Below are positions 1 through 64,000 of a DNA stretch of 64,000 nucleotides, one piece after another. This stretch comes from Comamonas fluminis. Its GTDB lineage: Bacteria > Pseudomonadota > Gammaproteobacteria > Burkholderiales > Burkholderiaceae_C. Where the stretch lies: positions 4,291,501-4,355,500 of the forward strand of contig NZ_CP066783.1 in NCBI RefSeq assembly GCF_019186805.1, given 5' to 3'. The notes beneath the pieces were generated by a model. It did no database searches, had not been told where the DNA came from, and was given only the letters and a program-made list of their open reading frames with translations. Numbering within the stretch: position 1 is the first letter of the stretch; each line of letters opens with the position of its first letter. A program made the translations under genes and the position numbers.

Positions 1-465
1 CTGCGCGAGGTTCATGCTCTGATCTTTGTAGTAAGCGCAGGAATAGACGCGGCGCGGGTCCAGCCACAGCGCGTAGAAATCGTCAGAGAGGTCGTAATGG
101 AACTGAATCTGCTCGGCATCACGGCTCAGCGTATGCATGGCTAGAGACTTCGCTTTGGAGACTGTCTGCTCCAGCCAGGTAGGCCGGTGCTGCACCGGGT
201 CGCCCTGCAAAAGCACTGCAGCGGCGGCCATGATGTCTCTGGGCTTTCCATGGATATCAACCCAGCCCTCAACCACCGCCGAGCCGACCGAGCCCACCTG
301 ACCATCCAGCAGTGCAGCCAGTGCCTTGGGCGAGCGGAAAATCAGCTGTACGGCACTGTGCTCCGGACCGATACGCTCGCCAGAGGCCAGCTGAATCGAA
401 GCAGTCACAGGAAGTTTTGCGAGAACCGGCTCCAGTGTGCTCAACAGGTTTTTCATGAAACCCAT
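1..465 (-). CDS. cfa: Cyclopropane-fatty-acyl-phospholipid synthase, N-terminal part (cut by window edge)
   Basis: The gene reads leftwards out of the window, so only about the first 155 residues are visible of a family that is usually 380-430 residues. The enzyme transfers a methylene group from S-adenosylmethionine to the double bond of unsaturated phospholipid acyl chains at the inner face of the membrane. The recognisable part is the segment HYDLSDDFYALWLDP followed by YSCAYY, which is the hallmark entry into the SAM-methyltransferase domain of this family. The N-terminal 110 residues are the less conserved lipid-binding domain. Two in-frame ATGs (465 and 456) are possible starts and neither has a clear ribosome binding site. 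The catalytic bicarbonate and SAM motifs lie outside the window and cannot be checked. Confidence 0.85.
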   Translation of the reverse strand, partial: MGFMKNLLSTLEPVLAKLPVTASIQLASGERIGPEHSAVQLIFRSPKALAALLDGQVGSVGSAVVEGWVDIHGKPRDIMAAAAVLLQGDPVQHRPTWLEQTVSKAKSLAMHTLSRDAEQIQFHYDLSDDFYALWLDPRRVYSCAYYKDQSMNLAQ

Positions 466-541
466 TGTTCACGCGCAATATGTCAGGTCAAGCCTTGATC
501 CCGCAGACTTCTGTGAGCAAATGTCTCACCCCTAGGCCTGC

Positions 542-1159
542 TCAGCTGCGTGCCTGCACCAGCTTCTCGTAGGCCTTGCGGGTGGCGGGCGCGATGGAGT
601 CCAGCACCTGCTCATAGGCAGTCTTGTGGCGTGCAATCAGGCGCATGGCCGCAACCGTGCGGCTTTTGCAGAACCAGTGGCAGGTGTGCTGCATCAGCAT
701 CAGCTCGGCCGTCATGGTGAAGGCGCGGCGCTTGCGCTCTTCTTCATCCTGGGCCTGGCCCACCTGCACTGCGGCAATGGCCTGTGCATGCAGCTTCATG
801 GCGGCACGCACATCCAGCGTGGCCGATGGCACCAGCCTGTCCATATAGGGCAGCGCCAGCGGCAGCGTGCTGGCCCGGGTCTGTTCGGCAGGCAGGCTGG
901 CAAACTCATCCGCAAACCGCTGGAACTGGCTGGCCAGACTGGTTTCGGTGTTCTCCAGCACAGTCCAGATCTGCTCGCGGCGCTGGGCGTCGGTCTCGCC
1001 AATCACACGCAGATACCCCTCCATCAAGCCAGCCATGAGCTTTTCGATCTGAAAGCGCGAGAGATGCTGTGCCAGCAACTGGGTGTGCTGCCTTTGCTCC
1101 TGCTTCTTGAGCATGTAGAGCACGGTGGTGACAATGATGGCGAGCGTTAAAAAATCCAT
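542..1159 (-). CDS. Hypothetical protein with an N-terminal membrane anchor
   Basis: This 205-residue protein is not recognised as a named family. Residues 4-17 are a hydrophobic stretch (LTLAIIVTTVLYML) that looks like a single membrane anchor with a short periplasmic N-terminus. The rest is predicted mostly helical and soluble, rich in Glu, Gln, Arg and Ala, with no enzyme motif visible. Its start lies only 30 bases from the divergent start of the lipoprotein peptidase at 1190, so at most one of the two genes can have its full promoter in the gap and the other promoter must overlap coding DNA or use a later start. Coding is supported by length, by GC-rich third positions and by the lack of a better frame. 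Confidence 0.65.
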   Translation of the reverse strand: MDFLTLAIIVTTVLYMLKKQEQRQHTQLLAQHLSRFQIEKLMAGLMEGYLRVIGETDAQRREQIWTVLENTETSLASQFQRFADEFASLPAEQTRASTLPLALPYMDRLVPSATLDVRAAMKLHAQAIAAVQVGQAQDEEERKRRAFTMTAELMLMQHTCHWFCKSRTVAAMRLIARHKTAYEQVLDSIAPATRKAYEKLVQARS

Positions 1160-1189
1160 GAACTAGAACCCAACCGGCGAACCAGGGCG

Positions 1190-2401
1190 ATGCAAAAAAG
1201 AATGAGTGTAGTCAGCTTGACGGCCATCACGGCCCTCGGGGCAGCAATTGTCACACTGGCTGGCTGCAGCAGCACCGCCTATTACTGGCAGGGCTTCAGG
1301 GGGCAGATGCAGATCATCCAGGCAGCGCGGCCCATTGACGACTGGCTGGCCGACCGCAGCACCAGCCCTGCGCTGCAGCAGCGTCTGCGCGCCGCGCAGC
1401 AGATGCGCCGCTTTGCCAGCGAGCAACTGGCCCTGCCCGATAACGCCAGCTACACCCGCTACGCGGCACTGGAACGCAAATACGCGGTCTGGAACGTGGT
1501 GGCGGCCCCGCCAGACAGCCTGAAGATGCATCAATGGTGCTTTCCCATCACGGGCTGCATCAGCTACCGAGGCTACTTTGCCGAAGCCGATGCACAGGCC
1601 AAGGCCTATGAAATGCATGAGCAGGGCCTGGAAGTCAGCGTCTATGGTGTGCCCGCCTATTCCACGCTGGGCTATCTAAACTGGCTGGGTGGCGATCCAC
1701 TGCTCAGCAGCTTTATCGGCTGGCAGGAGGGCGACTTTGCCGGTCTGATGTTCCATGAGCTGGCCCACCAGCTGATCTACATCAAGAACGACACGGCCTT
1801 CAACGAATCATTTGCCACGGCGGTGGAGCGCATTGCCACACCGCTATGGCTGCAAACCCATGCCAGCGAAGCCACGCTGCAGCGCTGGCAACAGGCACAA
1901 ACGCGCAGAGCACTCTGGCAGCACCTTACCCGGCAAACACGGGCCAGACTTCACTCCATATATGAGAGAAATACTACTCAACCCCTTGATGAAAAAGCGC
2001 TGGCAGCTATCAAAAAAGAAGTTTTTTCTGACTTTCAAGCGCAGTATGCCCAGCTGCGTGCGCAATGGGTGGCGGCAGACGAGCCCCTGCTGACCAGCGA
2101 CACCCTGCGCCAGCAATACCTTGAGCGGCTGGCCCAAACCGATGACTGGGTGGCCCGTGCCAACAATGCCAGCTTTGGCGCTCTTGCCGCCTATGACGAC
2201 TGGGTAGCCGCCATGACCCACTGGTGGACACAGTTGCAAGACCGCCAGCCTGCATCTCCCGAAGGGTGGAAGCGCTTTTATGCCCAGATGCAGGAGCTGG
2301 CCAGCATGCAGCCGGAGCAGCGCACCCAGCAGCTGTGCGCCCATCAGCCTGAGCAGCTTGCGCCGCCAGCCGCCTGCCAAGCCAGCACAGCCCGTCCATA
2401 G
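1190..2401 (+). CDS. Putative zinc aminopeptidase lipoprotein (COG4324, PF10023 type)
   Basis: The 403-residue product starts with a lipoprotein signal ending in LAGC at residue 26, so it should be anchored in the envelope. A zincin motif HELAHQ at about residues 189-194 gives two His ligands and the catalytic Glu, and NESFAT some 12 residues later (Glu206) supplies a probable third metal ligand. This spacing and the sequence around CISYRGYF match the family called putative aminopeptidase; substrate and physiological role are not established. Around residues 268-276 the coding sequence contains a copy of the AGCTATCAAA dispersed repeat (1992-2017), read through in frame as part of a charged helix. 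A second ATG at 1202 is an alternative start. Confidence 0.8.
   Translation: MQKRMSVVSLTAITALGAAIVTLAGCSSTAYYWQGFRGQMQIIQAARPIDDWLADRSTSPALQQRLRAAQQMRRFASEQLALPDNASYTRYAALERKYAVWNVVAAPPDSLKMHQWCFPITGCISYRGYFAEADAQAKAYEMHEQGLEVSVYGVPAYSTLGYLNWLGGDPLLSSFIGWQEGDFAGLMFHELAHQLIYIKNDTAFNESFATAVERIATPLWLQTHASEATLQRWQQAQTRRALWQHLTRQTRARLHSIYERNTTQPLDEKALAAIKKEVFSDFQAQYAQLRAQWVAADEPLLTSDTLRQQYLERLAQTDDWVARANNASFGALAAYDDWVAAMTHWWTQLQDRQPASPEGWKRFYAQMQELASMQPEQRTQQLCAHQPEQLAPPAACQASTARP
1992..2017. repeat. Dispersed AGCTATCAAA-type repeat, intragenic copy
   Basis: The core GCGCTGGCAGCTATCAA flanked by A runs matches the intergenic copies at 63693, 54806 and 5989. Here it lies inside the aminopeptidase gene and keeps the reading frame. 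Confidence 0.55.
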
Positions 2402-2545
2402 TCCTTCCATGGGCCGACCATAGCTCGCTAATAATCAGCGCCCGGCCAGGCCCATCGACTAGGACAGAACCTGATAGACGGCTTCAGCGTGGTTTAAGAA
2501 AGTCTGGGCAAACTTTTAGCAACATCCATTTCCTCGCTCTCTGTT

Positions 2546-4237
2546 TTGTCTTCCTCCGACTTTGCCTCCACCGCGTCTGGCTCCGGCAGACGATTCTTCA
2601 AACCCCGCTCCCCCCAGTTCATCGCCTTCTGGCTGGCCGTCTGGATGACGGCCACCGCCAACTGGGCGCTATGGCTGCGCCTGCCCTCCATAGAGGGCTA
2701 TCAGGGCAGCCATGCCGTGCTGGCCCTGCGCGTCATTCCTCTGGTTCTGGGGGCGGTGATGCTGCTCACCAGTCTGTTTGCATGGCCACGCTGGATGAAG
2801 CCGTTCTGGATTGCCCTGCTGCTGGTTGCCGCAAGTGCCCAGCACTTCATGATCTCCTACGGCACCCTGATGGACCGGGGCATGATCAACAACATCCTGC
2901 AGACGGACATGCGCGAGAGCTCCGACCTCTTCAACCCCAAGCTGCTGCTGGAGTTGCTGATCGTGGCCATCCTGCCAGCCATCTGGCTGTGGAAAACGCC
3001 GATTCGTGGCGCAGGCAAGGTCTGGCGCAATGTGCTGCGCACCGTGATGCTGATGGTGGGTGCCGCGGCACTGGTGGGTGGCTCCATCGCCGTCTCATAC
3101 AAAGACCTGGCCCCCGTGGTGCGCAACAACCTCTGGCTGCGCTTCATGATCAACCCGGTCAACCCCGTGCTGTCCAGCGCTGGCGTCTTCCTCGCGCCCA
3201 TTCTTCAAAAGCCTCGCCCCTTTGTCAGCACGATAGAGGGAGCGGCCCTGGGCAAAAGCTATGAAGCTGCGCAAAAGCCACCGCTGCTGATCCTGGTCGT
3301 GGGCGAAACTGCCCGCGCCAAGAATTTCAGCCTCAACGGCTATGCCCGCGACACCAACCCTGAGCTTTCCAGGCAAGACGTGCTGAGCTGGCGCAACGCC
3401 ACCTCCTGCGGCACCAGCACCCGCGAATCCGTGCCCTGCATGTTCTCCAGCCTGGGCCGCGAGGGCTTCTACAACTCCAAGGCCGAGCACAGCAATCTGC
3501 TGGATGTGCTGCAGGCCGCAGGCCTTGCCGTGCTGTGGGTGGACAACCAGGCAGGCTGCAAGGGCGTGTGCAAGCGCATTCCCATGGCCGATACAGCCGA
3601 CAGGGTGAACACCCCTGAAGGCAAGGCCTTGTGCGCTGCTGATGGCGAATGTCTGGACGGCATGCTGCTGGTCGGTCTTGAAGAACGCATCACCCAGCTG
3701 GACCCCGCACGCCGCGCCAAGGGCGTGGTGCTCGCCATGCACCAGATGGGCAGCCATGGCCCGGCCTACTACAAGCGCTCCACGCCCGACCTCAAGGCCT
3801 TCAAGCCCGAGTGCGAGACCAATGCCCTGTCCAGCTGCCCGCAGGAGAACGTGGTCAACGTCTATGACAACTCGATTCGCTATACCGACCATTTCCTGGC
3901 CCAGACGATCAGCTGGCTCAAGACCCAGCAAGACCAGTTTGAAACCGGCATGTTCTACATGTCCGACCATGGCGAATCGCTGGGCGAGATGGGCGTCTAT
4001 CTGCACGGCATGCCCTACTCCATGGCTCCCGCAGATCAAAAACATGTGCCCATGATTCTGTGGCCCGGCACACTGGGCGCGCGCACCCATGTGGATGCCA
4101 GCTGCCTCCGCAAAGAGCTGGACAAGCCTGTCTCGCACGACAACCTCTATCACACCATTCTGGGTCTGGTGGATGTCAGCACCCCCACTTACAAGCCTGC
4201 ACTGGATGCGCTGAAAGGCTGCCGCGGCGCGGGCTGA
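2546..4237 (+). CDS. eptA: Lipid A phosphoethanolamine transferase, EptA/MCR family
   Basis: The 563-residue inner-membrane enzyme transfers phosphoethanolamine from phosphatidylethanolamine to lipid A, lowering surface charge and typically giving polymyxin resistance. The N-terminal third has about five membrane segments; the rest is a periplasmic sulfatase-fold domain. VGETARAKNFSLNGYARDTNP carries the first metal-binding Glu; C288-G-T-S-T292 followed by SVPC298 holds the nucleophilic Thr (by alignment to MCR-1 Thr285), and SDHGESLGE plus HQMGSHGP supply the remaining zinc ligands. Three pairs of disulfide cysteines known in MCR-1 are matched (288/298, the GCKGVC and CAADGEC pairs, ECETN..SSC). 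The start is a TTG at 2546 with no clear ribosome binding site; the next ATG (about 2645) would cut the first membrane helix, so the TTG is preferred. Followed by a strong terminator. Confidence 0.88.
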   Translation: MSSSDFASTASGSGRRFFKPRSPQFIAFWLAVWMTATANWALWLRLPSIEGYQGSHAVLALRVIPLVLGAVMLLTSLFAWPRWMKPFWIALLLVAASAQHFMISYGTLMDRGMINNILQTDMRESSDLFNPKLLLELLIVAILPAIWLWKTPIRGAGKVWRNVLRTVMLMVGAAALVGGSIAVSYKDLAPVVRNNLWLRFMINPVNPVLSSAGVFLAPILQKPRPFVSTIEGAALGKSYEAAQKPPLLILVVGETARAKNFSLNGYARDTNPELSRQDVLSWRNATSCGTSTRESVPCMFSSLGREGFYNSKAEHSNLLDVLQAAGLAVLWVDNQAGCKGVCKRIPMADTADRVNTPEGKALCAADGECLDGMLLVGLEERITQLDPARRAKGVVLAMHQMGSHGPAYYKRSTPDLKAFKPECETNALSSCPQENVVNVYDNSIRYTDHFLAQTISWLKTQQDQFETGMFYMSDHGESLGEMGVYLHGMPYSMAPADQKHVPMILWPGTLGARTHVDASCLRKELDKPVSHDNLYHTILGLVDVSTPTYKPALDALKGCRGAG

Positions 4238-4258
4238 GTGTTCACTGAATGACAAAGC

Positions 4259-4296
4259 AAACGGCCTGCCGGGTTTCAAAGCCCGGCAGGCCGTTT
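4259..4296. terminator. Strong bidirectional terminator after eptA
   Basis: A perfect 15-bp stem (4259-4273 with 4282-4296) with an 8-base loop is flanked by A and T runs. It separates the convergent eptA and ABC transporter permease genes and can serve both strands. Confidence 0.85.
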
Positions 4297-4310
4297 TCAC
4301 TGATGGAATA

Positions 4311-4334
4311 AGCGCAGTCAGCTATCAAATTGAT
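4311..4334. repeat. Dispersed AGCTATCAAA-type repeat
   Basis: AGCGCAGTCAGCTATCAAAT lies just beyond the stop codon of the permease gene, a typical position for this family of short repeats. Confidence 0.5.
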
Positions 4335-4338
4335 TGCA

Positions 4339-5109
4339 TCACTCGCCTTGCGACCCGCGATGCGCCCAGCCCGTGGTGTGCTTTTCCACCAGGTTGAACA
4401 GCTCATACATCACCATGGCCATGGCGCCCACCACAATCAGCCCGGCAAAGGCCAGCCCCATCTGCATGGATGAACCGGCAGAGACCAGCAGATAGCCAAT
4501 GCCCTCGTTGGCCGCCGTCATCTCGCTGACCGTGGTGCCCACGAAAGCCAGCGTAATCGCCACTTTCAGCGAGCCATAGAAATACGGCAATGAGCGCGGC
4601 AGGCCCACCTTCATCAGCACATCCCAGCGCTTGGCGCCCAGCACGCGCAGCACGTCTTCCAGTTCAGGCTCCAGCGTGGCCAGCCCCGTGGCGATGTTCA
4701 CCATGATGGGGAAAAAGCTGATGAGAAAGGCCGTGAGAATGGCCGGGCCCGCGCCAATGCCGAACCAGACCACCAGAATCGGCACAAACGCCGCCTTGGG
4801 CAGGGCATTGAAAGCCGTCATCAGCGGGTAGAACGCCGCATAGGCCAGCCGCGAGGAGCCAATCAGAAAACCGAGCAGCACGCCCACCACAATCGCCAGG
4901 CCAAAGCCCGCCATGGTCACCCAGTAAGTGCGCCAGGCATGCAGGGCAATCGTGCCTGCAAACTCATAGAGCTGGTGGCCTATGGCTCTGGGGCTGGGGA
5001 AGATGAATTCCGAAACGTCGAACGCCGAACAGATGACCTGCCAGAGCACGATCGTCAGCAGCAGCAATAACCAGGGCGCCCAGCGCTCTGCAGTTTTTTG
5101 ATGTTTCAT
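4339..5109 (-). CDS. ABC transporter permease, TauC/SsuC/ThiX type
   Basis: The 256-residue inner-membrane subunit has about six hydrophobic segments and the cytoplasmic EAA-type loop (VLGAKRWDVLMKVGLPRSLP, about residues 155-175) that docks onto the ATPase. It is the last gene of a leftward operon: binding protein, deaminase, binding protein, ATPase, permease. Only 8 bases separate it from the ATPase stop. Permeases of this group import taurine, alkanesulfonates or pyrimidine precursors; the NMT1-like binding proteins and the deaminase next door point to a heterocyclic compound rather than a sulfonate, but that is inference. A ribosome binding site TAAGG precedes the ATG. Confidence 0.85.
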   Translation of the reverse strand: MKHQKTAERWAPWLLLLLTIVLWQVICSAFDVSEFIFPSPRAIGHQLYEFAGTIALHAWRTYWVTMAGFGLAIVVGVLLGFLIGSSRLAYAAFYPLMTAFNALPKAAFVPILVVWFGIGAGPAILTAFLISFFPIMVNIATGLATLEPELEDVLRVLGAKRWDVLMKVGLPRSLPYFYGSLKVAITLAFVGTTVSEMTAANEGIGYLLVSAGSSMQMGLAFAGLIVVGAMAMVMYELFNLVEKHTTGWAHRGSQGE

Positions 5110-5117
5110 GGTGCGCC

Positions 5118-5963
5118 TTATTGAGGGATTGCAGCAGCATCAGCGCCGCTTTTACGCAGTGCACCGATATGGCCACGCAGTTCATAGACGATGTCTGAGA
5201 ACTCTGGCGTGTAAGTCACTTCCAGATCACGCGGGCGCGGCAGGTCGATGTCGCGGCGCACGACAAAGCGCCCCGGGCTTTTGCTCATCACATAAACGGT
5301 ATCGGCCAGAAAAACGCTCTCGCGCAGGTCGTGCGTGACCAGAATCACATTGAATTTCTGCTCGGCCTGCAGGTCACGCAGAATGCACCACAGCTCCTCA
5401 CGGGTGAAGGCATCCAGCGCGCCGAAGGGCTCGTCCAGCAGCAGCATTTGCGGCTCGTGAATCAGGGCGCGGCAGATGCTGGCGCGCTGCTGCATGCCGC
5501 CAGACAGCTGCCAGGGAAATTTGCGTTCGTACCCCGCCAGCCCCACCTTGCCCAGCAGTTCAATGGCACGCGCCTCGTATTCCTTGCGCTTTTGCTTGAA
5601 CTGCGAGCGGTGCGGCTCCACGATCTCCAGCGGCAGCAGCACATTGTCCAGCGTGGTGCGCCAGGGCAGCAGCGACGATGACTGAAACGCCATGCCCGAG
5701 ATCTTGAGCGGCCCCGTCACGCGCTCACCATCCACCGTGATGCGGCCCATGGACGGCATCTTCAGCCCCGTGGTGAGCTTCATGAAGGTGGACTTGCCGC
5801 AGCCCGACGGGCCGACGATGGCGATGAACTCGCCACGCTGCACCGTCAGGTCAATCGCCTCCACCGCAAAGTGGTTGGCTTGCAGCAGCTCTTCGTTGTA
5901 CGCCAGCCAGACGTCTTTGAATTCGACAAAGGGTCGGGCGGATTCTGTATCTGATGATTTCAT
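5118..5963 (-). CDS. ABC transporter ATP-binding protein, TauB/SsuB type
   Basis: The 281-residue ATPase energises the importer whose permease follows. Visible motifs in order are Walker A GPSGCGKST (about residues 52-60), the Q-loop around AFQSSSLLPW, signature LSGGMQQR, Walker B LLLDEPFGALD and the switch His in VTHD. All catalytic residues are present. The C-terminal tail (VRRDIDLPRPRD) is typical of the nitrate/sulfonate/taurine subgroup. Upstream, a 57-base gap to the preceding binding-protein gene holds a dispersed repeat, so the ATPase-permease pair may be partly separated from the upstream genes transcriptionally. Confidence 0.88.
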   Translation of the reverse strand: MKSSDTESARPFVEFKDVWLAYNEELLQANHFAVEAIDLTVQRGEFIAIVGPSGCGKSTFMKLTTGLKMPSMGRITVDGERVTGPLKISGMAFQSSSLLPWRTTLDNVLLPLEIVEPHRSQFKQKRKEYEARAIELLGKVGLAGYERKFPWQLSGGMQQRASICRALIHEPQMLLLDEPFGALDAFTREELWCILRDLQAEQKFNVILVTHDLRESVFLADTVYVMSKSPGRFVVRRDIDLPRPRDLEVTYTPEFSDIVYELRGHIGALRKSGADAAAIPQ

Positions 5964-5988
5964 AAAAGCAGGCTGCAGCGCCTGTTAA

Positions 5989-6012
5989 TCAAGCGCTTTC
6001 AGCTATCAATCA
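5989..6012. repeat. Dispersed AGCTATCAAA-type repeat
   Basis: AAGCGCTTTCAGCTATCAAT occupies the short gap between the binding-protein gene and the ATPase gene inside one operon. Confidence 0.5.
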
Positions 6013-6020
6013 ATGAGCAT

Positions 6021-7049
6021 TTACTTCTTGGGAAGCACATCAAGTTCGGCGGCCGGTGGCAGGAATTTGCCGCTCCAGACTCCCTCAGGATTCACGCGCG
6101 TCTTGGTTGCATAGACATCGGAGACCTGAGAGGCCATCAGCGCCATGCGTGTGGGGCTGACCTGACCAAAGCCTTCGGCACGCGCATCGGCGGTGTTGAT
6201 GACCGTGTCGATCGCCAGCTGCAGGCGGCGCGTTTCCAGAGCGGTGTTGACGATGCCATCGCGCTCCTTCACATGGGCAATGGCGGCACCGGGGTTGGCC
6301 ATAACTTCTTTGGCCCCCTTGGTGAAGGCCTTGAGGAAGGCGCGCACGGCATCGGGGTTCTCGCGCACCAGCTTGGCGCTGGCAATGATGGCGTTGCCAT
6401 ATAGCTTGACGCCGTTGTCGGCAAACGGCATGACTGCCACATCCGCCGCCTTCACGCCACGGGCCTCCAGGTTCAGCAGCGAGGTGAAGGTGAAGCCCGT
6501 GATGGCATCGACATCGCCACGCACCAGCATGGTCTCGCGCAGCGGCGGGTCCATGGTGGTCCATTGCACATCGCCCACCTTGTTGGCCTTGGCAAACAGC
6601 GGAAAACCGCGACGGCCCGCATCAAACACGGGCGCACCCAGCTTTTTCCCCGTCAGATCGGCAGGCTTGGCAATGCCGCTTTTCTTGAGCGACATGACTG
6701 AAGCTGGCGTGTTGTTGTAGACCATCATCACGGCCACGGGCTTGTCTTTGACATCGGGGTTGTTGGCGTGGAACTCCATGAGCGCCGCCAGATCGGCAAA
6801 GCCCATGTCGTAAGAGCCAGAAGCAACGCGCTGAATCGCGCCGCCGGAGCCACTGCCAGCGTCCACGCTCACATTCAGACCGGCGGCCTGAAAGTAGCCT
6901 TTAGCAACGGGCTGCAGAAACAGCGCTGCGGGCCCTTCAAAGCGCCAGTCCAGCTGGAATTTGATGGGCGTTGCGGCAAAAGCAGCGGTGGCGCTGGCAA
7001 AGCTGCCCAGAGCCAGAATGGATTGCAGAAACAGACGCTTGGTTTGCAT
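6021..7049 (-). CDS. NMT1/ThiY-like ABC substrate-binding protein 1
   Basis: The 342-residue precursor starts MQTKRLFLQSILALGSFASA and has a cleavable signal peptide ending near AFAA, so it acts in the periplasm. The mature part begins IKFQLDWRFEGPAALFLQPVAKGYFQAAGLNV, the hallmark of the NMT1/THI5-like binding proteins that deliver pyrimidine or related substrates. The start at 7049 is chosen because GGGAG lies 6 bases upstream and the signal peptide begins there; a longer in-frame reading to 7145 overlaps the deaminase gene and lacks a ribosome binding site. A related but distinct binding protein is encoded at 7615-8631 in the same operon, so the transporter may use two receptors for two ligands. 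Confidence 0.85.
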   Translation of the reverse strand: MQTKRLFLQSILALGSFASATAAFAATPIKFQLDWRFEGPAALFLQPVAKGYFQAAGLNVSVDAGSGSGGAIQRVASGSYDMGFADLAALMEFHANNPDVKDKPVAVMMVYNNTPASVMSLKKSGIAKPADLTGKKLGAPVFDAGRRGFPLFAKANKVGDVQWTTMDPPLRETMLVRGDVDAITGFTFTSLLNLEARGVKAADVAVMPFADNGVKLYGNAIIASAKLVRENPDAVRAFLKAFTKGAKEVMANPGAAIAHVKERDGIVNTALETRRLQLAIDTVINTADARAEGFGQVSPTRMALMASQVSDVYATKTRVNPEGVWSGKFLPPAAELDVLPKK

Positions 7050-7101
7050 GGTGAACTCCCTCTCTTTAGTCAATGAATGGCGCTTGGATTCGTGTGGAGG
7101 C

Positions 7102-7602
7102 TCAGGTCTTCCAGGCCCCCTGGTGTGAGCTGCTGGCTTCCTCAATCAGGGCCGGGCCTATGCATTCGATGGCGTGCGAAGCGGCCTGAAACACGTCGCG
7201 GCAGGACAATTCGGCATCCTTCTGATCCAGCCGCTCGCCACGAAACACGCGCAGCCGTTCGGCATCAATGCCATAGACCACGCGGCCAATGGCTGACCAG
7301 AAAATGGCGCCCGCACACATCACGCAGGGCTCGGCAGATGAATACAGCGTGGCGCGGGCCAGCTCATCGCGTGAATGCAGGGGGCTGGCCAGGCGAATGG
7401 CAGACAGTTCGGCATGGGCCGTGCAGTCACCGCTTTCGCCATTGGCGTTGCTGGCAGCGGCCAGCACGCGCCCATCAGCTGCCACAATCAGCGCGCCAAA
7501 CGGACGGTTGCCGCGTTCGCGGGCCGTATCGGCCAGTGCAATGGCTTCACGCAGATGGCGGCCATCGGTGTCATTGAGGGTCTGGGCTTGAGGCAGAGAC
7601 AT
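7102..7602 (-). CDS. Nucleoside/guanine deaminase-like protein (CDA/TadA fold)
   Basis: The 166-residue protein belongs to the zinc cytidine-deaminase superfamily. TAHAELSAI holds the His zinc ligand and catalytic Glu, and PCVMCAGAIFWSAIGRVVYGID holds the two Cys ligands. The C-terminal segment with CRDVF is like the small GuaD-type guanine deaminases rather than tRNA adenosine deaminase, whose tRNA-binding residues are not apparent. It lies between two periplasmic binding-protein genes in an ABC transporter operon, 12 bases downstream of one and 52 upstream of the other, so it probably deaminates the imported heterocycle. Specificity cannot be read from the sequence. Confidence 0.8.
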   Translation of the reverse strand: MSLPQAQTLNDTDGRHLREAIALADTARERGNRPFGALIVAADGRVLAAASNANGESGDCTAHAELSAIRLASPLHSRDELARATLYSSAEPCVMCAGAIFWSAIGRVVYGIDAERLRVFRGERLDQKDAELSCRDVFQAASHAIECIGPALIEEASSSHQGAWKT

Positions 7603-7614
7603 CGTCTTCTCCCC

Positions 7615-8631
7615 TCAGGCCTTGAGCATGCGGGCCGCTCTGGCGGGCAGCATGCTGCTGTTGAAAAGGGCATCGGCAGATGGCGTGGTCTTGAGTGCAA
7701 AGGTCTGCACCACGCTGTCCACCTGCTGCTCCATCAAGCGCTTGCTGAAGTCGCCAAGCCCGTGGCTTTTCGTATCCGCCGCCGCGACGTACTGCGCAGT
7801 GATGGACCAGCGCTCCAGCTCCAGCTTCTCATCCAGAATCGACTCGCGCTGGCGCACGGCGGCAATGCCTGCAGCGGGGTTGGCCAAGCATTCCACAATG
7901 GCGCGGTTGGTGGCGCGCAGGAAGGCGGCCACGACTTGCGGCTTCTCGGCAATCAGATTGCTGGACGCCAGGATGGCATTGCCATACAGATGAACGCCCG
8001 CATCGCTGTAGCGCAGGATGGAAAGCTCCTCGGGCTTGATGCGCGCAAACAGCGACACGGCCGAGTCATGGAAATAAGTGGCCGCATCCACATCGCCACG
8101 CACCATGACGTTGTCGCGGGCCGAGAACTCCGTGGTGGACCAGGCAAACAGATCGGCCGGCAGGCTCTTGCGCCGCGCCACCATGGGCCAGGCACGGCGT
8201 GTGGACTCCACGGCGGCGGCGGCCACTTTTTTGCCCTTGAGGCTGGCGAAGTCCGAGGTGATGCCTCTGTCCTTGCGCCCGATGATGACAAACGGCGCCC
8301 GGTTGTAGTACTGATAGACGGCCTGCACACGCGGTGTACCGGCGTTTTGCGCATTGAACTCGATCAGCGAACTGATATCGCCCAGACCCATCTGGTAGGC
8401 ACCGCTGGCGATGCGCGTGATCGAAGCCACCGAGCCAGAGCCCACGTCCAGACTGACATCCAGCCCTTCATCACGGTAGTAGCCGTTTTGCTGCGCCAGA
8501 AAGAAAGGTGCCGTCTGACCATTGACACGGAAATCCAGCGTGAATTTCAGCGGAGTCAGCGACTTGCCCTGGGCATGTACCCAGGGCGCAGCGCAAAGAG
8601 GCAGGGCAGCAAGGAAATGGCGACGTTGCAT
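7615..8631 (-). CDS. NMT1-like ABC substrate-binding protein 2
   Basis: The 338-residue precursor begins MQRRHFLAALPLCAAPWVHAQ, a signal peptide with a possible twin-arginine pair. The mature region (LTPLKFTLDFRVNGQTAPFFLAQQNGYYRDEGLDV) is the same family as the binding protein at 6021-7049 but with clearly different sequence, so it is a diverged paralogue and not a recent copy. It is the first gene of the leftward operon. A longer in-frame reading to 8697 is rejected because it lacks both a signal peptide and a ribosome binding site. The promoter must lie in the 464-base divergent region upstream. Confidence 0.82.
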   Translation of the reverse strand: MQRRHFLAALPLCAAPWVHAQGKSLTPLKFTLDFRVNGQTAPFFLAQQNGYYRDEGLDVSLDVGSGSVASITRIASGAYQMGLGDISSLIEFNAQNAGTPRVQAVYQYYNRAPFVIIGRKDRGITSDFASLKGKKVAAAAVESTRRAWPMVARRKSLPADLFAWSTTEFSARDNVMVRGDVDAATYFHDSAVSLFARIKPEELSILRYSDAGVHLYGNAILASSNLIAEKPQVVAAFLRATNRAIVECLANPAAGIAAVRQRESILDEKLELERWSITAQYVAAADTKSHGLGDFSKRLMEQQVDSVVQTFALKTTPSADALFNSSMLPARAARMLKA

Positions 8632-8721
8632 GGTGGAACTCTCAGGTCTCTGGCGGCAAAAACACCAGCAGCAGCGCCGCTGGCAGGACATGAGCAATTT
8701 CCGGGCGCTGCACAGATGCAG

Positions 8722-8944
8722 GCTGAACGCTTCTACTCGTAAAGCTATCTAGCAATTGGCGTGCCTGCTTTTTGTTACGCCTTGTCGGGCATCCGCAAGG
8801 TGCATGCGCCACGCAGCCGTGCATGGATTCATGCACACCCATGCACCAGATTGAAGCCGCGCACCAAAACCAAGATCGCCACGCCCATGGCAGATGGCTG
8901 GCACGCTGTTTGCTGCACTAGTGGCAAGAGTAGAAGCGTTCAGC
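8722..8944. repeat. Perfect 17-bp inverted repeat, arms 189 bases apart
   Basis: GCTGAACGCTTCTACTC at 8722-8738 is repeated in exact inverted orientation at 8928-8944. The arms flank the GTGCATG cluster, one arm near each divergent gene, so each promoter has the same element in the same orientation relative to transcription. Confidence 0.75.
8800..8846. promoter_or_regulatory. Four GTGCATG half-sites, symmetric operator candidate
   Basis: GTGCATG occurs at 8800-8806 and 8819-8825 on the plus strand and as CATGCAC at 8830-8836 and 8840-8846. The central pair is a perfect 7-4-7 inverted repeat. Such an arrangement is typical of a dimeric or tetrameric repressor or activator site; the regulator is not identified in the window. 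Confidence 0.55.
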
Positions 8945-9095
8945 ACGGTGCAGTGGTCGGTTCCGGCCATTAGCTTCGCGGGTCATTGCTCTTGAAGTGG
9001 GTGCGGCCGTCGTCGCACCTGATATCCCCGCTTCAGATGCCAGCACCTGCTCACCAGTAGCGCGGGTGTCTGAAGTCATCGCAAGAGAAACTCTT

Positions 9096-10094
9096 ATGCA
9101 GACCACGACCAGCCACTCTTACAGCCTTGGCGAACTGGACAAGGAAGCCCGCATGGGCGGACAAGGCGCAGAAACCTCGACGCGCGAAGTTCGCGTCATA
9201 GACATCAGCGACTTCGAGCAGCGCAAGCAGGAGATTGCCGACCAGATCTGGAACGCGTCGGTAGAGATCGGCTTCTTCCAGGTTTGTGGCCATGGCATTG
9301 CGCAGGCCGATATCGACGCCGCATTCAGCAGGGCTGAGCAGCTGTTTGCACTAGCGCCAGAAACCAAGGCGCAATGGCCTCTGTCGCGCAACGCCGGCTG
9401 GGAGCACAAGGCGCAGATTCGCCCCTCCACCCGCACCCCGGACCAGAAAGAGTCTTATCAAGTCACGCGCCCGCGCATGGAAGGTCTGTGGCCCAGCGAG
9501 CAGGAGCTGCCCGGCTTTCAGCAAGCAACGCTGGCCTTTGAACACCAGTGCTGGCAAGTGGGCATGCAGCTGCTTTCCTGCTTTACCTACAAGCTGGGCT
9601 TTGATGAGGAGTTCTTCACCCGCGCCCACGACCCCGCCGTGCCCAGCTACCAGAGCACGCTGCGCATGCTGCACTACTTTGCGGTGGACCCCGCACTCAA
9701 AGATGAGCTGGGCCTGTGGCGCGCAGGCGCGCATACGGACTTTGACTGCCTGACGCTGCTGTTTCAGCGCGCCGGTCAGGGCGGGCTGCAAGTGCTGCCC
9801 GGCAAAGAGGCTGATGCCCAACAATGGACACCGGTGGAACCCGTGGATGGCGTCATCACCTGCAATATCGGCGACATGCTGACACGCTGGAGTGACGACC
9901 AGCTACCCAGCAACTTTCACCGCGTACGCAACCCTCAGCCCCACGAATACCAGGGCGCACGCTACAGCCTGGCCTTTTTCTGCCAGGCCAATGAAGATGC
10001 GGTGATTGAAGGCCCCGCCCAAAAATATCCGCCCATCACCGGGGCGGAATATTTGCGTCAGCGTATTTCTGCCAACTTCTCGAACAGGTATTGA
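9096..10094 (+). CDS. 2-oxoglutarate/Fe(II) oxygenase, isopenicillin-N-synthase-like
   Basis: The 332-residue soluble protein has the N-terminal DIOX_N-like segment (VRVIDISDF.. IGFFQVCGHGI, about residues 29-65) and the jelly-roll core. The iron ligands are His and Asp in AHTDFD (about 211-215) and His in NFHRVRNP (about 270), and the 2-oxoglutarate-binding Arg is in ARYSLAFF. It should couple 2-oxoglutarate decarboxylation to hydroxylation or oxidative change of a small molecule. Divergence from an ABC importer and a deaminase suggests that the imported heterocycle or its product is the substrate. ATG 9096 is preferred over an upstream GTG because AGAGA precedes it and homologous sequence starts after it. 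Followed by a strong terminator. Confidence 0.82.
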   Translation: MQTTTSHSYSLGELDKEARMGGQGAETSTREVRVIDISDFEQRKQEIADQIWNASVEIGFFQVCGHGIAQADIDAAFSRAEQLFALAPETKAQWPLSRNAGWEHKAQIRPSTRTPDQKESYQVTRPRMEGLWPSEQELPGFQQATLAFEHQCWQVGMQLLSCFTYKLGFDEEFFTRAHDPAVPSYQSTLRMLHYFAVDPALKDELGLWRAGAHTDFDCLTLLFQRAGQGGLQVLPGKEADAQQWTPVEPVDGVITCNIGDMLTRWSDDQLPSNFHRVRNPQPHEYQGARYSLAFFCQANEDAVIEGPAQKYPPITGAEYLRQRISANFSNRY

Positions 10095-10157
10095 TCCCCC
10101 CTGAGCGGCTGCGCTTGCTTGCTGTCTCTGGTTGGGAGGCTGGCCCGCCATCTTTAA

Positions 10158-10192
10158 AACAACAAGGCCCCGGAACACGGGGCCTTGTTGTT
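10158..10192. terminator. Bidirectional terminator between oxygenase and acyl-CoA-binding protein genes
   Basis: A perfect 15-bp stem (10158-10172 with 10178-10192) and a 5-base loop lies between two convergent genes, with A- and T-rich ends on both sides. Confidence 0.85.
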
Positions 10193-10210
10193 GTTCAAGG
10201 GCAGCGCAGA

Positions 10211-10465
10211 TCAGCGCAGCGATGCGATGAGGTCGATGTATTGCTGCTTGGCTTCATCGGCTGTGGTGCCTTCCAGCTTGGTCCAGGCATCCCATTTGGC
10301 GCGTGCGACCATGTCGGTGAAACTGGGCTTCTTGCCTTCGTTGTCGCCTTCTGTGGCCTGTTTGTACAGGGCATAGATCTTGAGCAGCGTGGCGTTGTCA
10401 GGGCGCTCGCTGATCGAGGTGGAATTCTTGACGGATTCTTCAAACGTGGCGTTCAGATCGGACAT
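10211..10465 (-). CDS. Acyl-CoA-binding protein
   Basis: The 84-residue protein is a full-length ACBP. Visible family features are FEESVKNSTSISERPDNATLLKIYALYKQATEGD, then KWDAWTKLEGTTADEAKQQYIDLI, which cover the four helices and the Tyr and Lys residues that hold the CoA phosphate. It binds medium and long-chain acyl-CoA esters in the cytoplasm. The start at 10465 has AGGAGA 7 bases upstream. A 6-2-6 palindrome (10524-10537), close to the core promoter, suggests control by a TetR-type fatty-acid or acyl-CoA regulator. The gene stands alone between terminators. Confidence 0.92.
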   Translation of the reverse strand: MSDLNATFEESVKNSTSISERPDNATLLKIYALYKQATEGDNEGKKPSFTDMVARAKWDAWTKLEGTTADEAKQQYIDLIASLR

Positions 10466-10523
10466 GGCAGGTCTCCTGTGCTTATAGAAATCCAGACCAG
10501 TGTAGCGAAAAATCAAAGAAATT

Positions 10524-10537
10524 AGAACGACCGTTCT
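10524..10537. promoter_or_regulatory. Palindromic operator AGAACG-AC-CGTTCT upstream of the ACBP gene
   Basis: This perfect 14-bp palindrome lies 59-72 bases upstream of the acyl-CoA-binding protein start. Its form resembles sites of TetR-type fatty-acid regulators in betaproteobacteria; the regulator itself is not in the window. Confidence 0.55.
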
Positions 10538-10555
10538 TTTTTTATCTGCGCGCAA

Positions 10556-10590
10556 CAAAAAAGGCTGCCTCGCAGGAAGTAGCCTTTTCA
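10556..10590 (-). terminator. Terminator of the M20 hydrolase gene
   Basis: AAAAGGCT (10559-10566) pairs with AGCCTTTT (10581-10588) around a 14-base loop; on the minus strand the stem is followed by a T run, 17 bases after the hydrolase stop codon. Confidence 0.65.
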
Positions 10591-10604
10591 CGATCCGCAG
10601 GCCA

Positions 10605-11816
10605 TCAGGCCCGCGTGGGTTCAGCCAGCCAGCGCTGGGCCAGCTTGACCCAGAAGGTCGCCCCCAGCGGAATCAGTGCGTCGTTGAAGTCGTAGCTCGG
10701 GTTGTGCAAAGTGCAGGGGCCGCCGCCATGGCCCATGGCGCGGTGGTCGCCGTCGCCGTTGGCGATAAAGCAGTAAGCCCCGGGCTTTTCCATCAGCATG
10801 AAGGCAAAGTCTTCTGCGCCCATGGATGGCTCCTGCGGCACCACGCCCGCATCGCCCAGAATGTCGCGCATCACGCTTTGCGCGAACGCAGCTTCCGGGG
10901 CAGTGTTGATGGTGGGCGGGTAGTTGCGCACAAACTCGAATTCGCACTGCGTGCCATGGGCGGCGCAAAGGCTTTCGCTGATCTGCTTCATGCGTTGCTC
11001 GATCAGGTCCAGCACCTCCAGCGTGAAGGTGCGCACCGTGCCTTGCAGCTCTACGCTGTCGGGCACCACATTGGTGGCTTCACCGGCGTGCACCATGGTC
11101 ACGGACACCACGCCCGCCTCGATGGGCTTGACGTTGCGGCTGACGATGGTCTGAAACGCCATGATGAGCTGGGCCGCCACAGGAACGGGGTCCACCACCA
11201 TATGCGGCATGGCCGCGTGGCCGCCCTTGCCGCGCACCACGATCTTGAATTCGTTGCTGGATGCCATGGCCGGGCCTGCGCCCACGGCCATGGTGCCGGC
11301 CTTCATGCCGGGCCAGTTGTGCATGCCAAACACGGCCTGCATGGGGAACTGGGTGAACAGTCCGTCCTTGACCATCTCACGCGCGCCGCCGCCGCCTTCT
11401 TCGGCGGGCTGGAAGATGGCATAGACCGTGCCTTCAAAGCTGTCGCGGTGTGCAGCCAGATATTGCGCGGCAGCCAGCAGCATGGCGGTGTGGCCATCGT
11501 GGCCGCAGGCGTGCATCTTGCCTGCATGGCGGCTGGCATGTTCAAAGGTGTTGAACTCCTGCATCGGCAGGGCATCCATATCGGCGCGCAGACCGATGGC
11601 GCGGCCACTCTTGCCGCCATCGCGGCCATGGATGATGCCCACCACACCGGTCGCACCCAGACCGCGGTGGGTGGCGATGCCCCATTGTTCCAGCTTGTCG
11701 GCCACCAGATCCGAGGTGCGAATTTCCTCGAAACACAGCTCAGGGTGGGCGTGGATATCGCGGCGCAGCGCGGCAATGTCAGGGGCGCTTGCTTGAAGTT
11801 CGGGCAGCAGGGCCAT
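10605..11816 (-). CDS. M20D-family amidohydrolase (hippurate hydrolase / N-acyl amino acid hydrolase type)
   Basis: The 403-residue cytoplasmic metallohydrolase cleaves N-acylated or N-aroylated amino acids. Visible landmarks are RRDIHAHPELCFEE (residues about 18-31), metal ligand motif HACGHDGHTAML (about 104-115), EEGGGGA with the catalytic Glu pair (about 140), and the late MGAEDFAFM. Length and motif order match hippurate hydrolase and indole-acetyl-amino-acid hydrolase relatives. Start 11816 is chosen for the GGAGAGA just upstream; an in-frame ATG at 11855 is unlikely. It lies 84 bases downstream of a LivK-type binding-protein gene in the same direction and is probably co-transcribed, so the receptor may deliver the N-acyl amino acid or peptide. 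Confidence 0.88.
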   Translation of the reverse strand: MALLPELQASAPDIAALRRDIHAHPELCFEEIRTSDLVADKLEQWGIATHRGLGATGVVGIIHGRDGGKSGRAIGLRADMDALPMQEFNTFEHASRHAGKMHACGHDGHTAMLLAAAQYLAAHRDSFEGTVYAIFQPAEEGGGGAREMVKDGLFTQFPMQAVFGMHNWPGMKAGTMAVGAGPAMASSNEFKIVVRGKGGHAAMPHMVVDPVPVAAQLIMAFQTIVSRNVKPIEAGVVSVTMVHAGEATNVVPDSVELQGTVRTFTLEVLDLIEQRMKQISESLCAAHGTQCEFEFVRNYPPTINTAPEAAFAQSVMRDILGDAGVVPQEPSMGAEDFAFMLMEKPGAYCFIANGDGDHRAMGHGGGPCTLHNPSYDFNDALIPLGATFWVKLAQRWLAEPTRA

Positions 11817-11900
11817 GCGCTCTCTCCTTGGGGTCATCGGTGGCAAAGATGCCATGATGACCCAAGTCTCAAAGCGCTGCGCCCTGCGGGCTGCAAAGCC

Positions 11901-13061
11901 TCAAACTCTAACCTTGCCGTCGCCCGTCAGCATGGAAAGCTCCACAAAACGGGGCTTGCCCGCCTGCGGCCGGAAGGCGATGGGGAAGCCAGCCACTTGC
12001 TGGCCGTTCAGGCTGTCCAGTGCGGCAATCAGGCTTTCGCGCTGCAGCTTGCCACCTGCGGCTGCGGCCTTCAGCGCTTCACCCACCACGCGGGCGGCCA
12101 GGTAGCCTTCCATGCTGGAGTAGTTGGGCTGCAGCGATGCACCGCCCTTTTGCAGCGCCGCCTGAAACTCTCGCGCCAGCGGGTGTGATGTCTTGTAAGG
12201 CGACGGCACAACCTGCGTCACCACCACGCCTTCGGCTTCCTTGCCCAGCTCCTGCGCCAGTGCCGAAGTGCCCACAAACGACACGTTGTAGAACTGACCG
12301 CCATAGCCAGACTGCCGTGCGGCGCGCACAAAGGCAGCGCTGGCGGCATAGGTGCCCACCTGCACGATCACGTCGGCACCCAGCGGCAGCAGGGTCTTGA
12401 TGGCTTTGCTCACATCCTGAGAGTTGCGCTCCACCGTGGCCGTGCCAACGGGCTTGAGCCCATGGGAGTGCAGAGCCTGCGTCACGCCATCCAGACCCGA
12501 CTGACCATAGGCATCGTTCTGGTGGAACACCGCAATTTTCTTGAGACCCAGCGCCACCAGCTGTTTGACCATCAGCGCGGTTTCATCGGCATAGGAAGCG
12601 CGCAGATTGAACACGGTCTGCGCCAGCTTGGGGTCACGTAGGCCCGCACCACCGGTCAGCGGTGCAATCAGCGGCACCTTGGCTTTCTGCAACAGGGGTA
12701 AAGCCGCCATGCTGGTGGGCGTGCCCAGATAGCCAAACAGCGCCATCACATCGTCATTCAGAAACTTCTGGGTATTGGCCACGCAGCGCTCGGGCTCGTA
12801 ACCATCGTCCAGCGTGCGCAGCTCTACCAAGCGGCGACCCACGCCACCCTGGGCATTGAGCTGGTCGAAGTACAGCTTCGCGCCCTGCGAAAACTGCGTG
12901 CCCAGCTGGGCCGAGGGACCGCTGAGCGCGCAGGACTGACCCAGCACGATAGGCGCTGAGGCATCCTGCGCGAGACTGCTGCCGCTCCATGCTCCCGCTG
13001 CTGCCGCACCCGCAGCAGTCACAAACTGACGACGATTCCACCGAATTGACTTGTCTTGCAT
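11901..13061 (-). CDS. LivK-type ABC substrate-binding protein (Peripla_BP_6)
   Basis: The 386-residue precursor has an RRQF-containing signal (SIRWNRRQFVTAAGAAAAGAWSGSSLAQ), possibly Tat-dependent. The mature part begins PIVLGQSCALSGPSAQLGTQFSQGAKLYFDQLNAQGGVGRR, the start of the type I periplasmic binding fold used for branched-chain amino acids and aromatic compounds. No permease or ATPase gene lies nearby, so it is an orphan receptor paired with the amidohydrolase downstream. It resembles the orphan receptor at 34616-35758, sharing the layout GYDPxR..NTxxLL but not close identity. AGGAAG precedes the start. Confidence 0.85.
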   Translation of the reverse strand: MQDKSIRWNRRQFVTAAGAAAAGAWSGSSLAQDASAPIVLGQSCALSGPSAQLGTQFSQGAKLYFDQLNAQGGVGRRLVELRTLDDGYEPERCVANTQKFLNDDVMALFGYLGTPTSMAALPLLQKAKVPLIAPLTGGAGLRDPKLAQTVFNLRASYADETALMVKQLVALGLKKIAVFHQNDAYGQSGLDGVTQALHSHGLKPVGTATVERNSQDVSKAIKTLLPLGADVIVQVGTYAASAAFVRAARQSGYGGQFYNVSFVGTSALAQELGKEAEGVVVTQVVPSPYKTSHPLAREFQAALQKGGASLQPNYSSMEGYLAARVVGEALKAAAAGGKLQRESLIAALDSLNGQQVAGFPIAFRPQAGKPRFVELSMLTGDGKVRV

Positions 13062-13148
13062 TGCTCTCGTTCTTCCTACTTGGTGCTGATTGCAGCGGAC
13101 GCGGTCCGACCGCTCTTGTTATGGTGCATTTAACGTTTTTTGACATTG

Positions 13149-13161
13149 ATGCGAGTCGCAT
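13149..13161. promoter_or_regulatory. Perfect palindrome ATGCGA-G-TCGCAT in a divergent promoter
   Basis: The 6-1-6 palindrome follows a TTGACA at 13140-13145 and lies 56 bases upstream of the molybdopterin oxidoreductase start, overlapping the expected spacer to the -10 region. A repressor site is likely, but the regulator is unknown. Confidence 0.45.
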
Positions 13162-13216
13162 AATAGGCCGACACGCTGTCACTGGTGTGAATTTCCCTTC
13201 GCCTCAGAGCTTTCAC

Positions 13217-15286
13217 ATGCCCCACATTGCACAAGTACGCGGCGCCTGTCCGCATGACTGCCCGGACACCTGCGCCCTGGTCACCACCGTGGTGGACGGC
13301 ACTGCCACCCGGGTGCAAGGCAATGCCGAGCACCGGCACACCGGCGGCGTGCTGTGCAGCAAGGTCAGCAAATACACCGAGCGCAGCTACCACGCAGACC
13401 GCGTGCTGCAGCCGCTCAAGCGCAGCGGCCCCAAAGGCTCGGGCCAGTTCACCCCGGTGAGCTGGGAGGAAGCCCTCAGCGACATCGCCCAGCGCCTGCA
13501 CCAGATTGCGCAGCGCAGCCCCGAATCCATCCTGCCCTACAGCTATGCCGGAACCATGGGACAGGTGCAGGGGCAAAGCATGGACCGGCGTTTTTTCCAC
13601 CAGCTGGGCGCCAGCCTGCTGGACCGCACCATCTGCGCCAGCGCAGGCAGCGAAGCGCTGGCCGCGACCTATGGCGGCAAGCTGGGCATGCGGGTGGAGT
13701 TCTTTGCCGAAAGCCAGCTGATTCTGATCTGGGGCAGCAACAGCATCACCAGCAATCTGCATTTCTGGCGCTATGCCCAGGAAGCCAAGCGCAACGGCGC
13801 CCGGCTGGTCTGCATTGACCCGCGCAAGAGCGAAACCGCCGACAAATGCCATGAGCACCTGCAACTGCTGCCCGGCACCGATGCGGCCCTGGCCTTTGCG
13901 CTGATGCATGAGCTCATCGTCAACGACTGGCTCGATCACAACTACATCGCCCAGCACACACAGGGCTGGGACGCTCTCAAAGCCAGAGCACTGCAATGGC
14001 CGCCAGAGCGCGCCGCGCAGGTCTGCGGCCTGCCGGTTGAGCAAATTCGCCAGCTGGCACGCGACTATGGCCGCAGCCAGCCTGCAGCCATTCGCCTGAA
14101 CTACGGCATGCAGCGCGTGCGCGGCGGTGGCAATGCCGTGCGCGCCATTGCCTGCCTGCCCGCGCTGATTGGTGCCTGGCGCAACCGCGCAGGCGGCCTG
14201 CTGCTGTCCAGCTCTGGCGTGCTGCCGTTTGACATGGCTGCGCTGCAGATGCCCCAATTGCTGGGCCAGCGCCGCCCCCGCACGCTGAATATGAGCAGCA
14301 TTGGCGGGGTGCTGCTGCACCCTGGTGACGCCGCCTTTGGCCCCAAAGTGGAAGCCTTGGTGGTCTACAACAGCAACCCCGTGGCCGTGGCCCCGGAATC
14401 GGCCAAGGTGGCCGCTGGCTTTGCGCGAGAAGACCTGTTCACCGTGGTGCTGGAACACTTCATGACGGACACGGCCGACCACGCCGACTATGTGCTGCCC
14501 GCCACCACACAGCTGGAGCACTGGGACATTCACGGCAGCTACGGCCACACCGATGTGCTGCTGAACCGCCCCGCCATTGCCCCCGAGGGCCAGGCCCGCA
14601 GCAATGCACAGATCTTTCGCGACCTGGCAGCGCAGATGGCACTGCTGGACCCCGCCTTTGCCGCCAGTCACTTTTCAGACTCTGATGAGGCTCTAGCCCG
14701 GCAAGCTATTGCGCATACAGCTATCAGTTTTGATGAACTGCTGGAGCGCGGCTTTGCCACCATCGCCCTGCCCGATGCACCGTTTGCCAACGGTGGCTTC
14801 ACCACACCGTCCGGCAAATGCGAGTTCGACAACCCGGCGCTGGCGGCCCTGGGTGTGAGCACGCTGCCCGACCATCTGCCCAATTACGAAGCGCCCACGG
14901 CCGACTATCCGCTGGCCATGATTTCGCCGCCAGCGCGCAACTTTCTCAACAGCACCTTCACCAACGTTGCCAGCTTGCAGCGCATGGAAGAAAGGCCGCT
15001 GCTGGAAATGCACCCCGATGACGCCGCTGCACGCGGCATTGCCGATGGGGATTTGCTGCGCGTCTTCAACACCCGGGGTGAGCATGTCTGCCATGCCGCC
15101 GTCAATGGCCGTGCGCGCCAGGGCGTGGTGGTGGGCCTGGGCATCTGGTGGCGCAAGCAGGGCGTGAACGGAACCAACGTCAATGAGCTGACGCACCAGC
15201 AGCTCACCGACATTGGCCGCGCCCCCTGCTTTTATGACTGCACCGTGCAAGTGGCCAAAGCAGCCAAAGCGGCAGCCACATGCTGA
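13217..15286 (+). CDS. Molybdopterin oxidoreductase (formate dehydrogenase/BisC superfamily)
   Basis: The 689-residue protein has an N-terminal iron-sulfur region RGACPHDCPDTCAL (residues 6-19) with a fourth Cys in LCSKVSKY, so a [4Fe-4S] cluster near the N-terminus is expected. The molybdopterin-binding core follows, with LIWGSNSITSNLHFW, CIDPRKSETADKC, and RVRGGGNAVRAIACLPALIGAW; a C-terminal molydop-binding domain begins near LAMISPPARNFLNSTF. It has no Tat signal, so it should be cytoplasmic. The partner electron carrier and the substrate are unknown; it stands alone. Residues around 490-505 contain an in-frame copy of the dispersed repeat. ATG 13217 is used because homologous sequence starts there; the reading frame is open further upstream without a ribosome binding site. 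Confidence 0.85.
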   Translation: MPHIAQVRGACPHDCPDTCALVTTVVDGTATRVQGNAEHRHTGGVLCSKVSKYTERSYHADRVLQPLKRSGPKGSGQFTPVSWEEALSDIAQRLHQIAQRSPESILPYSYAGTMGQVQGQSMDRRFFHQLGASLLDRTICASAGSEALAATYGGKLGMRVEFFAESQLILIWGSNSITSNLHFWRYAQEAKRNGARLVCIDPRKSETADKCHEHLQLLPGTDAALAFALMHELIVNDWLDHNYIAQHTQGWDALKARALQWPPERAAQVCGLPVEQIRQLARDYGRSQPAAIRLNYGMQRVRGGGNAVRAIACLPALIGAWRNRAGGLLLSSSGVLPFDMAALQMPQLLGQRRPRTLNMSSIGGVLLHPGDAAFGPKVEALVVYNSNPVAVAPESAKVAAGFAREDLFTVVLEHFMTDTADHADYVLPATTQLEHWDIHGSYGHTDVLLNRPAIAPEGQARSNAQIFRDLAAQMALLDPAFAASHFSDSDEALARQAIAHTAISFDELLERGFATIALPDAPFANGGFTTPSGKCEFDNPALAALGVSTLPDHLPNYEAPTADYPLAMISPPARNFLNSTFTNVASLQRMEERPLLEMHPDDAAARGIADGDLLRVFNTRGEHVCHAAVNGRARQGVVVGLGIWWRKQGVNGTNVNELTHQQLTDIGRAPCFYDCTVQVAKAAKAAATC
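14689..14733. repeat. Dispersed repeat, diverged intragenic copy
   Basis: CTCTAGC, then GCGCATACAGCTATCAGTTTTGA resemble the two halves of intergenic copies. The insertion is read through in frame in the molybdopterin oxidoreductase gene. Confidence 0.4.
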
Positions 15287-15427
15287 ATTCCGCCAACGCG
15301 CCAGTGCGGTATTCCACGTGCAGCCAGTGCGCCTGACACCAGATAATGCGAACCAGCCACGAATAACAACGGCAGAAATCGACAGTCCTTGGGGAGAGGG
15401 CTGCCGCCCATCTGCTGCCTTGACCGA

Positions 15428-17029
15428 ATGCAATCACCGAAGATACCCGATGCCAACCGCAGCGCTGCCCGGCTGGATCTGCGCCGCCTGATTCTGGTGC
15501 TCACGATCTGCAGCGCCCTGATTCCGTTTGCCAACACCTTCTACGCCGGCTACCTGGTGCAGCGCCAGCAGCTGATAGACACCACGCTGGACGGCCACTA
15601 CGCCTATGCCACCAAGCTGGCGCGCAGCACGGATGACTTTCTGCAATCGGCCCTGCAACAACTGGACTACAGCGCCAAGCTGATGGCCGGGCACATGAAG
15701 GACAACGTCTTCCTGGGCGAAGAAGCCACGCGGCTGCGCCTGCAGACCAAGAGTTTCAACTCCGTCACCATCATCGACAACACCGGCTATGTGCTGGCCA
15801 CATCGCCCGAGACACTGCAGATCGCAGGCAAGACGCTGACCACCAGTGGCATTGTGGAAACCCTGCAGACCAAAGGCCCGGTCATCAGCCAGCCTTATAT
15901 GGCGGTTACCGGCAACTTCATTGTCTTTATCTCGCAGCCTGTTTTTGCGGAAGACGGCCAGTACCTGGGCGCCGTGGGCGGCAGCATCTACCTCAAGCAG
16001 GAAAGCATGCTGGATACGCTGCTGGGCTCGCACTTCTATGAAGACGGCTCCTATGTCTTCGTCGTGGACAAGAACAAGCACATCATCTACCACCCTGATG
16101 GCAAGCGCGTGGGCAACCAGGTGAACAACAACGACGCCATCAACCAAATCAGCCTGGGTGAATCCGGCAAGATGCCGCTGATCAACAGCCAGGGCCGCGA
16201 AATGCTGGCGGGCTATGCCATCGTGCCGTCCACAGGCTGGGGCATCGTGGCCCAGCGCCCCAAGGCGGCAACACTGGCGCCCCTCAACGATCTGATGCGA
16301 TCCGTGCTGTACAAGACACTGCCTATCGCCATTTTGATGCTGCTGCTGATCTGGTGGAGCGCCCGCCGCATTGCCAGCCCGCTGCGCCAGCTGGCCAATG
16401 GTGCGCGTGACATGGACAGGCCCGAAACCGCTGACAAGATTCAGTCCGTCAAGTCCTGGTACTTTGAATCGCACGAGCTGAAAAAAGCCATGCTCAAGGG
16501 CATTGACCTGCTGCAGCGCAACATCACCAAGCTGCGCGAGGACGTGAACACCGACCCGCTGACTGGCCTGGGCAACCGCCGCCACCTGGAGGCCGCCATC
16601 ACCGCCTTCCAGGCGCAGGAGACACCATTTGCCGTGCTGGCCATAGACATCGACCACTTCAAGAAGGTCAACGACAACTTTGGCCACGATGCGGGCGACA
16701 AGGTCCTCAAGCAACTGGCCCGGCAGATGCGCGATGTCTCGCGTGCCAATGACGTGCCCTGCCGCGTGGGGGGTGAAGAGTTCTTGCTGCTGCTGCCCGG
16801 CGCACCGCTGCACAGCGCCGCCCAGGTGGCAGAGCGCCTGCGTGCACTGGTTGAACATACCGAGCTGCCCGTGGTGGGCCGCATCACCATCTCACTGGGC
16901 GTGGCGCACTGGCCCGACAGCGATGACGATATGCAGGCCGTGTTCAAGCAGGCAGACGCCATGCTCTACGCCGCCAAACGTGGCGGGCGCAACCGGGTGG
17001 AAGTGGCAGCCACGGTGGAGCCTGCCTGA
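15428..17029 (+). CDS. Diguanylate cyclase with periplasmic Cache sensor domain
   Basis: The 533-residue membrane protein makes cyclic di-GMP. A first membrane helix at about residues 18-38 and a second at about 300-320 bracket a periplasmic double-Cache ligand-binding domain (with TIIDNTGYVLATSPE and VFVVDKNKHIIYHPD). A short linker leads to a GGDEF domain with the active motif in the variant form GGEEF (about residue 450) and an RxxD inhibitory site (RAND) exactly five residues before it, so product feedback is expected. The start at 15428 gives a short N-terminus before the first helix. The gene is flanked by unrelated genes. Confidence 0.92.
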   Translation: MQSPKIPDANRSAARLDLRRLILVLTICSALIPFANTFYAGYLVQRQQLIDTTLDGHYAYATKLARSTDDFLQSALQQLDYSAKLMAGHMKDNVFLGEEATRLRLQTKSFNSVTIIDNTGYVLATSPETLQIAGKTLTTSGIVETLQTKGPVISQPYMAVTGNFIVFISQPVFAEDGQYLGAVGGSIYLKQESMLDTLLGSHFYEDGSYVFVVDKNKHIIYHPDGKRVGNQVNNNDAINQISLGESGKMPLINSQGREMLAGYAIVPSTGWGIVAQRPKAATLAPLNDLMRSVLYKTLPIAILMLLLIWWSARRIASPLRQLANGARDMDRPETADKIQSVKSWYFESHELKKAMLKGIDLLQRNITKLREDVNTDPLTGLGNRRHLEAAITAFQAQETPFAVLAIDIDHFKKVNDNFGHDAGDKVLKQLARQMRDVSRANDVPCRVGGEEFLLLLPGAPLHSAAQVAERLRALVEHTELPVVGRITISLGVAHWPDSDDDMQAVFKQADAMLYAAKRGGRNRVEVAATVEPA

Positions 17030-17037
17030 GTACGGCT

Positions 17038-17358
17038 TCAAGGGTTGACCCACAGCATCAGCGCCACCACCACGCCCAGCAGCAAGGGCGTGGCAGCTAT
17101 TAGCAGCTCCAGCACCCGCCACACGGGCCGTGGTGCGGGCTGCGCCCTGAACGCCAGCACGTTCAGCACTGTCGCCGCCAGCGACAGCACCCCGGCCACC
17201 AGCACTGCCAGCAAATACAGCGCCAGCACTGGCATGCCGCAGGCATAACCACCCTGCCCGCGCTGGGCCTGAATGCTGGACTCTGCCATCCAGTACGCGC
17301 CGAACGGTATGACGACCAGCGCCAGCAGCGTCAAAACCCAGGATATCTGGCGCTTCAT
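17038..17358 (-). CDS. Small three-helix membrane protein
   Basis: The 106-residue protein shows hydrophobic segments at about residues 6-24, 43-67 and 84-103 and no known motif. Its start codon overlaps the stop codon of the upstream zinc-ribbon gene in an ATGA arrangement (17355-17358), which implies translational coupling. It is convergent with the diguanylate cyclase gene, whose stop lies 8 bases away. Function is unknown. Confidence 0.6.
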   Translation of the reverse strand: MKRQISWVLTLLALVVIPFGAYWMAESSIQAQRGQGGYACGMPVLALYLLAVLVAGVLSLAATVLNVLAFRAQPAPRPVWRVLELLIAATPLLLGVVVALMLWVNP

Positions 17359-17762
17359 GACACCCCCTCCTTTTCAGACTGCCGCTTGCCCTGCTGCTGC
17401 ACACGCCGCGCCTCGGCGGCACGCTCGCGCTCTTTGCGCCTGCAGGCATTGCAGCGGTTGGCCCTGGTGAAGACCTGGCCCTTGGCCACCTCGTACCACC
17501 ACTTCTGCCGCGTGGCGGTCCACACCTCCTGCTTGCCGCAGTCCTTGCAGCAAAACGGCTCGTCCACGTAATAGCCACGCGCCACAAAGTCGGGCTGGCC
17601 GTAGCTGTTGTAGGCCGCCAGTTGCAAGGGGTTGCAGGCGGCCATTGCCGCCGTCAGCGCAGGGGGTGCAACTGCCTGCGCTGCAGCAGACGCGGCCGCC
17701 CGGGCCGCCTTCCCCGCGCGCTGCAACTGTATTTCTGCCTTGCGTTGTTTGCCGCTTTTCAT
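17355..17762 (-). CDS. Zinc-ribbon domain protein (PF13451-like)
   Basis: The 135-residue protein starts with a basic, Ala-rich helix (about residues 1-45) and then has a zinc-ribbon domain around residues 65-120 with PFCCKDCGKQEVWTATRQKWWYE and RCNACRR, giving two CxxC pairs. Small proteins with this ribbon are common in proteobacteria and their function is unknown; nucleic-acid binding is plausible from the basic tails. The start at 17762 was chosen because upstream in-frame sequence is AT-richer and contains the divergent promoter region. It is coupled to the small membrane protein downstream. Confidence 0.65.
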   Translation of the reverse strand: MKSGKQRKAEIQLQRAGKAARAAASAAAQAVAPPALTAAMAACNPLQLAAYNSYGQPDFVARGYYVDEPFCCKDCGKQEVWTATRQKWWYEVAKGQVFTRANRCNACRRKERERAAEARRVQQQGKRQSEKEGVS

Positions 17763-17816
17763 GCACTCCACCTTAACCCAGCAGGCATTCCCGGCACCCA
17801 TGCACCAATCTGAACT

Positions 17817-17843
17817 TGCATGCTTCAAATTAGTGAGCATGCA
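17817..17843. promoter_or_regulatory. Inverted repeat TGCATGCT/AGCATGCA, enhancer-site candidate
   Basis: A perfect 8-11-8 inverted repeat is centred about 105 bases upstream of the sigma-54 GG element. This distance fits an upstream activating sequence for a sigma-54 enhancer-binding protein. Confidence 0.5.
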
Positions 17844-17933
17844 CCGCAACAGGGATAAGCGCTGCAAGCCACACACCTCTTAGAAATTAACAAGTCATTG
17901 ATTTTTAGGAACAAAACATTTGTAGGACATATC

Positions 17934-17949
17934 TGGCACACCTCTTGCA
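17934..17949 (+). promoter_or_regulatory. Sigma-54 promoter of the amine oxidase operon
   Basis: TGGCAC, five bases, TTGCA gives the invariant GG (17935-17936) and GC (17947-17948) ten bases apart, an essentially perfect -24/-12 promoter. Transcription would begin near 17960, leaving a leader of about 50 bases before the amine oxidase start. Confidence 0.8.
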
Positions 17950-18010
17950 AAGAACGCTTGCGCTGCCGCCATGCCAAGGCAGCACCAGTTCTTCAGAAAG
18001 GGAATCTCAG

Positions 18011-19606
18011 ATGCCAGAGCCAAGCCAACATTTCAGCCGCAGACAGCTGCTTTCCATGATCGGGAAAGTGGCGGGCGGCAGTGCCATGTACCAAGCCATG
18101 AGCTCGCTGGGCTATGCCGCTGAATCGCACTACAACGGCCCCGTCAAACTGAGCAATGCCAAGCCCGGCTCCAGCGTTCTGGTGCTGGGTGCAGGCCTGG
18201 CGGGCATGGTGGCCGCCATTGAATTGCGCGCTGCGGGCTACAAGGTGCAACTGCTCGAATTCCAGGGCCGCGCCGGTGGCCGCTGCTGGACGCTGCGCGG
18301 CGGTGACGAGTTTGCTGAACTCGATGGAACGCGCCAGAAAGTGGGCTTTGCCAAGGGCAACTATTTCAACCCCGGCCCCTGGCGCGTGCCCTACCACCAC
18401 CACGCGATGCTGGATTACTACAAGCGCTTTGGCATCAAGCTCGAAGCCTTCAACCAGGTCAACTACAACGCCTATCTGCACAACAGCAAGGCCCTGGCGG
18501 GCAAGCCCCAGCGCTTTCGCCATGTGCAGACCGATGTCTATGGCCATGTGGCCGAGCTGCTGTCCAAGGCCACCAACCAGGGCGCGCTGGACCAGGCCAT
18601 CAGCAAAGAGGACAAGGAACGCCTGCTGGAAGGCCTCAAGGCCTGGGGCGTGCTGGACAAGGAATACCGCTACCGCTCAAGCAACGCCGTCAGCGACTTC
18701 CGGGGCTACGACATTGACCCCGGCGGCGGCCTGATGGCGCAGGCCAAGCCCTCCACCCCTATGGGTCTGCATGATCTGCTGGAATCCAACCTGTGGCGCC
18801 AGATGGGCACCGGCAATGTGTATGAGTTCCACAGCGCCATCTTCCAGCCCGAGGGCGGCATGGACATGCTGGCCCAGGCCATGGCGCGTGATCTGGGTTC
18901 GGCCATCCGCTACAACACCAAGGTCACCAAGATTGCCCAGAACGACAAGGGCGTGACCGTGGACTATGTGGACGCCCTCAAGTCCGGCGCCACCCAGCAG
19001 GCCCGCGCCGACTGGTGCGTGTGCACGATTCCGCTGTCCATCCTCAGCCAGATCGAAGTGCAGGCCAGCGCGCCCATGCAAAACGCCATTGCCAGCGTGC
19101 CCTACGGCAGCTCCATGAAGGTCGGCCTGGAATTCAAGCGCCGCTTCTGGGAAGAAGACGAGCGCATCTACGGCGGCATCAGCTACACCGACCTGCCCAT
19201 CCAGCAAATCTCCTACCCCTCCACCGGCTATATGAGCGGTGGCCCCGCCGTGCTGCTGGGCGGCTACGCCTTTGAAAACAGCAACGCCTACCGCTTCTCG
19301 GCACTCAAGCCGGCCGAGCGCATTCGCCTGGCGCTGGAATACGGCGCGCAGATTCACCCGCAATACAAGCAGGAGTTCCTCAACGGCGTATCGGTGGCCT
19401 GGCACCGCATGCCCTGGATCAACGGCTGCTTTGGCAACTGGACCGACGCCCTGCGCGAGCAGCACTACCAGAACCTGGCCCAGGTCGATGGCCGCCTGGT
19501 ACTGGCGGGCGAGCATGTCTCGTACATCCCCGCCTGGCAGGAAGGTGCCGTGCTGTCCTCGCTGGACGCCATTCAGCGCCTGCACGCCAAGGCCTCCAGC
19601 CTCTGA
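18011..19606 (+). CDS. Exported flavin amine oxidase/dehydrogenase
   Basis: The 531-residue FAD enzyme belongs to the monoamine oxidase family. A twin-arginine signal with SRRQLL (about residues 10-15) indicates folded export to the periplasm. The dinucleotide fold VLVLGAGLAGMVAAIELRAAG (about 57-77) and GRAGGRCW motif bind FAD, and the C-terminal LVLAGEHVSYIPAWQEGAVLSS is the second FAD contact. It is the first gene of an operon with a periplasmic cytochrome c and a RidA-like lipoprotein. The cytochrome suggests that the reduced flavin is reoxidised by the respiratory chain, as reported for the nicotine enzyme NicA2 with its cytochrome, and not by oxygen. The amine substrate is unknown. Expression should be sigma-54 dependent. 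Confidence 0.87.
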   Translation: MPEPSQHFSRRQLLSMIGKVAGGSAMYQAMSSLGYAAESHYNGPVKLSNAKPGSSVLVLGAGLAGMVAAIELRAAGYKVQLLEFQGRAGGRCWTLRGGDEFAELDGTRQKVGFAKGNYFNPGPWRVPYHHHAMLDYYKRFGIKLEAFNQVNYNAYLHNSKALAGKPQRFRHVQTDVYGHVAELLSKATNQGALDQAISKEDKERLLEGLKAWGVLDKEYRYRSSNAVSDFRGYDIDPGGGLMAQAKPSTPMGLHDLLESNLWRQMGTGNVYEFHSAIFQPEGGMDMLAQAMARDLGSAIRYNTKVTKIAQNDKGVTVDYVDALKSGATQQARADWCVCTIPLSILSQIEVQASAPMQNAIASVPYGSSMKVGLEFKRRFWEEDERIYGGISYTDLPIQQISYPSTGYMSGGPAVLLGGYAFENSNAYRFSALKPAERIRLALEYGAQIHPQYKQEFLNGVSVAWHRMPWINGCFGNWTDALREQHYQNLAQVDGRLVLAGEHVSYIPAWQEGAVLSSLDAIQRLHAKASSL

Positions 19607-19632
19607 TCGACAACGTCTCAAGGAACCACACC

Positions 19633-20124
19633 ATGCACACATTGCACCGTCTTTGCGCCGCCACCGCCCTGGCTCTGAGCCTGGCCGGAGGCGCCATGGC
19701 CCAGTCACAGGGCACACAGGATGTGAAAAACCTGCAGCCGCTGCAGTCGGCCGCCATCCTGGCCATCTCGGCAGCAGATACCCAGGCGCTGATGAGCAAC
19801 TTCTCCTCCCTGCGCCCGCGCTTTTCGCAAACCGGCGGCGAAGCCCTGTACCAGGCCACCTGCCAGGGCTGCCACATGGCCAAGGGCGAAGGTGCCAAGG
19901 GTGCGGGCTTTTACCCCGCCCTCGCCTCCAACCCCAAGCTGGCCGCTGCCGCCTACCCTGCCTCGGTCGTCATGAACGGGCTGCACGGCATGCCCTCCTT
20001 TGCCAGCAAGCTGTCTGACGACCAGATTGCCGACGTCGTGAACTATGTGCGTAGCAACTTTGGCAACCAGTACCCCGACAAGCTCTCGGCCACCGACGTC
20101 AAAGCCTTTCGCGTCACGCAATAA
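19633..20124 (+). CDS. Periplasmic class I cytochrome c
   Basis: The 163-residue precursor has a Sec signal peptide (MHTLHRLCAATALALSLAGGAMAQ). One haem-binding motif CQGCH lies at about residue 76-80, and the distal Met ligand is likely in GLHGMPSFASKL, followed by the helix DDQIADVVNYVRSNFGN typical of small class I cytochromes. It follows the amine oxidase by 26 bases and precedes the RidA lipoprotein by 30, so it is probably the direct electron acceptor of the oxidase, handing electrons to a terminal oxidase. Confidence 0.87.
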   Translation: MHTLHRLCAATALALSLAGGAMAQSQGTQDVKNLQPLQSAAILAISAADTQALMSNFSSLRPRFSQTGGEALYQATCQGCHMAKGEGAKGAGFYPALASNPKLAAAAYPASVVMNGLHGMPSFASKLSDDQIADVVNYVRSNFGNQYPDKLSATDVKAFRVTQ

Positions 20125-20154
20125 GCCACCCGATCAATTCATTCAGGAGATCGC

Positions 20155-20700
20155 ATGAACATTCCATCCATCCTCAAGACCACCGTCACCGCTTCCGCTC
20201 TGGGTGCAGCCACCCTGCTCACCGGCTGCGCCGCCACCACTGCGGGCGGCGGCGATGTGGTGCGCTACAAGACACCGGGCTCCACCTTCCCCATCGCTGC
20301 GGCGGTAGAAATTCCCACCGATGCCCGCACCGTCTATCTCTCGGGCAAGGTGCCGCCCGTGGTGGACAAGTCCAAGCCCGCCACAGACCCTGCTGCCTAT
20401 GGCGGCGACACCGAAGGCCAGACCGTGGCCATTCTCAAGGGGCTGGAAGAACAGCTCAAAAGCATGAACCTCACCATGAGCGATGTGGTGAAGATGCAGG
20501 TCTTCCTGGTCGCAGACCCGGCCAAGGGCGGCAAGATGGACTTTGCTGGCTTCATGCGCGGCTACACCCAGTTCTTTGGCACAGCAGCCCAGCCCCATCT
20601 GCCCGCACGCTCGGCCTTCCAGATCGCCGCACTGGCCAACCCCGCCTGGTATGTAGAAATCGAAGTGGTGGCCGTTCGCGCCGCCAAAGCAAAACCCTAA
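20155..20700 (+). CDS. RidA/YjgF-family lipoprotein
   Basis: The 181-residue product begins with a lipoprotein signal (lipobox LLTGC at about residue 24), so this RidA-type protein is predicted to sit in the envelope; most family members are cytosolic. The Rid fold is clear from YLSGKVPP, TEGQTVAILKGLEEQL, SDVVKMQVFLVADP and LPARSAFQIAAL. The Arg in LPARSA corresponds to the Arg that binds the substrate carboxylate in imine deaminases, so enamine/imine hydrolysis is possible. In the operon with an amine oxidase it would hydrolyse the reactive imine product outside the cytoplasm. A good ribosome binding site (AGGAG) precedes the ATG. Confidence 0.87.
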   Translation: MNIPSILKTTVTASALGAATLLTGCAATTAGGGDVVRYKTPGSTFPIAAAVEIPTDARTVYLSGKVPPVVDKSKPATDPAAYGGDTEGQTVAILKGLEEQLKSMNLTMSDVVKMQVFLVADPAKGGKMDFAGFMRGYTQFFGTAAQPHLPARSAFQIAALANPAWYVEIEVVAVRAAKAKP

Positions 20701-20701
20701 A

Positions 20702-20750
20702 TTTGATAGCTGATAGCGCTTGATGGACAAGCGCTTGAAGCATTTTTAGC
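20702..20750. repeat. Dispersed AGCTATCAAA-type repeat, long copy
   Basis: TTTGATAGCTGATAGCGCTT, then AAGCGCTTGAAGCATTTTT is the most complete copy in the window, with AGCGCTT and AAGCGCT arms able to form a hairpin. Confidence 0.65.
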
Positions 20751-20757
20751 TCATAAA

Positions 20758-20781
20758 AAAGGCCCGGAAAACCGGGCCTTT
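20758..20781. terminator. Bidirectional terminator after the RidA gene
   Basis: AAAGGCCCGG pairs with CCGGGCCTTT around a 4-base A loop between convergent genes. Confidence 0.85.
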
Positions 20782-20799
20782 GTGCTTCAGAGAAAGCAA

Positions 20800-21774
20800 T
20801 CAATCCAGCTTCACGCCAGCGGCCTTGATGACCTCGCCCCAGCGCTTGGCTTCGGCGCGGGCCATGGTGTGGAACTGCTCGGGCGTGCCGGGCAGGGCTT
20901 CCATGCCGAAGTCGGCCATGCGCTTGACCACATCGGGGTCCTTGAGCGCTTTTTGCAGGTCGGCATTGATGCGCTGCACGATGGCGGGTGGCAGACCCTT
21001 GGGGCCCAGAATGCCCTGGAAGGCATAGACCTCGGAGTCCTTCAAGCCCAGCTCGGCCAGCGTGGGCACATTGGGCAGGTTGGGCACGCGCTTGGCGGTG
21101 CCGATGGCCAGTGCACGCACCTTGCCGGACTGAATCACGGGCAGGCCCGAAGCCAGGTCCAGGAACATGCAGGGCACCTGGCCGCCCATCACATCGGCCA
21201 GCGCGGGGGCTGCGCCCTTGTAGGGGATGTGGGTCAGGCTGGTGCCGGTGCGGTTCTTGAACAGCTCCATGGCCAGATGGTGGGGCGAGCCGTTGCCGGG
21301 CGATGCGTAGTTGAGCTTGCCGGGGTTGGCCTTGGCGTAGGCCAGGAATTCCTTGAAATCCTTGGCTTCAAAAGCGGGGTTGACCACCAGAGCCATGGGG
21401 AAACGGCTGATGCCGCCGACATAGGTGAAGTCCTTGTCGGGGTTGAAGGGCAGCTTGCTGAACAGGTGTTCGTTGTAGGCAAGGATGGCGTTGTCAGCCG
21501 ACATGATGGTGTAGCCATCGGGCTTGGCCGAGGCCACCATCTGGCCACCGATATTGGTGGAGGCGCCGGGGCGGTTGTCCACCACGATGGTCTGGTTCAG
21601 CGTCTTGCGCATGGCTTCTGCCACGGTGCGGGCCAGCACATCGGTGCCGCCTCCGGGTGGGTAGGGCACAACCCAGCGCACGGGGTTGGCAGGCCAGTCC
21701 TGCGCCATGGCAAAGGGGGAAGCGGCTGCAGCAGAGCCTGCGGCCACAGCGGCCAGAAATTGACGGCGATCCAT
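20800..21774 (-). CDS. Bug-family periplasmic binding protein (TctC type)
   Basis: The 324-residue precursor starts MDRRQFLAAVAAGSAAAASPFAMAQ, a signal peptide with a twin-arginine-like start. The mature portion has the signature of the Bug family: PVRWVVPYPPGGGTDVLARTVAE, VDNRPGASTNIGGQMVA and later HIPYKGAAPALADVMGGQV. Such receptors bind carboxylates for tripartite tricarboxylate transporters, but many copies are orphans as here. AGGAG lies upstream. The ligand cannot be told from sequence. Confidence 0.92.
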   Translation of the reverse strand: MDRRQFLAAVAAGSAAAASPFAMAQDWPANPVRWVVPYPPGGGTDVLARTVAEAMRKTLNQTIVVDNRPGASTNIGGQMVASAKPDGYTIMSADNAILAYNEHLFSKLPFNPDKDFTYVGGISRFPMALVVNPAFEAKDFKEFLAYAKANPGKLNYASPGNGSPHHLAMELFKNRTGTSLTHIPYKGAAPALADVMGGQVPCMFLDLASGLPVIQSGKVRALAIGTAKRVPNLPNVPTLAELGLKDSEVYAFQGILGPKGLPPAIVQRINADLQKALKDPDVVKRMADFGMEALPGTPEQFHTMARAEAKRWGEVIKAAGVKLD

Positions 21775-21832
21775 CGGTTTTGTCTCCTTGTGTTGAAGGG
21801 TTGGTTTTGGTTTTATGGCGCTGCAGCTTTTA

Positions 21833-21860
21833 TATTTTTGATAGCTGTCAGCGCTTATAT
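21833..21860. repeat. Dispersed AGCTATCAAA-type repeat
   Basis: TTTTTGATAGCTGTCAGCGCTTATA fills the gap between the TraB/GumN gene and the Bug gene. Confidence 0.55.
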
Positions 21861-22895
21861 TTATTGGGCTTCCATCGGTTTTGATGGCTTGGATTTGAAG
21901 GGCACCCGTTCGACCTTGTAGCCTTTTTTGCGCAGCAAGGTGGGCAGGCCGTTGGGCCCCACCATGTGCAGCGCGCCCACGGCGGCAAAGACGGAGTCAC
22001 CTTCCTTGAGCAGGTTGACGATGCCGTCCGCCATGCCAGGGTTACGGTCGTCGATCAGGCGTTTGAGCTGGGCACGCTCACGCGGGGTGTTGGCGCAGTC
22101 GCACCAGTCGGCGTATTTCTCCAGCTTCTCCTGTTTGCCATCGGCCCACAGGTCGGCGATCAGGTGGACTTGCTCGGATGCCTTGCCGTTTTCCAACTGT
22201 TTGAGGCCATCGTCCACGCTTTCAGCCACTTCCTGGGGGTCTTCGGAAAACAGTTCACGAATCTGCAGCTCTGGCGTTTCAAGGCCCACCACCGGCTTTT
22301 TCAGGCCTGCGGCCATCCCGGCCAGCAGCATGTCCACGCCATAGTCTGGATACACGCCCTGACCACGGGCAGACATGGCCTGCAAGGCAATCACCTGCGC
22401 ATCGGGGCGCAGCACCGCTATGTCCTGTGCACAGGCCTTGTCGCGCTGCACCTGCAGCCGCGCCGCCAGTGCAGCTTCCAGCTCGGGGGCGTCGTCACGC
22501 GCTTTCATGCCTTGGGCAATGCCTTTGACGACTTCCGGGTCCATCACATTGAGCTCCAGCGCCAGCTTGTCGGCCTTGCCCATGGCCTCCATCACCGTGC
22601 GACCGGGCACCAGCCAGGTACGGCGCCCCACATGGGATGTGCCATACAGCCAGCTCTCGCGCCCGCCATTGCTGACACGCCAGAGCAAGCCCCTGTCCTG
22701 CGCGGCGCGGGCTATCGCTTTCATCTCGCCGGAACTGGGCATGCTGGCCTTGGTCGGGCAGCTGGCGGCCTGTGCCACTGCGGGCATGGGAATGTCCTGC
22801 AGCGATTTATCGGCTTCGGGGGCTGCCTGGGCCCAGCCGCAGCACAGCGTCAGGCTCAGGGCCAGCAGTCGGCGTTGCATTACAGATGTCGGCAT
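21861..22895 (-). CDS. TraB/GumN-family protein
   Basis: The 344-residue protein begins with a signal peptide (QRRLLALSLTLCCGWAQA) and should be periplasmic. The TraB/GumN fold is indicated by ESWLYGTSHVG (about 80-90), the acidic ALELNVMDP, and the C-terminal AVGALHMVGPNGLPTLLRKKGYKVERV. These proteins are suspected metallohydrolases but the reaction is unproven. The ATG at 22895 is taken because GGAGA lies 7 bases upstream; a GTG immediately before it is also in frame. It sits 21 bases downstream of the FAH gene and may share its transcript. Confidence 0.85.
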   Translation of the reverse strand: MPTSVMQRRLLALSLTLCCGWAQAAPEADKSLQDIPMPAVAQAASCPTKASMPSSGEMKAIARAAQDRGLLWRVSNGGRESWLYGTSHVGRRTWLVPGRTVMEAMGKADKLALELNVMDPEVVKGIAQGMKARDDAPELEAALAARLQVQRDKACAQDIAVLRPDAQVIALQAMSARGQGVYPDYGVDMLLAGMAAGLKKPVVGLETPELQIRELFSEDPQEVAESVDDGLKQLENGKASEQVHLIADLWADGKQEKLEKYADWCDCANTPRERAQLKRLIDDRNPGMADGIVNLLKEGDSVFAAVGALHMVGPNGLPTLLRKKGYKVERVPFKSKPSKPMEAQ

Positions 22896-22916
22896 CACAC
22901 GGTCTCCGCAGTGGTT

Positions 22917-23999
22917 TCAATCCTGCGCAGTATCCCCGACCGGGTTCTGCTCACCCTCATCGCGGTCATCGCGGTCGTTGCCACCCGGAGGGGCAATGTT
23001 CTGGTCGATGGCGCCAAAGATGCTCTGGCCGTCCTTGCCCTTCATCTCGATGCGGATGGTGTCGCCAAACTGCATGAAATCGGTCTTGGGCGCGCCGTCC
23101 TGAATGGTCTCGATGCAGCGTTTTTCGGCGATGCAGCTATAGCCCTTGGGCCAGTCCATGCGCTTGTTCTTGCCGCTGCCGGTTTCCACGCCCTTGTTGC
23201 TCACCGTGCCGCTGCCCACGATGGAGCCTGCGCGCACATTGCGGGTCTTGGCAATATGGGCAATCAGCTGACCGAAGTGAAAGGTCATATCGTCACCCGC
23301 ATCGCACATGCCCACCTTGCGGCCGTTCCAGGTCGATTGCAGCGTCAGGTGCAGGCGGCCGCCCTTCCAGGCGTCACCCAGCTCGTCCAGCGTCACCGCC
23401 ACGGGGCTGAAGGCGGTGGCGGGCTTGCTCTGGAAAAAGCCAAAGCCCTTGGCCAGTTCGTTGGGGATGAGGTTGCGCAGGCTCACGTCGTTGACCAGCA
23501 TCACCAGACGGATACCGTCCAGCGCATCCTTGGCGTCCGTACCCATGGGCACATCGCCGGTGACCACGGCAATCTCGGCCTCGAAATCAATGCCCATGGC
23601 CGTGCTGGGCACGATCACATCGTCACAGGGGCCGATGAAGTCATCGCTGCCGCCCTGGTACATCAGCGGGTCGGTGTAGAAATTGGCGGGCACCTCGGCA
23701 TTGCGCGCCTTGCGCACCAGTTCGACGTGGTTGATATAGGCCGAGCCATCAGCCCACTGATAGGCGCGGGGCAGCGGGGCCATGCAGCGCTGGGGGTCGA
23801 ACGGGAAGGCGTGGCGGGCCTTGCCGTGGTTGAGTTCGTGCGACAGATCCTGCAACTGGGGCGCCATATAGCTCCAGTCGTCCAGCACCTGCTGCATGCG
23901 GTTGGCAATGCCGGTGGCATAGCAGGCCTGGCTCAGGTCACGCGAAACCACAACCAGTTGCCCGTCGCGCGAACCATCTTTGTACGTTGCCAGTTTCAT
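22917..23999 (-). CDS. Fumarylacetoacetate-hydrolase family protein
   Basis: The 360-residue enzyme belongs to the FAH superfamily, which hydrolyses C-C bonds of diketo acids or decarboxylates/hydrates related acids using Mg2+. The metal ligand motif is visible as GIDFEAEIAVVTGDVP (about 157-172), and the catalytic core continues with LRNLIPNELAKGFGFFQSKP and GSGTVSNKG. The C-terminal 20 residues are unusually charged (NDRDDRDEGEQ) and look like a disordered tail. It is divergent from an IclR regulator with a palindrome between, as expected for an aromatic ring-cleavage pathway gene; substrate is unknown. Confidence 0.87.
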   Translation of the reverse strand: MKLATYKDGSRDGQLVVVSRDLSQACYATGIANRMQQVLDDWSYMAPQLQDLSHELNHGKARHAFPFDPQRCMAPLPRAYQWADGSAYINHVELVRKARNAEVPANFYTDPLMYQGGSDDFIGPCDDVIVPSTAMGIDFEAEIAVVTGDVPMGTDAKDALDGIRLVMLVNDVSLRNLIPNELAKGFGFFQSKPATAFSPVAVTLDELGDAWKGGRLHLTLQSTWNGRKVGMCDAGDDMTFHFGQLIAHIAKTRNVRAGSIVGSGTVSNKGVETGSGKNKRMDWPKGYSCIAEKRCIETIQDGAPKTDFMQFGDTIRIEMKGKDGQSIFGAIDQNIAPPGGNDRDDRDEGEQNPVGDTAQD

Positions 24000-24067
24000 G
24001 CCTGCTCCCTGTCATGATGGCGGCTGCGACTGGCACAATGCCATCCAGCCTAGCCAAATTACGATTG

Positions 24068-24083
24068 GTTAAATTGATTTAAC
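24068..24083. promoter_or_regulatory. Palindrome GTTAAAT-TG-ATTTAAC, IclR operator candidate
   Basis: This perfect 7-2-7 palindrome lies 27 bases before the IclR start and 69 bases before the FAH start, in an AT-rich divergent promoter, and is a likely site for the adjacent regulator. Confidence 0.6.
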
Positions 24084-24109
24084 TAAACAAAACACGATTC
24101 TATATTGCA

Positions 24110-24898
24110 ATGGACAAGGAACGCGCAGGGATTCAATCGGTAGAAGTCGGTTTCTCGCTGGTCGAGGCCCTGGCGCAGGCGCATGGCCCACTGATGCTCA
24201 AGGACCTGGCCGCCGCCGCCGGCATGAGCGCGGCCAAGGCCCACCGCTATCTGGTCAGCTTTCAGCGCATCGGGCTGGTGGCGCAGGATGAGCGCAATTC
24301 CCGCTATGACCTGGGGCCAGCGGCGCTCAAGATTGGCTTGGCCTCCATCGCCCGGCTGGACCCGGTGCGCCTGGCCCGCGAGCGCATTCCGGCATTGCTG
24401 GAGACACTGAACCACACGCTGGCCATTGCCGTCTGGGGCAACCACGGCCCCACCATCGTGCACTGGGAAGAATCGGCCCAGGCCGTGACCGCCAATCTGC
24501 GCCTGGGCGATGTCATGCCCATGCTGGCCTCGGCCACAGGCCGCTGCTTTAGCGCATGGCTACCCCGCGAGGTGACTGCACCGCTGCTGGAGCCTGAAAT
24601 TGAACGCGCCCGCAAGGCCCGCCGCCAGGACCTGCCGCAAACCGAAGAAGCCGTGGCCGCCATGCTGGCCGAGGTGCGCGAGCGCGGCACGGCCCGCGTG
24701 GTGGATACCGTGCTGCCCGGTATCGTGGCCTTTTGCGTGCCGGTCTTCGATGCATCCGGCCACATCGTGCTGGGCCTGATGACCCTGGGGTCGCTGGCGA
24801 CTTTCGACCCGGAATATGGTGGAGCCATAGACACGCCGCTGCAGGCCGCCGCCCGCCAGCTCTCCAGCGACCTGGGCTGGGGCGCCGCCGCCAGCTGA
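24110..24898 (+). CDS. IclR-family transcriptional regulator
   Basis: The 262-residue regulator has an N-terminal winged helix (SVEVGFSLVEALAQAHGPLMLKDLAAAAGMSAAKAHRYLVSF, split over about residues 8-50) and the IclR effector-binding domain (about 80-255) with GRCFSAWLP and LPGIVAFCVPVFDASGHIV. It is divergent from the FAH-family gene with a palindrome between them, so it probably controls that gene in response to an aromatic acid or a breakdown product. The ATG at 24110 gives the usual family length. Confidence 0.9.
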   Translation: MDKERAGIQSVEVGFSLVEALAQAHGPLMLKDLAAAAGMSAAKAHRYLVSFQRIGLVAQDERNSRYDLGPAALKIGLASIARLDPVRLARERIPALLETLNHTLAIAVWGNHGPTIVHWEESAQAVTANLRLGDVMPMLASATGRCFSAWLPREVTAPLLEPEIERARKARRQDLPQTEEAVAAMLAEVRERGTARVVDTVLPGIVAFCVPVFDASGHIVLGLMTLGSLATFDPEYGGAIDTPLQAAARQLSSDLGWGAAAS

Positions 24899-24931
24899 GT
24901 GACGACCGACCACCCTCGCAAAGACCTTCGC

Positions 24932-26083
24932 ATGGGCAGCCCCCGCAAGTCCTACAAAGCACTGATTCCCGTCACCGGCGTGGTGCTGACTGCCCACGCC
25001 GTCGTGCTGCTGGGCCTGCCAACGCTGCCCCAGCCACAACCACCGGCACCGCCGCCTGTGGTCATGGACACCCGCATGGTGGAGCTGGCACCGCCGCCGC
25101 CCGCTCCGGCATCCCCTGCTCCCCCTGCCCCTGAGCCAGCGCCACAACCGGCCCCGGCGCCCAAACCTCGCCTCAGGCCCAGACCTGCGCCTGTGCCCGC
25201 ACCAGCCCCATCAGAGTCACCAGCACCTGAAGAAACTCAGGAAAATCAGCCTCAACCCCAGGAAAAACCTGCGCCAGCCGCTCCTGAATCAGAAGCACCA
25301 CCTCCTGCGCCGCAACCACCAGCACCCGCCCCGGAGCCTCCAGCCGATCCGCCCGAAGCCAATGGCAGCGACACAGCACGCCCCCTGCAAGTCACCCCCG
25401 CAGGGGCTGCGCCACTGCCGCCGGGCACGGTGCTGCCCGTGACGCTGCCCAACTCAGCCACGCTGGAGTTCAATGCCTCGGGCCAGGTCAAAGGCTTTCA
25501 ATACTCTGCGGGCGCCCAGTTGCAGTGGCAGCACGATGGTCAGTACTACCAGGCACGCCAGTCCATCAGTATGTTTTTGATGGGCGAGCGCTCCCAGACC
25601 AGCGAAGGCCTGATTACGCCGCAAGGCCTGCAGCCACTGAACTTCACCGACAAGGGCCGCAAAACCCAGTCGGCCAGCTTTGACGTGGCCGCTGGCAAAG
25701 GCCACTACAGCGGCGGCACGGCTGACGCCGCAATTTCCGACGGCATTCAGGACCGGCTCAGCGTCTTTCTGCAGCTATCGGCGCTGATTGCGGGTTCCCC
25801 CGAAAAATACCCGCCCGGCACCGTCATTGAGCTGACCTCCAGCAGTGCCCGCGCCGCGGCGCGCTGGCAGTTCCGCGTGGGCGCAACCGAGGCGCTGGAG
25901 CTGCCCATTGGCAGCGTCATGGCCGTGCGGCTGGACAAGCTGCCCAGCAAAAGCAGCGACCAGCATGGCGCCGTCTGGCTGGCCCCGGCCATGCAATACC
26001 TGCCCGTGCGCATCAAACTGACGCAGGGACACGACGACTTTGTGGACCTGCAGCTCAAGAGATACGCCCCCGCGCCGCAGTGA
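24932..26083 (+). CDS. Proline-rich DUF3108 protein with TonB-like linker
   Basis: The 383-residue protein has one N-terminal membrane helix (about residues 12-30), then about 110 residues very rich in Pro, Ala and Glu with PAP and PEP repeats, like the periplasm-spanning linker of TonB, and a C-terminal DUF3108 domain (about 150-380). The linker would carry the C-terminal domain through the periplasm. DUF3108 proteins have no proven function. It begins just after the IclR stop codon: an in-frame GTG at 24899 abuts that stop and is an alternative start, so read-through transcription from IclR is likely. Confidence 0.75.
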   Translation: MGSPRKSYKALIPVTGVVLTAHAVVLLGLPTLPQPQPPAPPPVVMDTRMVELAPPPPAPASPAPPAPEPAPQPAPAPKPRLRPRPAPVPAPAPSESPAPEETQENQPQPQEKPAPAAPESEAPPPAPQPPAPAPEPPADPPEANGSDTARPLQVTPAGAAPLPPGTVLPVTLPNSATLEFNASGQVKGFQYSAGAQLQWQHDGQYYQARQSISMFLMGERSQTSEGLITPQGLQPLNFTDKGRKTQSASFDVAAGKGHYSGGTADAAISDGIQDRLSVFLQLSALIAGSPEKYPPGTVIELTSSSARAAARWQFRVGATEALELPIGSVMAVRLDKLPSKSSDQHGAVWLAPAMQYLPVRIKLTQGHDDFVDLQLKRYAPAPQ

Positions 26084-26394
26084 AAGCCGCCCTCATGCAC
26101 GGCATAAACCCTGAGAAGACGGCATCCAGAGCGCTTTTCGTAGCGCTCACACACCGGCAAGACCACGCCCTGCCATCGCCACACCAACCGGCGCGATGGA
26201 CTACTGCGGCTTCGGAATACCGGTTCGTCGTTGGCGGCGCAAATCCATGGAATACTGCATAGAACGTGCTGGCGTAGAGATCGTCAACACGTTCTCAGAT
26301 GTCCTGGGCGGGCGCTTCACCCTTGAAATGCCGCATCTGGCCACCATCTCAGGATGGCAGGCATGCCCATAACGGAAGTGAAAGGAGGAACACC
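26084..26394. promoter_or_regulatory. Gene-free region upstream of the DUF3567 gene
   Basis: No convincing gene is seen in these 311 bases. The region holds an imperfect 14-bp inverted repeat (26261-26274 with 26282-26295, two mismatches, 7-base loop) about 100 bases upstream of the next start, and the ribosome binding site AGGAGG at 26384-26389. Confidence 0.5.
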
Positions 26395-26697
26395 ATGCAA
26401 ATGCTTTACGACTCGGAATCCTTTGCGGTGCTCCATCTGCGTCCAGACATGGAAGCAGACGCTCCGGCAGGCACCGCCGTGGCTGAGCCCAAAATCCAGG
26501 CCCATCAACTGCCTCGCCACGGTTTTGAAATCGTGGACAAGCGCTCCGGCAAAGAGGTTTATCTCGATGGATCCTGGGCTGAAATGTTCCAGAAGCAGAT
26601 TCTGGCCTGGCAGCAAGATGCGCCGACCGAAGAAGAGGTAGAGGAAATCCTCGACACCTATACCGGTCTGGCCCAGCAACCTGTCATCGTCCACTGA
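26395..26697 (+). CDS. DUF3567 family protein
   Basis: The 100-residue acidic protein (MQMLYDSESFAVLHL... RHGFEIVDKRSGKEVYLDGSWAEMFQKQ) matches the small DUF3567 family found in Burkholderiales. It is cytoplasmic with no signal and no known function. AGGAGG lies 6 bases before the ATG, suggesting strong translation, and a perfect 12-bp stem terminator follows directly, so it is a highly expressed single-gene unit. Confidence 0.88.
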   Translation: MQMLYDSESFAVLHLRPDMEADAPAGTAVAEPKIQAHQLPRHGFEIVDKRSGKEVYLDGSWAEMFQKQILAWQQDAPTEEEVEEILDTYTGLAQQPVIVH

Positions 26698-26715
26698 GCC
26701 CTTCGCTTCAATCAC

Positions 26716-26747
26716 AAAAGCCACTCAATACTCTGAGTGGCTTTTTT
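26716..26747 (+). terminator. Terminator after the DUF3567 gene
   Basis: A 12-bp stem AAAAGCCACTCA/TGAGTGGCTTTT with a 6-base loop ends in six T residues, 19 bases beyond the stop codon. Confidence 0.9.
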
Positions 26748-26771
26748 CATGGCTTTCGTAGCCCCCTCAAT

Positions 26772-26793
26772 CGCTGGCAGCTATCATTTTCTA
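26772..26793. repeat. Dispersed AGCTATCAAA-type repeat
   Basis: CGCTGGCAGCTATCATTTTC overlaps the end of the small membrane protein gene. Confidence 0.4.
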
Positions 26794-27014
26794 AGCAGCA
26801 GTGTCGCAACACTGGCTGGCAGCATGCAGGCCACAAAGCCCAGCAGCCAGCCACCGGCACCCAGCGTCAGCCAGTAAACCCAGTCAATGCCCTGCTCGGC
26901 ACAGTGAATCTCGCATTGCGGGTTGTGCTGCCAGGCCATCCACATCACCAGCCCACCGACCAGACAGCCTGCACACAGGCTGATGGCGAAGCAGATAAGC
27001 CAGGGCTTTTTCAT
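26784..27014 (-). CDS. Small two-helix membrane protein
   Basis: The 76-residue protein begins MKKPWLICFAISLCAG and has two hydrophobic segments (about residues 5-26 and 47-70) separated by a loop with NPQCEIHCAEQG, whose two Cys residues could form a disulfide outside the membrane. No family is recognised. It follows the Excalibur-domain gene by four bases and is probably co-translated with it. Confidence 0.55.
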   Translation of the reverse strand: MKKPWLICFAISLCAGCLVGGLVMWMAWQHNPQCEIHCAEQGIDWVYWLTLGAGGWLLGFVACMLPASVATLLLRK

Positions 27015-27018
27015 GCAA

Positions 27019-27321
27019 TTAACGGCACCACTGCTTTTCGCATGGCACTCCATCTCCGTTGCCATCCATCTTGGTGCCAGGACAGTTACGCAAGAAATAG
27101 GTTGCCTCTTCACAAGAAGTCATCTGCGAACAATGGGTACGGCCATCACATTTGAATTTGGACGTGCTTGTCCCCACGTCAACGGCGCGGGGCCTTGGCT
27201 CCGATAGAAGCAACGCAGGCGCGCTCTCCACGCTCTCTGCCAGCTTTCGTTTGCCATCAAAGTGCGTATATGCCTGCCAGGCACCTATCGCAACCACAAC
27301 CCAGAAAATCAGTCTGAACAC
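27019..27321 (-). CDS. Excalibur calcium-binding domain protein
   Basis: The 100-residue protein has an N-terminal membrane anchor (FRLIFWVVVAIGAW) and a C-terminal Excalibur domain with Cys pairs and the metal loop DGNGDGVPCE (about residues 85-94), related to EF-hand loops. The domain is extracytoplasmic and its biological role is unknown. It is first in a two-gene unit with a small membrane protein. Confidence 0.85.
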   Translation of the reverse strand: MFRLIFWVVVAIGAWQAYTHFDGKRKLAESVESAPALLLSEPRPRAVDVGTSTSKFKCDGRTHCSQMTSCEEATYFLRNCPGTKMDGNGDGVPCEKQWCR

Positions 27322-27400
27322 TCATCCCCTCCTGTTTTTCGTTTAATCGCCAGGATCGTATCAATATTCAGAACTTCGGCTCCAGCCCGCTGCCGCTTCC

Positions 27401-28489
27401 TCACGTAGCTTTCAGATTCAGCCACCGGTACAGCGGGGCCACCAGCAGCAGCACGGCAATCAGGCGGCAGACCTGAAAGGCGGTGACCACGGGCACACCC
27501 AGTTGCAGCACCTTGGCGGTAATCGCCATCTCGGTAATGCCGCCCGGCGATGTTCCCAGCAGCAGCGTGACCCAGGGCAGGCCCGTGCCCCCGTGCAGCA
27601 GCCAGGCAAAGCCTGCACAAAGCACCATCAGCCCCACGGTGCCCAGCGCCACCATGCCCAGCCAGCGCGGTGCAGTGTGCAGAAACTCGCGCCGGAAACG
27701 CACGCCCAGACTGACGCCAATCACCAGCTGCGCTGCATTCATCAGCCATTGCGGCACGGCAGACAGCTCAATGCCCGCCATGGTCAGCCCCATGGAGACC
27801 ATGAGTGCGCCCAGAAACCAGGGGTTGGCACGCTTGAGCCATAGCATCAGCAGCGCCCCGGCCCCTGTGGCCAGCGCCAGCCATGCAAAGCCCGGCCATT
27901 GCACGATGCGAATGCTGGGCGCCGTCAGGCCGGGGTCGCCATGCAAGCCCGCCCATTGCAGGGCAAACGGAATCGTCACCGTCACAATCACCAGCCGCAG
28001 ACTGTGGCTGGCGGCCACCAGATCGGTCCGCGCCTGTTCGCGCTCGGCCAGCAGTGTCATCTCGGAAGCCGCGCCAATCGCGCCTGAAAAATACGTGGTG
28101 GCGCGCAGCCGCTCTTCGGTCATGCCCGGCAGTTGCAGCATGCCGGGCGCCTGCACCCGATACAGCCAGCGCCCAAAGGCCCAGCCCAGAAGCAACGCCC
28201 AGGCAATAGCCAGCGCAATGGCCCACCACAGGCCTGCCACCAGCGCCGTCACCGCGGGGGTGAAGTACAGACCCAAGGCGCCGCCAATCGTCCACTGCCC
28301 CAGGTTGCGCAGCCAGCCCCAGCTTTGCGTGGGCGCCCCAGCAATCGAGACCAGCGACACCGAAATCAACGGCCCCAGCATCCACGGCAGCGGCGTGTGC
28401 AGCATCAGACATAGCTGCGCCGCCAGCCAGGCCAGCAGCAAGGTGGCGGCAACATGCAGCAAAAAGCGAGGGGAAGGCAAAACAGACAT
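27401..28489 (-). CDS. AbrB-family membrane transporter-like protein (PF05145)
   Basis: The 362-residue integral membrane protein has about ten hydrophobic segments in two repeats, with PWMLGPLISVSLVS near the N-terminus and PWVTLLLGTSPGGITEMAITAKVLQLGVPVVTAFQVCRL near the C-terminus. The SPGGITEM motif is diagnostic of this family, misnamed ammonia monooxygenase in databases. Transport of an unknown solute is inferred. The start at 28489 fits the first helix; the frame extends upstream without a better start. It is divergent from the ChaN-like gene. Confidence 0.85.
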   Translation of the reverse strand: MSVLPSPRFLLHVAATLLLAWLAAQLCLMLHTPLPWMLGPLISVSLVSIAGAPTQSWGWLRNLGQWTIGGALGLYFTPAVTALVAGLWWAIALAIAWALLLGWAFGRWLYRVQAPGMLQLPGMTEERLRATTYFSGAIGAASEMTLLAEREQARTDLVAASHSLRLVIVTVTIPFALQWAGLHGDPGLTAPSIRIVQWPGFAWLALATGAGALLMLWLKRANPWFLGALMVSMGLTMAGIELSAVPQWLMNAAQLVIGVSLGVRFRREFLHTAPRWLGMVALGTVGLMVLCAGFAWLLHGGTGLPWVTLLLGTSPGGITEMAITAKVLQLGVPVVTAFQVCRLIAVLLLVAPLYRWLNLKAT

Positions 28490-28614
28490 GTGCACAGGGC
28501 ACCGGCAAGGCACGACAATGGCGAATGCCGCAGTATCGCGGCAAAACTCGGTGGGCAAAGCCATAGCTACAAAGCCATGCCCCGTCTTTCAACAGATTGG
28601 ACTGGTTGATATTT

Positions 28615-29520
28615 ATGTGGATGGCATCACAGGCGCTGACGCGCCCTGCACTCTCTTCCCTGGCACGGGCTGGCGCACTGACTGGTGTGCTGCTGGCAGC
28701 GGGCTGCGCCCACCAAAGCCCCGCCCTCACCACAGATGCCGAATGGCAGCAGACGCTGACCCAGTGGCACGGCGCCAAGATCATCGCCTTGGGTGAGCAG
28801 CACGACCAGATCGCCCATCACCAGTGGGAAGCGCAGACCGTCCAGCAACTGGCGGCGCAGCAACGGCTGAGCGCACTGGTCATTGAGATGGCCCCTGCGG
28901 GCGGCAGCACGGCAGGCTTGCCCGCCACTGCCAGCGAAGAGCAGGTGCAGCAAGCCCTGCACTGGCAAAGCGGCAGCGCGGGTGGCGGCTGGCCCTGGAA
29001 GGACTATGGCCCCATGGTGATGAACGCCGTGCGCGCCGGTGTGCCTGTGCTGGGCGGCAACCTGCCGCGTACGCAGATGAAACAGACCATGGGGGAGACC
29101 CGCTATGACAGCCATCTGCCTGCCGCAGGCTGGCAGGCGCAGCTGGACGCCATCAAGGAAGGCCACTGCGGCCTGCTGCCCGAATCGCAGTTCGCACCCA
29201 TGGCCCGCATTCAGCTGGCGCGTGATGAATCCATGGCCAAAGTCACGGCATCCGCCGTGCAGCAACAGGCTCAGCCTGGGCAGGCGGTGCTGCTGGTGGC
29301 AGGACGCGGCCATGTGCGCAGCGATATTGGCGTGCCCACCTGGCTGCCCAAGGATTTCCAGCAAAAAGTGGCAATAGCCCAGTCAGATAAAGCGCAAGCA
29401 GCTATCAATATGCAAGCAGACAAACTGCTGACGCTGACAGGTAACGCCTCCAAAGACCAATGCGCCGAACTGCGCGAGCAGTGGAAGAGCCGCCCTGCGC
29501 CCAGGCCTCAGGCCAACTGA
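28615..29520 (+). CDS. ChaN-family lipoprotein (haem-binding uptake-like)
   Basis: The 301-residue protein has a lipobox LAAGC at about residue 32. The ChaN fold is indicated by IIALGEQHDQIAHHQWEAQ (about 60-78), LSALVIEMAP, and LLVAGRGHVRSDIGVPTWL near the C-terminus. ChaN of Campylobacter binds haem; the role in this organism is unproven. Codons around residues 258-268 carry an in-frame copy of the dispersed repeat. Two ATGs (28615 and 28621) and a TTG at 28597 compete as start; the ATG at 28615 gives a normal signal length. Confidence 0.82.
   Translation: MWMASQALTRPALSSLARAGALTGVLLAAGCAHQSPALTTDAEWQQTLTQWHGAKIIALGEQHDQIAHHQWEAQTVQQLAAQQRLSALVIEMAPAGGSTAGLPATASEEQVQQALHWQSGSAGGGWPWKDYGPMVMNAVRAGVPVLGGNLPRTQMKQTMGETRYDSHLPAAGWQAQLDAIKEGHCGLLPESQFAPMARIQLARDESMAKVTASAVQQQAQPGQAVLLVAGRGHVRSDIGVPTWLPKDFQQKVAIAQSDKAQAAINMQADKLLTLTGNASKDQCAELREQWKSRPAPRPQAN
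29387..29417. repeat. Dispersed repeat, intragenic copy
   Basis: AAGCGCAAGCAGCTATCAAT lies inside the ChaN-like gene and keeps its frame; it matches the copy at 54806-54859 closely. Confidence 0.5.
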
Positions 29521-29529
29521 CGGCTCGGC

Positions 29530-29823
29530 TCAGTCCAGCAGGCCCTTGTCCTTGAGGGCCTGCTGCAACAACCGGGCCACCTGCGCATCTGGCAGGCGGG
29601 CGGTGTAATTCAGAGTGTGGAACCAGGGGTTGGGGTGGTCTGTCTCGAAGTCGCAGTCCACCACCAGCCGGTAACCTGGCGAATGGGGCGGGTGTGCAGC
29701 CAGATATTCGGCCAGCCAGTCCCGCACCCAGTCGCCACAGTCGTCAAAGTTTTCTCTGCCAAAGACCTCTTCAACCCGCCGCAGCGGCAGCTTGAAGCAG
29801 AAGCTGGTGGCGGGTTGGTACAC
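29530..29823 (-). CDS. Hypothetical 97-residue protein
   Basis: This small acidic-to-neutral protein has no signal or membrane segment and no recognised family. A tract VDCDFETDHPNPWFHTLNYTARLPD is rich in Asp, His and aromatic residues. Its start lies four bases after the stop of the PAS-GGDEF-EAL gene on the same strand, so the two are almost certainly co-transcribed and perhaps coupled. Confidence 0.6.
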   Translation of the reverse strand: MYQPATSFCFKLPLRRVEEVFGRENFDDCGDWVRDWLAEYLAAHPPHSPGYRLVVDCDFETDHPNPWFHTLNYTARLPDAQVARLLQQALKDKGLLD

Positions 29824-29827
29824 GCGC

Positions 29828-32545
29828 TTAAATCACCACGCCGTCTTCAACGCTCAGCAAATCCACCAAAGGCTGCCCGGCACCCGCTTTTTCCAGCAGG
29901 CGCGTGAACTCTTCGGCAGGCAGCGGACGGCTGCAGAAATAGCCCTGGAAGAAGTCACAACCCTTGTCTTGCAGAAACTGCAGCTGTTCGCGGGTTTCAA
30001 CGCCTTCGGCCAGCACTTTCAGGCCCATGGCATGGCCCAGCGCAATCACGGAGCTGCTGATCGTCATGTCATCGCAGCTGTGAGGAATGTCGCGGATAAA
30101 GCCTTGGTCGATCTTGAGCAGGTCGAGCGGGAAGCGCTTGAGGTGAGCCAGCGATGAATAGCCGGTGCCAAAGTCATCAATGGCCAAGCGCAGACCCAGC
30201 CCACGCAGGCGGTTGAGCACCGCCAGCGCCTCTTCGGGCTGCTCGGCCAGAGCGCTTTCGGTGATCTCCAGCTCCAGCGACTGCGCTGGGAAGCCGGAAG
30301 CCGCCAGCACCTGCGCTGTTTCCCCCGCAATATCCGTCAGCAGGAACTGGTGCAGCGAGACATTGACCGCGATGGTCAGCTCCGGCAGGCCTGCAGTGCG
30401 CCATTGCTGGCCCTGGCGGCAGGCCTCGCCCAGCACCCACAGGCCCAGCTGGCCGATGATGCCCGAGCTTTCCGCCACAGGAATAAAACGGGCGGGCGAA
30501 ATCAGCCCCTCTTCAGGGTCCAGCCAGCGAACCAGGGCTTCCGCCCCCATCAGCTGGCCTGTGCGCAGGTCAATCTGCGGCTGGTAGTACAGGCGCATAT
30601 GGCCCAGCTCCAGCGCCTTGCGCAGTCGCGCCTCCAGCGCCAGTCGTTCACGGGCCGCCTGCGTCATTTCTTCATGGAAGAAGCACCAGGCATTGGAGCC
30701 GCGGCTCTTGGCGCCGTACACCGCCGCATGCGCGCCCTGCATCAGGTCTTCGGTGCTCAAGGCATGGTCGGGGTACAGGCAGATGCCCACGCTCACGCTC
30801 ACCACCACGGACAGGCCATCCGGCGTAGTCCAGGGTTTGGCAGCCGCGGCCATCAGGCGCTCGGCCACCTCGACCGCGTCGTCATTGTCATTCAGGTTTT
30901 GCGCCACCACGCACAGCTCGTCACCCGCCAGTCGGCCAATGATGTCTTCAGCGCGCAACGCACCCTGCACCTGGGCCGTGATGTGCTTGAGCACCTCGTC
31001 GCCGATGGAGTGACCATAGCTGTCATTCACATCCTTGAAGCGGTCGATATTGAGCAGCATGACCGCCAGGCGGCGGCTATCGACCTTGGAGCGCGCCACG
31101 GCATTGCCCAGCAGGCGCGCAAACTGCGCCCGGTTGGGCAGGCCCGTCAGCACATCGCGGTGAGAGAGGAATTCCAGCTGCTTTTCACGCGCCTTCTCGG
31201 CAGAGATATCCGTGAACATGCAGACGTAATGCGTCACCACGCCTGCCGCATCCTTGACCGCACTCAGCGACATGTGCTCGGGGAAGACCTCGCCGCTCTT
31301 GCGCTTGTTCCAGATTTCGCCCTGCCAGTGGCCCGTGGCATGCATGCTGGCCCACATGGCGTCATAGAACTCCTTGCCATGACGGCCGGACTTGAACATG
31401 CGCGGCGTCTGGCCCAGCATTTCTGCCTCGGTAAAGCCCAGCAGGCGCGTAAACGAGTTGTTGACCGAAAGAATACGGCTGCGTGCATCGGTCACGACCA
31501 CGCCTTCAATCGTGTTGTCCACCACCGTCGCCGCCAGACGGCGACGTTCGTCGGCCTCCCGGCTGGCGGTCTGGTCGGTCAGCAGGCCTGAGATGCGCAA
31601 CAGCTTGCCATCGGGGTCCTTGTGCGCCTGTCCACGCGCACGGAACCAGCGGTACATGCCGTCAAAGCACAGCAGTCTGGCATTGAGCACCAGCATACTG
31701 CCCTGCGTCACCGTCTCCTTGAGATCCAGACGCGCGGCCTCGGCATCCTCAGGGTGCACGCGGGTGTAGAAGTCAAAGTCGCGGGCCAGATCCTGCCCCT
31801 TGTAATGCAGCAATGCGCCCATCCCGGAGGAAAGGTTCAGCTTCTGCTGCACCGCATCCCATTCCCAGACGCCGCTGCCACTGCCTTCCAGTGCCATGCG
31901 CAGCATGGTTTCGCTGCGGGTCAGGGCATTGCGGGCATTGACCATCTCGCTCAAGTCCTGCAGCACACACACCAGCGCCACAGGGCCGCGCACGCCAGAA
32001 GCAGCCACGTGGCTGATGGTGCACAGCACTGGCGTGACCTTGCCTGTCGTGGCATGGGTGCAGTGGCGCAGGGTCTGAAAGTGGTCCAGACTGCCGTCAA
32101 GCAGGCGCTCGATCTGCAAAGCCACTTCTGCGGGGTCGTCAGCGGGCACCAGCGCTCTGAAGTCCTTGCCGCGCAAGGATTCCACGCTGCAACCCAGCCA
32201 GCCAGCCAGCTTGGCATTGGCCCAGGAAATCTCGGCGCCGCCCACATGCACGCGCGCCATGCCCGCCGGGGCATAGCGCACGACCAGTTCCAGCTCCTGC
32301 GCTGTCTCCTGGCGCACCTGGTCCGCGCGTTGCTTGCGCGCAATCAGCCTGGCCGCCACTGCCGAAGAGATGAGCAACCAAGCGATAAACAGGCTTATCT
32401 GCCAGCGCACGGACTGCTGGTGCGTCGATACATCAAAATAATCGAGCACCCAGGCCTGCGCGCCCAGCCATATCACCCCAGCGCACACATAGAGAGTGAT
32501 AAACACCCAGGGTGCGATGCGAGAGTTCCCCCTCTCGTTTTTCAT
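29828..32545 (-). CDS. PAS-GGDEF-EAL protein, cyclic di-GMP phosphodiesterase candidate
   Basis: The 905-residue membrane protein begins with two helices (about residues 10-30 and 45-62), then several PAS domains (about 80-450), a GGDEF domain and a C-terminal EAL domain. The EAL domain keeps GAEALVRWLDPEEG, and DDFGTGYSSLAHLKRFPLDLLKID, so cyclic di-GMP hydrolysis is expected. The GGDEF motif reads AGDEL, which departs from the catalytic GG[DE]EF and probably abolishes cyclase activity, leaving a regulatory role such as GTP binding. AAAGGAAA lies before the ATG at 32545. It is divergent from purU with 51 bases between starts. Confidence 0.9.
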   Translation of the reverse strand: MKNERGNSRIAPWVFITLYVCAGVIWLGAQAWVLDYFDVSTHQQSVRWQISLFIAWLLISSAVAARLIARKQRADQVRQETAQELELVVRYAPAGMARVHVGGAEISWANAKLAGWLGCSVESLRGKDFRALVPADDPAEVALQIERLLDGSLDHFQTLRHCTHATTGKVTPVLCTISHVAASGVRGPVALVCVLQDLSEMVNARNALTRSETMLRMALEGSGSGVWEWDAVQQKLNLSSGMGALLHYKGQDLARDFDFYTRVHPEDAEAARLDLKETVTQGSMLVLNARLLCFDGMYRWFRARGQAHKDPDGKLLRISGLLTDQTASREADERRRLAATVVDNTIEGVVVTDARSRILSVNNSFTRLLGFTEAEMLGQTPRMFKSGRHGKEFYDAMWASMHATGHWQGEIWNKRKSGEVFPEHMSLSAVKDAAGVVTHYVCMFTDISAEKAREKQLEFLSHRDVLTGLPNRAQFARLLGNAVARSKVDSRRLAVMLLNIDRFKDVNDSYGHSIGDEVLKHITAQVQGALRAEDIIGRLAGDELCVVAQNLNDNDDAVEVAERLMAAAAKPWTTPDGLSVVVSVSVGICLYPDHALSTEDLMQGAHAAVYGAKSRGSNAWCFFHEEMTQAARERLALEARLRKALELGHMRLYYQPQIDLRTGQLMGAEALVRWLDPEEGLISPARFIPVAESSGIIGQLGLWVLGEACRQGQQWRTAGLPELTIAVNVSLHQFLLTDIAGETAQVLAASGFPAQSLELEITESALAEQPEEALAVLNRLRGLGLRLAIDDFGTGYSSLAHLKRFPLDLLKIDQGFIRDIPHSCDDMTISSSVIALGHAMGLKVLAEGVETREQLQFLQDKGCDFFQGYFCSRPLPAEEFTRLLEKAGAGQPLVDLLSVEDGVVI

Positions 32546-32596
32546 GAATTTCCTTTGTCCGCAGGGTCGTCGCCTTGCTGCGACAATTGCCCAGCT

Positions 32597-33445
32597 ATGA
32601 CCCAAGCCTATATTTTGACTCTATCCTGCCCAGACCGCCTGGGCCTGGTTCACGCCGTTTCGGGCTTTTTGCTCGAACAAGGCGGCAATATCGAAGAAGC
32701 TGCGCAGTACAACGACCCGGTAACCGGCCTGTTCTTCATGCGCGTGCAGTTTGCCTGCGACGGCAAAGACGCCACTTCCCTAAAGGCATCCGTTGCCGAA
32801 TTAGCTGACCAATATCAAATGAAGTGGAGTTTGCACTCCAAAGCAGAGCGGATGAACACCGTCATCATGGTCAGCAAGGAAGGCCACTGCCTCAACGATT
32901 TGCTGTTCCGCTGGAAGTCCGGCCTGCTGCCCATCGAAATCAAGGCGATCATCAGCAATCACCGCGAGTTCTATCAACTGGCCGCAAGCTACAACATCCC
33001 CTTCCACCACATTCCCGTCACTGCCGCCACCAAGGCTCAGGCCGAAGAGCGACAGTACGAAATCATTCAGGAAGAAGGCGCAGAGCTGGTGATTCTGGCT
33101 CGATACATGCAAGTTCTCTCCAACGACCTGTGTCAAAAATTGTCAGGCCGTGCCATCAATATTCACCACAGCTTCCTGCCCAGCTTCAAGGGTGCCAAGC
33201 CCTACTACCAGGCACATGACCGTGGCGTGAAACTGATTGGCGCCACCGCCCACTATGTGACCGCTGACCTGGACGAAGGCCCGATCATCGAGCAGGACGT
33301 GGCCCGTGCCGACCACACCGACACCGTGGAAGACCTGACCTCGCGCGGGCGCGACACCGAAAGCCAGGTGCTGGCCCGTGCCGTGAAGTGGCACAGCGAA
33401 CGCCGCGTGATCCCCAACGGTCACAAGACCGTCGTGTTCCGCTAA
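32597..33445 (+). CDS. purU: Formyltetrahydrofolate deformylase
   Basis: The 282-residue enzyme hydrolyses 10-formyltetrahydrofolate to formate and tetrahydrofolate, balancing one-carbon pools and feeding purine synthesis by PurT. An N-terminal ACT domain (YILTLSCPDRLGLVHAVSGFL, residues 5-25 on) is followed by a formyl transferase domain with AIISNH, the Asn-His pair in NIHHSFLPSFKGAKPY and the catalytic Asp in DEGPIIEQDV. Length and order match PurU exactly. The frame stays open far upstream through the antisense strand of the PAS gene, but the ATG at 32597 begins the conserved sequence. Confidence 0.95.
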   Translation: MTQAYILTLSCPDRLGLVHAVSGFLLEQGGNIEEAAQYNDPVTGLFFMRVQFACDGKDATSLKASVAELADQYQMKWSLHSKAERMNTVIMVSKEGHCLNDLLFRWKSGLLPIEIKAIISNHREFYQLAASYNIPFHHIPVTAATKAQAEERQYEIIQEEGAELVILARYMQVLSNDLCQKLSGRAINIHHSFLPSFKGAKPYYQAHDRGVKLIGATAHYVTADLDEGPIIEQDVARADHTDTVEDLTSRGRDTESQVLARAVKWHSERRVIPNGHKTVVFR

Positions 33446-33476
33446 GCCTGCCTCAAGGCTTGGGAGCTTTTTCGGC

Positions 33477-34379
33477 ATGAGCAGCAGCCACAGCGCCTGG
33501 ACCAGCATCACGGCTCGGCGGATTCCGCCGATTCAGTGCTTGCTCACTTTCGAGGCGCTGGCGCGGCTGCGCTCGGTCACGCAGACGGCCGAGGAGCTGT
33601 GCGTCACGCCCAGCGCCGTCAGCCACCGCGTCAAGCAGCTGGAGCAGATTCTGGGCACACGCCTGTTTGGCCGGGCGGATTTTTCGCTGACGACCGATGG
33701 CAGCTCCTATCTGGCCCATGTGCGCGAAGGCCTGGGCGCCCTGCAGCGCTTTCCCGGCGCATCGGCCGCACCCGGACGCAGACGCCTGAAACTGGCCGTC
33801 ACCCCCACCTTTGCCCGCGTGATTCTGATTCCGCGCCTGCGGCAGTTCACCAAGGCCTATCCCGAAATCGATATTGCGCTGCAGGTCTCCATCCCGCTGC
33901 TGGATGTGATTGGCGAGGACGCCGATCTGATGGTGCGCTTTGGCGCTGGCCACTATGCCGATGTGGAGCATATCGAGCTGGCCCGCGACGCCATCACGCC
34001 TCTAGCTTCGCCCAGTTTCATCCGTGAACACGGCCCCTTCGAGCGCCCCGAAGACCTGGAAGGCATGCCACTGCTGCGCAGCCCGCTGGAGCCCTGGCGC
34101 ACCTGGTTTGCTGCCACAGGGCTGGACATGGCCGAGCCCAACGAAGGCTCGCAGTTCAACGATATCGGCCTGATGTGCGACGCCGCATCCGCCGGCATGG
34201 GCGTTGCCCTGGTACGCCACAAGCTGGGCGCGCCCTGGCTGGAAAACGGCACGCTGGTGCGCCTGTTCGACATAGACGCCCCCAGCCCCCACGCCCATTA
34301 CCTGTGCTGGAAGACCGGCATCATGGACCGCTGGGAATGCTCGGCCTTTGCCGAATGGCTGCACAAGTCCATGAGCTGA
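33477..34379 (+). CDS. LysR-type regulator, GcvA-like
   Basis: The 300-residue regulator has an N-terminal helix-turn-helix (LLTFEALARLRSVTQTAEELCVTPSAVSHRVKQLE) and an effector-binding domain with ADLMVRFGAGHY and GMGVALVRHKLG. The PPIQCLLTFEALARLRS opening is typical of the GcvA subgroup. It follows purU by 31 bases and may be transcribed with it, or may control the downstream binding protein gene. An 8-bp stem ending in T residues follows it inside a dispersed repeat. Confidence 0.88.
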   Translation: MSSSHSAWTSITARRIPPIQCLLTFEALARLRSVTQTAEELCVTPSAVSHRVKQLEQILGTRLFGRADFSLTTDGSSYLAHVREGLGALQRFPGASAAPGRRRLKLAVTPTFARVILIPRLRQFTKAYPEIDIALQVSIPLLDVIGEDADLMVRFGAGHYADVEHIELARDAITPLASPSFIREHGPFERPEDLEGMPLLRSPLEPWRTWFAATGLDMAEPNEGSQFNDIGLMCDAASAGMGVALVRHKLGAPWLENGTLVRLFDIDAPSPHAHYLCWKTGIMDRWECSAFAEWLHKSMS

Positions 34380-34384
34380 ACTGC

Positions 34385-34440
34385 TTCAAAAAGCATAGCT
34401 ATCAGCGCATTTTTTAAAAGGGCTTGAAGCCTTTTTTACC
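34385..34440 (+). repeat. Dispersed repeat with terminator hairpin after the LysR gene
   Basis: AAGCATAGCTATCAGCGCATTTTTT is followed by a stem AAAAGGGC/GCCTTTTT with a short loop and T run. The repeat family seems to supply the terminator here. Confidence 0.55.
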
Positions 34441-34615
34441 CATAGAGCACATCTTCAGCAAGACGACTTGCTCCATATCAAAACGAGCTGCACTCCTGAA
34501 GTCATAGCTGCCTAACGTCGCCCCTGTGCGACATAGCGGTGTTCCTCCTCATCTGCCTGACCACAGGCCTTGCCCACCATGGATGCACAACATTCATGAC
34601 AGCAGGAGGAGACCC

Positions 34616-35758
34616 ATGCATTTGCCACGCCCCAACACCCTTCAACACCTGCTGCAGGTGCTGGGTCTGAGTGCTGCACTGACCGCTGGCGCGGCATCGG
34701 CGCAGGAAGCGCTCATCATCGGCGCCAGCCTGCCGCTCAGCGGCTCACAGGCTGCTGCAGGCAAAGAAGGCCAGGCCATCATGCAGGCCCAGATTGACGC
34801 TTTCAACCGCGAAGGCGGTATCGGCGGGCGCAAGCTCACGCTCAAGCTTCTGGACGATGGCTATGACCCACAGCGCACCGCCACCAATACCCGGCTGCTG
34901 ACAGAGCAAGGTGCTGTGGCCCTGCTCAACTGCTGGGGCACTGCCAGTTGCGCCGCCATGCAGCCCGAGCTGGAACGCAGCCAGACGCCACTGATCGGCG
35001 CCATTGCCGGTGCGGGCGCGCTGCGCCAGCAACCGGGCCGCATGGCCTACCCGCTGCGCGCCACTACGCGCACCGAGATCAATGCCATGCTGCAGCAGAT
35101 TCAGACGCTGGGGCAATCGCAGGTGGCCATCGTCTATCAGCAAGACAGCTTCGGCCAAAGCAGCCTGGATGTGGCCCGCGCAGTGCTGAAAGAGCGCGGC
35201 ATGGGCGCTGCGCAAGAGCTGGCGATTGACGCATCAGGCAGCAATGCGGCAGCCCTTGCCCAGCAGCTGACGCAGGCCAGCCCTGCGCCTCAGGCCATCA
35301 TCGTGCTGGCCGGTGCATCTGCCACCGTAAGCCTGGTCACGCAGGCGCGCCTGGCCCAGCTGCAGCAGTCCATCTACAACCTGGCAGCACAGGCCAATCA
35401 GGCCGTGGTCAAGGGTCTGGGCAGCCACACCCGCAGTATCGTCTTCACAACGCTGGTGCCCAGCCCCTGGCGCAGCTCGGTGCCAGCAGTCAAGTCCTAT
35501 CAGCAGCTGCTGAGCGCCAGCGGCATGCCGCCGCCCTCGTATCTGGGGCTGGAGGTCTTTATCAACACCCACGCACTGCTGGAAGGGCTGCGCAAGGCTG
35601 GCCCCGGCGTGCAGCGCAGCACCCTGCCTGCCGCGCTGGAAGCACTGGGCGAGCTGCGCTACGGCCATATGCATGTGCGGCTGACCGCCCCGGCGCGCAC
35701 AGGCTCCAGCTATGTGGGCCTGGCCATGATTGACCAGTCCGGCCAGTTCCGCGAATAG
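34616..35758 (+). CDS. Orphan LivK-type ABC substrate-binding protein
   Basis: The 380-residue precursor has a signal peptide ending at ASAQEA (about residue 28) and the type I receptor fold: LIIGASLPLSGSQAAAGKEGQAIMQAQIDAFNREGGIGGRKLTLKLLDDGYDP. No permease or ATPase gene is near. AGGAGGAGA lies just upstream of the ATG, an unusually strong ribosome binding site. The ligand is probably an amino acid or aromatic acid, but this is only by family. The neighbouring LysR gene may regulate it. Confidence 0.87.
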   Translation: MHLPRPNTLQHLLQVLGLSAALTAGAASAQEALIIGASLPLSGSQAAAGKEGQAIMQAQIDAFNREGGIGGRKLTLKLLDDGYDPQRTATNTRLLTEQGAVALLNCWGTASCAAMQPELERSQTPLIGAIAGAGALRQQPGRMAYPLRATTRTEINAMLQQIQTLGQSQVAIVYQQDSFGQSSLDVARAVLKERGMGAAQELAIDASGSNAAALAQQLTQASPAPQAIIVLAGASATVSLVTQARLAQLQQSIYNLAAQANQAVVKGLGSHTRSIVFTTLVPSPWRSSVPAVKSYQQLLSASGMPPPSYLGLEVFINTHALLEGLRKAGPGVQRSTLPAALEALGELRYGHMHVRLTAPARTGSSYVGLAMIDQSGQFRE

Positions 35759-35840
35759 CGCATAGCAAAGCGCAAAACACTCTTGCGCGGTGTGGCATCC
35801 AGCATGGTTTTTTATAAAAACTGCCTCAACCCCAGTAAAT

Positions 35841-35886
35841 AAAAGCGGTTGCAGCTATCAAAATTGATAATCCTGCAATCGCTTTT
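35841..35886. terminator. Hairpin terminator made from a dispersed repeat
   Basis: AAAAGCGGTTGCAG pairs with CTGCAATCGCTTTT (one G-T mismatch) around a loop that itself holds TATCAA/TTGATA. It lies after the binding-protein gene and before glcD. Confidence 0.65.
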
Positions 35887-35946
35887 CAACGAATGCTGCA
35901 ATAAAGCTCACACCGCAGCGCGGGCGCATCCTCTACATTTGCAGAC

Positions 35947-37494
35947 ATGACGCCCGCCAGCACCTTCACCGATCTTGTCGCCACTTCCAGCGAGGCGGCC
36001 AACGCCGCGCACCGCCAGCCCGAGCTGTCCGAGCGCGCCCGGCGTCAGGCCGAGGTGCTGGCCGCCCTGCGCCCCCATGTGCCAGCGCATGCGCTGCTCT
36101 ACCAAAGCGAAGACACCACGCCCTATGAGTGCGACGGCCTCACGGCCTATCGCCAGCGCCCGCTGCTGGTCTGCCTGCCGGAGACTTATGCACAGGTGCA
36201 GGCCGTACTCAAGGCCTGCCACGCCATCAACGCGCCCGTGATTGCACGCGGCGCAGGCACGGGCCTGTCGGGCGGTGCCATGCCCCACCCCATGGGCGTG
36301 ACACTGTCGCTGGCCAAGTTCAACAAGATTCTGAATGTGGATGCCGCCAGCCGCACAGCCCTTGTGCAATGCGGCGTGCGCAACCTGGCCATCAGCGAAG
36401 CCGCTGCACCCTACGGCCTGTATTACGCGCCTGACCCCAGCAGCCAGATCGCCTGCACGATTGGTGGCAACGTGGCCGAAAACTCGGGCGGCGTGCACTG
36501 CCTGAAATACGGGCTGACGGTGCACAACGTGCTCAAAGTGAAGGGCTTCACCATCGAAGGCGAGCCTGTGGAGTTCGGCTCGGATGCCCTCGATGTGCCG
36601 GGCCTGGACCTGCTGGCCATCATGATCGGCAGCGAAGGCATGCTGGCCGTGGTCACCGAAGTCACCGTCAAGCTCGTACCCAAGCCCCAGCTGGCGCGCT
36701 GCATCATGGCCAGCTTTGACGATGTGCGCAAAGCGGGCGATGCCGTGGCCGCCGTCATTGCCGCAGGCATCATTCCCGCAGGTCTGGAAATGATGGACAA
36801 GCCCATGACTGCCGCCGTGGAAGACTTTGTGCGTGCAGGCTATGACCTCACCGCCGAGGCCATTTTGCTGTGCGAGAGCGACGGCACGCCTGAGGAAGTG
36901 GAAGAAGAAATCGCCCACATGAGCCAGGTGCTGCGCAACGCTGGCGCCACAGCCATCACGGTAAGCGAGAGCGAGGAAGAGCGCCTGCGCTTCTGGAGCG
37001 GGCGCAAGAACGCCTTCCCCGCCAGCGGCCGCATCAGCCCCGACTACATGTGCATGGACTCCACCATTCCGCGCAAACGCCTGGCCGACATCCTGCTGGC
37101 CATTCAGGAGATGGAAAAGAAATACCAGCTGCGCTGCGCCAACGTGTTCCACGCAGGCGATGGCAACCTGCACCCGCTGATTCTGTTTGATGCCAACAAC
37201 CCCGACGAACTGCACCGCTGCGAACTGTTCGGCGCGGACATTCTGGAAACCAGCGTACAGATGGGCGGTACGGTGACGGGCGAGCACGGCGTGGGCGTGG
37301 AAAAGCTCAACAGCATGTGCACCCAGTTCACGACGGCCGAAAACGCCCAGATGTTTGCGCTCAAGGCTGCGTTTGACCCGCAGGCCCTGCTCAACCCAGG
37401 CAAGGTAATCCCCACGCTTAACCGCTGTGCCGAATACGGCAAGATGCTGGTGCGCGGCGGGCAGATCAGCCACCCCGATCTGCCACGTTTTTAA
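35947..37494 (+). CDS. glcD: FAD-linked oxidase, glycolate oxidase GlcD-type
   Basis: The 515-residue flavoenzyme has the PCMH FAD-binding domain (about residues 75-255) with ARGAGTGLSGGAMPHPMGVTL and DPSSQIACTIGGNVAENSGG, and the C-terminal FAD-oxidase domain with VFHAGDGNLHPLILFD and MGGTVTGEHGVGVEKL. In Escherichia coli GlcD works with GlcE and GlcF to oxidise glycolate; here neither follows, since the next gene is the converging D-serine dehydratase remnant. It may act as a D-lactate or 2-hydroxy-acid dehydrogenase alone, or its partners lie elsewhere. Confidence 0.87.
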   Translation: MTPASTFTDLVATSSEAANAAHRQPELSERARRQAEVLAALRPHVPAHALLYQSEDTTPYECDGLTAYRQRPLLVCLPETYAQVQAVLKACHAINAPVIARGAGTGLSGGAMPHPMGVTLSLAKFNKILNVDAASRTALVQCGVRNLAISEAAAPYGLYYAPDPSSQIACTIGGNVAENSGGVHCLKYGLTVHNVLKVKGFTIEGEPVEFGSDALDVPGLDLLAIMIGSEGMLAVVTEVTVKLVPKPQLARCIMASFDDVRKAGDAVAAVIAAGIIPAGLEMMDKPMTAAVEDFVRAGYDLTAEAILLCESDGTPEEVEEEIAHMSQVLRNAGATAITVSESEEERLRFWSGRKNAFPASGRISPDYMCMDSTIPRKRLADILLAIQEMEKKYQLRCANVFHAGDGNLHPLILFDANNPDELHRCELFGADILETSVQMGGTVTGEHGVGVEKLNSMCTQFTTAENAQMFALKAAFDPQALLNPGKVIPTLNRCAEYGKMLVRGGQISHPDLPRF

Positions 37495-37509
37495 GCAGTG
37501 GCTTGGCGC

Positions 37510-38846
37510 TTATGCAGAGAGATTGAGAGCCTGGCCCCGCGCCAGAAACTTGGCATATTCCTCATCCGGCACAAACAAGCCGCCCGTGGTCCAGACAATA
37601 TGCGTGGCGTTTGCCATATGCGGCAGCAAATTCTGGCGCTGCAGATAGTCCTGCCCCGCAGCGCTTCCCAGCAAGGCACGCGGGCCGCTAAAGCCTGCCG
37701 CCGCCGATGGCTCGATCTGCAAGCCCTCGGTTTGCTGCAGCAGGGCTAGGTGGCTAAACAGCGTCTCGTCTTCCACCGTGAACACCCCGCCCAGAAAACC
37801 GCGCACCACATCGGCAGCCAGCTCTGATGCGGCAGGCACGGCCAGGCCATCGGCTTCGGTCTGGTTGCTCAAGCCCAGCTCATAGACCGATGGATGCTGC
37901 GCCATGCCGGGCAAGGCGGCCGTGCCCGCCAGCATTTCCACCATAAAGCAAGGCGACTGCACGGGCTCGGCAAAAAAGCAGTGCACGTTCGCACCAAAGG
38001 CCTGCTGCAAGCCCAGCGCCACACCACCAGGTGCGCCACCCACGCCGCAAGGGATATAGACAAACAAAGGATGATTTTCATCCACAACGCGCTTGTGCTC
38101 AGCGAGTTGCGCTACCAGATACGGAGCAGAAGCCGCATAGCCCAGCAGCAGAGACAGCGAATGCTCGTCATCCACAAAATGACAATGCGGGTCTTGCTCG
38201 GCCAGCGCACGGCCTGGGCATAGTCGCCCTCGTGCTCCACCACATCCACGCCACGTGCACGCAGGCGCTGCTTTTTCCATTCCTTGGCATCAGACGACAT
38301 ATGGACCGCCGCCTTGAAACCCAGGGCAGATGCCATGACGCCAATCGACAGGCCCAGATTGCCGGTGGAACCCACCGCCACCTGATACTGGGCAAACACG
38401 GCACGCGCCTGCGCGCAAGCCAGTTGCGTGTAGTCGCCATCAGCCAGCAAGCCATGCTGCTGCGCGACCTGCTCGGCATATTCCAGCACCTCATGCACGC
38501 CGCCGCGTGCCTTGACCGAGCCAGCCACCGGCAGGCTGTGATCGGCCTTGACCCACATATGGCCCATGGCCTCAGGCAGGCCCAGCGACTGCTGCATGGC
38601 AGGCACGGCCAGCAAATCAGACTCGATGCGCCCCTCAGAGGCTTGCAGTTCAGGGAACAGCACTTTCAGCAGCGGCGCAAAGCGCGCCAGCCGGTCCACG
38701 GCCTGCTGAACCTGGTCCGTGCTCAGCGCTTGCGTCGATTGGCAATGCTCGGTGCGACCGGCCCAGAAGGCTGGCTTGGCCTGACGCAGTGCGTCCACGG
38801 CCTGCTGGGTCAGTTGCGAGCGGGATGAGGCTTCAATACTTGGCAT
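37510..38846 (-). pseudogene. dsdA: D-serine ammonia-lyase gene broken by a frameshift
   Basis: Two overlapping frames encode the two halves of a PLP-dependent D-serine dehydratase. The N-terminal part (38846 to about 38210) has [18 protein letters not shown] with the PLP Lys, and [29 protein letters not shown]. The C-terminal part (about 38210 to 37510) continues with [38 protein letters not shown] and [10 protein letters not shown]. The break is near 38205-38215, at a single GCCGTGC where a working gene would be expected to have two related copies about 13 bases apart, so deletion between short direct repeats is likely. Apart from that break all motifs are intact, so the lesion is recent, or it is a sequencing error. 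Confidence 0.85.
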
Positions 38847-38901
38847 GATGGCGGGATTCAGATCAACGGCCTGCATGGTAGCGAGCTGTGAGAAACACAT
38901 C

Positions 38902-39444
38902 ATGAGTCCAGTATTTCTTCAGGCGGTAGAGCAGCTCAAGGAGTGGATAGCAGCAGGCTCGGTAGACCTCACACGCCAGCAGGTGCGCAAAGGCGTGATG
39001 CACAGCAGCACCGAAACGCTGCGTTTCAGAGTCAAGTCTTTGTCTGAAGCCGAGCTGCAAGACATCAACCAGCTGTGCCCGGAACCTCTGCCTCCCGCCT
39101 ACTTTCACTTTCTGCGTGAGGTGGGTTGCGGCGAGTTCTTCATCGACGAACTTCGCGCGGCCTTTGACATCTTTGGCCTTGATGAACTGCACCAGGCCGC
39201 AAGCCATATCGCTCAGGAAATCGCCGAAGAAGATGAGCCCACTGTGGACAGCTTCTTTATGATCGGTGTGCACAACAGCATGGGCGACTGGATGGGTTTT
39301 TGCACCTCCAGAAAGGAGGCGGACAACTACGAGGTCTTCAACCACGAAGTGCCGATCTACTGCTACGCCGAAGACGCCTTCTGGAAGAACTTTGAAGACT
39401 GGGTGATTGCCGCTGTCAAAAGCAAGGGGCAGGAGACTTTGTAA
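38902..39444 (+). CDS. SMI1/KNR4 (SUKH) family protein
   Basis: The 180-residue cytoplasmic protein has the SUKH fold signature around [20 protein letters not shown] (about residues 68-87) and later [36 protein letters not shown]. Members of this superfamily often act as immunity proteins against polymorphic toxins, but no toxin gene is visible nearby, so a solitary or housekeeping role is equally possible. It is divergent from the dsdA remnant, with 55 bases between the starts. Confidence 0.8.
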
Positions 39445-39480
39445 GTCTGCTGCCCCTTTTCAACACGCACTGCCGCCCGA

Positions 39481-42400
39481 TCAGGCCTGCGCTATTTCTC
39501 GCCGGTAACCCAGTCGGTACAGCAGCGGCAACACCAGCAGCGTCAACGCCGTGGAAGACAGAATGCCGCCGATCACCACCGTGGCCAGCGGTCGCTGCAC
39601 CTCGGCACCCGTGCCCGTGGCAATCGCCATGGGCACAAAGCCCAGCGAAGCCACCAGCGCCGTCATCAGCACAGGGCGCAGACGGGTCAGCGCACCTTCC
39701 GTCACGGCCTGCTCCAGCCCCATGCCCTGCTCACGCAGCGAGCGGATATAGGAAATCATCACCAGACCGTTGAGCACGGCCACGCCGCACAGTGCAATAA
39801 AGCCAATGGCCGCCGAGATAGACAGCGGAATGCCGCGCAACCACAGCGCCACAATGCCGCCCGTCAGCGCAAACGGAATGCCGGTAAAGACGATCAAGCC
39901 ATCCTTGACGTTGCCGAACATGGCAAACAGCAGCGTGAACACCAGCGCCAGAGCCACGGGCACCACAATCATCAGGCGCTGGCGTGCGGACTCCAGGCTC
40001 TCGAACGTGCCGCCCCAACGCGTCCAGTAGCCCGATGGCAGTTGCACGCCCTCCAGTGCCTGCTGGGCATCCGCCACAAACGAGCCCATATCCCGCCCGC
40101 GCACATTGGCGCTGACGACGATGCGGCGCTTGCCGTCTTCACGGCTGACCTGGTTGGGGCCCGGCGCCAGCTCTACCGAAGCGATGGTGGACAGCGGCAC
40201 AAAGCCCTGGCGTGCATCGCCCACACGGGGCAGCGCCACGGGCAGGCGACCAATGCCGTCCATATCGTTGCGCAGCACCTCGGGTAGGCGCACCTGGATG
40301 TCGAAGCGGCGGTCGCCCTCGAACACGGTTCCCGCCTCACGACCGCCGAGCGCTGTACTGATGGCGTCCTGCACATCGCCCATATTCAGTCCGTAGCGCG
40401 AGGCTTTTTCACGGTCAATCTGAATCGTCAGCATGGGCAGGCCCGTGGTCTGCTCGACCTTGACTTCCGATGCACCGGGAATCTTTTGCAGCATGGCCGC
40501 CACGCTTTGCGCGGACTTCTCCAGCACCTGCATATCGTCGCCAAAGATCTTGATAGCCACATCGCTGCGCACACCAGAAATCAGTTCGTTGAAGCGCAGC
40601 TGAATCGGCTGCGAGAACTCGTAGTTGCTGCCGGGAATCTTCTCAACAGCCTCTTGCACAGCCGCCAGCAGATCGTCACGCGAACGTGATGGATCTGGCC
40701 ACTGGTCACGCGGTTTAAGCATGATGTAGCCGTCCGAAATATTGGGCGGCATGGGGTCCGAGGCAATCTCGGCCGTGCCGGTGCGCGCAAACACGCGCTC
40801 GATCTCGGGGAACTGGCGGGTCAGTTCGCGCTCCAGTTGCATCTGCATTTCCACTGACTGCGTGAGACTGGTGCCGGGAATGCGCAGCGCCTGAATCGCA
40901 AAATCGCCTTCATTCAGATTGGGCGCAAACTCGCTGCCCATGCGGGTTGCCAGCAGCAGACTCAAGGCGACAACCACGCTGGCCGCCGTCAGCACCACAG
41001 CAGGCGCATGCATGACCTTTTCCAGCACCGGCGCATAAGCGTGGCGCGCCCAGGTCATGAGGCGGTTTTCTTTTTCTGCCACCTTGTCGCCCATGAACAG
41101 CGCAATCGCAGCCGGGATAAAGGTGATGGACAGCAGCATGGCCCCCAGCAGCGCAATCACTACCGTCAGCGCCATGGGGTGGAACATCTTTCCCTCCACG
41201 CCAGTCAGCGCAAAGATGGGCAGGTACACCACCATGATGATGAGCTGGCCGAACAGCAGCGGACGGCGTGCTTCTTTGGCAGCGGCAAACACTTCTTCAA
41301 AGCGTTCGCTGCGTGTCAGCGGCCGCCCTGCAGCAGCTTGCGCATGGGACAGACGCCGCACGCAGTTCTCCACAATCACCACCGCACCGTCGATGATGAT
41401 GCCGAAATCCAGTGCCCCCAGGCTCATCAGATTGGCGCTGACGCGCAGTTGCACCATGCCCGTAAAGGTGAACAACATGGACAGCGGAATGATGAGCGTC
41501 GTGATCAGGGCAGCCCGCAGATTGCCTAGGAAGAGGAACAGGATGACCACTACCAGCGCTGCGCCTTCCACCAGATTCTTCTTCACTGTGGCAATGGCCT
41601 TGTCCACCAGATTCGTACGATCGTAAACGGTGACGGCTTTCACCCCTTGCGGCAGGCTTTTGTTGATCTCCTGCATACGCGCATGCACGGCCTGCGATAC
41701 CGAACGGCTGTTCTCGCCAATCAGCATAAAGACGGTGCCCAGCACCACTTCGCGCCCGTTATCGGTGGCCGCACCTGTGCGCAGTTCGCGGCCCAGCTCC
41801 ACATCGGCCAGATCACGCACGCGAATCGGCTGGCCCTGGGCCGTGCCGACAATGACTTCACGGATATCGGCAATGCCGTGGACCTGGCCCGGTGCACGGA
41901 TCAGGTACTGCTCGCCCTGGCGCTCGATATAACCAGCGCCAACGTTGGCATTGTTGCGCTCCAGCGCCGTCACGATCTCGGCCAGAGTGATGCCGTAGGC
42001 AAGCAGTTTTTCTGGCTTAGGCGCAACCAGATATTCCTTGGCAAAGCCGCCAATGGAGTTGATCTCGGTCACGCCGGGCACGTTGCGCAGCTGGGGCTTG
42101 ATGACCCAGTCCTGAATCTCGCGCAGGTCCATGGGCATGTAGGCAGAGCCATCGGGCTTTTTAGCGTCGTCATCGGCTTCCACCGTCCACAGATAGATTT
42201 CGCCCAGGCCTGTGGAGATCGGGCCCAGCGTGGGCGTCACGCCTTGCGGCAGCGCATCACGCGCCTGCTGCATGCGCTCATTGACCAGCTGGCGGGCAAA
42301 GTAGATATCCGTGCCGTCCTTGAAGACCACGGTGACTTGCGACAGGCCATAGCGCGACAGCGAACGTGTCTGCTCCAGATGGGGCAGGCCAGCCATCACG

Positions 42401-42612
42401 GTCTCGACCGGAAAGGTCACGCGCTGCTCGGTCTCCAGCGGCGAATAGCCTGGCGCCGAGGTGTTGATCTGCACCTGCACATTGGTGATGTCAGGCACAG
42501 CATCAATGGGCAGGCGCTGGTAGTTGTAGATGCCAAGGCCTATCAGCGCGATGGTGGCCAGCATGACCAGCCAGCGCTGTGCAATGGCAAAGCGGATGAT
42601 GCGCTCAAACAT
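39481..42612 (-). CDS. czcA: Heavy-metal RND efflux pump inner-membrane subunit, CzcA type
   Basis: The 1043-residue RND protein has 12 expected membrane helices and two large periplasmic loops. The fourth helix carries DFGIIIDGAVVIVEN, which fits the HME1 consensus for Co, Zn and Cd export (DFG...DGA...VEN), and not the Cu/Ag form. It forms a tripartite proton-driven pump with the adaptor and outer-membrane genes directly upstream in the same operon (10-base and 12-base gaps). The start MFERIIRFAIAQRWLVML is standard for the family. Confidence 0.93.
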   Translation of the reverse strand: MFERIIRFAIAQRWLVMLATIALIGLGIYNYQRLPIDAVPDITNVQVQINTSAPGYSPLETEQRVTFPVETVMAGLPHLEQTRSLSRYGLSQVTVVFKDGTDIYFARQLVNERMQQARDALPQGVTPTLGPISTGLGEIYLWTVEADDDAKKPDGSAYMPMDLREIQDWVIKPQLRNVPGVTEINSIGGFAKEYLVAPKPEKLLAYGITLAEIVTALERNNANVGAGYIERQGEQYLIRAPGQVHGIADIREVIVGTAQGQPIRVRDLADVELGRELRTGAATDNGREVVLGTVFMLIGENSRSVSQAVHARMQEINKSLPQGVKAVTVYDRTNLVDKAIATVKKNLVEGAALVVVILFLFLGNLRAALITTLIIPLSMLFTFTGMVQLRVSANLMSLGALDFGIIIDGAVVIVENCVRRLSHAQAAAGRPLTRSERFEEVFAAAKEARRPLLFGQLIIMVVYLPIFALTGVEGKMFHPMALTVVIALLGAMLLSITFIPAAIALFMGDKVAEKENRLMTWARHAYAPVLEKVMHAPAVVLTAASVVVALSLLLATRMGSEFAPNLNEGDFAIQALRIPGTSLTQSVEMQMQLERELTRQFPEIERVFARTGTAEIASDPMPPNISDGYIMLKPRDQWPDPSRSRDDLLAAVQEAVEKIPGSNYEFSQPIQLRFNELISGVRSDVAIKIFGDDMQVLEKSAQSVAAMLQKIPGASEVKVEQTTGLPMLTIQIDREKASRYGLNMGDVQDAISTALGGREAGTVFEGDRRFDIQVRLPEVLRNDMDGIGRLPVALPRVGDARQGFVPLSTIASVELAPGPNQVSREDGKRRIVVSANVRGRDMGSFVADAQQALEGVQLPSGYWTRWGGTFESLESARQRLMIVVPVALALVFTLLFAMFGNVKDGLIVFTGIPFALTGGIVALWLRGIPLSISAAIGFIALCGVAVLNGLVMISYIRSLREQGMGLEQAVTEGALTRLRPVLMTALVASLGFVPMAIATGTGAEVQRPLATVVIGGILSSTALTLLVLPLLYRLGYRREIAQA

Positions 42613-42622
42613 TCAGCGCCCC

Positions 42623-43933
42623 TTAATGCACATGTTCGGCGGAGGCTTTGCCGAGTTCAGATTTGAGAATAAAGCTGCCGCCGTTGACATAGCTCTGCCC
42701 CGCTGTCAGCCCCTGCAGCACTTCGGTGTTCTGCGCATCGGCCTTGCCCAGCTTCACGCTCTGGGCCTTAAAACCACCCTCCACAGGCACAAACACCACA
42801 GGTTTGTCTCCGTCAATCTTCTGCACCGCAGAAGTCGCCACGCTCACCGCCACCTGCTGTGACGAGGCCGTCAAATCCACATTCACAAACAGGCCCGGGC
42901 GCCAGATGCCTTCGGGGTTGTCCAGCGTGATGCGAGCAGGTGCCGTGCGTGTGTCCTGCCCGATCAAGGCGCCCACATAGGCCACGACTCCCGTAGCCTT
43001 GGATTCAAAGGCCGTGGCCTGCACCACGGCTTTTTCGCCCACGCGCACAAAGGGCAGATCGGAAGCCGCGACCTTCATCTCAGCCCAGACCGAACGCAGG
43101 TCGGAGATGGTGAACACCGCCGTGCTGTCCTGCACGGCCTCGCCCACGGACAAATGCTTTTCCACCACCACGCCATCAAACGGCGCACGCAGCTCAAAGC
43201 GATTGAGGCCGCCCGCAGAACCGGCTCCTGCACCAATGGCTGCCAACTTCTGCTGGGCATTGGCCGCTGCGATTTCGGCCTCGCGCATGGCCTGCTGGGC
43301 CTGCAGATAGTCCTGCTCTGCCGATATCTTTTCCTGCCACAGCTGCTTTTCACGCTGGTAGGTGGTGCGCGCCAGCGCCAGGCGCTTTTGCGCGGCCATC
43401 AGCTCGCTGCGCTGCTCTGAAACTGCAGGGCTGCTGAGCACGGCCAGCAACTGGCCTTTCTTCACCATCTGCCCCAGATTGGCGGCGACACTTTCGACCA
43501 CACCTGCGACGCGCGGCACCACGTGGGCGGTGCGATCTTCGTTGAAACGAATTTCACCAGGCAGTTGCAGGCTGCTGCCAATGGCTGCGGGGCCGGCTTG
43601 CAGCAGCGTCACGCCTGCGGTCTTGGCACGTGCAGCATCAAGCTTAAGCACACCCTCTTCGTGTTCTTTATCCTGTTCTTTCTCTGCGTGCTCGCCTTCT
43701 TCATGCGCATGCTCTTTTTCATCGTGCTTGTCGTCGTGTTTAGAGTCGTGCTTGTGCTCTGACTTGGCATCATGCTCATGCGATTCACCCGCATGTTCAT
43801 GACCATGCGCCTCGGCAGCAGGTTTGGCGGGCTGGGTGCCATAGACAATGCCCGCAGCGGCGGCTGCGCCCAGCACCAGAATGGCGGCAATCGCGATGGC
43901 AGTGCGGCGCCTGGAGGAAGAGGTCTGATTCAT
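42623..43933 (-). CDS. czcB: Periplasmic adaptor subunit of the RND pump with His-rich metal-binding linker
   Basis: The 436-residue membrane-fusion protein has one N-terminal membrane helix (about residues 12-32) and then about 55 residues dominated by His, Glu, Asp and Lys (about 18 His) that can bind divalent metals in the periplasm. Biotinyl/lipoyl-like and beta-barrel domains follow (RFELRAPFDGVVVEKHLSVGEAV, about 235-257). The His-rich linker suggests the pump exports Zn, Co or Cd. It starts 12 bases after the outer-membrane channel gene. Confidence 0.92.
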   Translation of the reverse strand: MNQTSSSRRRTAIAIAAILVLGAAAAAGIVYGTQPAKPAAEAHGHEHAGESHEHDAKSEHKHDSKHDDKHDEKEHAHEEGEHAEKEQDKEHEEGVLKLDAARAKTAGVTLLQAGPAAIGSSLQLPGEIRFNEDRTAHVVPRVAGVVESVAANLGQMVKKGQLLAVLSSPAVSEQRSELMAAQKRLALARTTYQREKQLWQEKISAEQDYLQAQQAMREAEIAAANAQQKLAAIGAGAGSAGGLNRFELRAPFDGVVVEKHLSVGEAVQDSTAVFTISDLRSVWAEMKVAASDLPFVRVGEKAVVQATAFESKATGVVAYVGALIGQDTRTAPARITLDNPEGIWRPGLFVNVDLTASSQQVAVSVATSAVQKIDGDKPVVFVPVEGGFKAQSVKLGKADAQNTEVLQGLTAGQSYVNGGSFILKSELGKASAEHVH

Positions 43934-43945
43934 GGGTGAAGGTGC

Positions 43946-45202
43946 TTATTCAAGGCCGGGAATGTCGCCAAGCTGGCGCGTGATATCGGCTGCCGCACGG
44001 TGCGTAGCCACCAGTTGATCGAGATAAAGGCCACTTGCCTCGGCCAGCGTGCGCTGCGCATCCAGCACATCGAGATAGCTGAATTTGCCCAGAGCAAAGC
44101 CCTTGGCCGCCACCTCATAGGCCGACTGCGCACCGGGCAACACCTTGCTTTGCAGCTGCTGGGTCTGCGCACGGCTGGTCTGCAGTTGCTCGTAGTTCTG
44201 CAACAGCTGCGCCTGCGCCAGCTGGCGAGCGGCCAGCAGCTCATCTTCGGCCTTGTCAGCCAGACGCAGAGCCTGCAACTGGTTGCCTCGGTTGCTGTCC
44301 AGAATCGGTAAGGGGATGGAAACACCCAGCAGCAGCTGATTGCGCCCAGCCTCCTCGGCACGCTTGACGCCCACGCTCACTGTGGGATCCGGCAGGCGCT
44401 TGGCGCGCTCCAGCTCTGCAGTAGATCTAGCCTGAAAATAGGCCTGCTGGGCTCTTACCACCTGCGCTGAATGCTCTATTTTTTGAAGCAACTGTTCCTG
44501 TGGTGGCAGTTGCGTAAGCTGGTCCATATCGCCCATGGCCTCACCAACAGCCAAGCCCGAGCCTCCCCATAGCAAGGCCAGTTGCTGCCTAGCCACGCGC
44601 AAGCCGGACTGCGCCTGGTTCAGTGCCAGTTGCGCACTGGACTCTGCCACCTGGGCCTTGGTTTCTTCCAGCGGTGCTGCCTTGCCTGCAATCACGCGCT
44701 TGGCTGCTGCATCGCGGGCCTGCGTGGCAATCTGCAGCGTCTTTTCATTGAGCTGCACACGCTGCTGGGCCGCCAGCAGGTTCACAAACGCGGTGCGCAC
44801 ATCGGCACGCAGGGCAGCACGGGTGGTGTCCAGCTCAGCCCGGGCCAGCTCCACGCCATGCTCGGCCACTCTCATACGCGCAGCACGTTTGCCGCCCACC
44901 TCAATGGGCTGATTCCACTGCAGTGATGAAGAACGCGTCGTGCGCCTTGTGTCTTCCTGCGAAAAAGCCAGCTCCGGGTTGGGTCTGGCCTGACTCTGGA
45001 TCATCGCGCCTTCGCTGGCAGCCACTGCCTGCTGGGCTGCACGCAGGCCAGGGTTGCGCTCCATGGCCTGCGCCAGAGCGGTTTGCAGAGTGACTGCGGG
45101 CAATGTGGCACTGGCATTTGAGGCTTGCGCCCAGGCGCTACCACCGGCCAGCAGCAAGCTGGCACCCAACCAGCAGGCCGGGGCTTGCTTCAAGAATTTC
45201 AT
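43946..45202 (-). CDS. czcC: Outer-membrane channel of the RND pump (CzcC type)
   Basis: The 418-residue precursor begins MKFLKQAPACWLGASLLLAGGSAWAQ with a Sec signal. The TolC-like fold is shown by two repeats rich in Ala, Leu and Gln with coiled-coil character (NPGLRAAQQAVAASEGAMIQSQARPNPELA, ENYEQLQTSRAQTQQLQ). First gene of the leftward czcCBA operon. The promoter lies in the 148-base divergent region shared with the two-component genes. Confidence 0.88.
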   Translation of the reverse strand: MKFLKQAPACWLGASLLLAGGSAWAQASNASATLPAVTLQTALAQAMERNPGLRAAQQAVAASEGAMIQSQARPNPELAFSQEDTRRTTRSSSLQWNQPIEVGGKRAARMRVAEHGVELARAELDTTRAALRADVRTAFVNLLAAQQRVQLNEKTLQIATQARDAAAKRVIAGKAAPLEETKAQVAESSAQLALNQAQSGLRVARQQLALLWGGSGLAVGEAMGDMDQLTQLPPQEQLLQKIEHSAQVVRAQQAYFQARSTAELERAKRLPDPTVSVGVKRAEEAGRNQLLLGVSIPLPILDSNRGNQLQALRLADKAEDELLAARQLAQAQLLQNYEQLQTSRAQTQQLQSKVLPGAQSAYEVAAKGFALGKFSYLDVLDAQRTLAEASGLYLDQLVATHRAAADITRQLGDIPGLE

Positions 45203-45293
45203 ATCCGACTCCGCCCCGCCAGCCCTGACACGATGACAGCAGACTCTGGGAGCCGTCACACTCTAGTCCCGGCTGCGCGACACCGGCCCAACG

Positions 45294-45319
45294 CCAAGAT
45301 GACAAATTCGTCATCTTGG
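45294..45319. promoter_or_regulatory. Palindrome CCAAGATGAC-6-GTCATCTTGG, response regulator site
   Basis: A perfect 10-6-10 palindrome lies between czcC and the response regulator gene, 92 bases from the czcC start and 32 bases from the regulator start, so one bound dimer could control both directions, including autoregulation. Confidence 0.7.
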
Positions 45320-45350
45320 GCGGCAACGGCTTTGCCGGACAATGGCAGCC

Positions 45351-46040
45351 ATGAAGCTTTTGGTCATTGAAGACGAGATCAAGCTCGCCGAATATCTGCA
45401 AAAAGGCCTGAGTGAAGAAGGCTTTGTGGTGGATGTCGCCCATAACGGCATTGATGGCCTGCACCTGGCCACCGAGCAGGCCTACGACCTTATCGTGCTG
45501 GACGGCATGCTGCCCGGCATCGACGGCCTGGCCGTGCTGGCGGCGCTGCGCCAGTCCAGGCAGACGCCTGTGCTGATGCTCACAGCGCGTGCCCAGGTGG
45601 AAGACCGGGTCAAAGGCCTGCAAGGCGGGGCCGATGACTATCTGGTCAAACCGTTCGCGTTTTCAGAGCTGGTGGCCCGCATCCATGCGCTGCTGCGCCG
45701 TGGTCTGCAGACGCAGACCACACCCGAAGCCACCGTGCTGCGCATGGCCGATCTGGATCTGGACCTGATTCGACGCAAAGCCACACGCGCTGGTCAGCGG
45801 CTGGATCTGACAGCCAAGGAATTCAATCTGCTGAGCCTGCTGCTGCGCCGCCACGGCGAAGTGCTGTCGCGCACCGAGCTGGCATCGCAAGTGTGGGACA
45901 TGAATTTCGACAGCGAAACCAATGTGGTCGAAGTGGCGGTGCGCCGCCTGCGGCTCAAGCTTGATGCACCGTTCGAGCAGCCACTGCTGCACACCGTGCG
46001 CGGCATGGGTTATGTGCTGGAACTTCGGCCCATGCCCTGA
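45351..46040 (+). CDS. czcR: OmpR-family response regulator, CzcR/CopR/CusR type
   Basis: The 229-residue regulator has a receiver domain with acidic pocket ([12 protein letters not shown]), phospho-acceptor Asp in [10 protein letters not shown] (about residue 51), Lys in DDYLVKPF and a C-terminal winged helix ([51 protein letters not shown]). It is divergent from the metal efflux operon. The start at 45351 is preferred over 45342 because MKLLVIEDE is the family start. The kinase gene follows after 40 bases. Confidence 0.88.
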
Positions 46041-46080
46041 GGGCTGCGCCAGACTTCAGCATTCAGACAAAAATCACGCC

Positions 46081-47439
46081 GTGACTTCTCAACCCATACA
46101 GCACCTGGGCAAACGCCTGTCCCGCTCCCTGGCCCTGCTAACCATGCTAGGCCTGGGCCTGGTCTGCGTTGCCGTGTACTGGGGCAGCTGGCTGGCGGTG
46201 ATGCAGCGCCAGCAGGAAAGCCTCAAGCACAAGCAGCAGGCCGTGCAGCACTTGCTGCAAGAAGGCCGGGCCTCGCACACACCAGGCGTGATGCTGCATA
46301 TGCTCAGCGACTTTCTGACCGGGCATGACGAGCTGTCTCTGCGCATTACCAGCAGCAACGGCCAGTTGCTGTTCGAACAACTGCGCCAGCCCGTGGATGA
46401 CAAACGCAGTGAACGCCGCAGCTTTGTCATTGATTTGCCCGCTGTTCAGGCAGAGGCACCGAAGCAAGCCGTGCAGGTATTGCTGATGCTGGACCGCCGC
46501 CCTGACGATGCACTGCTGCGCCAGCTGGCCTGGATCCTTGGTATCGCTGCCGTCAGCAGCTCTTTGCTGGTCTCCACAGCCAGTGCCTTTCTGGTGCGAC
46601 GGGGCCTGGCGCCGCTGCATTCCCTGGTCGAACAAACCAGCCAGCTGGGCGCGCAAGACCTGAGCCGCGACTGGCAAAAGCGCCTGGACGATACCGACCA
46701 GCCTCAAGAGCTACGCCCGCTGATTGACCAATTCAATGCACTGCTGGAGCGCCTGGCCGTGGCCTACCGGCAGATGGAAGCCTTCAACGCTGACGTGGCC
46801 CATGAGCTCAACACCCCGCTTACAACGCTGATCAGCAGCTGCGAGCTGGCCCTGCGCAAGCCCCGCAGCGCAGAAGAACTGCGCGACATACTGGCCTCTA
46901 ACCTGGAAGACCTGCAGCGCATGGCAGGCATTGTGGCGGACATGCTGTTTCTGTCTCACGCCGACCGCGGCGAGAGTGCGCGCCGCATTCAGGTTGCCAG
47001 CATTGCTGCGCTTGCATCCGAGGTGATTGACTATCACGAAGCATCGCTGCAGGAAGCCGGTCTGCAGGTGCAGATTGAGGGCGACGCCAGCGCCCAGGTC
47101 GATGCACGCCTGCTGCGCCGCGCCCTGTCCAATCTGCTGGGCAATGCCACCCGTTATGCCCGCTCTGGGTCAACCATAGAAGTGCTGATAAAGGAGGTGC
47201 CGCAGAAGCACAGGCTGCATCTCAGCGTTCGCAATCATGGGCAGCAGATTGAAGCCGCCCATTTGCCAAGGTTGTTTGACCGCTTCTATCGATCTGATGC
47301 TTCACGCAGCCAGGCAGATCGCAATCACGGACTGGGTCTGGCCATCGTGTCGGCCATTGCCCGCATGCATGGCGGCGAGGCCTTTGTCACCTCTGATGAA
47401 CAAGGCATCACCACCATCGGCATCAGCCTGGCCATTTAA
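46081..47439 (+). CDS. czcS: Heavy-metal sensor histidine kinase, CzcS/CusS type
   Basis: The 452-residue kinase has membrane helices at about residues 15-40 and 145-170 flanking a short periplasmic sensor, a HAMP region with RRGLAPLHSLVEQTSQL, the H-box FNADVAHELNTPLTTL (about residue 240) and ATP-binding N and G boxes (SNLLGNATRYA, NHGLGLAIVSAIARMHGG). The start is a GTG at 46081; no in-frame ATG precedes the first helix, and a later ATG (46144) would delete part of it. The stop overlaps the stop of the convergent reductase gene by a few bases. Confidence 0.88.
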   Translation: MTSQPIQHLGKRLSRSLALLTMLGLGLVCVAVYWGSWLAVMQRQQESLKHKQQAVQHLLQEGRASHTPGVMLHMLSDFLTGHDELSLRITSSNGQLLFEQLRQPVDDKRSERRSFVIDLPAVQAEAPKQAVQVLLMLDRRPDDALLRQLAWILGIAAVSSSLLVSTASAFLVRRGLAPLHSLVEQTSQLGAQDLSRDWQKRLDDTDQPQELRPLIDQFNALLERLAVAYRQMEAFNADVAHELNTPLTTLISSCELALRKPRSAEELRDILASNLEDLQRMAGIVADMLFLSHADRGESARRIQVASIAALASEVIDYHEASLQEAGLQVQIEGDASAQVDARLLRRALSNLLGNATRYARSGSTIEVLIKEVPQKHRLHLSVRNHGQQIEAAHLPRLFDRFYRSDASRSQADRNHGLGLAIVSAIARMHGGEAFVTSDEQGITTIGISLAI

Positions 47440-48410
47440 AGATCAAGCACCAGGCGTGCACTGCGCGAGCGGGAGCAGCAGGGTGTGAACTGGTCGTTGC
47501 AAGCCTGCTCAGCCTCCGTCAGATAGACGTCCCGGTGATCTGGCGTACCCTCCAGCACACGGGTGAGGCAGGTGCCGCACACGCCCTGCTCGCAGGAGTA
47601 GGGAATCTCGACTCCGACTTTTTCCAGCGCATGAATGATGGAGACACCAACCGGAATCTGAACCCGTTGTCCGGTGCTGGCAAGCTGCACCTCGAACGCC
47701 TGATCGCCATCCTGCACCTGGGGCGCATCCACCGTAAAAAACTCGCGGTGCAGGCAATCCTCACTCCAGCCCAGCTCGCGTGCTTTTTCCAGCACTGCAT
47801 TCATGAAGCCACCGGGACCGCAGACATACAGATGCGTACCTGCATCATGTGCAGCCAGAACTTCCGACAGTTTCAGCTCACCCGCAGCCTTGTCGTCATC
47901 GCAGTAAAAACGAACATGGCTGGCATAGGCCGAATCGCGAATGCGGCGCACAAATGCCATGCGCTGCTCTGAACGGGCAGCGTAATGCATTTCAAAATCG
48001 GCGCCCAGCGTGTTCAGCCGCTCCGCCATGGAAAGCAGGGGCGTGATACCAATGCCCCCCGCCAGCAACAGGTGCTTGCGCGCTTCGTGCTGCAGCGCAA
48101 AGTTGTTGCGTGGTGCGCTGATGGAGAGGGTGTCGCCCTCCTTCAGCAGCTCATGCACTGCTGCAGAACCTCCACGCGAATCCTCGCAGCGCAGCACCGC
48201 GATCTGGTAGCGATCTGTTTCCTGAGGGTGGTTGCACAGCGAATACTGGCGCACCAGTCCATTGGGCAGAAAAACATCGACATGGGAGCCCGCCGAAAAC
48301 CCGGGCAACGCTGCGCCGTCCAGCGACGCCAGCTCCAGCATGCAAATGTCCTGCGCCTCTTCGGTCTTGCGTGAAATACGCACATTCAATTTTGCGACCT
48401 GTGTACTCAT
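47436..48410 (-). CDS. Phthalate-dioxygenase-reductase-type ferredoxin oxidoreductase
   Basis: The 324-residue iron-sulfur flavoprotein passes electrons from NAD(P)H to the Rieske oxygenase encoded upstream. The order is FMN domain (VRQYSLCNHPQET, about 52-65), NAD-binding domain (HLLLAGGIGITPLLSMAERL) and a C-terminal plant-type [2Fe-2S] domain with SCEQGVCGTCLTRVLEG, plus a later Cys in FTPCC. This FMN-NAD-FeS order is that of VanB and the phthalate dioxygenase reductases. It is the last gene of the oxygenase-transporter-reductase unit. Confidence 0.92.
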   Translation of the reverse strand: MSTQVAKLNVRISRKTEEAQDICMLELASLDGAALPGFSAGSHVDVFLPNGLVRQYSLCNHPQETDRYQIAVLRCEDSRGGSAAVHELLKEGDTLSISAPRNNFALQHEARKHLLLAGGIGITPLLSMAERLNTLGADFEMHYAARSEQRMAFVRRIRDSAYASHVRFYCDDDKAAGELKLSEVLAAHDAGTHLYVCGPGGFMNAVLEKARELGWSEDCLHREFFTVDAPQVQDGDQAFEVQLASTGQRVQIPVGVSIIHALEKVGVEIPYSCEQGVCGTCLTRVLEGTPDHRDVYLTEAEQACNDQFTPCCSRSRSARLVLDL

Positions 48411-48443
48411 ATCGTCTCCTTGCTGATCCGGACTTTTGCCGAA

Positions 48444-49784
48444 TCAATGCGCCGCTGCCATCTGTGCGGTGTTCGCTGGCTTGCGCCCTGCAGACAGCGC
48501 CGCCAGTGCCAGCATTGCCACAAACAGAGGCAGGGCGAACACGTAGTAGAGCTTGTTCGGCGTCCAGCCCGCATCAATGAAAAAGCCTGCGCACAGCGGC
48601 GCCAGGATGGCACCCAGACGCCCCACTCCAATCGCATAGCCAATGCCTGTGGTGCGCACCTCAACGGGATAGCTGCTTTGCGTTACCGCGTACAGGCCTG
48701 CCATGGAAGAGAACAGGAAGATGCCAATGGCAAATGCCACGGTGAAAGCCGCGTACAAGCCACCCGACACAGCCCCAAACAGTGCCAGGTTCACCCCAGC
48801 CAGCAGCATGGCCAATGCCGTCAGTCGCCCCAGATTCATCCGCACGGAAAGAGCGCCAAAGATCACGCCGCCAACCATGCCACCCAGATTCAGCAGCACA
48901 CCGCCAGTGATGCCCTGTGTTGCGGAAAGACCGGCAGAGACCAGCAGCTTGGGAGTCCAGCTCAGCGCAAAGTAAAAGCCGAACATCAGCATGAAGAAGC
49001 CACACCAGATCAGCGCTGTCTTGCCAAGCAATCCATTGCGAAACAAACCCGCAATGGCGTTGCCAGTTTGCGCCTGCGTCTGCACAGAAAGTGCAGGCAG
49101 CTGAGCCATTGGCGCACGCCCCATCTTCACCAGCAGTGCATTGAGTTTTTGCAGCGCCTGCGCAGGGCGCCTGGAGATCAGAAAATCCACCGATTCCGGC
49201 AGGCGCCACAGCACCACGGGAATCATGACGGCAGTGGCAATGCCACCGGCAATGAAGACTGAGCGCCAGCCGTAATGCGTCAGCATCCAGGCAGCGGCCA
49301 GCCCGCCAATCGTGGCGCCCAGCGGGTAGCCAGCGGTGTAGAGTGCGATATTCATGCCCCGCCATTTATCGGATGAATACTCACCAATGATGACGGTCAC
49401 GCTGGCCAGCATGCCGCCAATGCCAAGCCCTGTGACAACGCGCATCAGCGCCAGTTCATGCTGGCTGCGCGTATAGCCTGACAGCAGCATGCCAGAGGCA
49501 ATCAGCACCAGACTCAGCAGCGTTACCCGCTGGCGCCCCCATCGGTCAGCCAGCGGGGCCAGCAGCAGGGAACCCGCAGCCATGCCCAAAAGCCCCGCAC
49601 TGAACAGCACGCCGAGCTGCGCACCATTGAGCTTCCACTCTGCAGACACGCCCGCCGCCGTAAAGGCCATCACCAGCACGTCAAAGCCATCAAGGGCGTT
49701 GAGCAGGATGCAGACCACGATGGCACTCCACTGAAATCGGCTCATCGGCGCTTCATTCAGCTCTTTTCTCAGATCACTACTCAT
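48444..49784 (-). CDS. MFS transporter, aromatic acid:H+ symporter (AAHS) type
   Basis: The 446-residue protein has 12 predicted membrane helices. The first helix holds the ALDGFDVLVM sequence with the DGxD pattern needed for aromatic acid transport in PcaK, and the second loop has LADRWGRQRVTL. It lies between the Rieske oxygenase and the reductase genes, so it should import the aromatic substrate. AGGAG lies upstream of the ATG at 49784. The 206-base gap to the oxygenase gene is filled by an inverted-repeat element, unusual inside an operon. Confidence 0.9.
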   Translation of the reverse strand: MSSDLRKELNEAPMSRFQWSAIVVCILLNALDGFDVLVMAFTAAGVSAEWKLNGAQLGVLFSAGLLGMAAGSLLLAPLADRWGRQRVTLLSLVLIASGMLLSGYTRSQHELALMRVVTGLGIGGMLASVTVIIGEYSSDKWRGMNIALYTAGYPLGATIGGLAAAWMLTHYGWRSVFIAGGIATAVMIPVVLWRLPESVDFLISRRPAQALQKLNALLVKMGRAPMAQLPALSVQTQAQTGNAIAGLFRNGLLGKTALIWCGFFMLMFGFYFALSWTPKLLVSAGLSATQGITGGVLLNLGGMVGGVIFGALSVRMNLGRLTALAMLLAGVNLALFGAVSGGLYAAFTVAFAIGIFLFSSMAGLYAVTQSSYPVEVRTTGIGYAIGVGRLGAILAPLCAGFFIDAGWTPNKLYYVFALPLFVAMLALAALSAGRKPANTAQMAAAH

Positions 49785-49859
49785 TCTTGTCTCCTGTTCG
49801 GAAGCTCCAGGCATTCAAGCCTTGGCATCTCTCTGGCAATGAGGTTTCGCGCTGCTCTA

Positions 49860-49982
49860 AGAGCCGCTAACACCACCCAGCAAACCGAAGGTTTGCGTTT
49901 GAGACGAGGCGCGAAGCCGCAGGCAGTACAAAAGTACGACAAGGCGAAGCAACGACGTATCAAGGGTAGTGTTAGCGGGTCT
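49860..49982. mobile_element. MITE-like element with 19-bp imperfect terminal inverted repeats
   Basis: Terminal arms at 49860-49878 and 49964-49982 match in inverted orientation with two mismatches. TCTAA occurs at each edge (49856-49860 and 49980-49984), possibly a target duplication, though part of it overlaps the arms. The interior contains further short palindromes (for example AAACC-GAA-GGTTT) and a tract CAAGGCGAAGCAACGACGT, and no gene. The left arm begins near the transporter start region and the right arm ends 7 bases after the oxygenase stop codon. Confidence 0.55.
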
Positions 49983-49990
49983 AAAGGCAA

Positions 49991-51073
49991 TTACATGGAA
50001 AGTTCTGGCGTGGTGTCTTCGATCATCAACGCCGGTTGATAGATGAAGCCTGGCTCTTGCTCTTCGCGCTTGATAAGTGCATCCAGCATGCGGCGAGCAC
50101 GAATCGGGGCTTCATCGACTTTGAGAGCCACACGAGGCACAGGGCCGCCGTATTCCTGCACCTGCTTTTGCTGCAGGGAAAGCACCACCGCGTCTTCATC
50201 AAACGTGTGCACGATGGCCTGGCGAACAGACTCGGTCAAAGCCTCATCGTCAAGGCGCCGATTGCGCGCCACGGACCAGAAATAGTGCGTGGTGTTTTCC
50301 GTTTCCGGCGTCAGCATGTGAAGGACGTGGCTGCGGTAGGCGTTGTCAGCCGAAGTGCCCACGGGGTACACGCCGAAGTCCGTCATGCAGATGGAAGGAG
50401 AAGAGCTCACCGCCGTCTGCCAGCGGTTGATGCGGCCCTGGTGATCGAGCACCATGGCAAAGAAAGGCGGCGCATCGATGTTGGGCATTTCACGGTGGGC
50501 ACGTACCGCGCCATCGCCATGCACAGTCACCTTGACGGGATAGCTGGGAATGGCCTCCTCGTCTTCCTGACCAATGGTGCGCAGATGCACCCAGCTTTCA
50601 TGCCCCAGGTCCATGAGGTTGTCCACCGCCAGACGGAAATCTGCATCCACATGGTGGTAGCCGCGAGAGCAGGCCCAGTCGTCGCTTTCATTCCAGTGAA
50701 TATTGGGAATCAGATCGGAGTTTGCTGGTGCATCACCCAGCCAGATCCACAGCAGGCCATGACGCTCTTCCAGCGCGAATTTGCGCACGCAGGCTTGCTT
50801 TGGAATGTGCACCTGCCCCGGGGCCAGCGTGCAAGCGCCATCCACCGCAATGCGAATGCCGTGATAGCCGCACTGCAGCTCATCCCCCACACGGGTGCCC
50901 GCAGACAGCGGCAGCAGGCGATGCGGGCAGACATCTTCCAGCGCCGCCACACGGCCATCGGAATGGCGCAGCATGACGACCGCCGTATTCAGCAGCCTGC
51001 GCGCAACCACGGCGCCACCATCAAGTTCGGACTTGAACCCCGCCACATACCAAGCGTTCTTCAACCAGTTCAT
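49991..51073 (-). CDS. Rieske non-haem iron oxygenase, vanillate O-demethylase (VanA) family
   Basis: The 360-residue oxygenase has the Rieske motif CPHRLLPLSAG..LQCGYHG (Cys-His, about residues 47-68) and the mononuclear iron site in DNLMDLGHESWVH (about 154-166) with a later Asp. The layout matches VanA-like monooxygenases that demethylate methoxy-aromatic acids, but conserved sequence away from these sites differs, so isovanillate-type, chloro- or sulfobenzoate-type substrates are equally possible. It is first in a unit with the AAHS transporter and the reductase and divergent from a MarR regulator. AGGAGA precedes the ATG at 51073. Confidence 0.88.
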   Translation of the reverse strand: MNWLKNAWYVAGFKSELDGGAVVARRLLNTAVVMLRHSDGRVAALEDVCPHRLLPLSAGTRVGDELQCGYHGIRIAVDGACTLAPGQVHIPKQACVRKFALEERHGLLWIWLGDAPANSDLIPNIHWNESDDWACSRGYHHVDADFRLAVDNLMDLGHESWVHLRTIGQEDEEAIPSYPVKVTVHGDGAVRAHREMPNIDAPPFFAMVLDHQGRINRWQTAVSSSPSICMTDFGVYPVGTSADNAYRSHVLHMLTPETENTTHYFWSVARNRRLDDEALTESVRQAIVHTFDEDAVVLSLQQKQVQEYGGPVPRVALKVDEAPIRARRMLDALIKREEQEPGFIYQPALMIEDTTPELSM

Positions 51074-51165
51074 CGTGATCTCCTGTGCATCGAGGCAGGC
51101 ATGCATTCGTCAGATGCAAGCCAGCACCAAAATTAGCGCATGCAAATATTTAGCGTTGTGATGAT

Positions 51166-51179
51166 TAGTATGCGTACTA
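51166..51179. promoter_or_regulatory. Palindrome TAGTA-TGCG-TACTA, MarR operator candidate
   Basis: The perfect 5-4-5 palindrome lies 93 bases upstream of the oxygenase start and 33 bases upstream of the MarR start. Its length and AT-rich ends are typical of MarR-dimer operators. Confidence 0.6.
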
Positions 51180-51211
51180 TTTAAAAAAGTAAGATTGGGG
51201 AATTCCCTTGA

Positions 51212-51682
51212 ATGAAAAACATGAAGAACAAAACAGACAACCTGAGCCTCTACACCTTGCCTGGTCACCACGCCAGACGCGTGCATCAGGCTGCGGTTGC
51301 TCTTTTCACGGAAGAAGTGGGCGAGCTGAAACTCACCCCCGTGCAGTACGCCGCTTTGCAGACCATCTGCAACACCCCGGGAATTGACCAGACCACGCTG
51401 GCCAAAGCCATTGCTTTTGACACCTCCACCATCAATGGCGTGATTGACCGGCTGGAAGCACGCGGCTTGCTTGAACGCAATGCCTCTGCAACAGACAAGC
51501 GTGTGCGCCTGATCACTCCCACCGCACAGGGCCAGGAAGTGCTCAAGGAAGCGATTCCCTGCGTTCTGCGCTCTCAAACGCGCTTGCTGGCGCCACTTAC
51601 AGAGAAAGAGCGCAAGGAATATCTGCGCCTGACGCAGTTAATCATCTCCGCAGAAACCGGGCCTGAAAAAGGCAGCCGATAG
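51212..51682 (+). CDS. MarR-family transcriptional regulator
   Basis: The 156-residue winged-helix protein shows the family core: LKLTPVQYAALQTICNTPGIDQTTLAKAIAFDTSTINGVIDRLEARGLLERNASATDKRVRLITPT, with Asp-Arg in the wing. It is divergent from the Rieske oxygenase unit and probably represses it until an aromatic ligand or its CoA thioester binds. An ATG at 51221 is an alternative start. No strong ribosome binding site was seen. Confidence 0.9.
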   Translation: MKNMKNKTDNLSLYTLPGHHARRVHQAAVALFTEEVGELKLTPVQYAALQTICNTPGIDQTTLAKAIAFDTSTINGVIDRLEARGLLERNASATDKRVRLITPTAQGQEVLKEAIPCVLRSQTRLLAPLTEKERKEYLRLTQLIISAETGPEKGSR

Positions 51683-51813
51683 CCAAACGTCTTACCAATT
51701 GCCCTGTCAAGCCACATACAGGGCACCAGCCCGGACTGCGGGTTTTAGACCCCGCCAGAGGGACATGAGCCCGGCAACGCTCTCAGCTTTTGCGCAATGG
51801 CGACAATTTGGCC

Positions 51814-52242
51814 ATGCCCCAAGACAGCAACACCGATTATCAAAACCACCTTCAGGCAGGCAATGCGCTGGTGACCCAGGCCCAGAAGCAGGCAACCGAA
51901 GATTTCTCTGCGGCCCGCTCTCTGTGGCAGGCCGCAGGCAAGGAGTTCTATCTGGCCCACAAAGCCGATATGAACGAGCCCGAAGCAGCGTTCAGACTGG
52001 CTCAGGCCTGGATGGCCGAGGCCCATGCGCTGCAAAAAGAAGAGAACAACAATGCGCTGGTGATGTGGGCCAATGCAGCAGCGCAGTGCGAACTGGCCTT
52101 TGATCTGGAGCCCGAAAACGGCCGCATCGCCATGACAGCCGCCAGTTGCCATTACTTTGCGGGCCAGATGGATGCAGCCAAGGCCTGGCAACTGATTGGC
52201 AAGCAACTGCTGCCGCCAGAGCCTTCTGAAGAGCAGGCTTGA
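51814..52242 (+). CDS. Hypothetical TPR-like protein
   Basis: The 142-residue acidic, helical protein (MPQDSNTDYQNHLQAGNALVTQAQ...) has repeated Ala/Tyr-rich helical pairs such as ARSLWQAAGKEFYLAHKADMNEPEAAFRLAQAWMAEAH and GRIAMTAASCHYFAGQMDAAKAW, consistent with two or three degenerate TPR units, and no signal peptide. Function is unknown. The ATG at 51814 is used; a TTG at 51790 is a weaker alternative. Confidence 0.65.
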   Translation: MPQDSNTDYQNHLQAGNALVTQAQKQATEDFSAARSLWQAAGKEFYLAHKADMNEPEAAFRLAQAWMAEAHALQKEENNNALVMWANAAAQCELAFDLEPENGRIAMTAASCHYFAGQMDAAKAWQLIGKQLLPPEPSEEQA

Positions 52243-52249
52243 CGCTTCT

Positions 52250-52280
52250 GTTTTGATAGCTGACAGCGTTTTTCAGGCGT
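52250..52280. repeat. Dispersed AGCTATCAAA-type repeat
   Basis: TTTTGATAGCTGACAGCGTT follows the TPR-like gene and precedes the DUF445 stop. Confidence 0.5.
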
Positions 52281-52359
52281 CGAATTCAAAGAAATACCTG
52301 CTGAACTCAAGACCAGTCAGCCGCTGAAAGCTACATCTTTCAGAGCAGGAATCTCGGAA

Positions 52360-53697
52360 TCAGCCCAGCGCCTGCATCGCGCTACGCCACAGGCTGCCCG
52401 CGTGGGACAGCAAGAACAGCAGCAAACCAATTGCCCCGCCCACCAGCGTGCCGTTGATGCGTATGTACTGAAGGTCTTTGCCGATATGCGCTTCGATCAA
52501 GGTGGAGAGTTGCTCCGCATCCCAGCGCTTGACGGTGTCTGCAATGTGCTGCCCGATGAACTGCGACACATCAGGCGCCAGCGTCGTCGCCCAGCGCTTG
52601 AGGCGCTCGTTCATGGAAATGCGCAGCGCCTCGTCATGCGCCAATGCCTGCCCCAGCCAGCGCCCCATGACAGTAGCGCGCCGCGCCAGGGCCGAGTTTT
52701 CATCGGCCAGATCGCGCTGCAGCCGGGCGCGCCAGCCTTGCCACAGCTCGCGCAGATAGGCGGCCAGCTTTTCATCGTGCAGCAGGTAGTTGCGCAGCTT
52801 TTCCACGCGCTCGGCATATACGGGATCGGTTTGCAAGCCTTCAATCAAACGCTGCACGGAATCATCAAACGCCTCACGCAAACGATGATCCGGGTGATGC
52901 GCAATATCCTGCAGCAGGCTGTCGAGCGCACTGGCAATCATGCTGGCCCCCTTGTCGCTGAGCCAGTCGGTGGGCAACATTTTTTCCTTGATGGGGTGCT
53001 CGCGCTTGAGCCACACCACAATCGTCTGCGCAATCAGCACATGGGTTTGCTCCTGCCTCAACACACCGCTGATGCGCGCCAGCACATCGTCGAGCACCTC
53101 CTGATGGCGCCCGCCAGACGTCAGCCCTGACAGCAGCGATGCAGCAGTGCGCGACAAATCAACATGCTGCATCACCGCCTTGAGCGACTGGGTCAGAAAC
53201 TTCTCGACCTGCTTGTCCTGCACCATCTCCAGCGCGGCCAGCGCCAGCCGCGCTACCTGCTTGCCCAGTAGCTGGCTATTGGCAGGTGCGGTGAGCCAGT
53301 CGGCCAGCGCCTGCGCCGGGTTATGCCGCTCGATCAGCGCCACCAGCGACGGCGCATCCAGAAACTTGTCGCGCACAAAGACAGCCAGGTTCTCGCCAAT
53401 GCGGTCCTTGTTGCGCGGGATGATGGCCGTGTGCCGCCCCACCATGGGCAGCGGAATATGGCGGAACAGGGCCGTGACGGCAAACCAGTCGGCCAGTGCG
53501 CCGACCATGGCTGCCTCGCAGATGGCACGCAGGCAGACCAGCCACAGCGGCACCTCCAGCCCGTCAATGGCCCAGCGCGAACCCGCCAGCGCCGTAGCAA
53601 TGAAGCCGGCTGTGACGGCCAGCAAGAGAATCAGTGGCAAGCGCTTGGCTTGTTGCAGCGACAGGCGTTGTTCTGGCGTAAGCATGACAGCAAGCAT
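52360..53697 (-). CDS. DUF445 membrane protein (YjiN family)
   Basis: The 445-residue protein has N-terminal hydrophobic segments (about residues 20-40 and 55-75, with CEAAMVGALADWFAVTALFRHIPLPMVGRHTAIIP, the DUF445 signature) and one C-terminal membrane helix (GGAIGLLLFLLSHAG). The long middle part is helical and charged. The function of this family is unknown. Start codons at 53697 and 53685 are both possible; neither has a clear ribosome binding site. Confidence 0.87.
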   Translation of the reverse strand: MLAVMLTPEQRLSLQQAKRLPLILLLAVTAGFIATALAGSRWAIDGLEVPLWLVCLRAICEAAMVGALADWFAVTALFRHIPLPMVGRHTAIIPRNKDRIGENLAVFVRDKFLDAPSLVALIERHNPAQALADWLTAPANSQLLGKQVARLALAALEMVQDKQVEKFLTQSLKAVMQHVDLSRTAASLLSGLTSGGRHQEVLDDVLARISGVLRQEQTHVLIAQTIVVWLKREHPIKEKMLPTDWLSDKGASMIASALDSLLQDIAHHPDHRLREAFDDSVQRLIEGLQTDPVYAERVEKLRNYLLHDEKLAAYLRELWQGWRARLQRDLADENSALARRATVMGRWLGQALAHDEALRISMNERLKRWATTLAPDVSQFIGQHIADTVKRWDAEQLSTLIEAHIGKDLQYIRINGTLVGGAIGLLLFLLSHAGSLWRSAMQALG

Positions 53698-53824
53698 AGG
53701 GCAGGCCATGCGCCGTGCCAATCGCGCAAAGCCCGAAAAGTCGTAGCCCTAAACCTGCAGCCAGGATCGTGTTTACGATTACGCCGAAAATATCGCCCTT
53801 TGTATCCGGAACTCCAAGAACATC

Positions 53825-54070
53825 ATGACCGACGCTATCCGCCCCGAACTGCCTGACCATCTGTCCATCGACCCTCGCAGCCCCCATCATGTGGCCGCCG
53901 TGTTTGAATACGACATCGGCATCCGCTTCAATGGCAAGGAGCGCTTTGACGTTGAGGAATACTGCGTCAGCGAAGGCTGGGTCAAAGTCCCTCACGGCAA
54001 GGCGATTGACCGCAAGGGCAAGCCTTTGCTGATCAAGCTCAAAGGCACGGTCGAGGCCTACTACCGCTAA
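53825..54070 (+). CDS. DUF3297 family protein
   Basis: The 81-residue protein (SIDPRSPHHVAAVFEYDIGIRFNGKERFDVEEYCVSEGW...) matches the short DUF3297 family found widely in proteobacteria, with its conserved IGIRFNG and the C-terminal VEAYY. It is cytoplasmic and of unknown function. It precedes the next gene by seven bases and is likely co-transcribed. Confidence 0.85.
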   Translation: MTDAIRPELPDHLSIDPRSPHHVAAVFEYDIGIRFNGKERFDVEEYCVSEGWVKVPHGKAIDRKGKPLLIKLKGTVEAYYR

Positions 54071-54077
54071 ACAAGAC

Positions 54078-54794
54078 ATGGCCGCACAGCGCCTGAACAA
54101 ACGCCAGCTCAAACGCCTGATTGAACGCGAGCGAACGGCTGTGCGGCCTTACTCTCGCAGCCAGATAGCCAACGCTCTGCATTCCAATGCACAGTTGAAC
54201 CGGAAAATCACCGCAGGCGCTGTGAACTGGCTCGAGCCCTATCTACCGGCGGAATGGAAGGCCTGGGCGGAGCAGGTCGTGCCAAGGGATCCGCAGCAGA
54301 TTCCGCCACAGCTGCATAGCAGCATCGTGCAAGGCATGGACATGCCCTTGCTGCAGCGCTTTGCCGCTGAAGTGCCCGAATCCAGCAATGTCTATGCGCA
54401 CAGTCTCAATGACACGCAAGCCCTGGTTTTCAACGATGCTGGCCGCTGTTTTGAAGCCCGGCTACAGCAAGGCGAGATCGTGCAATGGTGCAGCAGTGCA
54501 CAATTACCCCAGGTGTTTGAAACCCAGTTGTGCGCTGCAGATGCCGCTGCCCTGCATGCCGCCTGGCAGCGATTTGCGCAAGAAATGAACTGCCCGCCCA
54601 ATCTGGGTCAGTTCTATGCCCTGGTCTTTGATGCCGGGCTGGGCAGCCAGAGGCTGGTATACATCCAGTCCATCTTGCTGGACTGGATGGACAACTACGG
54701 CAATATCCATACCCAGTGCCGCTGGTTCAACGGCATCAGCCAGATCATGGATGGCGCAGAAATTCTCCACACCATGGGGCATGGCAGAGACTGA
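54078..54794 (+). CDS. Hypothetical protein, 238 residues
   Basis: Not recognised as a known family. The N-terminus is basic and helical (AAQRLNKRQLKRLIERERTAVRPYSRSQIANALHSNAQLNRKI), the rest mixed alpha/beta without signal peptide or membrane segments. C-terminal segment with GLGSQRLVYIQSILLDWMDNYGNIHTQCRWFN is hydrophobic-aromatic. Operon position directly after DUF3297 suggests a joint role. Confidence 0.65.
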   Translation: MAAQRLNKRQLKRLIERERTAVRPYSRSQIANALHSNAQLNRKITAGAVNWLEPYLPAEWKAWAEQVVPRDPQQIPPQLHSSIVQGMDMPLLQRFAAEVPESSNVYAHSLNDTQALVFNDAGRCFEARLQQGEIVQWCSSAQLPQVFETQLCAADAAALHAAWQRFAQEMNCPPNLGQFYALVFDAGLGSQRLVYIQSILLDWMDNYGNIHTQCRWFNGISQIMDGAEILHTMGHGRD

Positions 54795-54805
54795 AGGCCC
54801 GGCTT

Positions 54806-54859
54806 CAAGCCTTTTCAACCTCTAGCGCTTACCTATCAAGCGCAAGCAGCTCTTTTTTT
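54806..54859. repeat. Dispersed AGCTATCAAA-type repeat
   Basis: TCTAGCGCTTACCTATCAAG, then CGCAAGCAGCTCTTTTTTT follows the unknown gene and ends in a T run, so it may work as its terminator. Confidence 0.55.
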
Positions 54860-54914
54860 ATGAGCATCCATTGGCTTATATATCGCAGTGCTCCAACCGG
54901 AACAAGCCAAAGCG

Positions 54915-55021
54915 AGGTGCTCCGAACAAGGGCCTGGGCGGCCCCATCGCCCCGCAGCGACGGTGTCTTCCCCCTCCCCTAGCGTGCAGCGCGTAGAGAG
55001 AGGGGGCAGCGGCGAAGCCGC
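54915..55021. repeat. GC-rich hairpin repeat between the hypothetical gene and hmp
   Basis: CCCCCTC (54970-54976) pairs with GAGGGGG (55000-55006), and GCGGCGAAGCCGC forms a second small stem, ending directly at the hmp stop codon. It resembles other GC-rich intergenic hairpins of comamonads, but only one copy is seen here. Confidence 0.45.
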
Positions 55022-56215
55022 TCAGGGGGTAGTCAACGCTTCAGCCGGGCCAAAGAACTCGTAATGCACCTGTGTCTCGGGCACGCCCAGCGTCTGCAGT
55101 GATTGCTTGACGCTGCGCATGAAGTCACGCGGGCCAAGGAAATAGACATCAGCGTCACGCGATTCGGGCAGCCACTGTGCCAGCACTTCGGTGCTCAGGC
55201 GGCCTTGCATGGCCACACCATCTGCCGCCTGAGCTTGGTCGTGACGGTCATAGCAATAGCGGCGGGTTAGCTGTGTGTGGGCGGCTGCCAGCGCATCCAC
55301 CTTTTCACGGAAGGCCTGCACGCCGCGATCGCGTGCGCAGTGAATAAAGGTGATCTGGCGCCCCGTGGGCAGCGCCGCCTGCAGCATGGGCAGGGTGGGA
55401 GTAATACCCACGCCGCCACTGATCAGCACCAAAGGCCTGGCGCTGGCCTGCAGCGTGAAGTGGCCCGAAGGTGCAAACAGCTGCAGCACATCCCCAACCT
55501 GAACCTGATCGTGCAGATAGCCCGAGACCTTGCCACCCTGCTCGCGCTTGACGCTGATGCGATAGCTCTTGCCATTGCTGGCGGCAGACAGCGAATAGTT
55601 GCGGCGCTGCTCCACACCATCCACGACCGCCGTGAGGCCAATGTACTGACCGGGCAGATGGGCAATGACGGCACCGCCATCCACTGGCTCCAGATAGAAG
55701 GAAGTAATCTCCGCACTCTCAGCTTCCTTGCGCACCACCTTGAAGTCACGCGCGCCGCGCCAGCCGCCTTCGGCAGCTGCAGTCTGGTCATAAATGCTGC
55801 GCTCGGCCGCAATCAGAATGTCTGCCAGTTGCTGGTAGGCGGCCCCCCAGGCGGCGATGACTTCGTCGGTCGCAATCTCTGCACCCAGCACCTCACGAAT
55901 GGCACGCAGCAGGCACGCACCCACCACGGGGTAATGCTCGGCCTGCACCTGCAGCGCCACATGCTTGTTGATGATCTGCGCGGGCAGGTTGCCCAGACCT
56001 TCCAGACGGTCGATATTCTTGGCGTACATCAGCACGCTATGGGCCAACGCACGCGGCTGGGCACCGCTTTGCTGGTGCGCCTGGTTGAACAGCGGGCGCA
56101 CCTCGGGGTGCTCGGCCAGCATGGTCTTGTAGAAATGGGTGGTCAGGGCTTCGCCGCCGGTTTCCAGCAGGGGGACGGTGGCTTTGACAATCTCGCGTTG
56201 ACGTTCGGTCAGCAT
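55022..56215 (-). CDS. hmp: Flavohaemoglobin (nitric oxide dioxygenase)
   Basis: The 397-residue protein oxidises nitric oxide to nitrate using oxygen and NAD(P)H. A globin domain (LTERQREIVKATVPLLETGGEALTTHFYKTML..., residues 2-140) has the proximal His in NIDRLEGLGNLPAQIINKHVALQVQAEHYPVVG; an FAD domain with RRNYSLSAASNG and an NAD domain with LVLISGGVGITPTLPMLQAAL follow. ATG 56215 is chosen because GGAGAG lies five bases before it and the length then equals Escherichia coli Hmp; an ATG at 56227 is also in frame. It is divergent from norR, with a sigma-54 promoter and three NorR sites between. Confidence 0.93.
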   Translation of the reverse strand: MLTERQREIVKATVPLLETGGEALTTHFYKTMLAEHPEVRPLFNQAHQQSGAQPRALAHSVLMYAKNIDRLEGLGNLPAQIINKHVALQVQAEHYPVVGACLLRAIREVLGAEIATDEVIAAWGAAYQQLADILIAAERSIYDQTAAAEGGWRGARDFKVVRKEAESAEITSFYLEPVDGGAVIAHLPGQYIGLTAVVDGVEQRRNYSLSAASNGKSYRISVKREQGGKVSGYLHDQVQVGDVLQLFAPSGHFTLQASARPLVLISGGVGITPTLPMLQAALPTGRQITFIHCARDRGVQAFREKVDALAAAHTQLTRRYCYDRHDQAQAADGVAMQGRLSTEVLAQWLPESRDADVYFLGPRDFMRSVKQSLQTLGVPETQVHYEFFGPAEALTTP

Positions 56216-56266
56216 GTAACTCTCCATATTCCAGCCCGGCCAATTGCGGGGCTTGCTCTGTTCAAC

Positions 56267-56282
56267 GCAAACCACATGCCAG
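56267..56282 (-). promoter_or_regulatory. Sigma-54 promoter for hmp
   Basis: On the minus strand CTGGCATGTGGTTTGC gives the GG (56280-56279) and GC (56268-56267) ten bases apart. Transcription would begin near 56255 with a leader of about 40 bases before the hmp start at 56215. Confidence 0.75.
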
Positions 56283-56322
56283 CTTTGCAGCCCTTTTCCG
56301 ACAAGGGCTTGGCGAAACATGA

Positions 56323-56379
56323 GTCAATATGACTCTGATTTTTTGAAGTCCTTTTGACCTCAAAAAGAGTCGTTATGAC
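56323..56379. promoter_or_regulatory. Three NorR-type binding sites
   Basis: Three GT-N7-AC sites occur at 56323-56333, 56348-56358 and 56369-56379. The first sits in the perfect palindrome GAGTCA-ATA-TGACTC (56321-56335); the last overlaps the norR start codon. Three sites with spacing of about 21-25 bases are the arrangement known for NorR enhancers. Confidence 0.75.
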
Positions 56380-57940
56380 AACAAGCCACATCCTCAATGC
56401 CGTTATCCCGCTGGTCGCAGACCTGGCCCAGGACATGCCTGAGCGCGAACGCATGCGCCGCCTGCTGGCCGCCCTGCGCACGCTGCTGCCTGCAGATGCC
56501 GTGGCCCTGCTGAAACTGGAAGGTGAATGGCTGCGCCCCATGGCCATTGACGGTCTGGTGCCAGACACGCTGGGGCGGCGCTTTCGCCTCAGCGATCATC
56601 CACGTCTGGCCCAGTTGCTGGCCGCAGGTCAGGCCATGCGCTTTGAGCCTGACAGCCCTCTGCCCGATCCGTATGACGGGCTGGTCGCCCATCAGGGCCA
56701 GCCCATGGCAGAGCTGCATGTGCATGACTGCATGGGCTGCGTGCTCCAACTGGGCGGCATGCCATGGGGCCTGCTGACGCTGGACGCCATGCAGCCCGGG
56801 CGCTTTGCAGATGCCAGCTCTCTCGCGCTGCTTCAGGCTTTCAGCAATCTGGCTGCCGCCACCGTGGCCACCGCAGAGCGCGTGCATCAGCTGTCGCAGA
56901 TAGCCCGCAACACACAGGGCGCGGCCTGCTACATTGCCGCGCCGCAGCGCGAGCTGCTGGGCAACAGCCCGGCCATGCGCAGCCTGCAAAAAGACATTGC
57001 ACTGATTGCCAGCAGCGACCTCAGCGTGCTCATCACCGGCGAAACAGGCACTGGCAAAGAGCTGGTGGCTCAGGCTGTACACGCCCAGTCCTCCCGCGCC
57101 AGGCGCCCTCTGGTCAGCATCAACTGCGCCGCCCTGCCCGATAACCTAGTGGAAAGCGAGCTGTTCGGCCATGTGCGTGGCGCTTTCACGGGTGCACAGA
57201 CCGAACGCAGTGGCAAATTTGAGCAAGCCCATCAGGGCACATTGTTTCTGGACGAGGTCGGCGAGCTGTCTCTGCCCGTGCAGGCCAAGCTGCTGCGTGT
57301 GCTGCAAAGCGGCCAGCTGCAGCGCCTGGGCTCTGACCGCGAACACCATGTGGATGTGCGCGTCATCGCCGCCACCAACCGTGATCTGGCCGCCGAGGTT
57401 GCTGCCGGGCGCATGCGTGCCGACTTCTACCACCGCCTCAACGTCTATCCGCTGCAGCTGCCTTCGCTGCGCGAGCGCGACAGCGATGTGCTGCTGCTGG
57501 CGGGCTACTTTCTGGAAGAGAACCGCTCCCGCCTGCAACTGGGCGGGCTGCGGCTGGATGCTGCAGCGCAAGCGGCCTTGCTCAGGCACGACTGGCCCGG
57601 CAATGTGCGCGAGCTGGAGCACCTCATCAGCCGCGCCGTGCTCAAGGCCCTGAGCCGCCAGGATACGGGCCGGGCCCGCATTCTGACGATACTGCCCGAT
57701 GATCTGGAAATACACGCGGCCCAGCCACAGCCACTGCAGACAGCACCGGGGGAAACATCAGCGCCAGCAGCAACCGCACCCGCAGGCCTGCGCGAATCAG
57801 TGGCCGAGCATGAAAGACAGCTGATTCTGGCCAGCCTGCAGCGCCACCAGGGCAGCTGGGCCGCTGCAGCGCGTGAACTGCAGCTGGACAGAGCCAATCT
57901 GCAGCGTCTGGCCAAACGTCTGGGAATCGAGAAACCTTGA
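56375..57940 (+). CDS. norR: NorR-type nitric-oxide-responsive sigma-54 activator
   Basis: The 521-residue activator has an N-terminal GAF domain (about residues 20-170) that in NorR holds a mononuclear iron sensing nitric oxide, an AAA+ domain with Walker A GETGTGKE, the sigma-54 contact loop GAFTGA (in [19 protein letters not shown]) and Walker [10 protein letters not shown], then a Fis-type helix-turn-helix at the C-terminus ([30 protein letters not shown]). It activates divergent hmp from the three sites in between. The ATG at 56375 is used; a TTG at 56354 is in frame but overlaps a NorR site. Confidence 0.92.
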
Positions 57941-57965
57941 GGCCCGAGCGGCACTACGCCCCAAG

Positions 57966-58373
57966 TCAGCGGCCCTGAATGCCCAGCAGCTCCACATCAA
58001 AGCTCAGGGTGGCATTGGGAGGAATCACCCGCCCCGAGCCGCGTGTGCCGTAAGCCAGCGATGGCGGGCAGGTAAAGCGCGCCTTGCCGCCCACCCTCAT
58101 ACGCTGCGTGCCTTCGCGCCAGCAGGCAATCACACTGTGCAGTGGAAACTCGATGGGCCGATTGCGCTCGTAGGAGCTGTCGAACTCCTTGCCGGACTCC
58201 GGAAAATAGCCACGGTAGTGCACTTTGATGACGTCCGAAGCCGTGGGGCTGGGGCCAGTGCCCTGCACCAGACTTTCAAAAATCAGACCATTGCTGCTCG
58301 TCTCGGCCTTTGCATCTTCCAGACCAGAAACCAGCGCGGTCAGAGCCATCAGAAAAAAACTTGCTACTTTCAT
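57966..58373 (-). CDS. FKBP-type peptidyl-prolyl isomerase, exported
   Basis: The 135-residue precursor has a signal peptide (MKVASFFLMALTALVSG) and a single FKBP domain with VIKVHYRGYFPESGKEFDSSYERNRPIEFPL and RFTCPPSLAYGTRGSGRVIPPNATLSFDVELLGI, the catalytic beta-sheet residues including the YGxRG turn. It helps proline-limited folding in the periplasm. An ATG at 58385 is an alternative start. It is convergent with norR. Confidence 0.88.
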   Translation of the reverse strand: MKVASFFLMALTALVSGLEDAKAETSSNGLIFESLVQGTGPSPTASDVIKVHYRGYFPESGKEFDSSYERNRPIEFPLHSVIACWREGTQRMRVGGKARFTCPPSLAYGTRGSGRVIPPNATLSFDVELLGIQGR

Positions 58374-58385
58374 CGCTATCCACAT

Positions 58386-58711
58386 GACAAAAGAAAAGTG
58401 GATGAACTGTAGCGAAGCGCTTGCTGATTTTTATGTCACTGGCAGGGGCGCAGCCGGCTGGCAGTCCAGTCCCATGTATCCCCCTGCTTGTTTCTGGCCT
58501 GGCCCTGCATCCTGTCGTACTGGCTGTTCAGCATCCCGGTATAGATGGCATAGCCGTCATTTGTTCTGAATGACCCTAATAGTTAGTAATGTATCCCCCA
58601 GTGGACATAGCCATTTTCCGTCACTAACACTTTCACCGATACTGAAAAGATGGCAGACCTCTTTCTTCCACATTTTTCACTTGTTGACCGTTGTTGTCGT
58701 CCGTGACTTGC
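58386..58711. other. Gene-poor DNA between FKBP gene and IS remnant
   Basis: No supported gene is seen. Two direct copies of ATGTATCCCCC at 58474-58484 and 58589-58599 lie 115 bases apart, which may mark the edges of an older insertion or an IS-end fragment. The composition is AT-richer than the flanks. Confidence 0.4.
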
Positions 58712-59292
58712 GGTAATCCCCCCGAATTCCTTCGCTCCGAGAAGTAGAGCTATGCGGCCATGGCCAACCGCTGTTTCGGGGTAATACCGCCCAAGGCCAT
58801 GTTTGGGCGTTCATGGTTGTAGCGCCACATCCATTGCGTAGCGAACTCCCGCACCCCGTCGAGGTCGCCCCAATAATACTGGGACAACCATTCGTAGCGA
58901 ACCGTTCTGTTGAAGCGCTCCACGTAGGCATTCTGCTGGGGCTTTCCAGGCTGGATGTGTTCAATGCGAATGTCCTGGCTGCGAGCCCAATTGAGCAATG
59001 TGGCGCTGATGTACTCCGGCCCGTTGTCACAACGAATCACTTTGGGTTTGCCTCGCCAGGCTATGACTTGTGCCAATACTCGGATCACTCGGTGCGATGG
59101 CAGCGAGAGATCCACCTCGATGCCCAGCGCTTCGCGGTTGAAGTCGTCGATGACATTGAGCAGCCGAATGCTGCGCCCATCTTCCAACTGGTCGTGCATG
59201 AAGTCCATCGACCAGACTGCGTTGCTGTTTTCTGGCACCGTCAGTGGCTCAGGCCTATCTCGCACCAACCGTTTGCGGGGTTTGATACGTAA
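58712..59292 (-). mobile_element. IS3-family insertion sequence remnant (5' end lost)
   Basis: The segment holds the C-terminal two-thirds of an orfB transposase and an apparent 3' end (GGTAATCCCCCCGAATT at about 58711). The other end breaks off abruptly near 59293, where the transposase reading frame stops matching the family and joins a foreign ORF. The left boundary is estimated only from sequence resembling IS ends. Confidence 0.7.
58750..59292 (-). pseudogene. Truncated IS3-family transposase OrfB (rve domain)
   Basis: About 180 residues of the integrase core remain, from [17 protein letters not shown] to [13 protein letters not shown]. The DDE catalytic residues are all present: Asp in VWSMDFMHD, Asp in [11 protein letters not shown] and Glu in [13 protein letters not shown]. 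The N-terminal helix-turn-helix part of about 100 residues and the frameshift-linked orfA are missing, so the remnant cannot move by itself. Its codons merge at 59293 into unrelated sequence. Confidence 0.85.
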
Positions 59293-59489
59293 GCGCCAAT
59301 TTCTACCCCTAGTGAGGTCTTGCGTCCGGATATTCCGCGTTTACAAGCAGCATCCTTCGAACTTGGGCACTCAATCAATCCTTGCTCAAACAGCGCCAAG
59401 ACGGCATTGACAAGACGGGACGTTGAGCTCTCGTAGACCTCCACCAATCGATCAGTGAAATTGGCTAGTCTTCTCGCAATATTAGACAA
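59293..59489 (-). pseudogene. Fragment of an unknown gene interrupted by the IS remnant
   Basis: About 66 residues (start MSNIARRLANFTDRLVEVYES) run into the IS at 59293, where the frame continues a few codons into the element and stops at 59241. No family is recognised. Its start codon lies only eight bases from the divergent ORF at 59498, which makes it unlikely that both are intact genes. Confidence 0.4.
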
Positions 59490-59497
59490 TCAGGTCC

Positions 59498-59797
59498 ATG
59501 TCAGGCGCTTACCTCATTGCAAACCATATGAATGTTCCATACGGGCCCATCGTGAGTTCGTCGGATGTGATTGCATCGTTTTGCAATGGTCGCTTAAGTG
59601 CAAAAAATGAATGGGCGAATGGAGTTCTAGCTCCCTTTTTTAACGAAATCGAGCCTAGTTTGATCTTGCGTTGCGCGCACGAGGTCAACGCATCTTTGGA
59701 TATGGTCAACAGCCTGTACGCGCACACATTAAGCTTAGGTTTTATGCCATCGCCCGAATGGGAAAAGGCCGCAGCCTTTCTTCAAAGACAGCTTTAG
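59498..59797 (+). CDS. Unknown 99-residue ORF in an AT-richer patch
   Basis: The ORF begins MSGAYLIANHMNVPYGP and has no recognised domain, signal or membrane segment. Codon use is unlike the neighbours, with more A/T third positions, which points to horizontal origin. There is no strong ribosome binding site. It may be a real foreign gene or chance. Confidence 0.4.
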   Translation: MSGAYLIANHMNVPYGPIVSSSDVIASFCNGRLSAKNEWANGVLAPFFNEIEPSLILRCAHEVNASLDMVNSLYAHTLSLGFMPSPEWEKAAAFLQRQL

Positions 59798-59980
59798 GCT
59801 GTCAGCTGTCTTTCACAACATCTGTCTATGACTGCTAGAGACGACATAGCAGCCATACGTAAGCGCAACGATTTTTGTACTCAAGCAAGCTTGCAAACAC
59901 TGTTCGATGCGGCATAGCCGAGGTGTCTCGCCATCAACAGAGTGAATTTGGAGGCCCGGATATGCCGATTGCGTCATATC

Positions 59981-61006
59981 TCACACAGCAGTAATACGCT
60001 CCTTTGCCAGCTTCGCGCCAGCTGCTAATGCCTCTAGCTTGCGCCATGCTACATCCCGCGACATAGGGGCCAAGCCGCAATTCGTGCATGGGAGCAATCG
60101 CTCCTTGGGTACAAACTCCAGCGCGCGGCCAATGGTGTCGGCGACTTCCTCTGGTGTCTCGACCACATCGCTGGCCACATCGATCACACCAACCATCACG
60201 TCCTTGCCAGCCAGCAGTTTCATCAGATTTGGCGGCACATGGGAGTGAATGCACTCCAGGCTTACCTGATCAATGCTGCTGCGGGCCAGCGCCGGGAACA
60301 CCGTTTCGTACTGGCGCCATTCTTCACCCAGGGTGCTCTTCCAGTCGGTATTGGCCTTGATGCCGTAGCCGTAGCAGATATGAACTGCTGTTGTGCATGT
60401 CAGCCCCTGCGCCGCCCGCTCCAGCGCTTTCACTCCCCAGTCGGCTGCGTCCTTCATGTAGACGTTGAAGGCTGGTTCATCAAACTGGATGATGTCCACG
60501 CCATCGGCCTGCAGCGCCAGGGCTTCTTGGTTGAGTAGCTCTGCAAAGGCGAAAGCCATCTTGACTTTGTCACCGTAGAAGCGGTCTGCTACGGTATCGA
60601 TGATGGTCATCGGGCCAGGCAGGGTGAACTTGAGCTTTTTCTTGGTGTGTGCACGCGCCAGTTGCGCTTCAAAGGCATGGACGCGACCTTTCAGGCGCAG
60701 GGCTGAGACTACCTGAGGCACCATGGCGTCATAGCGGTTGTCGCGGATGCCCATTTTCACTTTGTTGTCGAAGTCAATGCCCTCGACTTGCTCCAGAAAG
60801 CCATGCACAAAGTGCTGACGCGACTGCTCGCCGTCGCACACGATGTCCAGGCCCGCGTCTTCCTGAGCCTTGATCCACAGAAGGGTGGCATCGGCCTTGG
60901 CTTGCAGTAGGGCATCGCCTTCTGCTTTCCACTGGGGCCAGAGCTTGTTGGTTTCAGCCAGCCACTCGGGTTTGGGCAGGCTGCCGGCGATGGAGGTTTC
61001 AAACAT
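59981..61006 (-). CDS. mesD: Short MetE-like methionine synthase, MesD type
   Basis: The 341-residue protein equals the C-terminal catalytic barrel of cobalamin-independent methionine synthase and lacks the N-terminal folate-binding domain. Zinc ligands are visible: His and Cys in VHICYGYG, Glu in SLECIHSHVP and Cys in LPCTNCGLAP. It therefore probably methylates homocysteine using a donor other than folate. Pairing with the DUF1852 gene upstream matches the MesD-MesX family described in published fitness work, in which the methyl donor is unknown. The start at 61006 begins the conserved MFETSIAGSLPKPEWL; the upstream frame to 61117 overlaps the DUF1852 gene. Confidence 0.87.
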   Translation of the reverse strand: MFETSIAGSLPKPEWLAETNKLWPQWKAEGDALLQAKADATLLWIKAQEDAGLDIVCDGEQSRQHFVHGFLEQVEGIDFDNKVKMGIRDNRYDAMVPQVVSALRLKGRVHAFEAQLARAHTKKKLKFTLPGPMTIIDTVADRFYGDKVKMAFAFAELLNQEALALQADGVDIIQFDEPAFNVYMKDAADWGVKALERAAQGLTCTTAVHICYGYGIKANTDWKSTLGEEWRQYETVFPALARSSIDQVSLECIHSHVPPNLMKLLAGKDVMVGVIDVASDVVETPEEVADTIGRALEFVPKERLLPCTNCGLAPMSRDVAWRKLEALAAGAKLAKERITAV

Positions 61007-61056
61007 GGGAGGATTTCTTTCTGCGAATGATGGGAGTCGTTTTGTATTGGCGCGGG

Positions 61057-62040
61057 TCAATGAGAGAACTTGCTGGCCCATTGTTCCAGCACGCTCTTGT
61101 AGGGCTTGATGAAACACTCCTCGGCAAACTTGCCCTGCTTCACGGCCAGCTGGCTGCGCTCTTCACGGTCATAAACAATCTGCGTCACCGAGTAATCCTG
61201 GTTATTCAGGCTCGGCTGATAGCGTTTTCCGGCCGCAGAGTTGGCGTTGTAAATCTCGGGGCGATAGATCTTCTGGAAGGTCTCCATGGTGCTGATGGTG
61301 CCGATCAGCTCAAGGTTCGAGTAGTCGCCCAGCAGATCGCCGCGGAAGTAAAACGCCAAGGGCGCGACGCTGTTGGGCGGCATGAAAAAGCGCACCTGCA
61401 AGCCCATCTTGGCGAAGTAATGGTCCGTAGATGACAGCTCGTTTTGCAGATACTCGACGCCCAGCACAGGGTGCTGATTCTCGGTGCGCTGATAGGTCTT
61501 GCTCGTCGAGACGCTGATGCAGATGACTGGCTGCTTGCTGAAGTGCTGGGCATAGGTGCTGGAGCTGGAAAACTGCTTGAACAGCTTCCCATGCAGGTCG
61601 CCAAAATCGGCGGGCACGCTGAATTGCGCGCGGTTCAGGTTGTAGTCGGGCAGCAGTACGCTGAAGTCATAGTCACGCACATAAGAGGAAAAGTTGTTGC
61701 CCACAATGCCTTCGATACGTTTGTTTTCTTTCTTGTCGAGAAAGCTGGTTTTCAGAATCTCGATCAAGGGAAATGCATCGCTGCGGCCTTGAGCCGCAAT
61801 ATTCATTTCTACCGAGATGATCTCCAGCTCCACCGAGTAGCGGTCCCCGGTCGGGTTGTCCCAATGCGCCAGATCATTGAAGCGGCGGTCAATCATGCGC
61901 AGCGTGTGGCGCAGGTTTTGCTGGCGGCTGGAGCCACGGGCCAGGTTGGCAAAGTTGGTGGTGATGCGTGTGCTGTCCGATGGGAGATAGTTTTCATCGA
62001 AGCAAATGCTCTTGAGGTTGAAGCTCAGTTCATTGTTCAT
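61057..62040 (-). CDS. mesX: DUF1852 protein, MesX type
   Basis: The 327-residue soluble protein matches DUF1852 (FNLKSICFDENYLPSDSTRITTNFANLARGSSRQQNLRHTL at residues 6-46, and the C-terminal SNLELIGTISTMETFQKIYRPEIYNAN). This family almost always neighbours a short MetE, and genetic work shows that MesD requires MesX. Its biochemical role is unknown; it may help generate or deliver the methyl donor. It lies 50 bases upstream of mesD and 43 bases downstream of the FMN reductase gene. Confidence 0.88.
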   Translation of the reverse strand: MNNELSFNLKSICFDENYLPSDSTRITTNFANLARGSSRQQNLRHTLRMIDRRFNDLAHWDNPTGDRYSVELEIISVEMNIAAQGRSDAFPLIEILKTSFLDKKENKRIEGIVGNNFSSYVRDYDFSVLLPDYNLNRAQFSVPADFGDLHGKLFKQFSSSSTYAQHFSKQPVICISVSTSKTYQRTENQHPVLGVEYLQNELSSTDHYFAKMGLQVRFFMPPNSVAPLAFYFRGDLLGDYSNLELIGTISTMETFQKIYRPEIYNANSAAGKRYQPSLNNQDYSVTQIVYDREERSQLAVKQGKFAEECFIKPYKSVLEQWASKFSH

Positions 62041-62083
62041 GGTGTTCTGCTAAAAAATTTGAAGGAAAAGGGCGATGCTTGTC

Positions 62084-62680
62084 TCAGGCCGCAAGCAATG
62101 GCTCGGATGAAGCGGTGCAGGTCTGGCGCGACAGGCCGATCAAGGGCAGGGCCCGCTGCACGGCCAGGTGGGCACGTGCGATCAGGGCATCGTCTTGCAG
62201 GCGGTAGTCCACAAAATTCTTGTCAGTGGCATAGACGCCCAGCGGCAAAGTGCGCGCCTGAAAGAAGCTGAACAGAGGCCGCAGTTGCTGGTCAATCACC
62301 AGGGCGTGGCGCTCGCTGCCGCCGGTGGCGGCCAGCAGCACGGGCTTGTCGATCAAGGCGTCCTGATCGATGAAGTCGAAGAAATGCTTGAACAATCCGG
62401 TGTAGGCACCGCGAAAGACCGGCGTAGCCACCACCAGCACATCGGCTTGCTCAGCGGCGGCAAGCGCCTGCTCCACCGCAGCAGGAAGATGACTGCGCCA
62501 GACAGCACCCACCAGTTGTGGCGCGATCGCGCCGATTTCGATCAGGCGTTGCTGGCACGGAACTTCGTTTGCGATCAGGTCCAGCAGATGCTCTGCCAAC
62601 GCTGCAGATTTGGAGGGGCGTTGCAGTCCGCCGGAAACGGCGACGATGCGCAGTGTTCGTGTTGTTTTTAGCGTGCTCAT
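62084..62680 (-). CDS. NAD(P)H-dependent FMN reductase (MsuE-like)
   Basis: The 198-residue flavodoxin-fold enzyme has LRIVAVSGGLQRPSKSAALAEHLLDLI (phosphate-binding loop, residues 10-36) and DVLVVATPVFRGAYTGLFKHFFDFID (about 80-105), typical of reductases that feed FMNH2 to partner monooxygenases. First gene of the unit with mesX and mesD; reduced flavin could be needed for the oxygen-dependent MesD-MesX reaction, but that is inference. GGAGGGGAG precedes the ATG at 62680. Confidence 0.85.
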   Translation of the reverse strand: MSTLKTTRTLRIVAVSGGLQRPSKSAALAEHLLDLIANEVPCQQRLIEIGAIAPQLVGAVWRSHLPAAVEQALAAAEQADVLVVATPVFRGAYTGLFKHFFDFIDQDALIDKPVLLAATGGSERHALVIDQQLRPLFSFFQARTLPLGVYATDKNFVDYRLQDDALIARAHLAVQRALPLIGLSRQTCTASSEPLLAA

Positions 62681-62766
62681 GGAATGGCTCCCCTCCGTCA
62701 AAGAAACTAGGGCGAATGCTAGAGACGCAAAGCCATGAAGTAAAATGGTTAAATCTCACATATCCA

Positions 62767-62779
62767 TGAGCTGAATTCA
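62767..62779. promoter_or_regulatory. MetR-box candidate TGAGCTGAATTCA
   Basis: The 13 bases match the MetR consensus TGAANNNNNTTCA except for one base and lie 3 bases before the LysR start and 86 bases before the FMN reductase start, in the divergent promoter region. Confidence 0.55.
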
Positions 62780-62782
62780 TAC

Positions 62783-63673
62783 ATGTTGGAGCGCATCCAC
62801 CTCGCCATCGTTCAAGAGGTTGAAAAACAGGGCTCTTTGACAGCCGCTGCCGATGTGCTGTGCGTTACCCAGTCGGCGCTCAGCCACAGCATGAGAAAGC
62901 TGGAAGGCCAACTGGGCACCGATATCTGGTTGCGCGAGGGCCGCAGCCTGCGCCTGACGCAGGCCGGCCACTATCTGCTGGCCGTGGCCAACCGTGTGCT
63001 GCCCCAGCTGGATCTGGCGGAGACCCGCCTGAAGCAATTTGCGCAGGGCGAGCGTGGTGCGCTGCGCATTGGCATGGAGTGCCACCCTTGCTACCAGTGG
63101 TTGCTGAAGATCGTCTCGCCCTATCTGGCCGCTTGGCCCGATGTGGAAGTGGACGTGAAGCAGAAGTTTCAGTTTGGCGGTATTGGTGCGCTGTTTGGCT
63201 ATGAGATTGACCTGCTGGTCACGCCCGATCCGCTCTACAAACCGGGGCTGGAATTTGTGCCGGTGTTCGACTACGAGCAGGTGCTGGTGGTCTCCAGCCA
63301 GCATGCGCTGGCCCAGGCGGACTATGTGCTGCCCCGGCACCTGAGCGACGAGGTGCTGATTACCTACCCCGTGGCCACCGACCGGCTGGATATCTACAAC
63401 CAGTTCTTGCTGCCCGCAGGCATTGCGCCGCGCCGCCACAAGACCATCGAGACCACGGACATCATGCTCCAGATGGTGGCCAGCGGCCGCGGTGTGGCTG
63501 CGCTGCCGCGCTGGCTGGCGCTGGAATACGCGGCCAAGATGCCCGTGGTGCCGGTGCGCCTGGGCAAAAAAGGCATTGCCAAGAAAATCCACCTGGGTGC
63601 GCGCGTGGCGGATTTGAAGACGGACTATCTGCAGGCCTTTATCGCACTGGCACGCGAGCCGCTGGCTGTTTGA
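62783..63673 (+). CDS. metR: LysR-type regulator, MetR-like
   Basis: The 296-residue regulator has the helix-turn-helix HLAIVQEVEKQGSLTAAADVLCVTQSALSHSMRKLEGQLG and an effector domain with LRIGMECHPCYQWLLKIVSPYL, close to the MetR subgroup that binds homocysteine. It is divergent from the FMN reductase-mesX-mesD unit, with a MetR-type box before its own start, so it probably controls methionine synthesis from this locus. Confidence 0.87.
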   Translation: MLERIHLAIVQEVEKQGSLTAAADVLCVTQSALSHSMRKLEGQLGTDIWLREGRSLRLTQAGHYLLAVANRVLPQLDLAETRLKQFAQGERGALRIGMECHPCYQWLLKIVSPYLAAWPDVEVDVKQKFQFGGIGALFGYEIDLLVTPDPLYKPGLEFVPVFDYEQVLVVSSQHALAQADYVLPRHLSDEVLITYPVATDRLDIYNQFLLPAGIAPRRHKTIETTDIMLQMVASGRGVAALPRWLALEYAAKMPVVPVRLGKKGIAKKIHLGARVADLKTDYLQAFIALAREPLAV

Positions 63674-63692
63674 TGGCTGTTGAAATACTATG

Positions 63693-63741
63693 AAAAAAGA
63701 GCTTCTAGCGCTTTATGGGTAAGCGCTGGCAGCTCTTTTTG
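63693..63741. terminator. Hairpin terminator/dispersed repeat
   Basis: AAAAAGAGCT (63694-63703) pairs with AGCTCTTTTT (63731-63740); the loop holds AGCGCTT...AAGCGCT, the inner arms of the repeat family. It serves the two convergent genes as terminator. Confidence 0.75.
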
Positions 63742-63808
63742 TGAAAAATTCAGAAGTGCTGCCCAATTCAGGTGAGCGCTTCAGGTGCATGCTTCTGATG
63801 CGTGCCTC

Positions 63809-64000
63809 TTATTTGTACTTCTGCTCTAGCGCATCCCAGAAGTCCTTGTTGACCAGACGCTGGCGCTCCAGGAACGGGGCGACGATGGCGGGGTCTTCGT
63901 CCACCTTGTGCTCGTCGCGCAGCAAGGTCAGGCATTTCTGCATGCCGGCCACAGCGCCTTGCAGCGCGGCGTTGGCGTAGAGCACAAAGCCAAAGCCCAG
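63809..64000 (-). CDS. PEP mutase/isocitrate lyase family protein, C-terminal end (cut by window edge)
   Basis: Only the last 63 residues are visible, ending LGFGFVLYANAALQGAVAGMQKCLTLL and NKDFWDALEQKYK. The FVLYANAALQGA segment is the last strand and helix of the PEP mutase/isocitrate lyase barrel, as in oxaloacetate decarboxylase or 2,3-dimethylmalate lyase relatives. The catalytic part lies outside the window, so the reaction cannot be decided. Confidence 0.65.
   Translation of the reverse strand: MGFGFVLYANAALQGAVAGMQKCLTLLRDEHKVDEDPAIVAPFLERQRLVNKDFWDALEQKYK

Follow-up and report, generated by a model that had tools for sequence, protein, structure and literature searches.

A lao-cccA-ridA gene group of Comamonas fluminis, a putative periplasmic L-amino acid:cytochrome c dehydrogenase module with an envelope Rid protein

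A stretch of 64,000 nucleotides of the Comamonas fluminis genome (contig NZ_CP066783.1, positions 4,291,501 to 4,355,500), called the window below, carries adjacent genes for a predicted Tat-exported flavoenzyme resembling L-amino acid oxidases (LAO), an exported cytochrome c and a Rid-family lipoprotein. This LAO-cytochrome-Rid group is real and well supported as a module, its exported Rid branch has been under-noticed, and the group is a further case of the lao-cccA-ridA cluster described already in 2016 in the sugarcane bacterium Gluconacetobacter diazotrophicus PAL5 (GDI2456-2454) (PMC5053998). We consider it probable that the three products would form a periplasmic L-amino acid:cytochrome c dehydrogenase module, in which an imine-hydrolysing Rid protein would act on site in the envelope.

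LAO, cytochrome c and Rid genes, the combination that defines the lao-cccA-ridA cluster, lie in one co-directional group at 18011-20700 of the window (Table 1), with spacings of 26 and 30 bases, which bears out the tight operon proposed in the first-pass annotation. A plausible ribosome-binding sequence precedes each of the three genes (AGGAG in the case of Rid). The oxidase start had been placed too early, at 17934; TTG starts at 17934 or 17945 were dropped in favour of the ATG at 18011, because the latter is preceded by a ribosome-binding sequence (GGGAA) and gives an N-terminus fitting the leader of the relatives. No sigma-70-type promoter was found in the scanned region 17300-20900. Downstream of the group, a GC-rich hairpin is located between rid and a convergent TctC-type gene; it was absent from the terminator consensus scan and is therefore weak as a terminator call.

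Table 1. Features of the gene group and its surroundings (positions in the window).
Feature	Position	Strand	Basis
lao, Tat-exported FAD L-amino acid oxidase/dehydrogenase (putative), 531 aa	18011..19606	+	PF01593, 2jae match
Conserved LAO Tat leader, residues 9-41	18035..18133	+	leader/rest conservation ratio 1.00
cccA-like exported mono-haem class I cytochrome c, 163 aa	19633..20124	+	PF13442, CxxCH 77-81
ridA-like Rid-family lipoprotein, Rid3-type (predicted), 181 aa	20155..20700	+	PF01042, lipobox Cys25
GC-rich hairpin, possible two-way terminator	about 20758-20781	.	-22.6 kcal/mol, z -4.45

LAO matches PF01593 (E 1.7e-61), a family which spans both amine-oxidizing and L-amino-acid-oxidizing enzymes. 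A search of solved sequences gave 103 matches at E 1e-3 or better; among the best 60 of these 103, which were listed, the top one was the L-amino acid oxidase of Rhodococcus opacus (2jae; E 5.6e-87, residues 50-528), with reconstructed ancestors and further L-amino acid oxidases ranking next, and a profile built from 13 relatives gave an E value of 1.9e-106. Residues R125, K370, Y419 and W509 are invariant (100% in 81 aligned sequences), and R125, Y419 and W509 align with identical residues of 2jae, which we take to be its substrate site, the Arg being presumably the carboxylate-binding one. As the solved proteins nearest to LAO are L-amino acid oxidases and the aligned site residues do not vary, an L-amino acid is the more likely substrate of LAO than a plain amine. 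The earlier designation of the enzyme as a NicA2-type amine oxidase is thus only loosely right, since its best matches are found among L-amino acid oxidases. The fourth invariant residue, K370, is the flavin-site lysine, which is kept in nearly all FAO oxidases and dehydrogenases alike (PMC12224317) and hence gives no decision on the electron acceptor. The closest homologue among the matches listed (93% identity) is labelled Comamonas testosteroni. A structure model of LAO based on 100 sequences reached a mean pLDDT of 89.4 (401 of 531 residues at 90 or more), while an earlier one from 13 sequences (mean pLDDT 67.8) was too poor for use.

The cytochrome (PF13442, E 1.1e-14) has the Sec-like N-terminus and the single CxxCH, at residues 77-81, that had been noticed in the first pass. 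Cys77, Cys80, His81 and Met120 were present in 80 of 80 aligned sequences, which makes Met120 a candidate haem ligand. In the host genome (4.9 Mb, two contigs) ResB of the haem maturation System II is present, whereas CcmB of System I was not found; System II is therefore likely and System I was rejected.

Rid matches PF01042 (E 2.1e-16), and its N-terminus contains an LLTGC lipobox with Cys25, in agreement with the lipobox reported before; n-region charge, hydrophobic core and lipobox Cys are all present, as judged by a heuristic only, and such a lipoprotein would presumably be anchored in a membrane of the envelope. The LPARSA motif with the carboxylate-binding Arg is likewise there. The nearest solved relatives are PSPTO3006 (E 6.4e-34) and PFL1385 (E 5.3e-29). 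In Rid3 proteins the Arg and a Glu are kept and Ile replaces Tyr (PMC4433059), and this pattern is seen in the window's protein as Arg152, Glu170 and Ile47. An alignment of 48 Rid proteins, from which L045, L066 and three Rid genes located away from LAO were left out, showed Arg152 and Glu170 in 48/48 and Ile47 in 47/48 sequences (V in one). Rid probably hydrolyses a reactive imine. No leader was visible by eye in the four further Rid genes that were found in this genome.

The conservation of this gene order, suggested earlier as a check, was examined in a scan of species genomes, in which the best 80 of at least 577 LAO relatives were retained, so that the sample leans to close relatives. The cytochrome gene directly followed LAO in 79 of these best 80 loci (the exception being L044), and in 49 of them Rid came after both; in three more, Rid was located elsewhere in the stretch. 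In the remaining 28 of the best 80 loci (27 LAO-cytochrome loci and L044) Rid was not found by a search with the window's sequence alone, which could miss distant Rid types, and the stretches of L013 and L090 end too early. Rid is therefore not obligatory. In a second, less biased set of 200 Pseudomonadota genomes, in each of which up to 7 candidates were scored, 12 LAO genes turned up, spread over 11 genomes that include the window's own. All 10 of those with at least 53% identity (again with the window's own) adjoin a cytochrome gene (nine after LAO, one before it), and a leader-bearing Rid, recognized by eye, was located within 4.5 kb of 8 of the 12. Of the more distant relatives, L166 (34% identity) has an exported Rid and no cytochrome in the 1.4 kb after LAO, and L165 has neither in the stretch examined.

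Within the genus, LAO was found in 17 of 53 genomes and the window-type Rid in 19 of 53, namely the same 17 and two others, in which neither LAO nor a cytochrome of this kind lies within 6 kb of the Rid gene. One genome of the genus has a second copy (L155) composed of LAO and Rid, with no cytochrome in 6 kb. At the level of the family, a survey of 60 genera, one genome each, revealed LAO in three, the window's own included. On the LAO tree, Rid presence requires 16 changes (L013 and L090 left out). It follows from these counts that the association of LAO, cytochrome and Rid is more than chance and that the distribution of the module is patchy.

It should be stressed that export of Rid, which the first-pass annotation regarded as unusual, turned out to be normal in this setting. 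Each of the 52 Rid genes in the best 80 LAO loci begins with a leader-like segment; this was recognized in 50 of them by a heuristic based on charge, hydrophobic stretch and lipobox pattern (which, as it takes the best of the possible starts, leans to positives) and in two by eye. The heuristic split them into 40 Sec-like, 10 lipobox-like (the pattern takes in the Alteromonas TTGC type) and two without leader, L045 and L066, in which a leader is visible when the frames are read by eye. Homologues lacking signals, the case named at the outset as one that would speak against an exported Rid, were thus not encountered among these 52; an exported Rid is the rule beside LAO, and the idea of an oddity of a single genome is ruled out. 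As for the lipid anchor, its supposed rarity holds in part: it is a minority trait in the loci (10 of 52 by pattern), but a frequent one in the nearest homologues, since the best 120 of 2351 Rid homologues comprised 100 lipobox-like, 18 Sec-like and two leaderless proteins. One member of the lipobox group of the loci, L033, may have an ordinary Sec cleavage site. The anchor is frequent in the neighbourhood of Comamonas and must have arisen at least twice: with the label assigned by hand to the window's Rid, to L014 and L015 and to seven loci of Alteromonadaceae type, the tree required two changes. Beyond the papers on the LAAO cluster, we found no report of export or lipidation of bacterial Rid proteins in the results of our searches of the open-licence literature.

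The leaders of all three proteins were judged on motif and hydropathy. That of LAO is a twin-arginine leader (SRRQLL, with the Arg pair at residues 10-11), which confirms the Tat signal noted earlier, and TatC is encoded in the genome. An Arg pair followed by a hydrophobic stretch was observed in 78 of the best 80 LAO relatives, the other two having SRRHWL and SKRDLL. Unexpectedly, this leader is conserved as strongly as the enzyme itself, unlike the leaders of two control Tat families: the ratio of leader to rest was 1.00 for LAO versus 0.51 for MsrP (28 of 30 loci used) and 0.75 for PhoX (29 of 30), two families being few for such a comparison. In the same operons, the conservation of the signal was 0.26 versus 0.65 for the haem domain of the cytochrome (79 loci) and 0.31 versus 0.72 for the rest of Rid (47 loci). 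Moreover, conservation along the LAO leader oscillates with a period resembling that of a helix (p 0.005 for 95-110 degrees; the peak, at 90 degrees, lies just outside this interval), and the pattern is still recognizable at 34-37% overall identity. The leader may serve as a membrane anchor that is not cleaved off, or as the binding site of a partner or of a chaperone. A leader docked on LAO as a prosequence was unsupported for the monomer, with pLDDT under 50 for residues 1-37 in the 100-sequence model.

According to the mechanism that we propose, LAO would fold with FAD in the cytoplasm, leave this compartment by the Tat route and oxidize an L-amino acid, tryptophan perhaps or a different large one, yielding the imino acid. 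From the reduced FAD, two electrons would move in single steps to the cytochrome c encoded alongside, and this cytochrome would deliver them to respiration, no H2O2 being made. The envelope-anchored Rid3-type lipoprotein would then convert the imino acid to the 2-oxo acid and ammonium before it could attack envelope components or get back into the cell. In this scheme the sequences, the leader motifs, the order of the genes and the conserved residues are what was observed; the class of substrate, the electron acceptor, the activity of Rid and the membrane that anchors it are deduced from them. Several observations count against this module, namely L166 and L155, which lack a cytochrome in the stretch examined, the loci in which Rid was not found (28 of the best 80), and published data on FAOs, in which clade 1 enzymes reacted modestly with their own cytochromes and one clade 2 enzyme reacted about equally well with O2 (PMC12224317).

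The main rival, which we regard as unlikely, is a true periplasmic L-amino acid oxidase that would reduce O2 to H2O2; the cytochrome would then have an accessory function, peroxide handling for instance, and Rid would clear the imine. The nearest solved relative of LAO, the enzyme of R. opacus, carries the name oxidase, K370 is kept, the algal LAO1 forms peroxide in the periplasm together with a RIDA partner (PMC10805672), and the distant relatives L165 and L166 are without a cytochrome in the stretch examined. Set against this, the cytochrome is the most constant neighbour of LAO (79 of the best 80 loci and 10 of 10 in the second sample), and CytC is the acceptor preferred by most tested FAOs that combine a Tat leader with a neighbouring CytC gene (PMC12224317). 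Both elements of this predictor, a Tat leader and an adjacent gene for a Sec-exported cytochrome c, are found in the window, the leaders being recognized by motif, and thus a cytochrome-reducing LAO is the reading that we retain. It is rather improbable that Rid chiefly stabilizes LAO or serves it as a structural partner, with imine hydrolysis as a secondary activity, on the model of the complex reported from the algal periplasm (cited in PMC5053998), in which the LAAO subunit is catalytic and the RidA subunit is not; Arg152 and Glu170 are kept throughout the alignment, and the loci in which no Rid was found mostly retain an intact LAO-cytochrome pair, so LAO seems able to dispense with Rid. 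Finally, an amine substrate, proposed by analogy with NicA2, is very improbable, for while PF01593 covers both classes and the amine substrates of most FAOs of the 2025 set are unknown (PMC12224317), the solved relatives nearest to LAO are L-amino acid oxidases, the Arg that aligns with the presumed carboxylate-binding one of R. opacus never varies, and lao of G. diazotrophicus was needed for tryptophan conversion (PMC5053998).

If a cytochrome-reducing LAO with an imine-hydrolysing Rid is accepted, a broader proposal can be put forward tentatively, with more doubt than confidence: the LAAO branch may include widespread L-amino acid:cytochrome c dehydrogenases, many of which would have an exported Rid3 imine deaminase of their own; a retained functional Tat leader would keep these dehydrogenases at the membrane or bound to a partner. 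In the literature searched, no description of such a respiratory class was found. Were it to exist, amino acids would be oxidized outside the cytoplasm in many proteobacteria, with electrons going straight to respiration and often with an imine enzyme at hand, and the Rid3 branch of the window would be largely an envelope family. Rid proteins have mostly been studied as intracellular guards of PLP enzymes, which to our knowledge are not expected in the periplasm; a largely exported branch therefore needs another rationale. The proposal would also provide LAAO-based auxin production by plant-associated bacteria with a testable electron acceptor and helper, although we know of no auxin production by the organism of the window.

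Among the known systems, the R. opacus enzyme 2jae is the best match of LAO over residues 50-528, with the Arg, Tyr and Trp aligned, and we know of no cytochrome or Rid partner for it. In Chlamydomonas, LAO1 and LAO2/RIDA make indole-pyruvate from tryptophan (PMC10805672); this is, as in the window, an extracytoplasmic LAAO with a Rid partner, but a eukaryotic and peroxide-forming one, for which no cytochrome c partner is mentioned in the excerpts of that paper. The NicA2/CycN and Pnao set shares with the window a Tat-exported flavoenzyme of the amine oxidoreductase family and an adjacent gene for a Sec-exported class I cytochrome c, and in 2025 FAOs with these features were reported to be mostly cytochrome-using dehydrogenases (PMC12224317). 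That set was assembled from NicA2 relatives, whereas the window's enzyme is LAAO-like with a Rid partner, and the main text has no mention of L-amino acid, amino acid oxidase, imine or Rid (PMC12224317).

The window's Rid is most similar in sequence to PSPTO_3006 and PFL_1385, which were assigned to Rid3 in 2017 and hydrolyse imines made by L-amino acid oxidase in vitro (PMC5619798), and it shares with them the Arg and Glu and the Ile in place of Tyr (PMC4433059, PMC5619798). It differs from them in being a predicted lipoprotein, a signal or periplasm not being mentioned in the excerpts of PMC5619798, nor a signal peptide or periplasmic location in those of PMC4433059. The closest counterpart is the cluster of G. 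diazotrophicus, which has the same three genes together and a Tat leader on LAO. Its Tn5 lao mutants lost the production of indole-acetic acid (auxin) from tryptophan, the lao, cccA and ridA transcripts were reduced together, ccm mutants of earlier work retained 5% of auxin, and its authors suggested that cytochrome c and RidA assist LAO and noted the conserved organization of the cluster in Caulobacter and Xanthomonas (PMC5053998). A leader or lipid anchor of Rid is not described in the excerpts of that paper, whereas the window's Rid carries both by motif. To this published cluster the present analysis adds the gene-order counts, the exported Rid as a rule, the origins of its lipid anchor and the conserved Tat leader of LAO.

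The Tat leader of the L-amino acid oxidase-type flavoenzyme (LAO) of the operon turned out to be as conserved as the catalytic domain of this protein, in contrast to the leaders of two control families, MsrP and PhoX, in which no such strong conservation was observed. Moreover, small residues are repeated in the leader on one helix face.

Among the best 80 of 577 LAO relatives, the only locus lacking the cytochrome was that of Bradyrhizobium tropiciagri, where neither the cytochrome nor Rid was found 3' of LAO. Within the genus, a second LAO copy (62% identity; locus L155) is directly followed by a Rid gene, and no operon-type cytochrome was found within the 6 kb examined; this copy is possibly an O2-using version of the enzyme. 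In another genome of the genus (G213), the LAO and Rid pair is present twice, in tandem, and each pair has a gap wide enough for a cytochrome gene. Rid homologues of the same branch as the window protein were also identified in genomes G207 and G216, with no LAO and no operon-type cytochrome found within the 6 kb examined for each.

Upstream (5') of the LAO-cytochrome-Rid operon, a diguanylate cyclase gene is localized, whose product carries a dCache sensor domain. Amino acids can be ligands of dCache-type sensors.

Positions of the described features
Feature	Location	Coordinates
Diguanylate cyclase	window	15389-17029
LAO Tat leader (residues 9-41)	window	18035-18133
Second LAO copy, L155	G189:C2	30500-36500
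Tandem LAO and Rid pairs	G213:C1	1681847-1687471

A search of the whole genome to which the window belongs (G000) yielded a match to ResB and none to CcmB, and cytochrome c maturation seems, judging from these sequences, to proceed via System II; the reduced auxin production of Gluconacetobacter diazotrophicus ccm mutants (PMC5053998) would thus have no direct counterpart in this genome.
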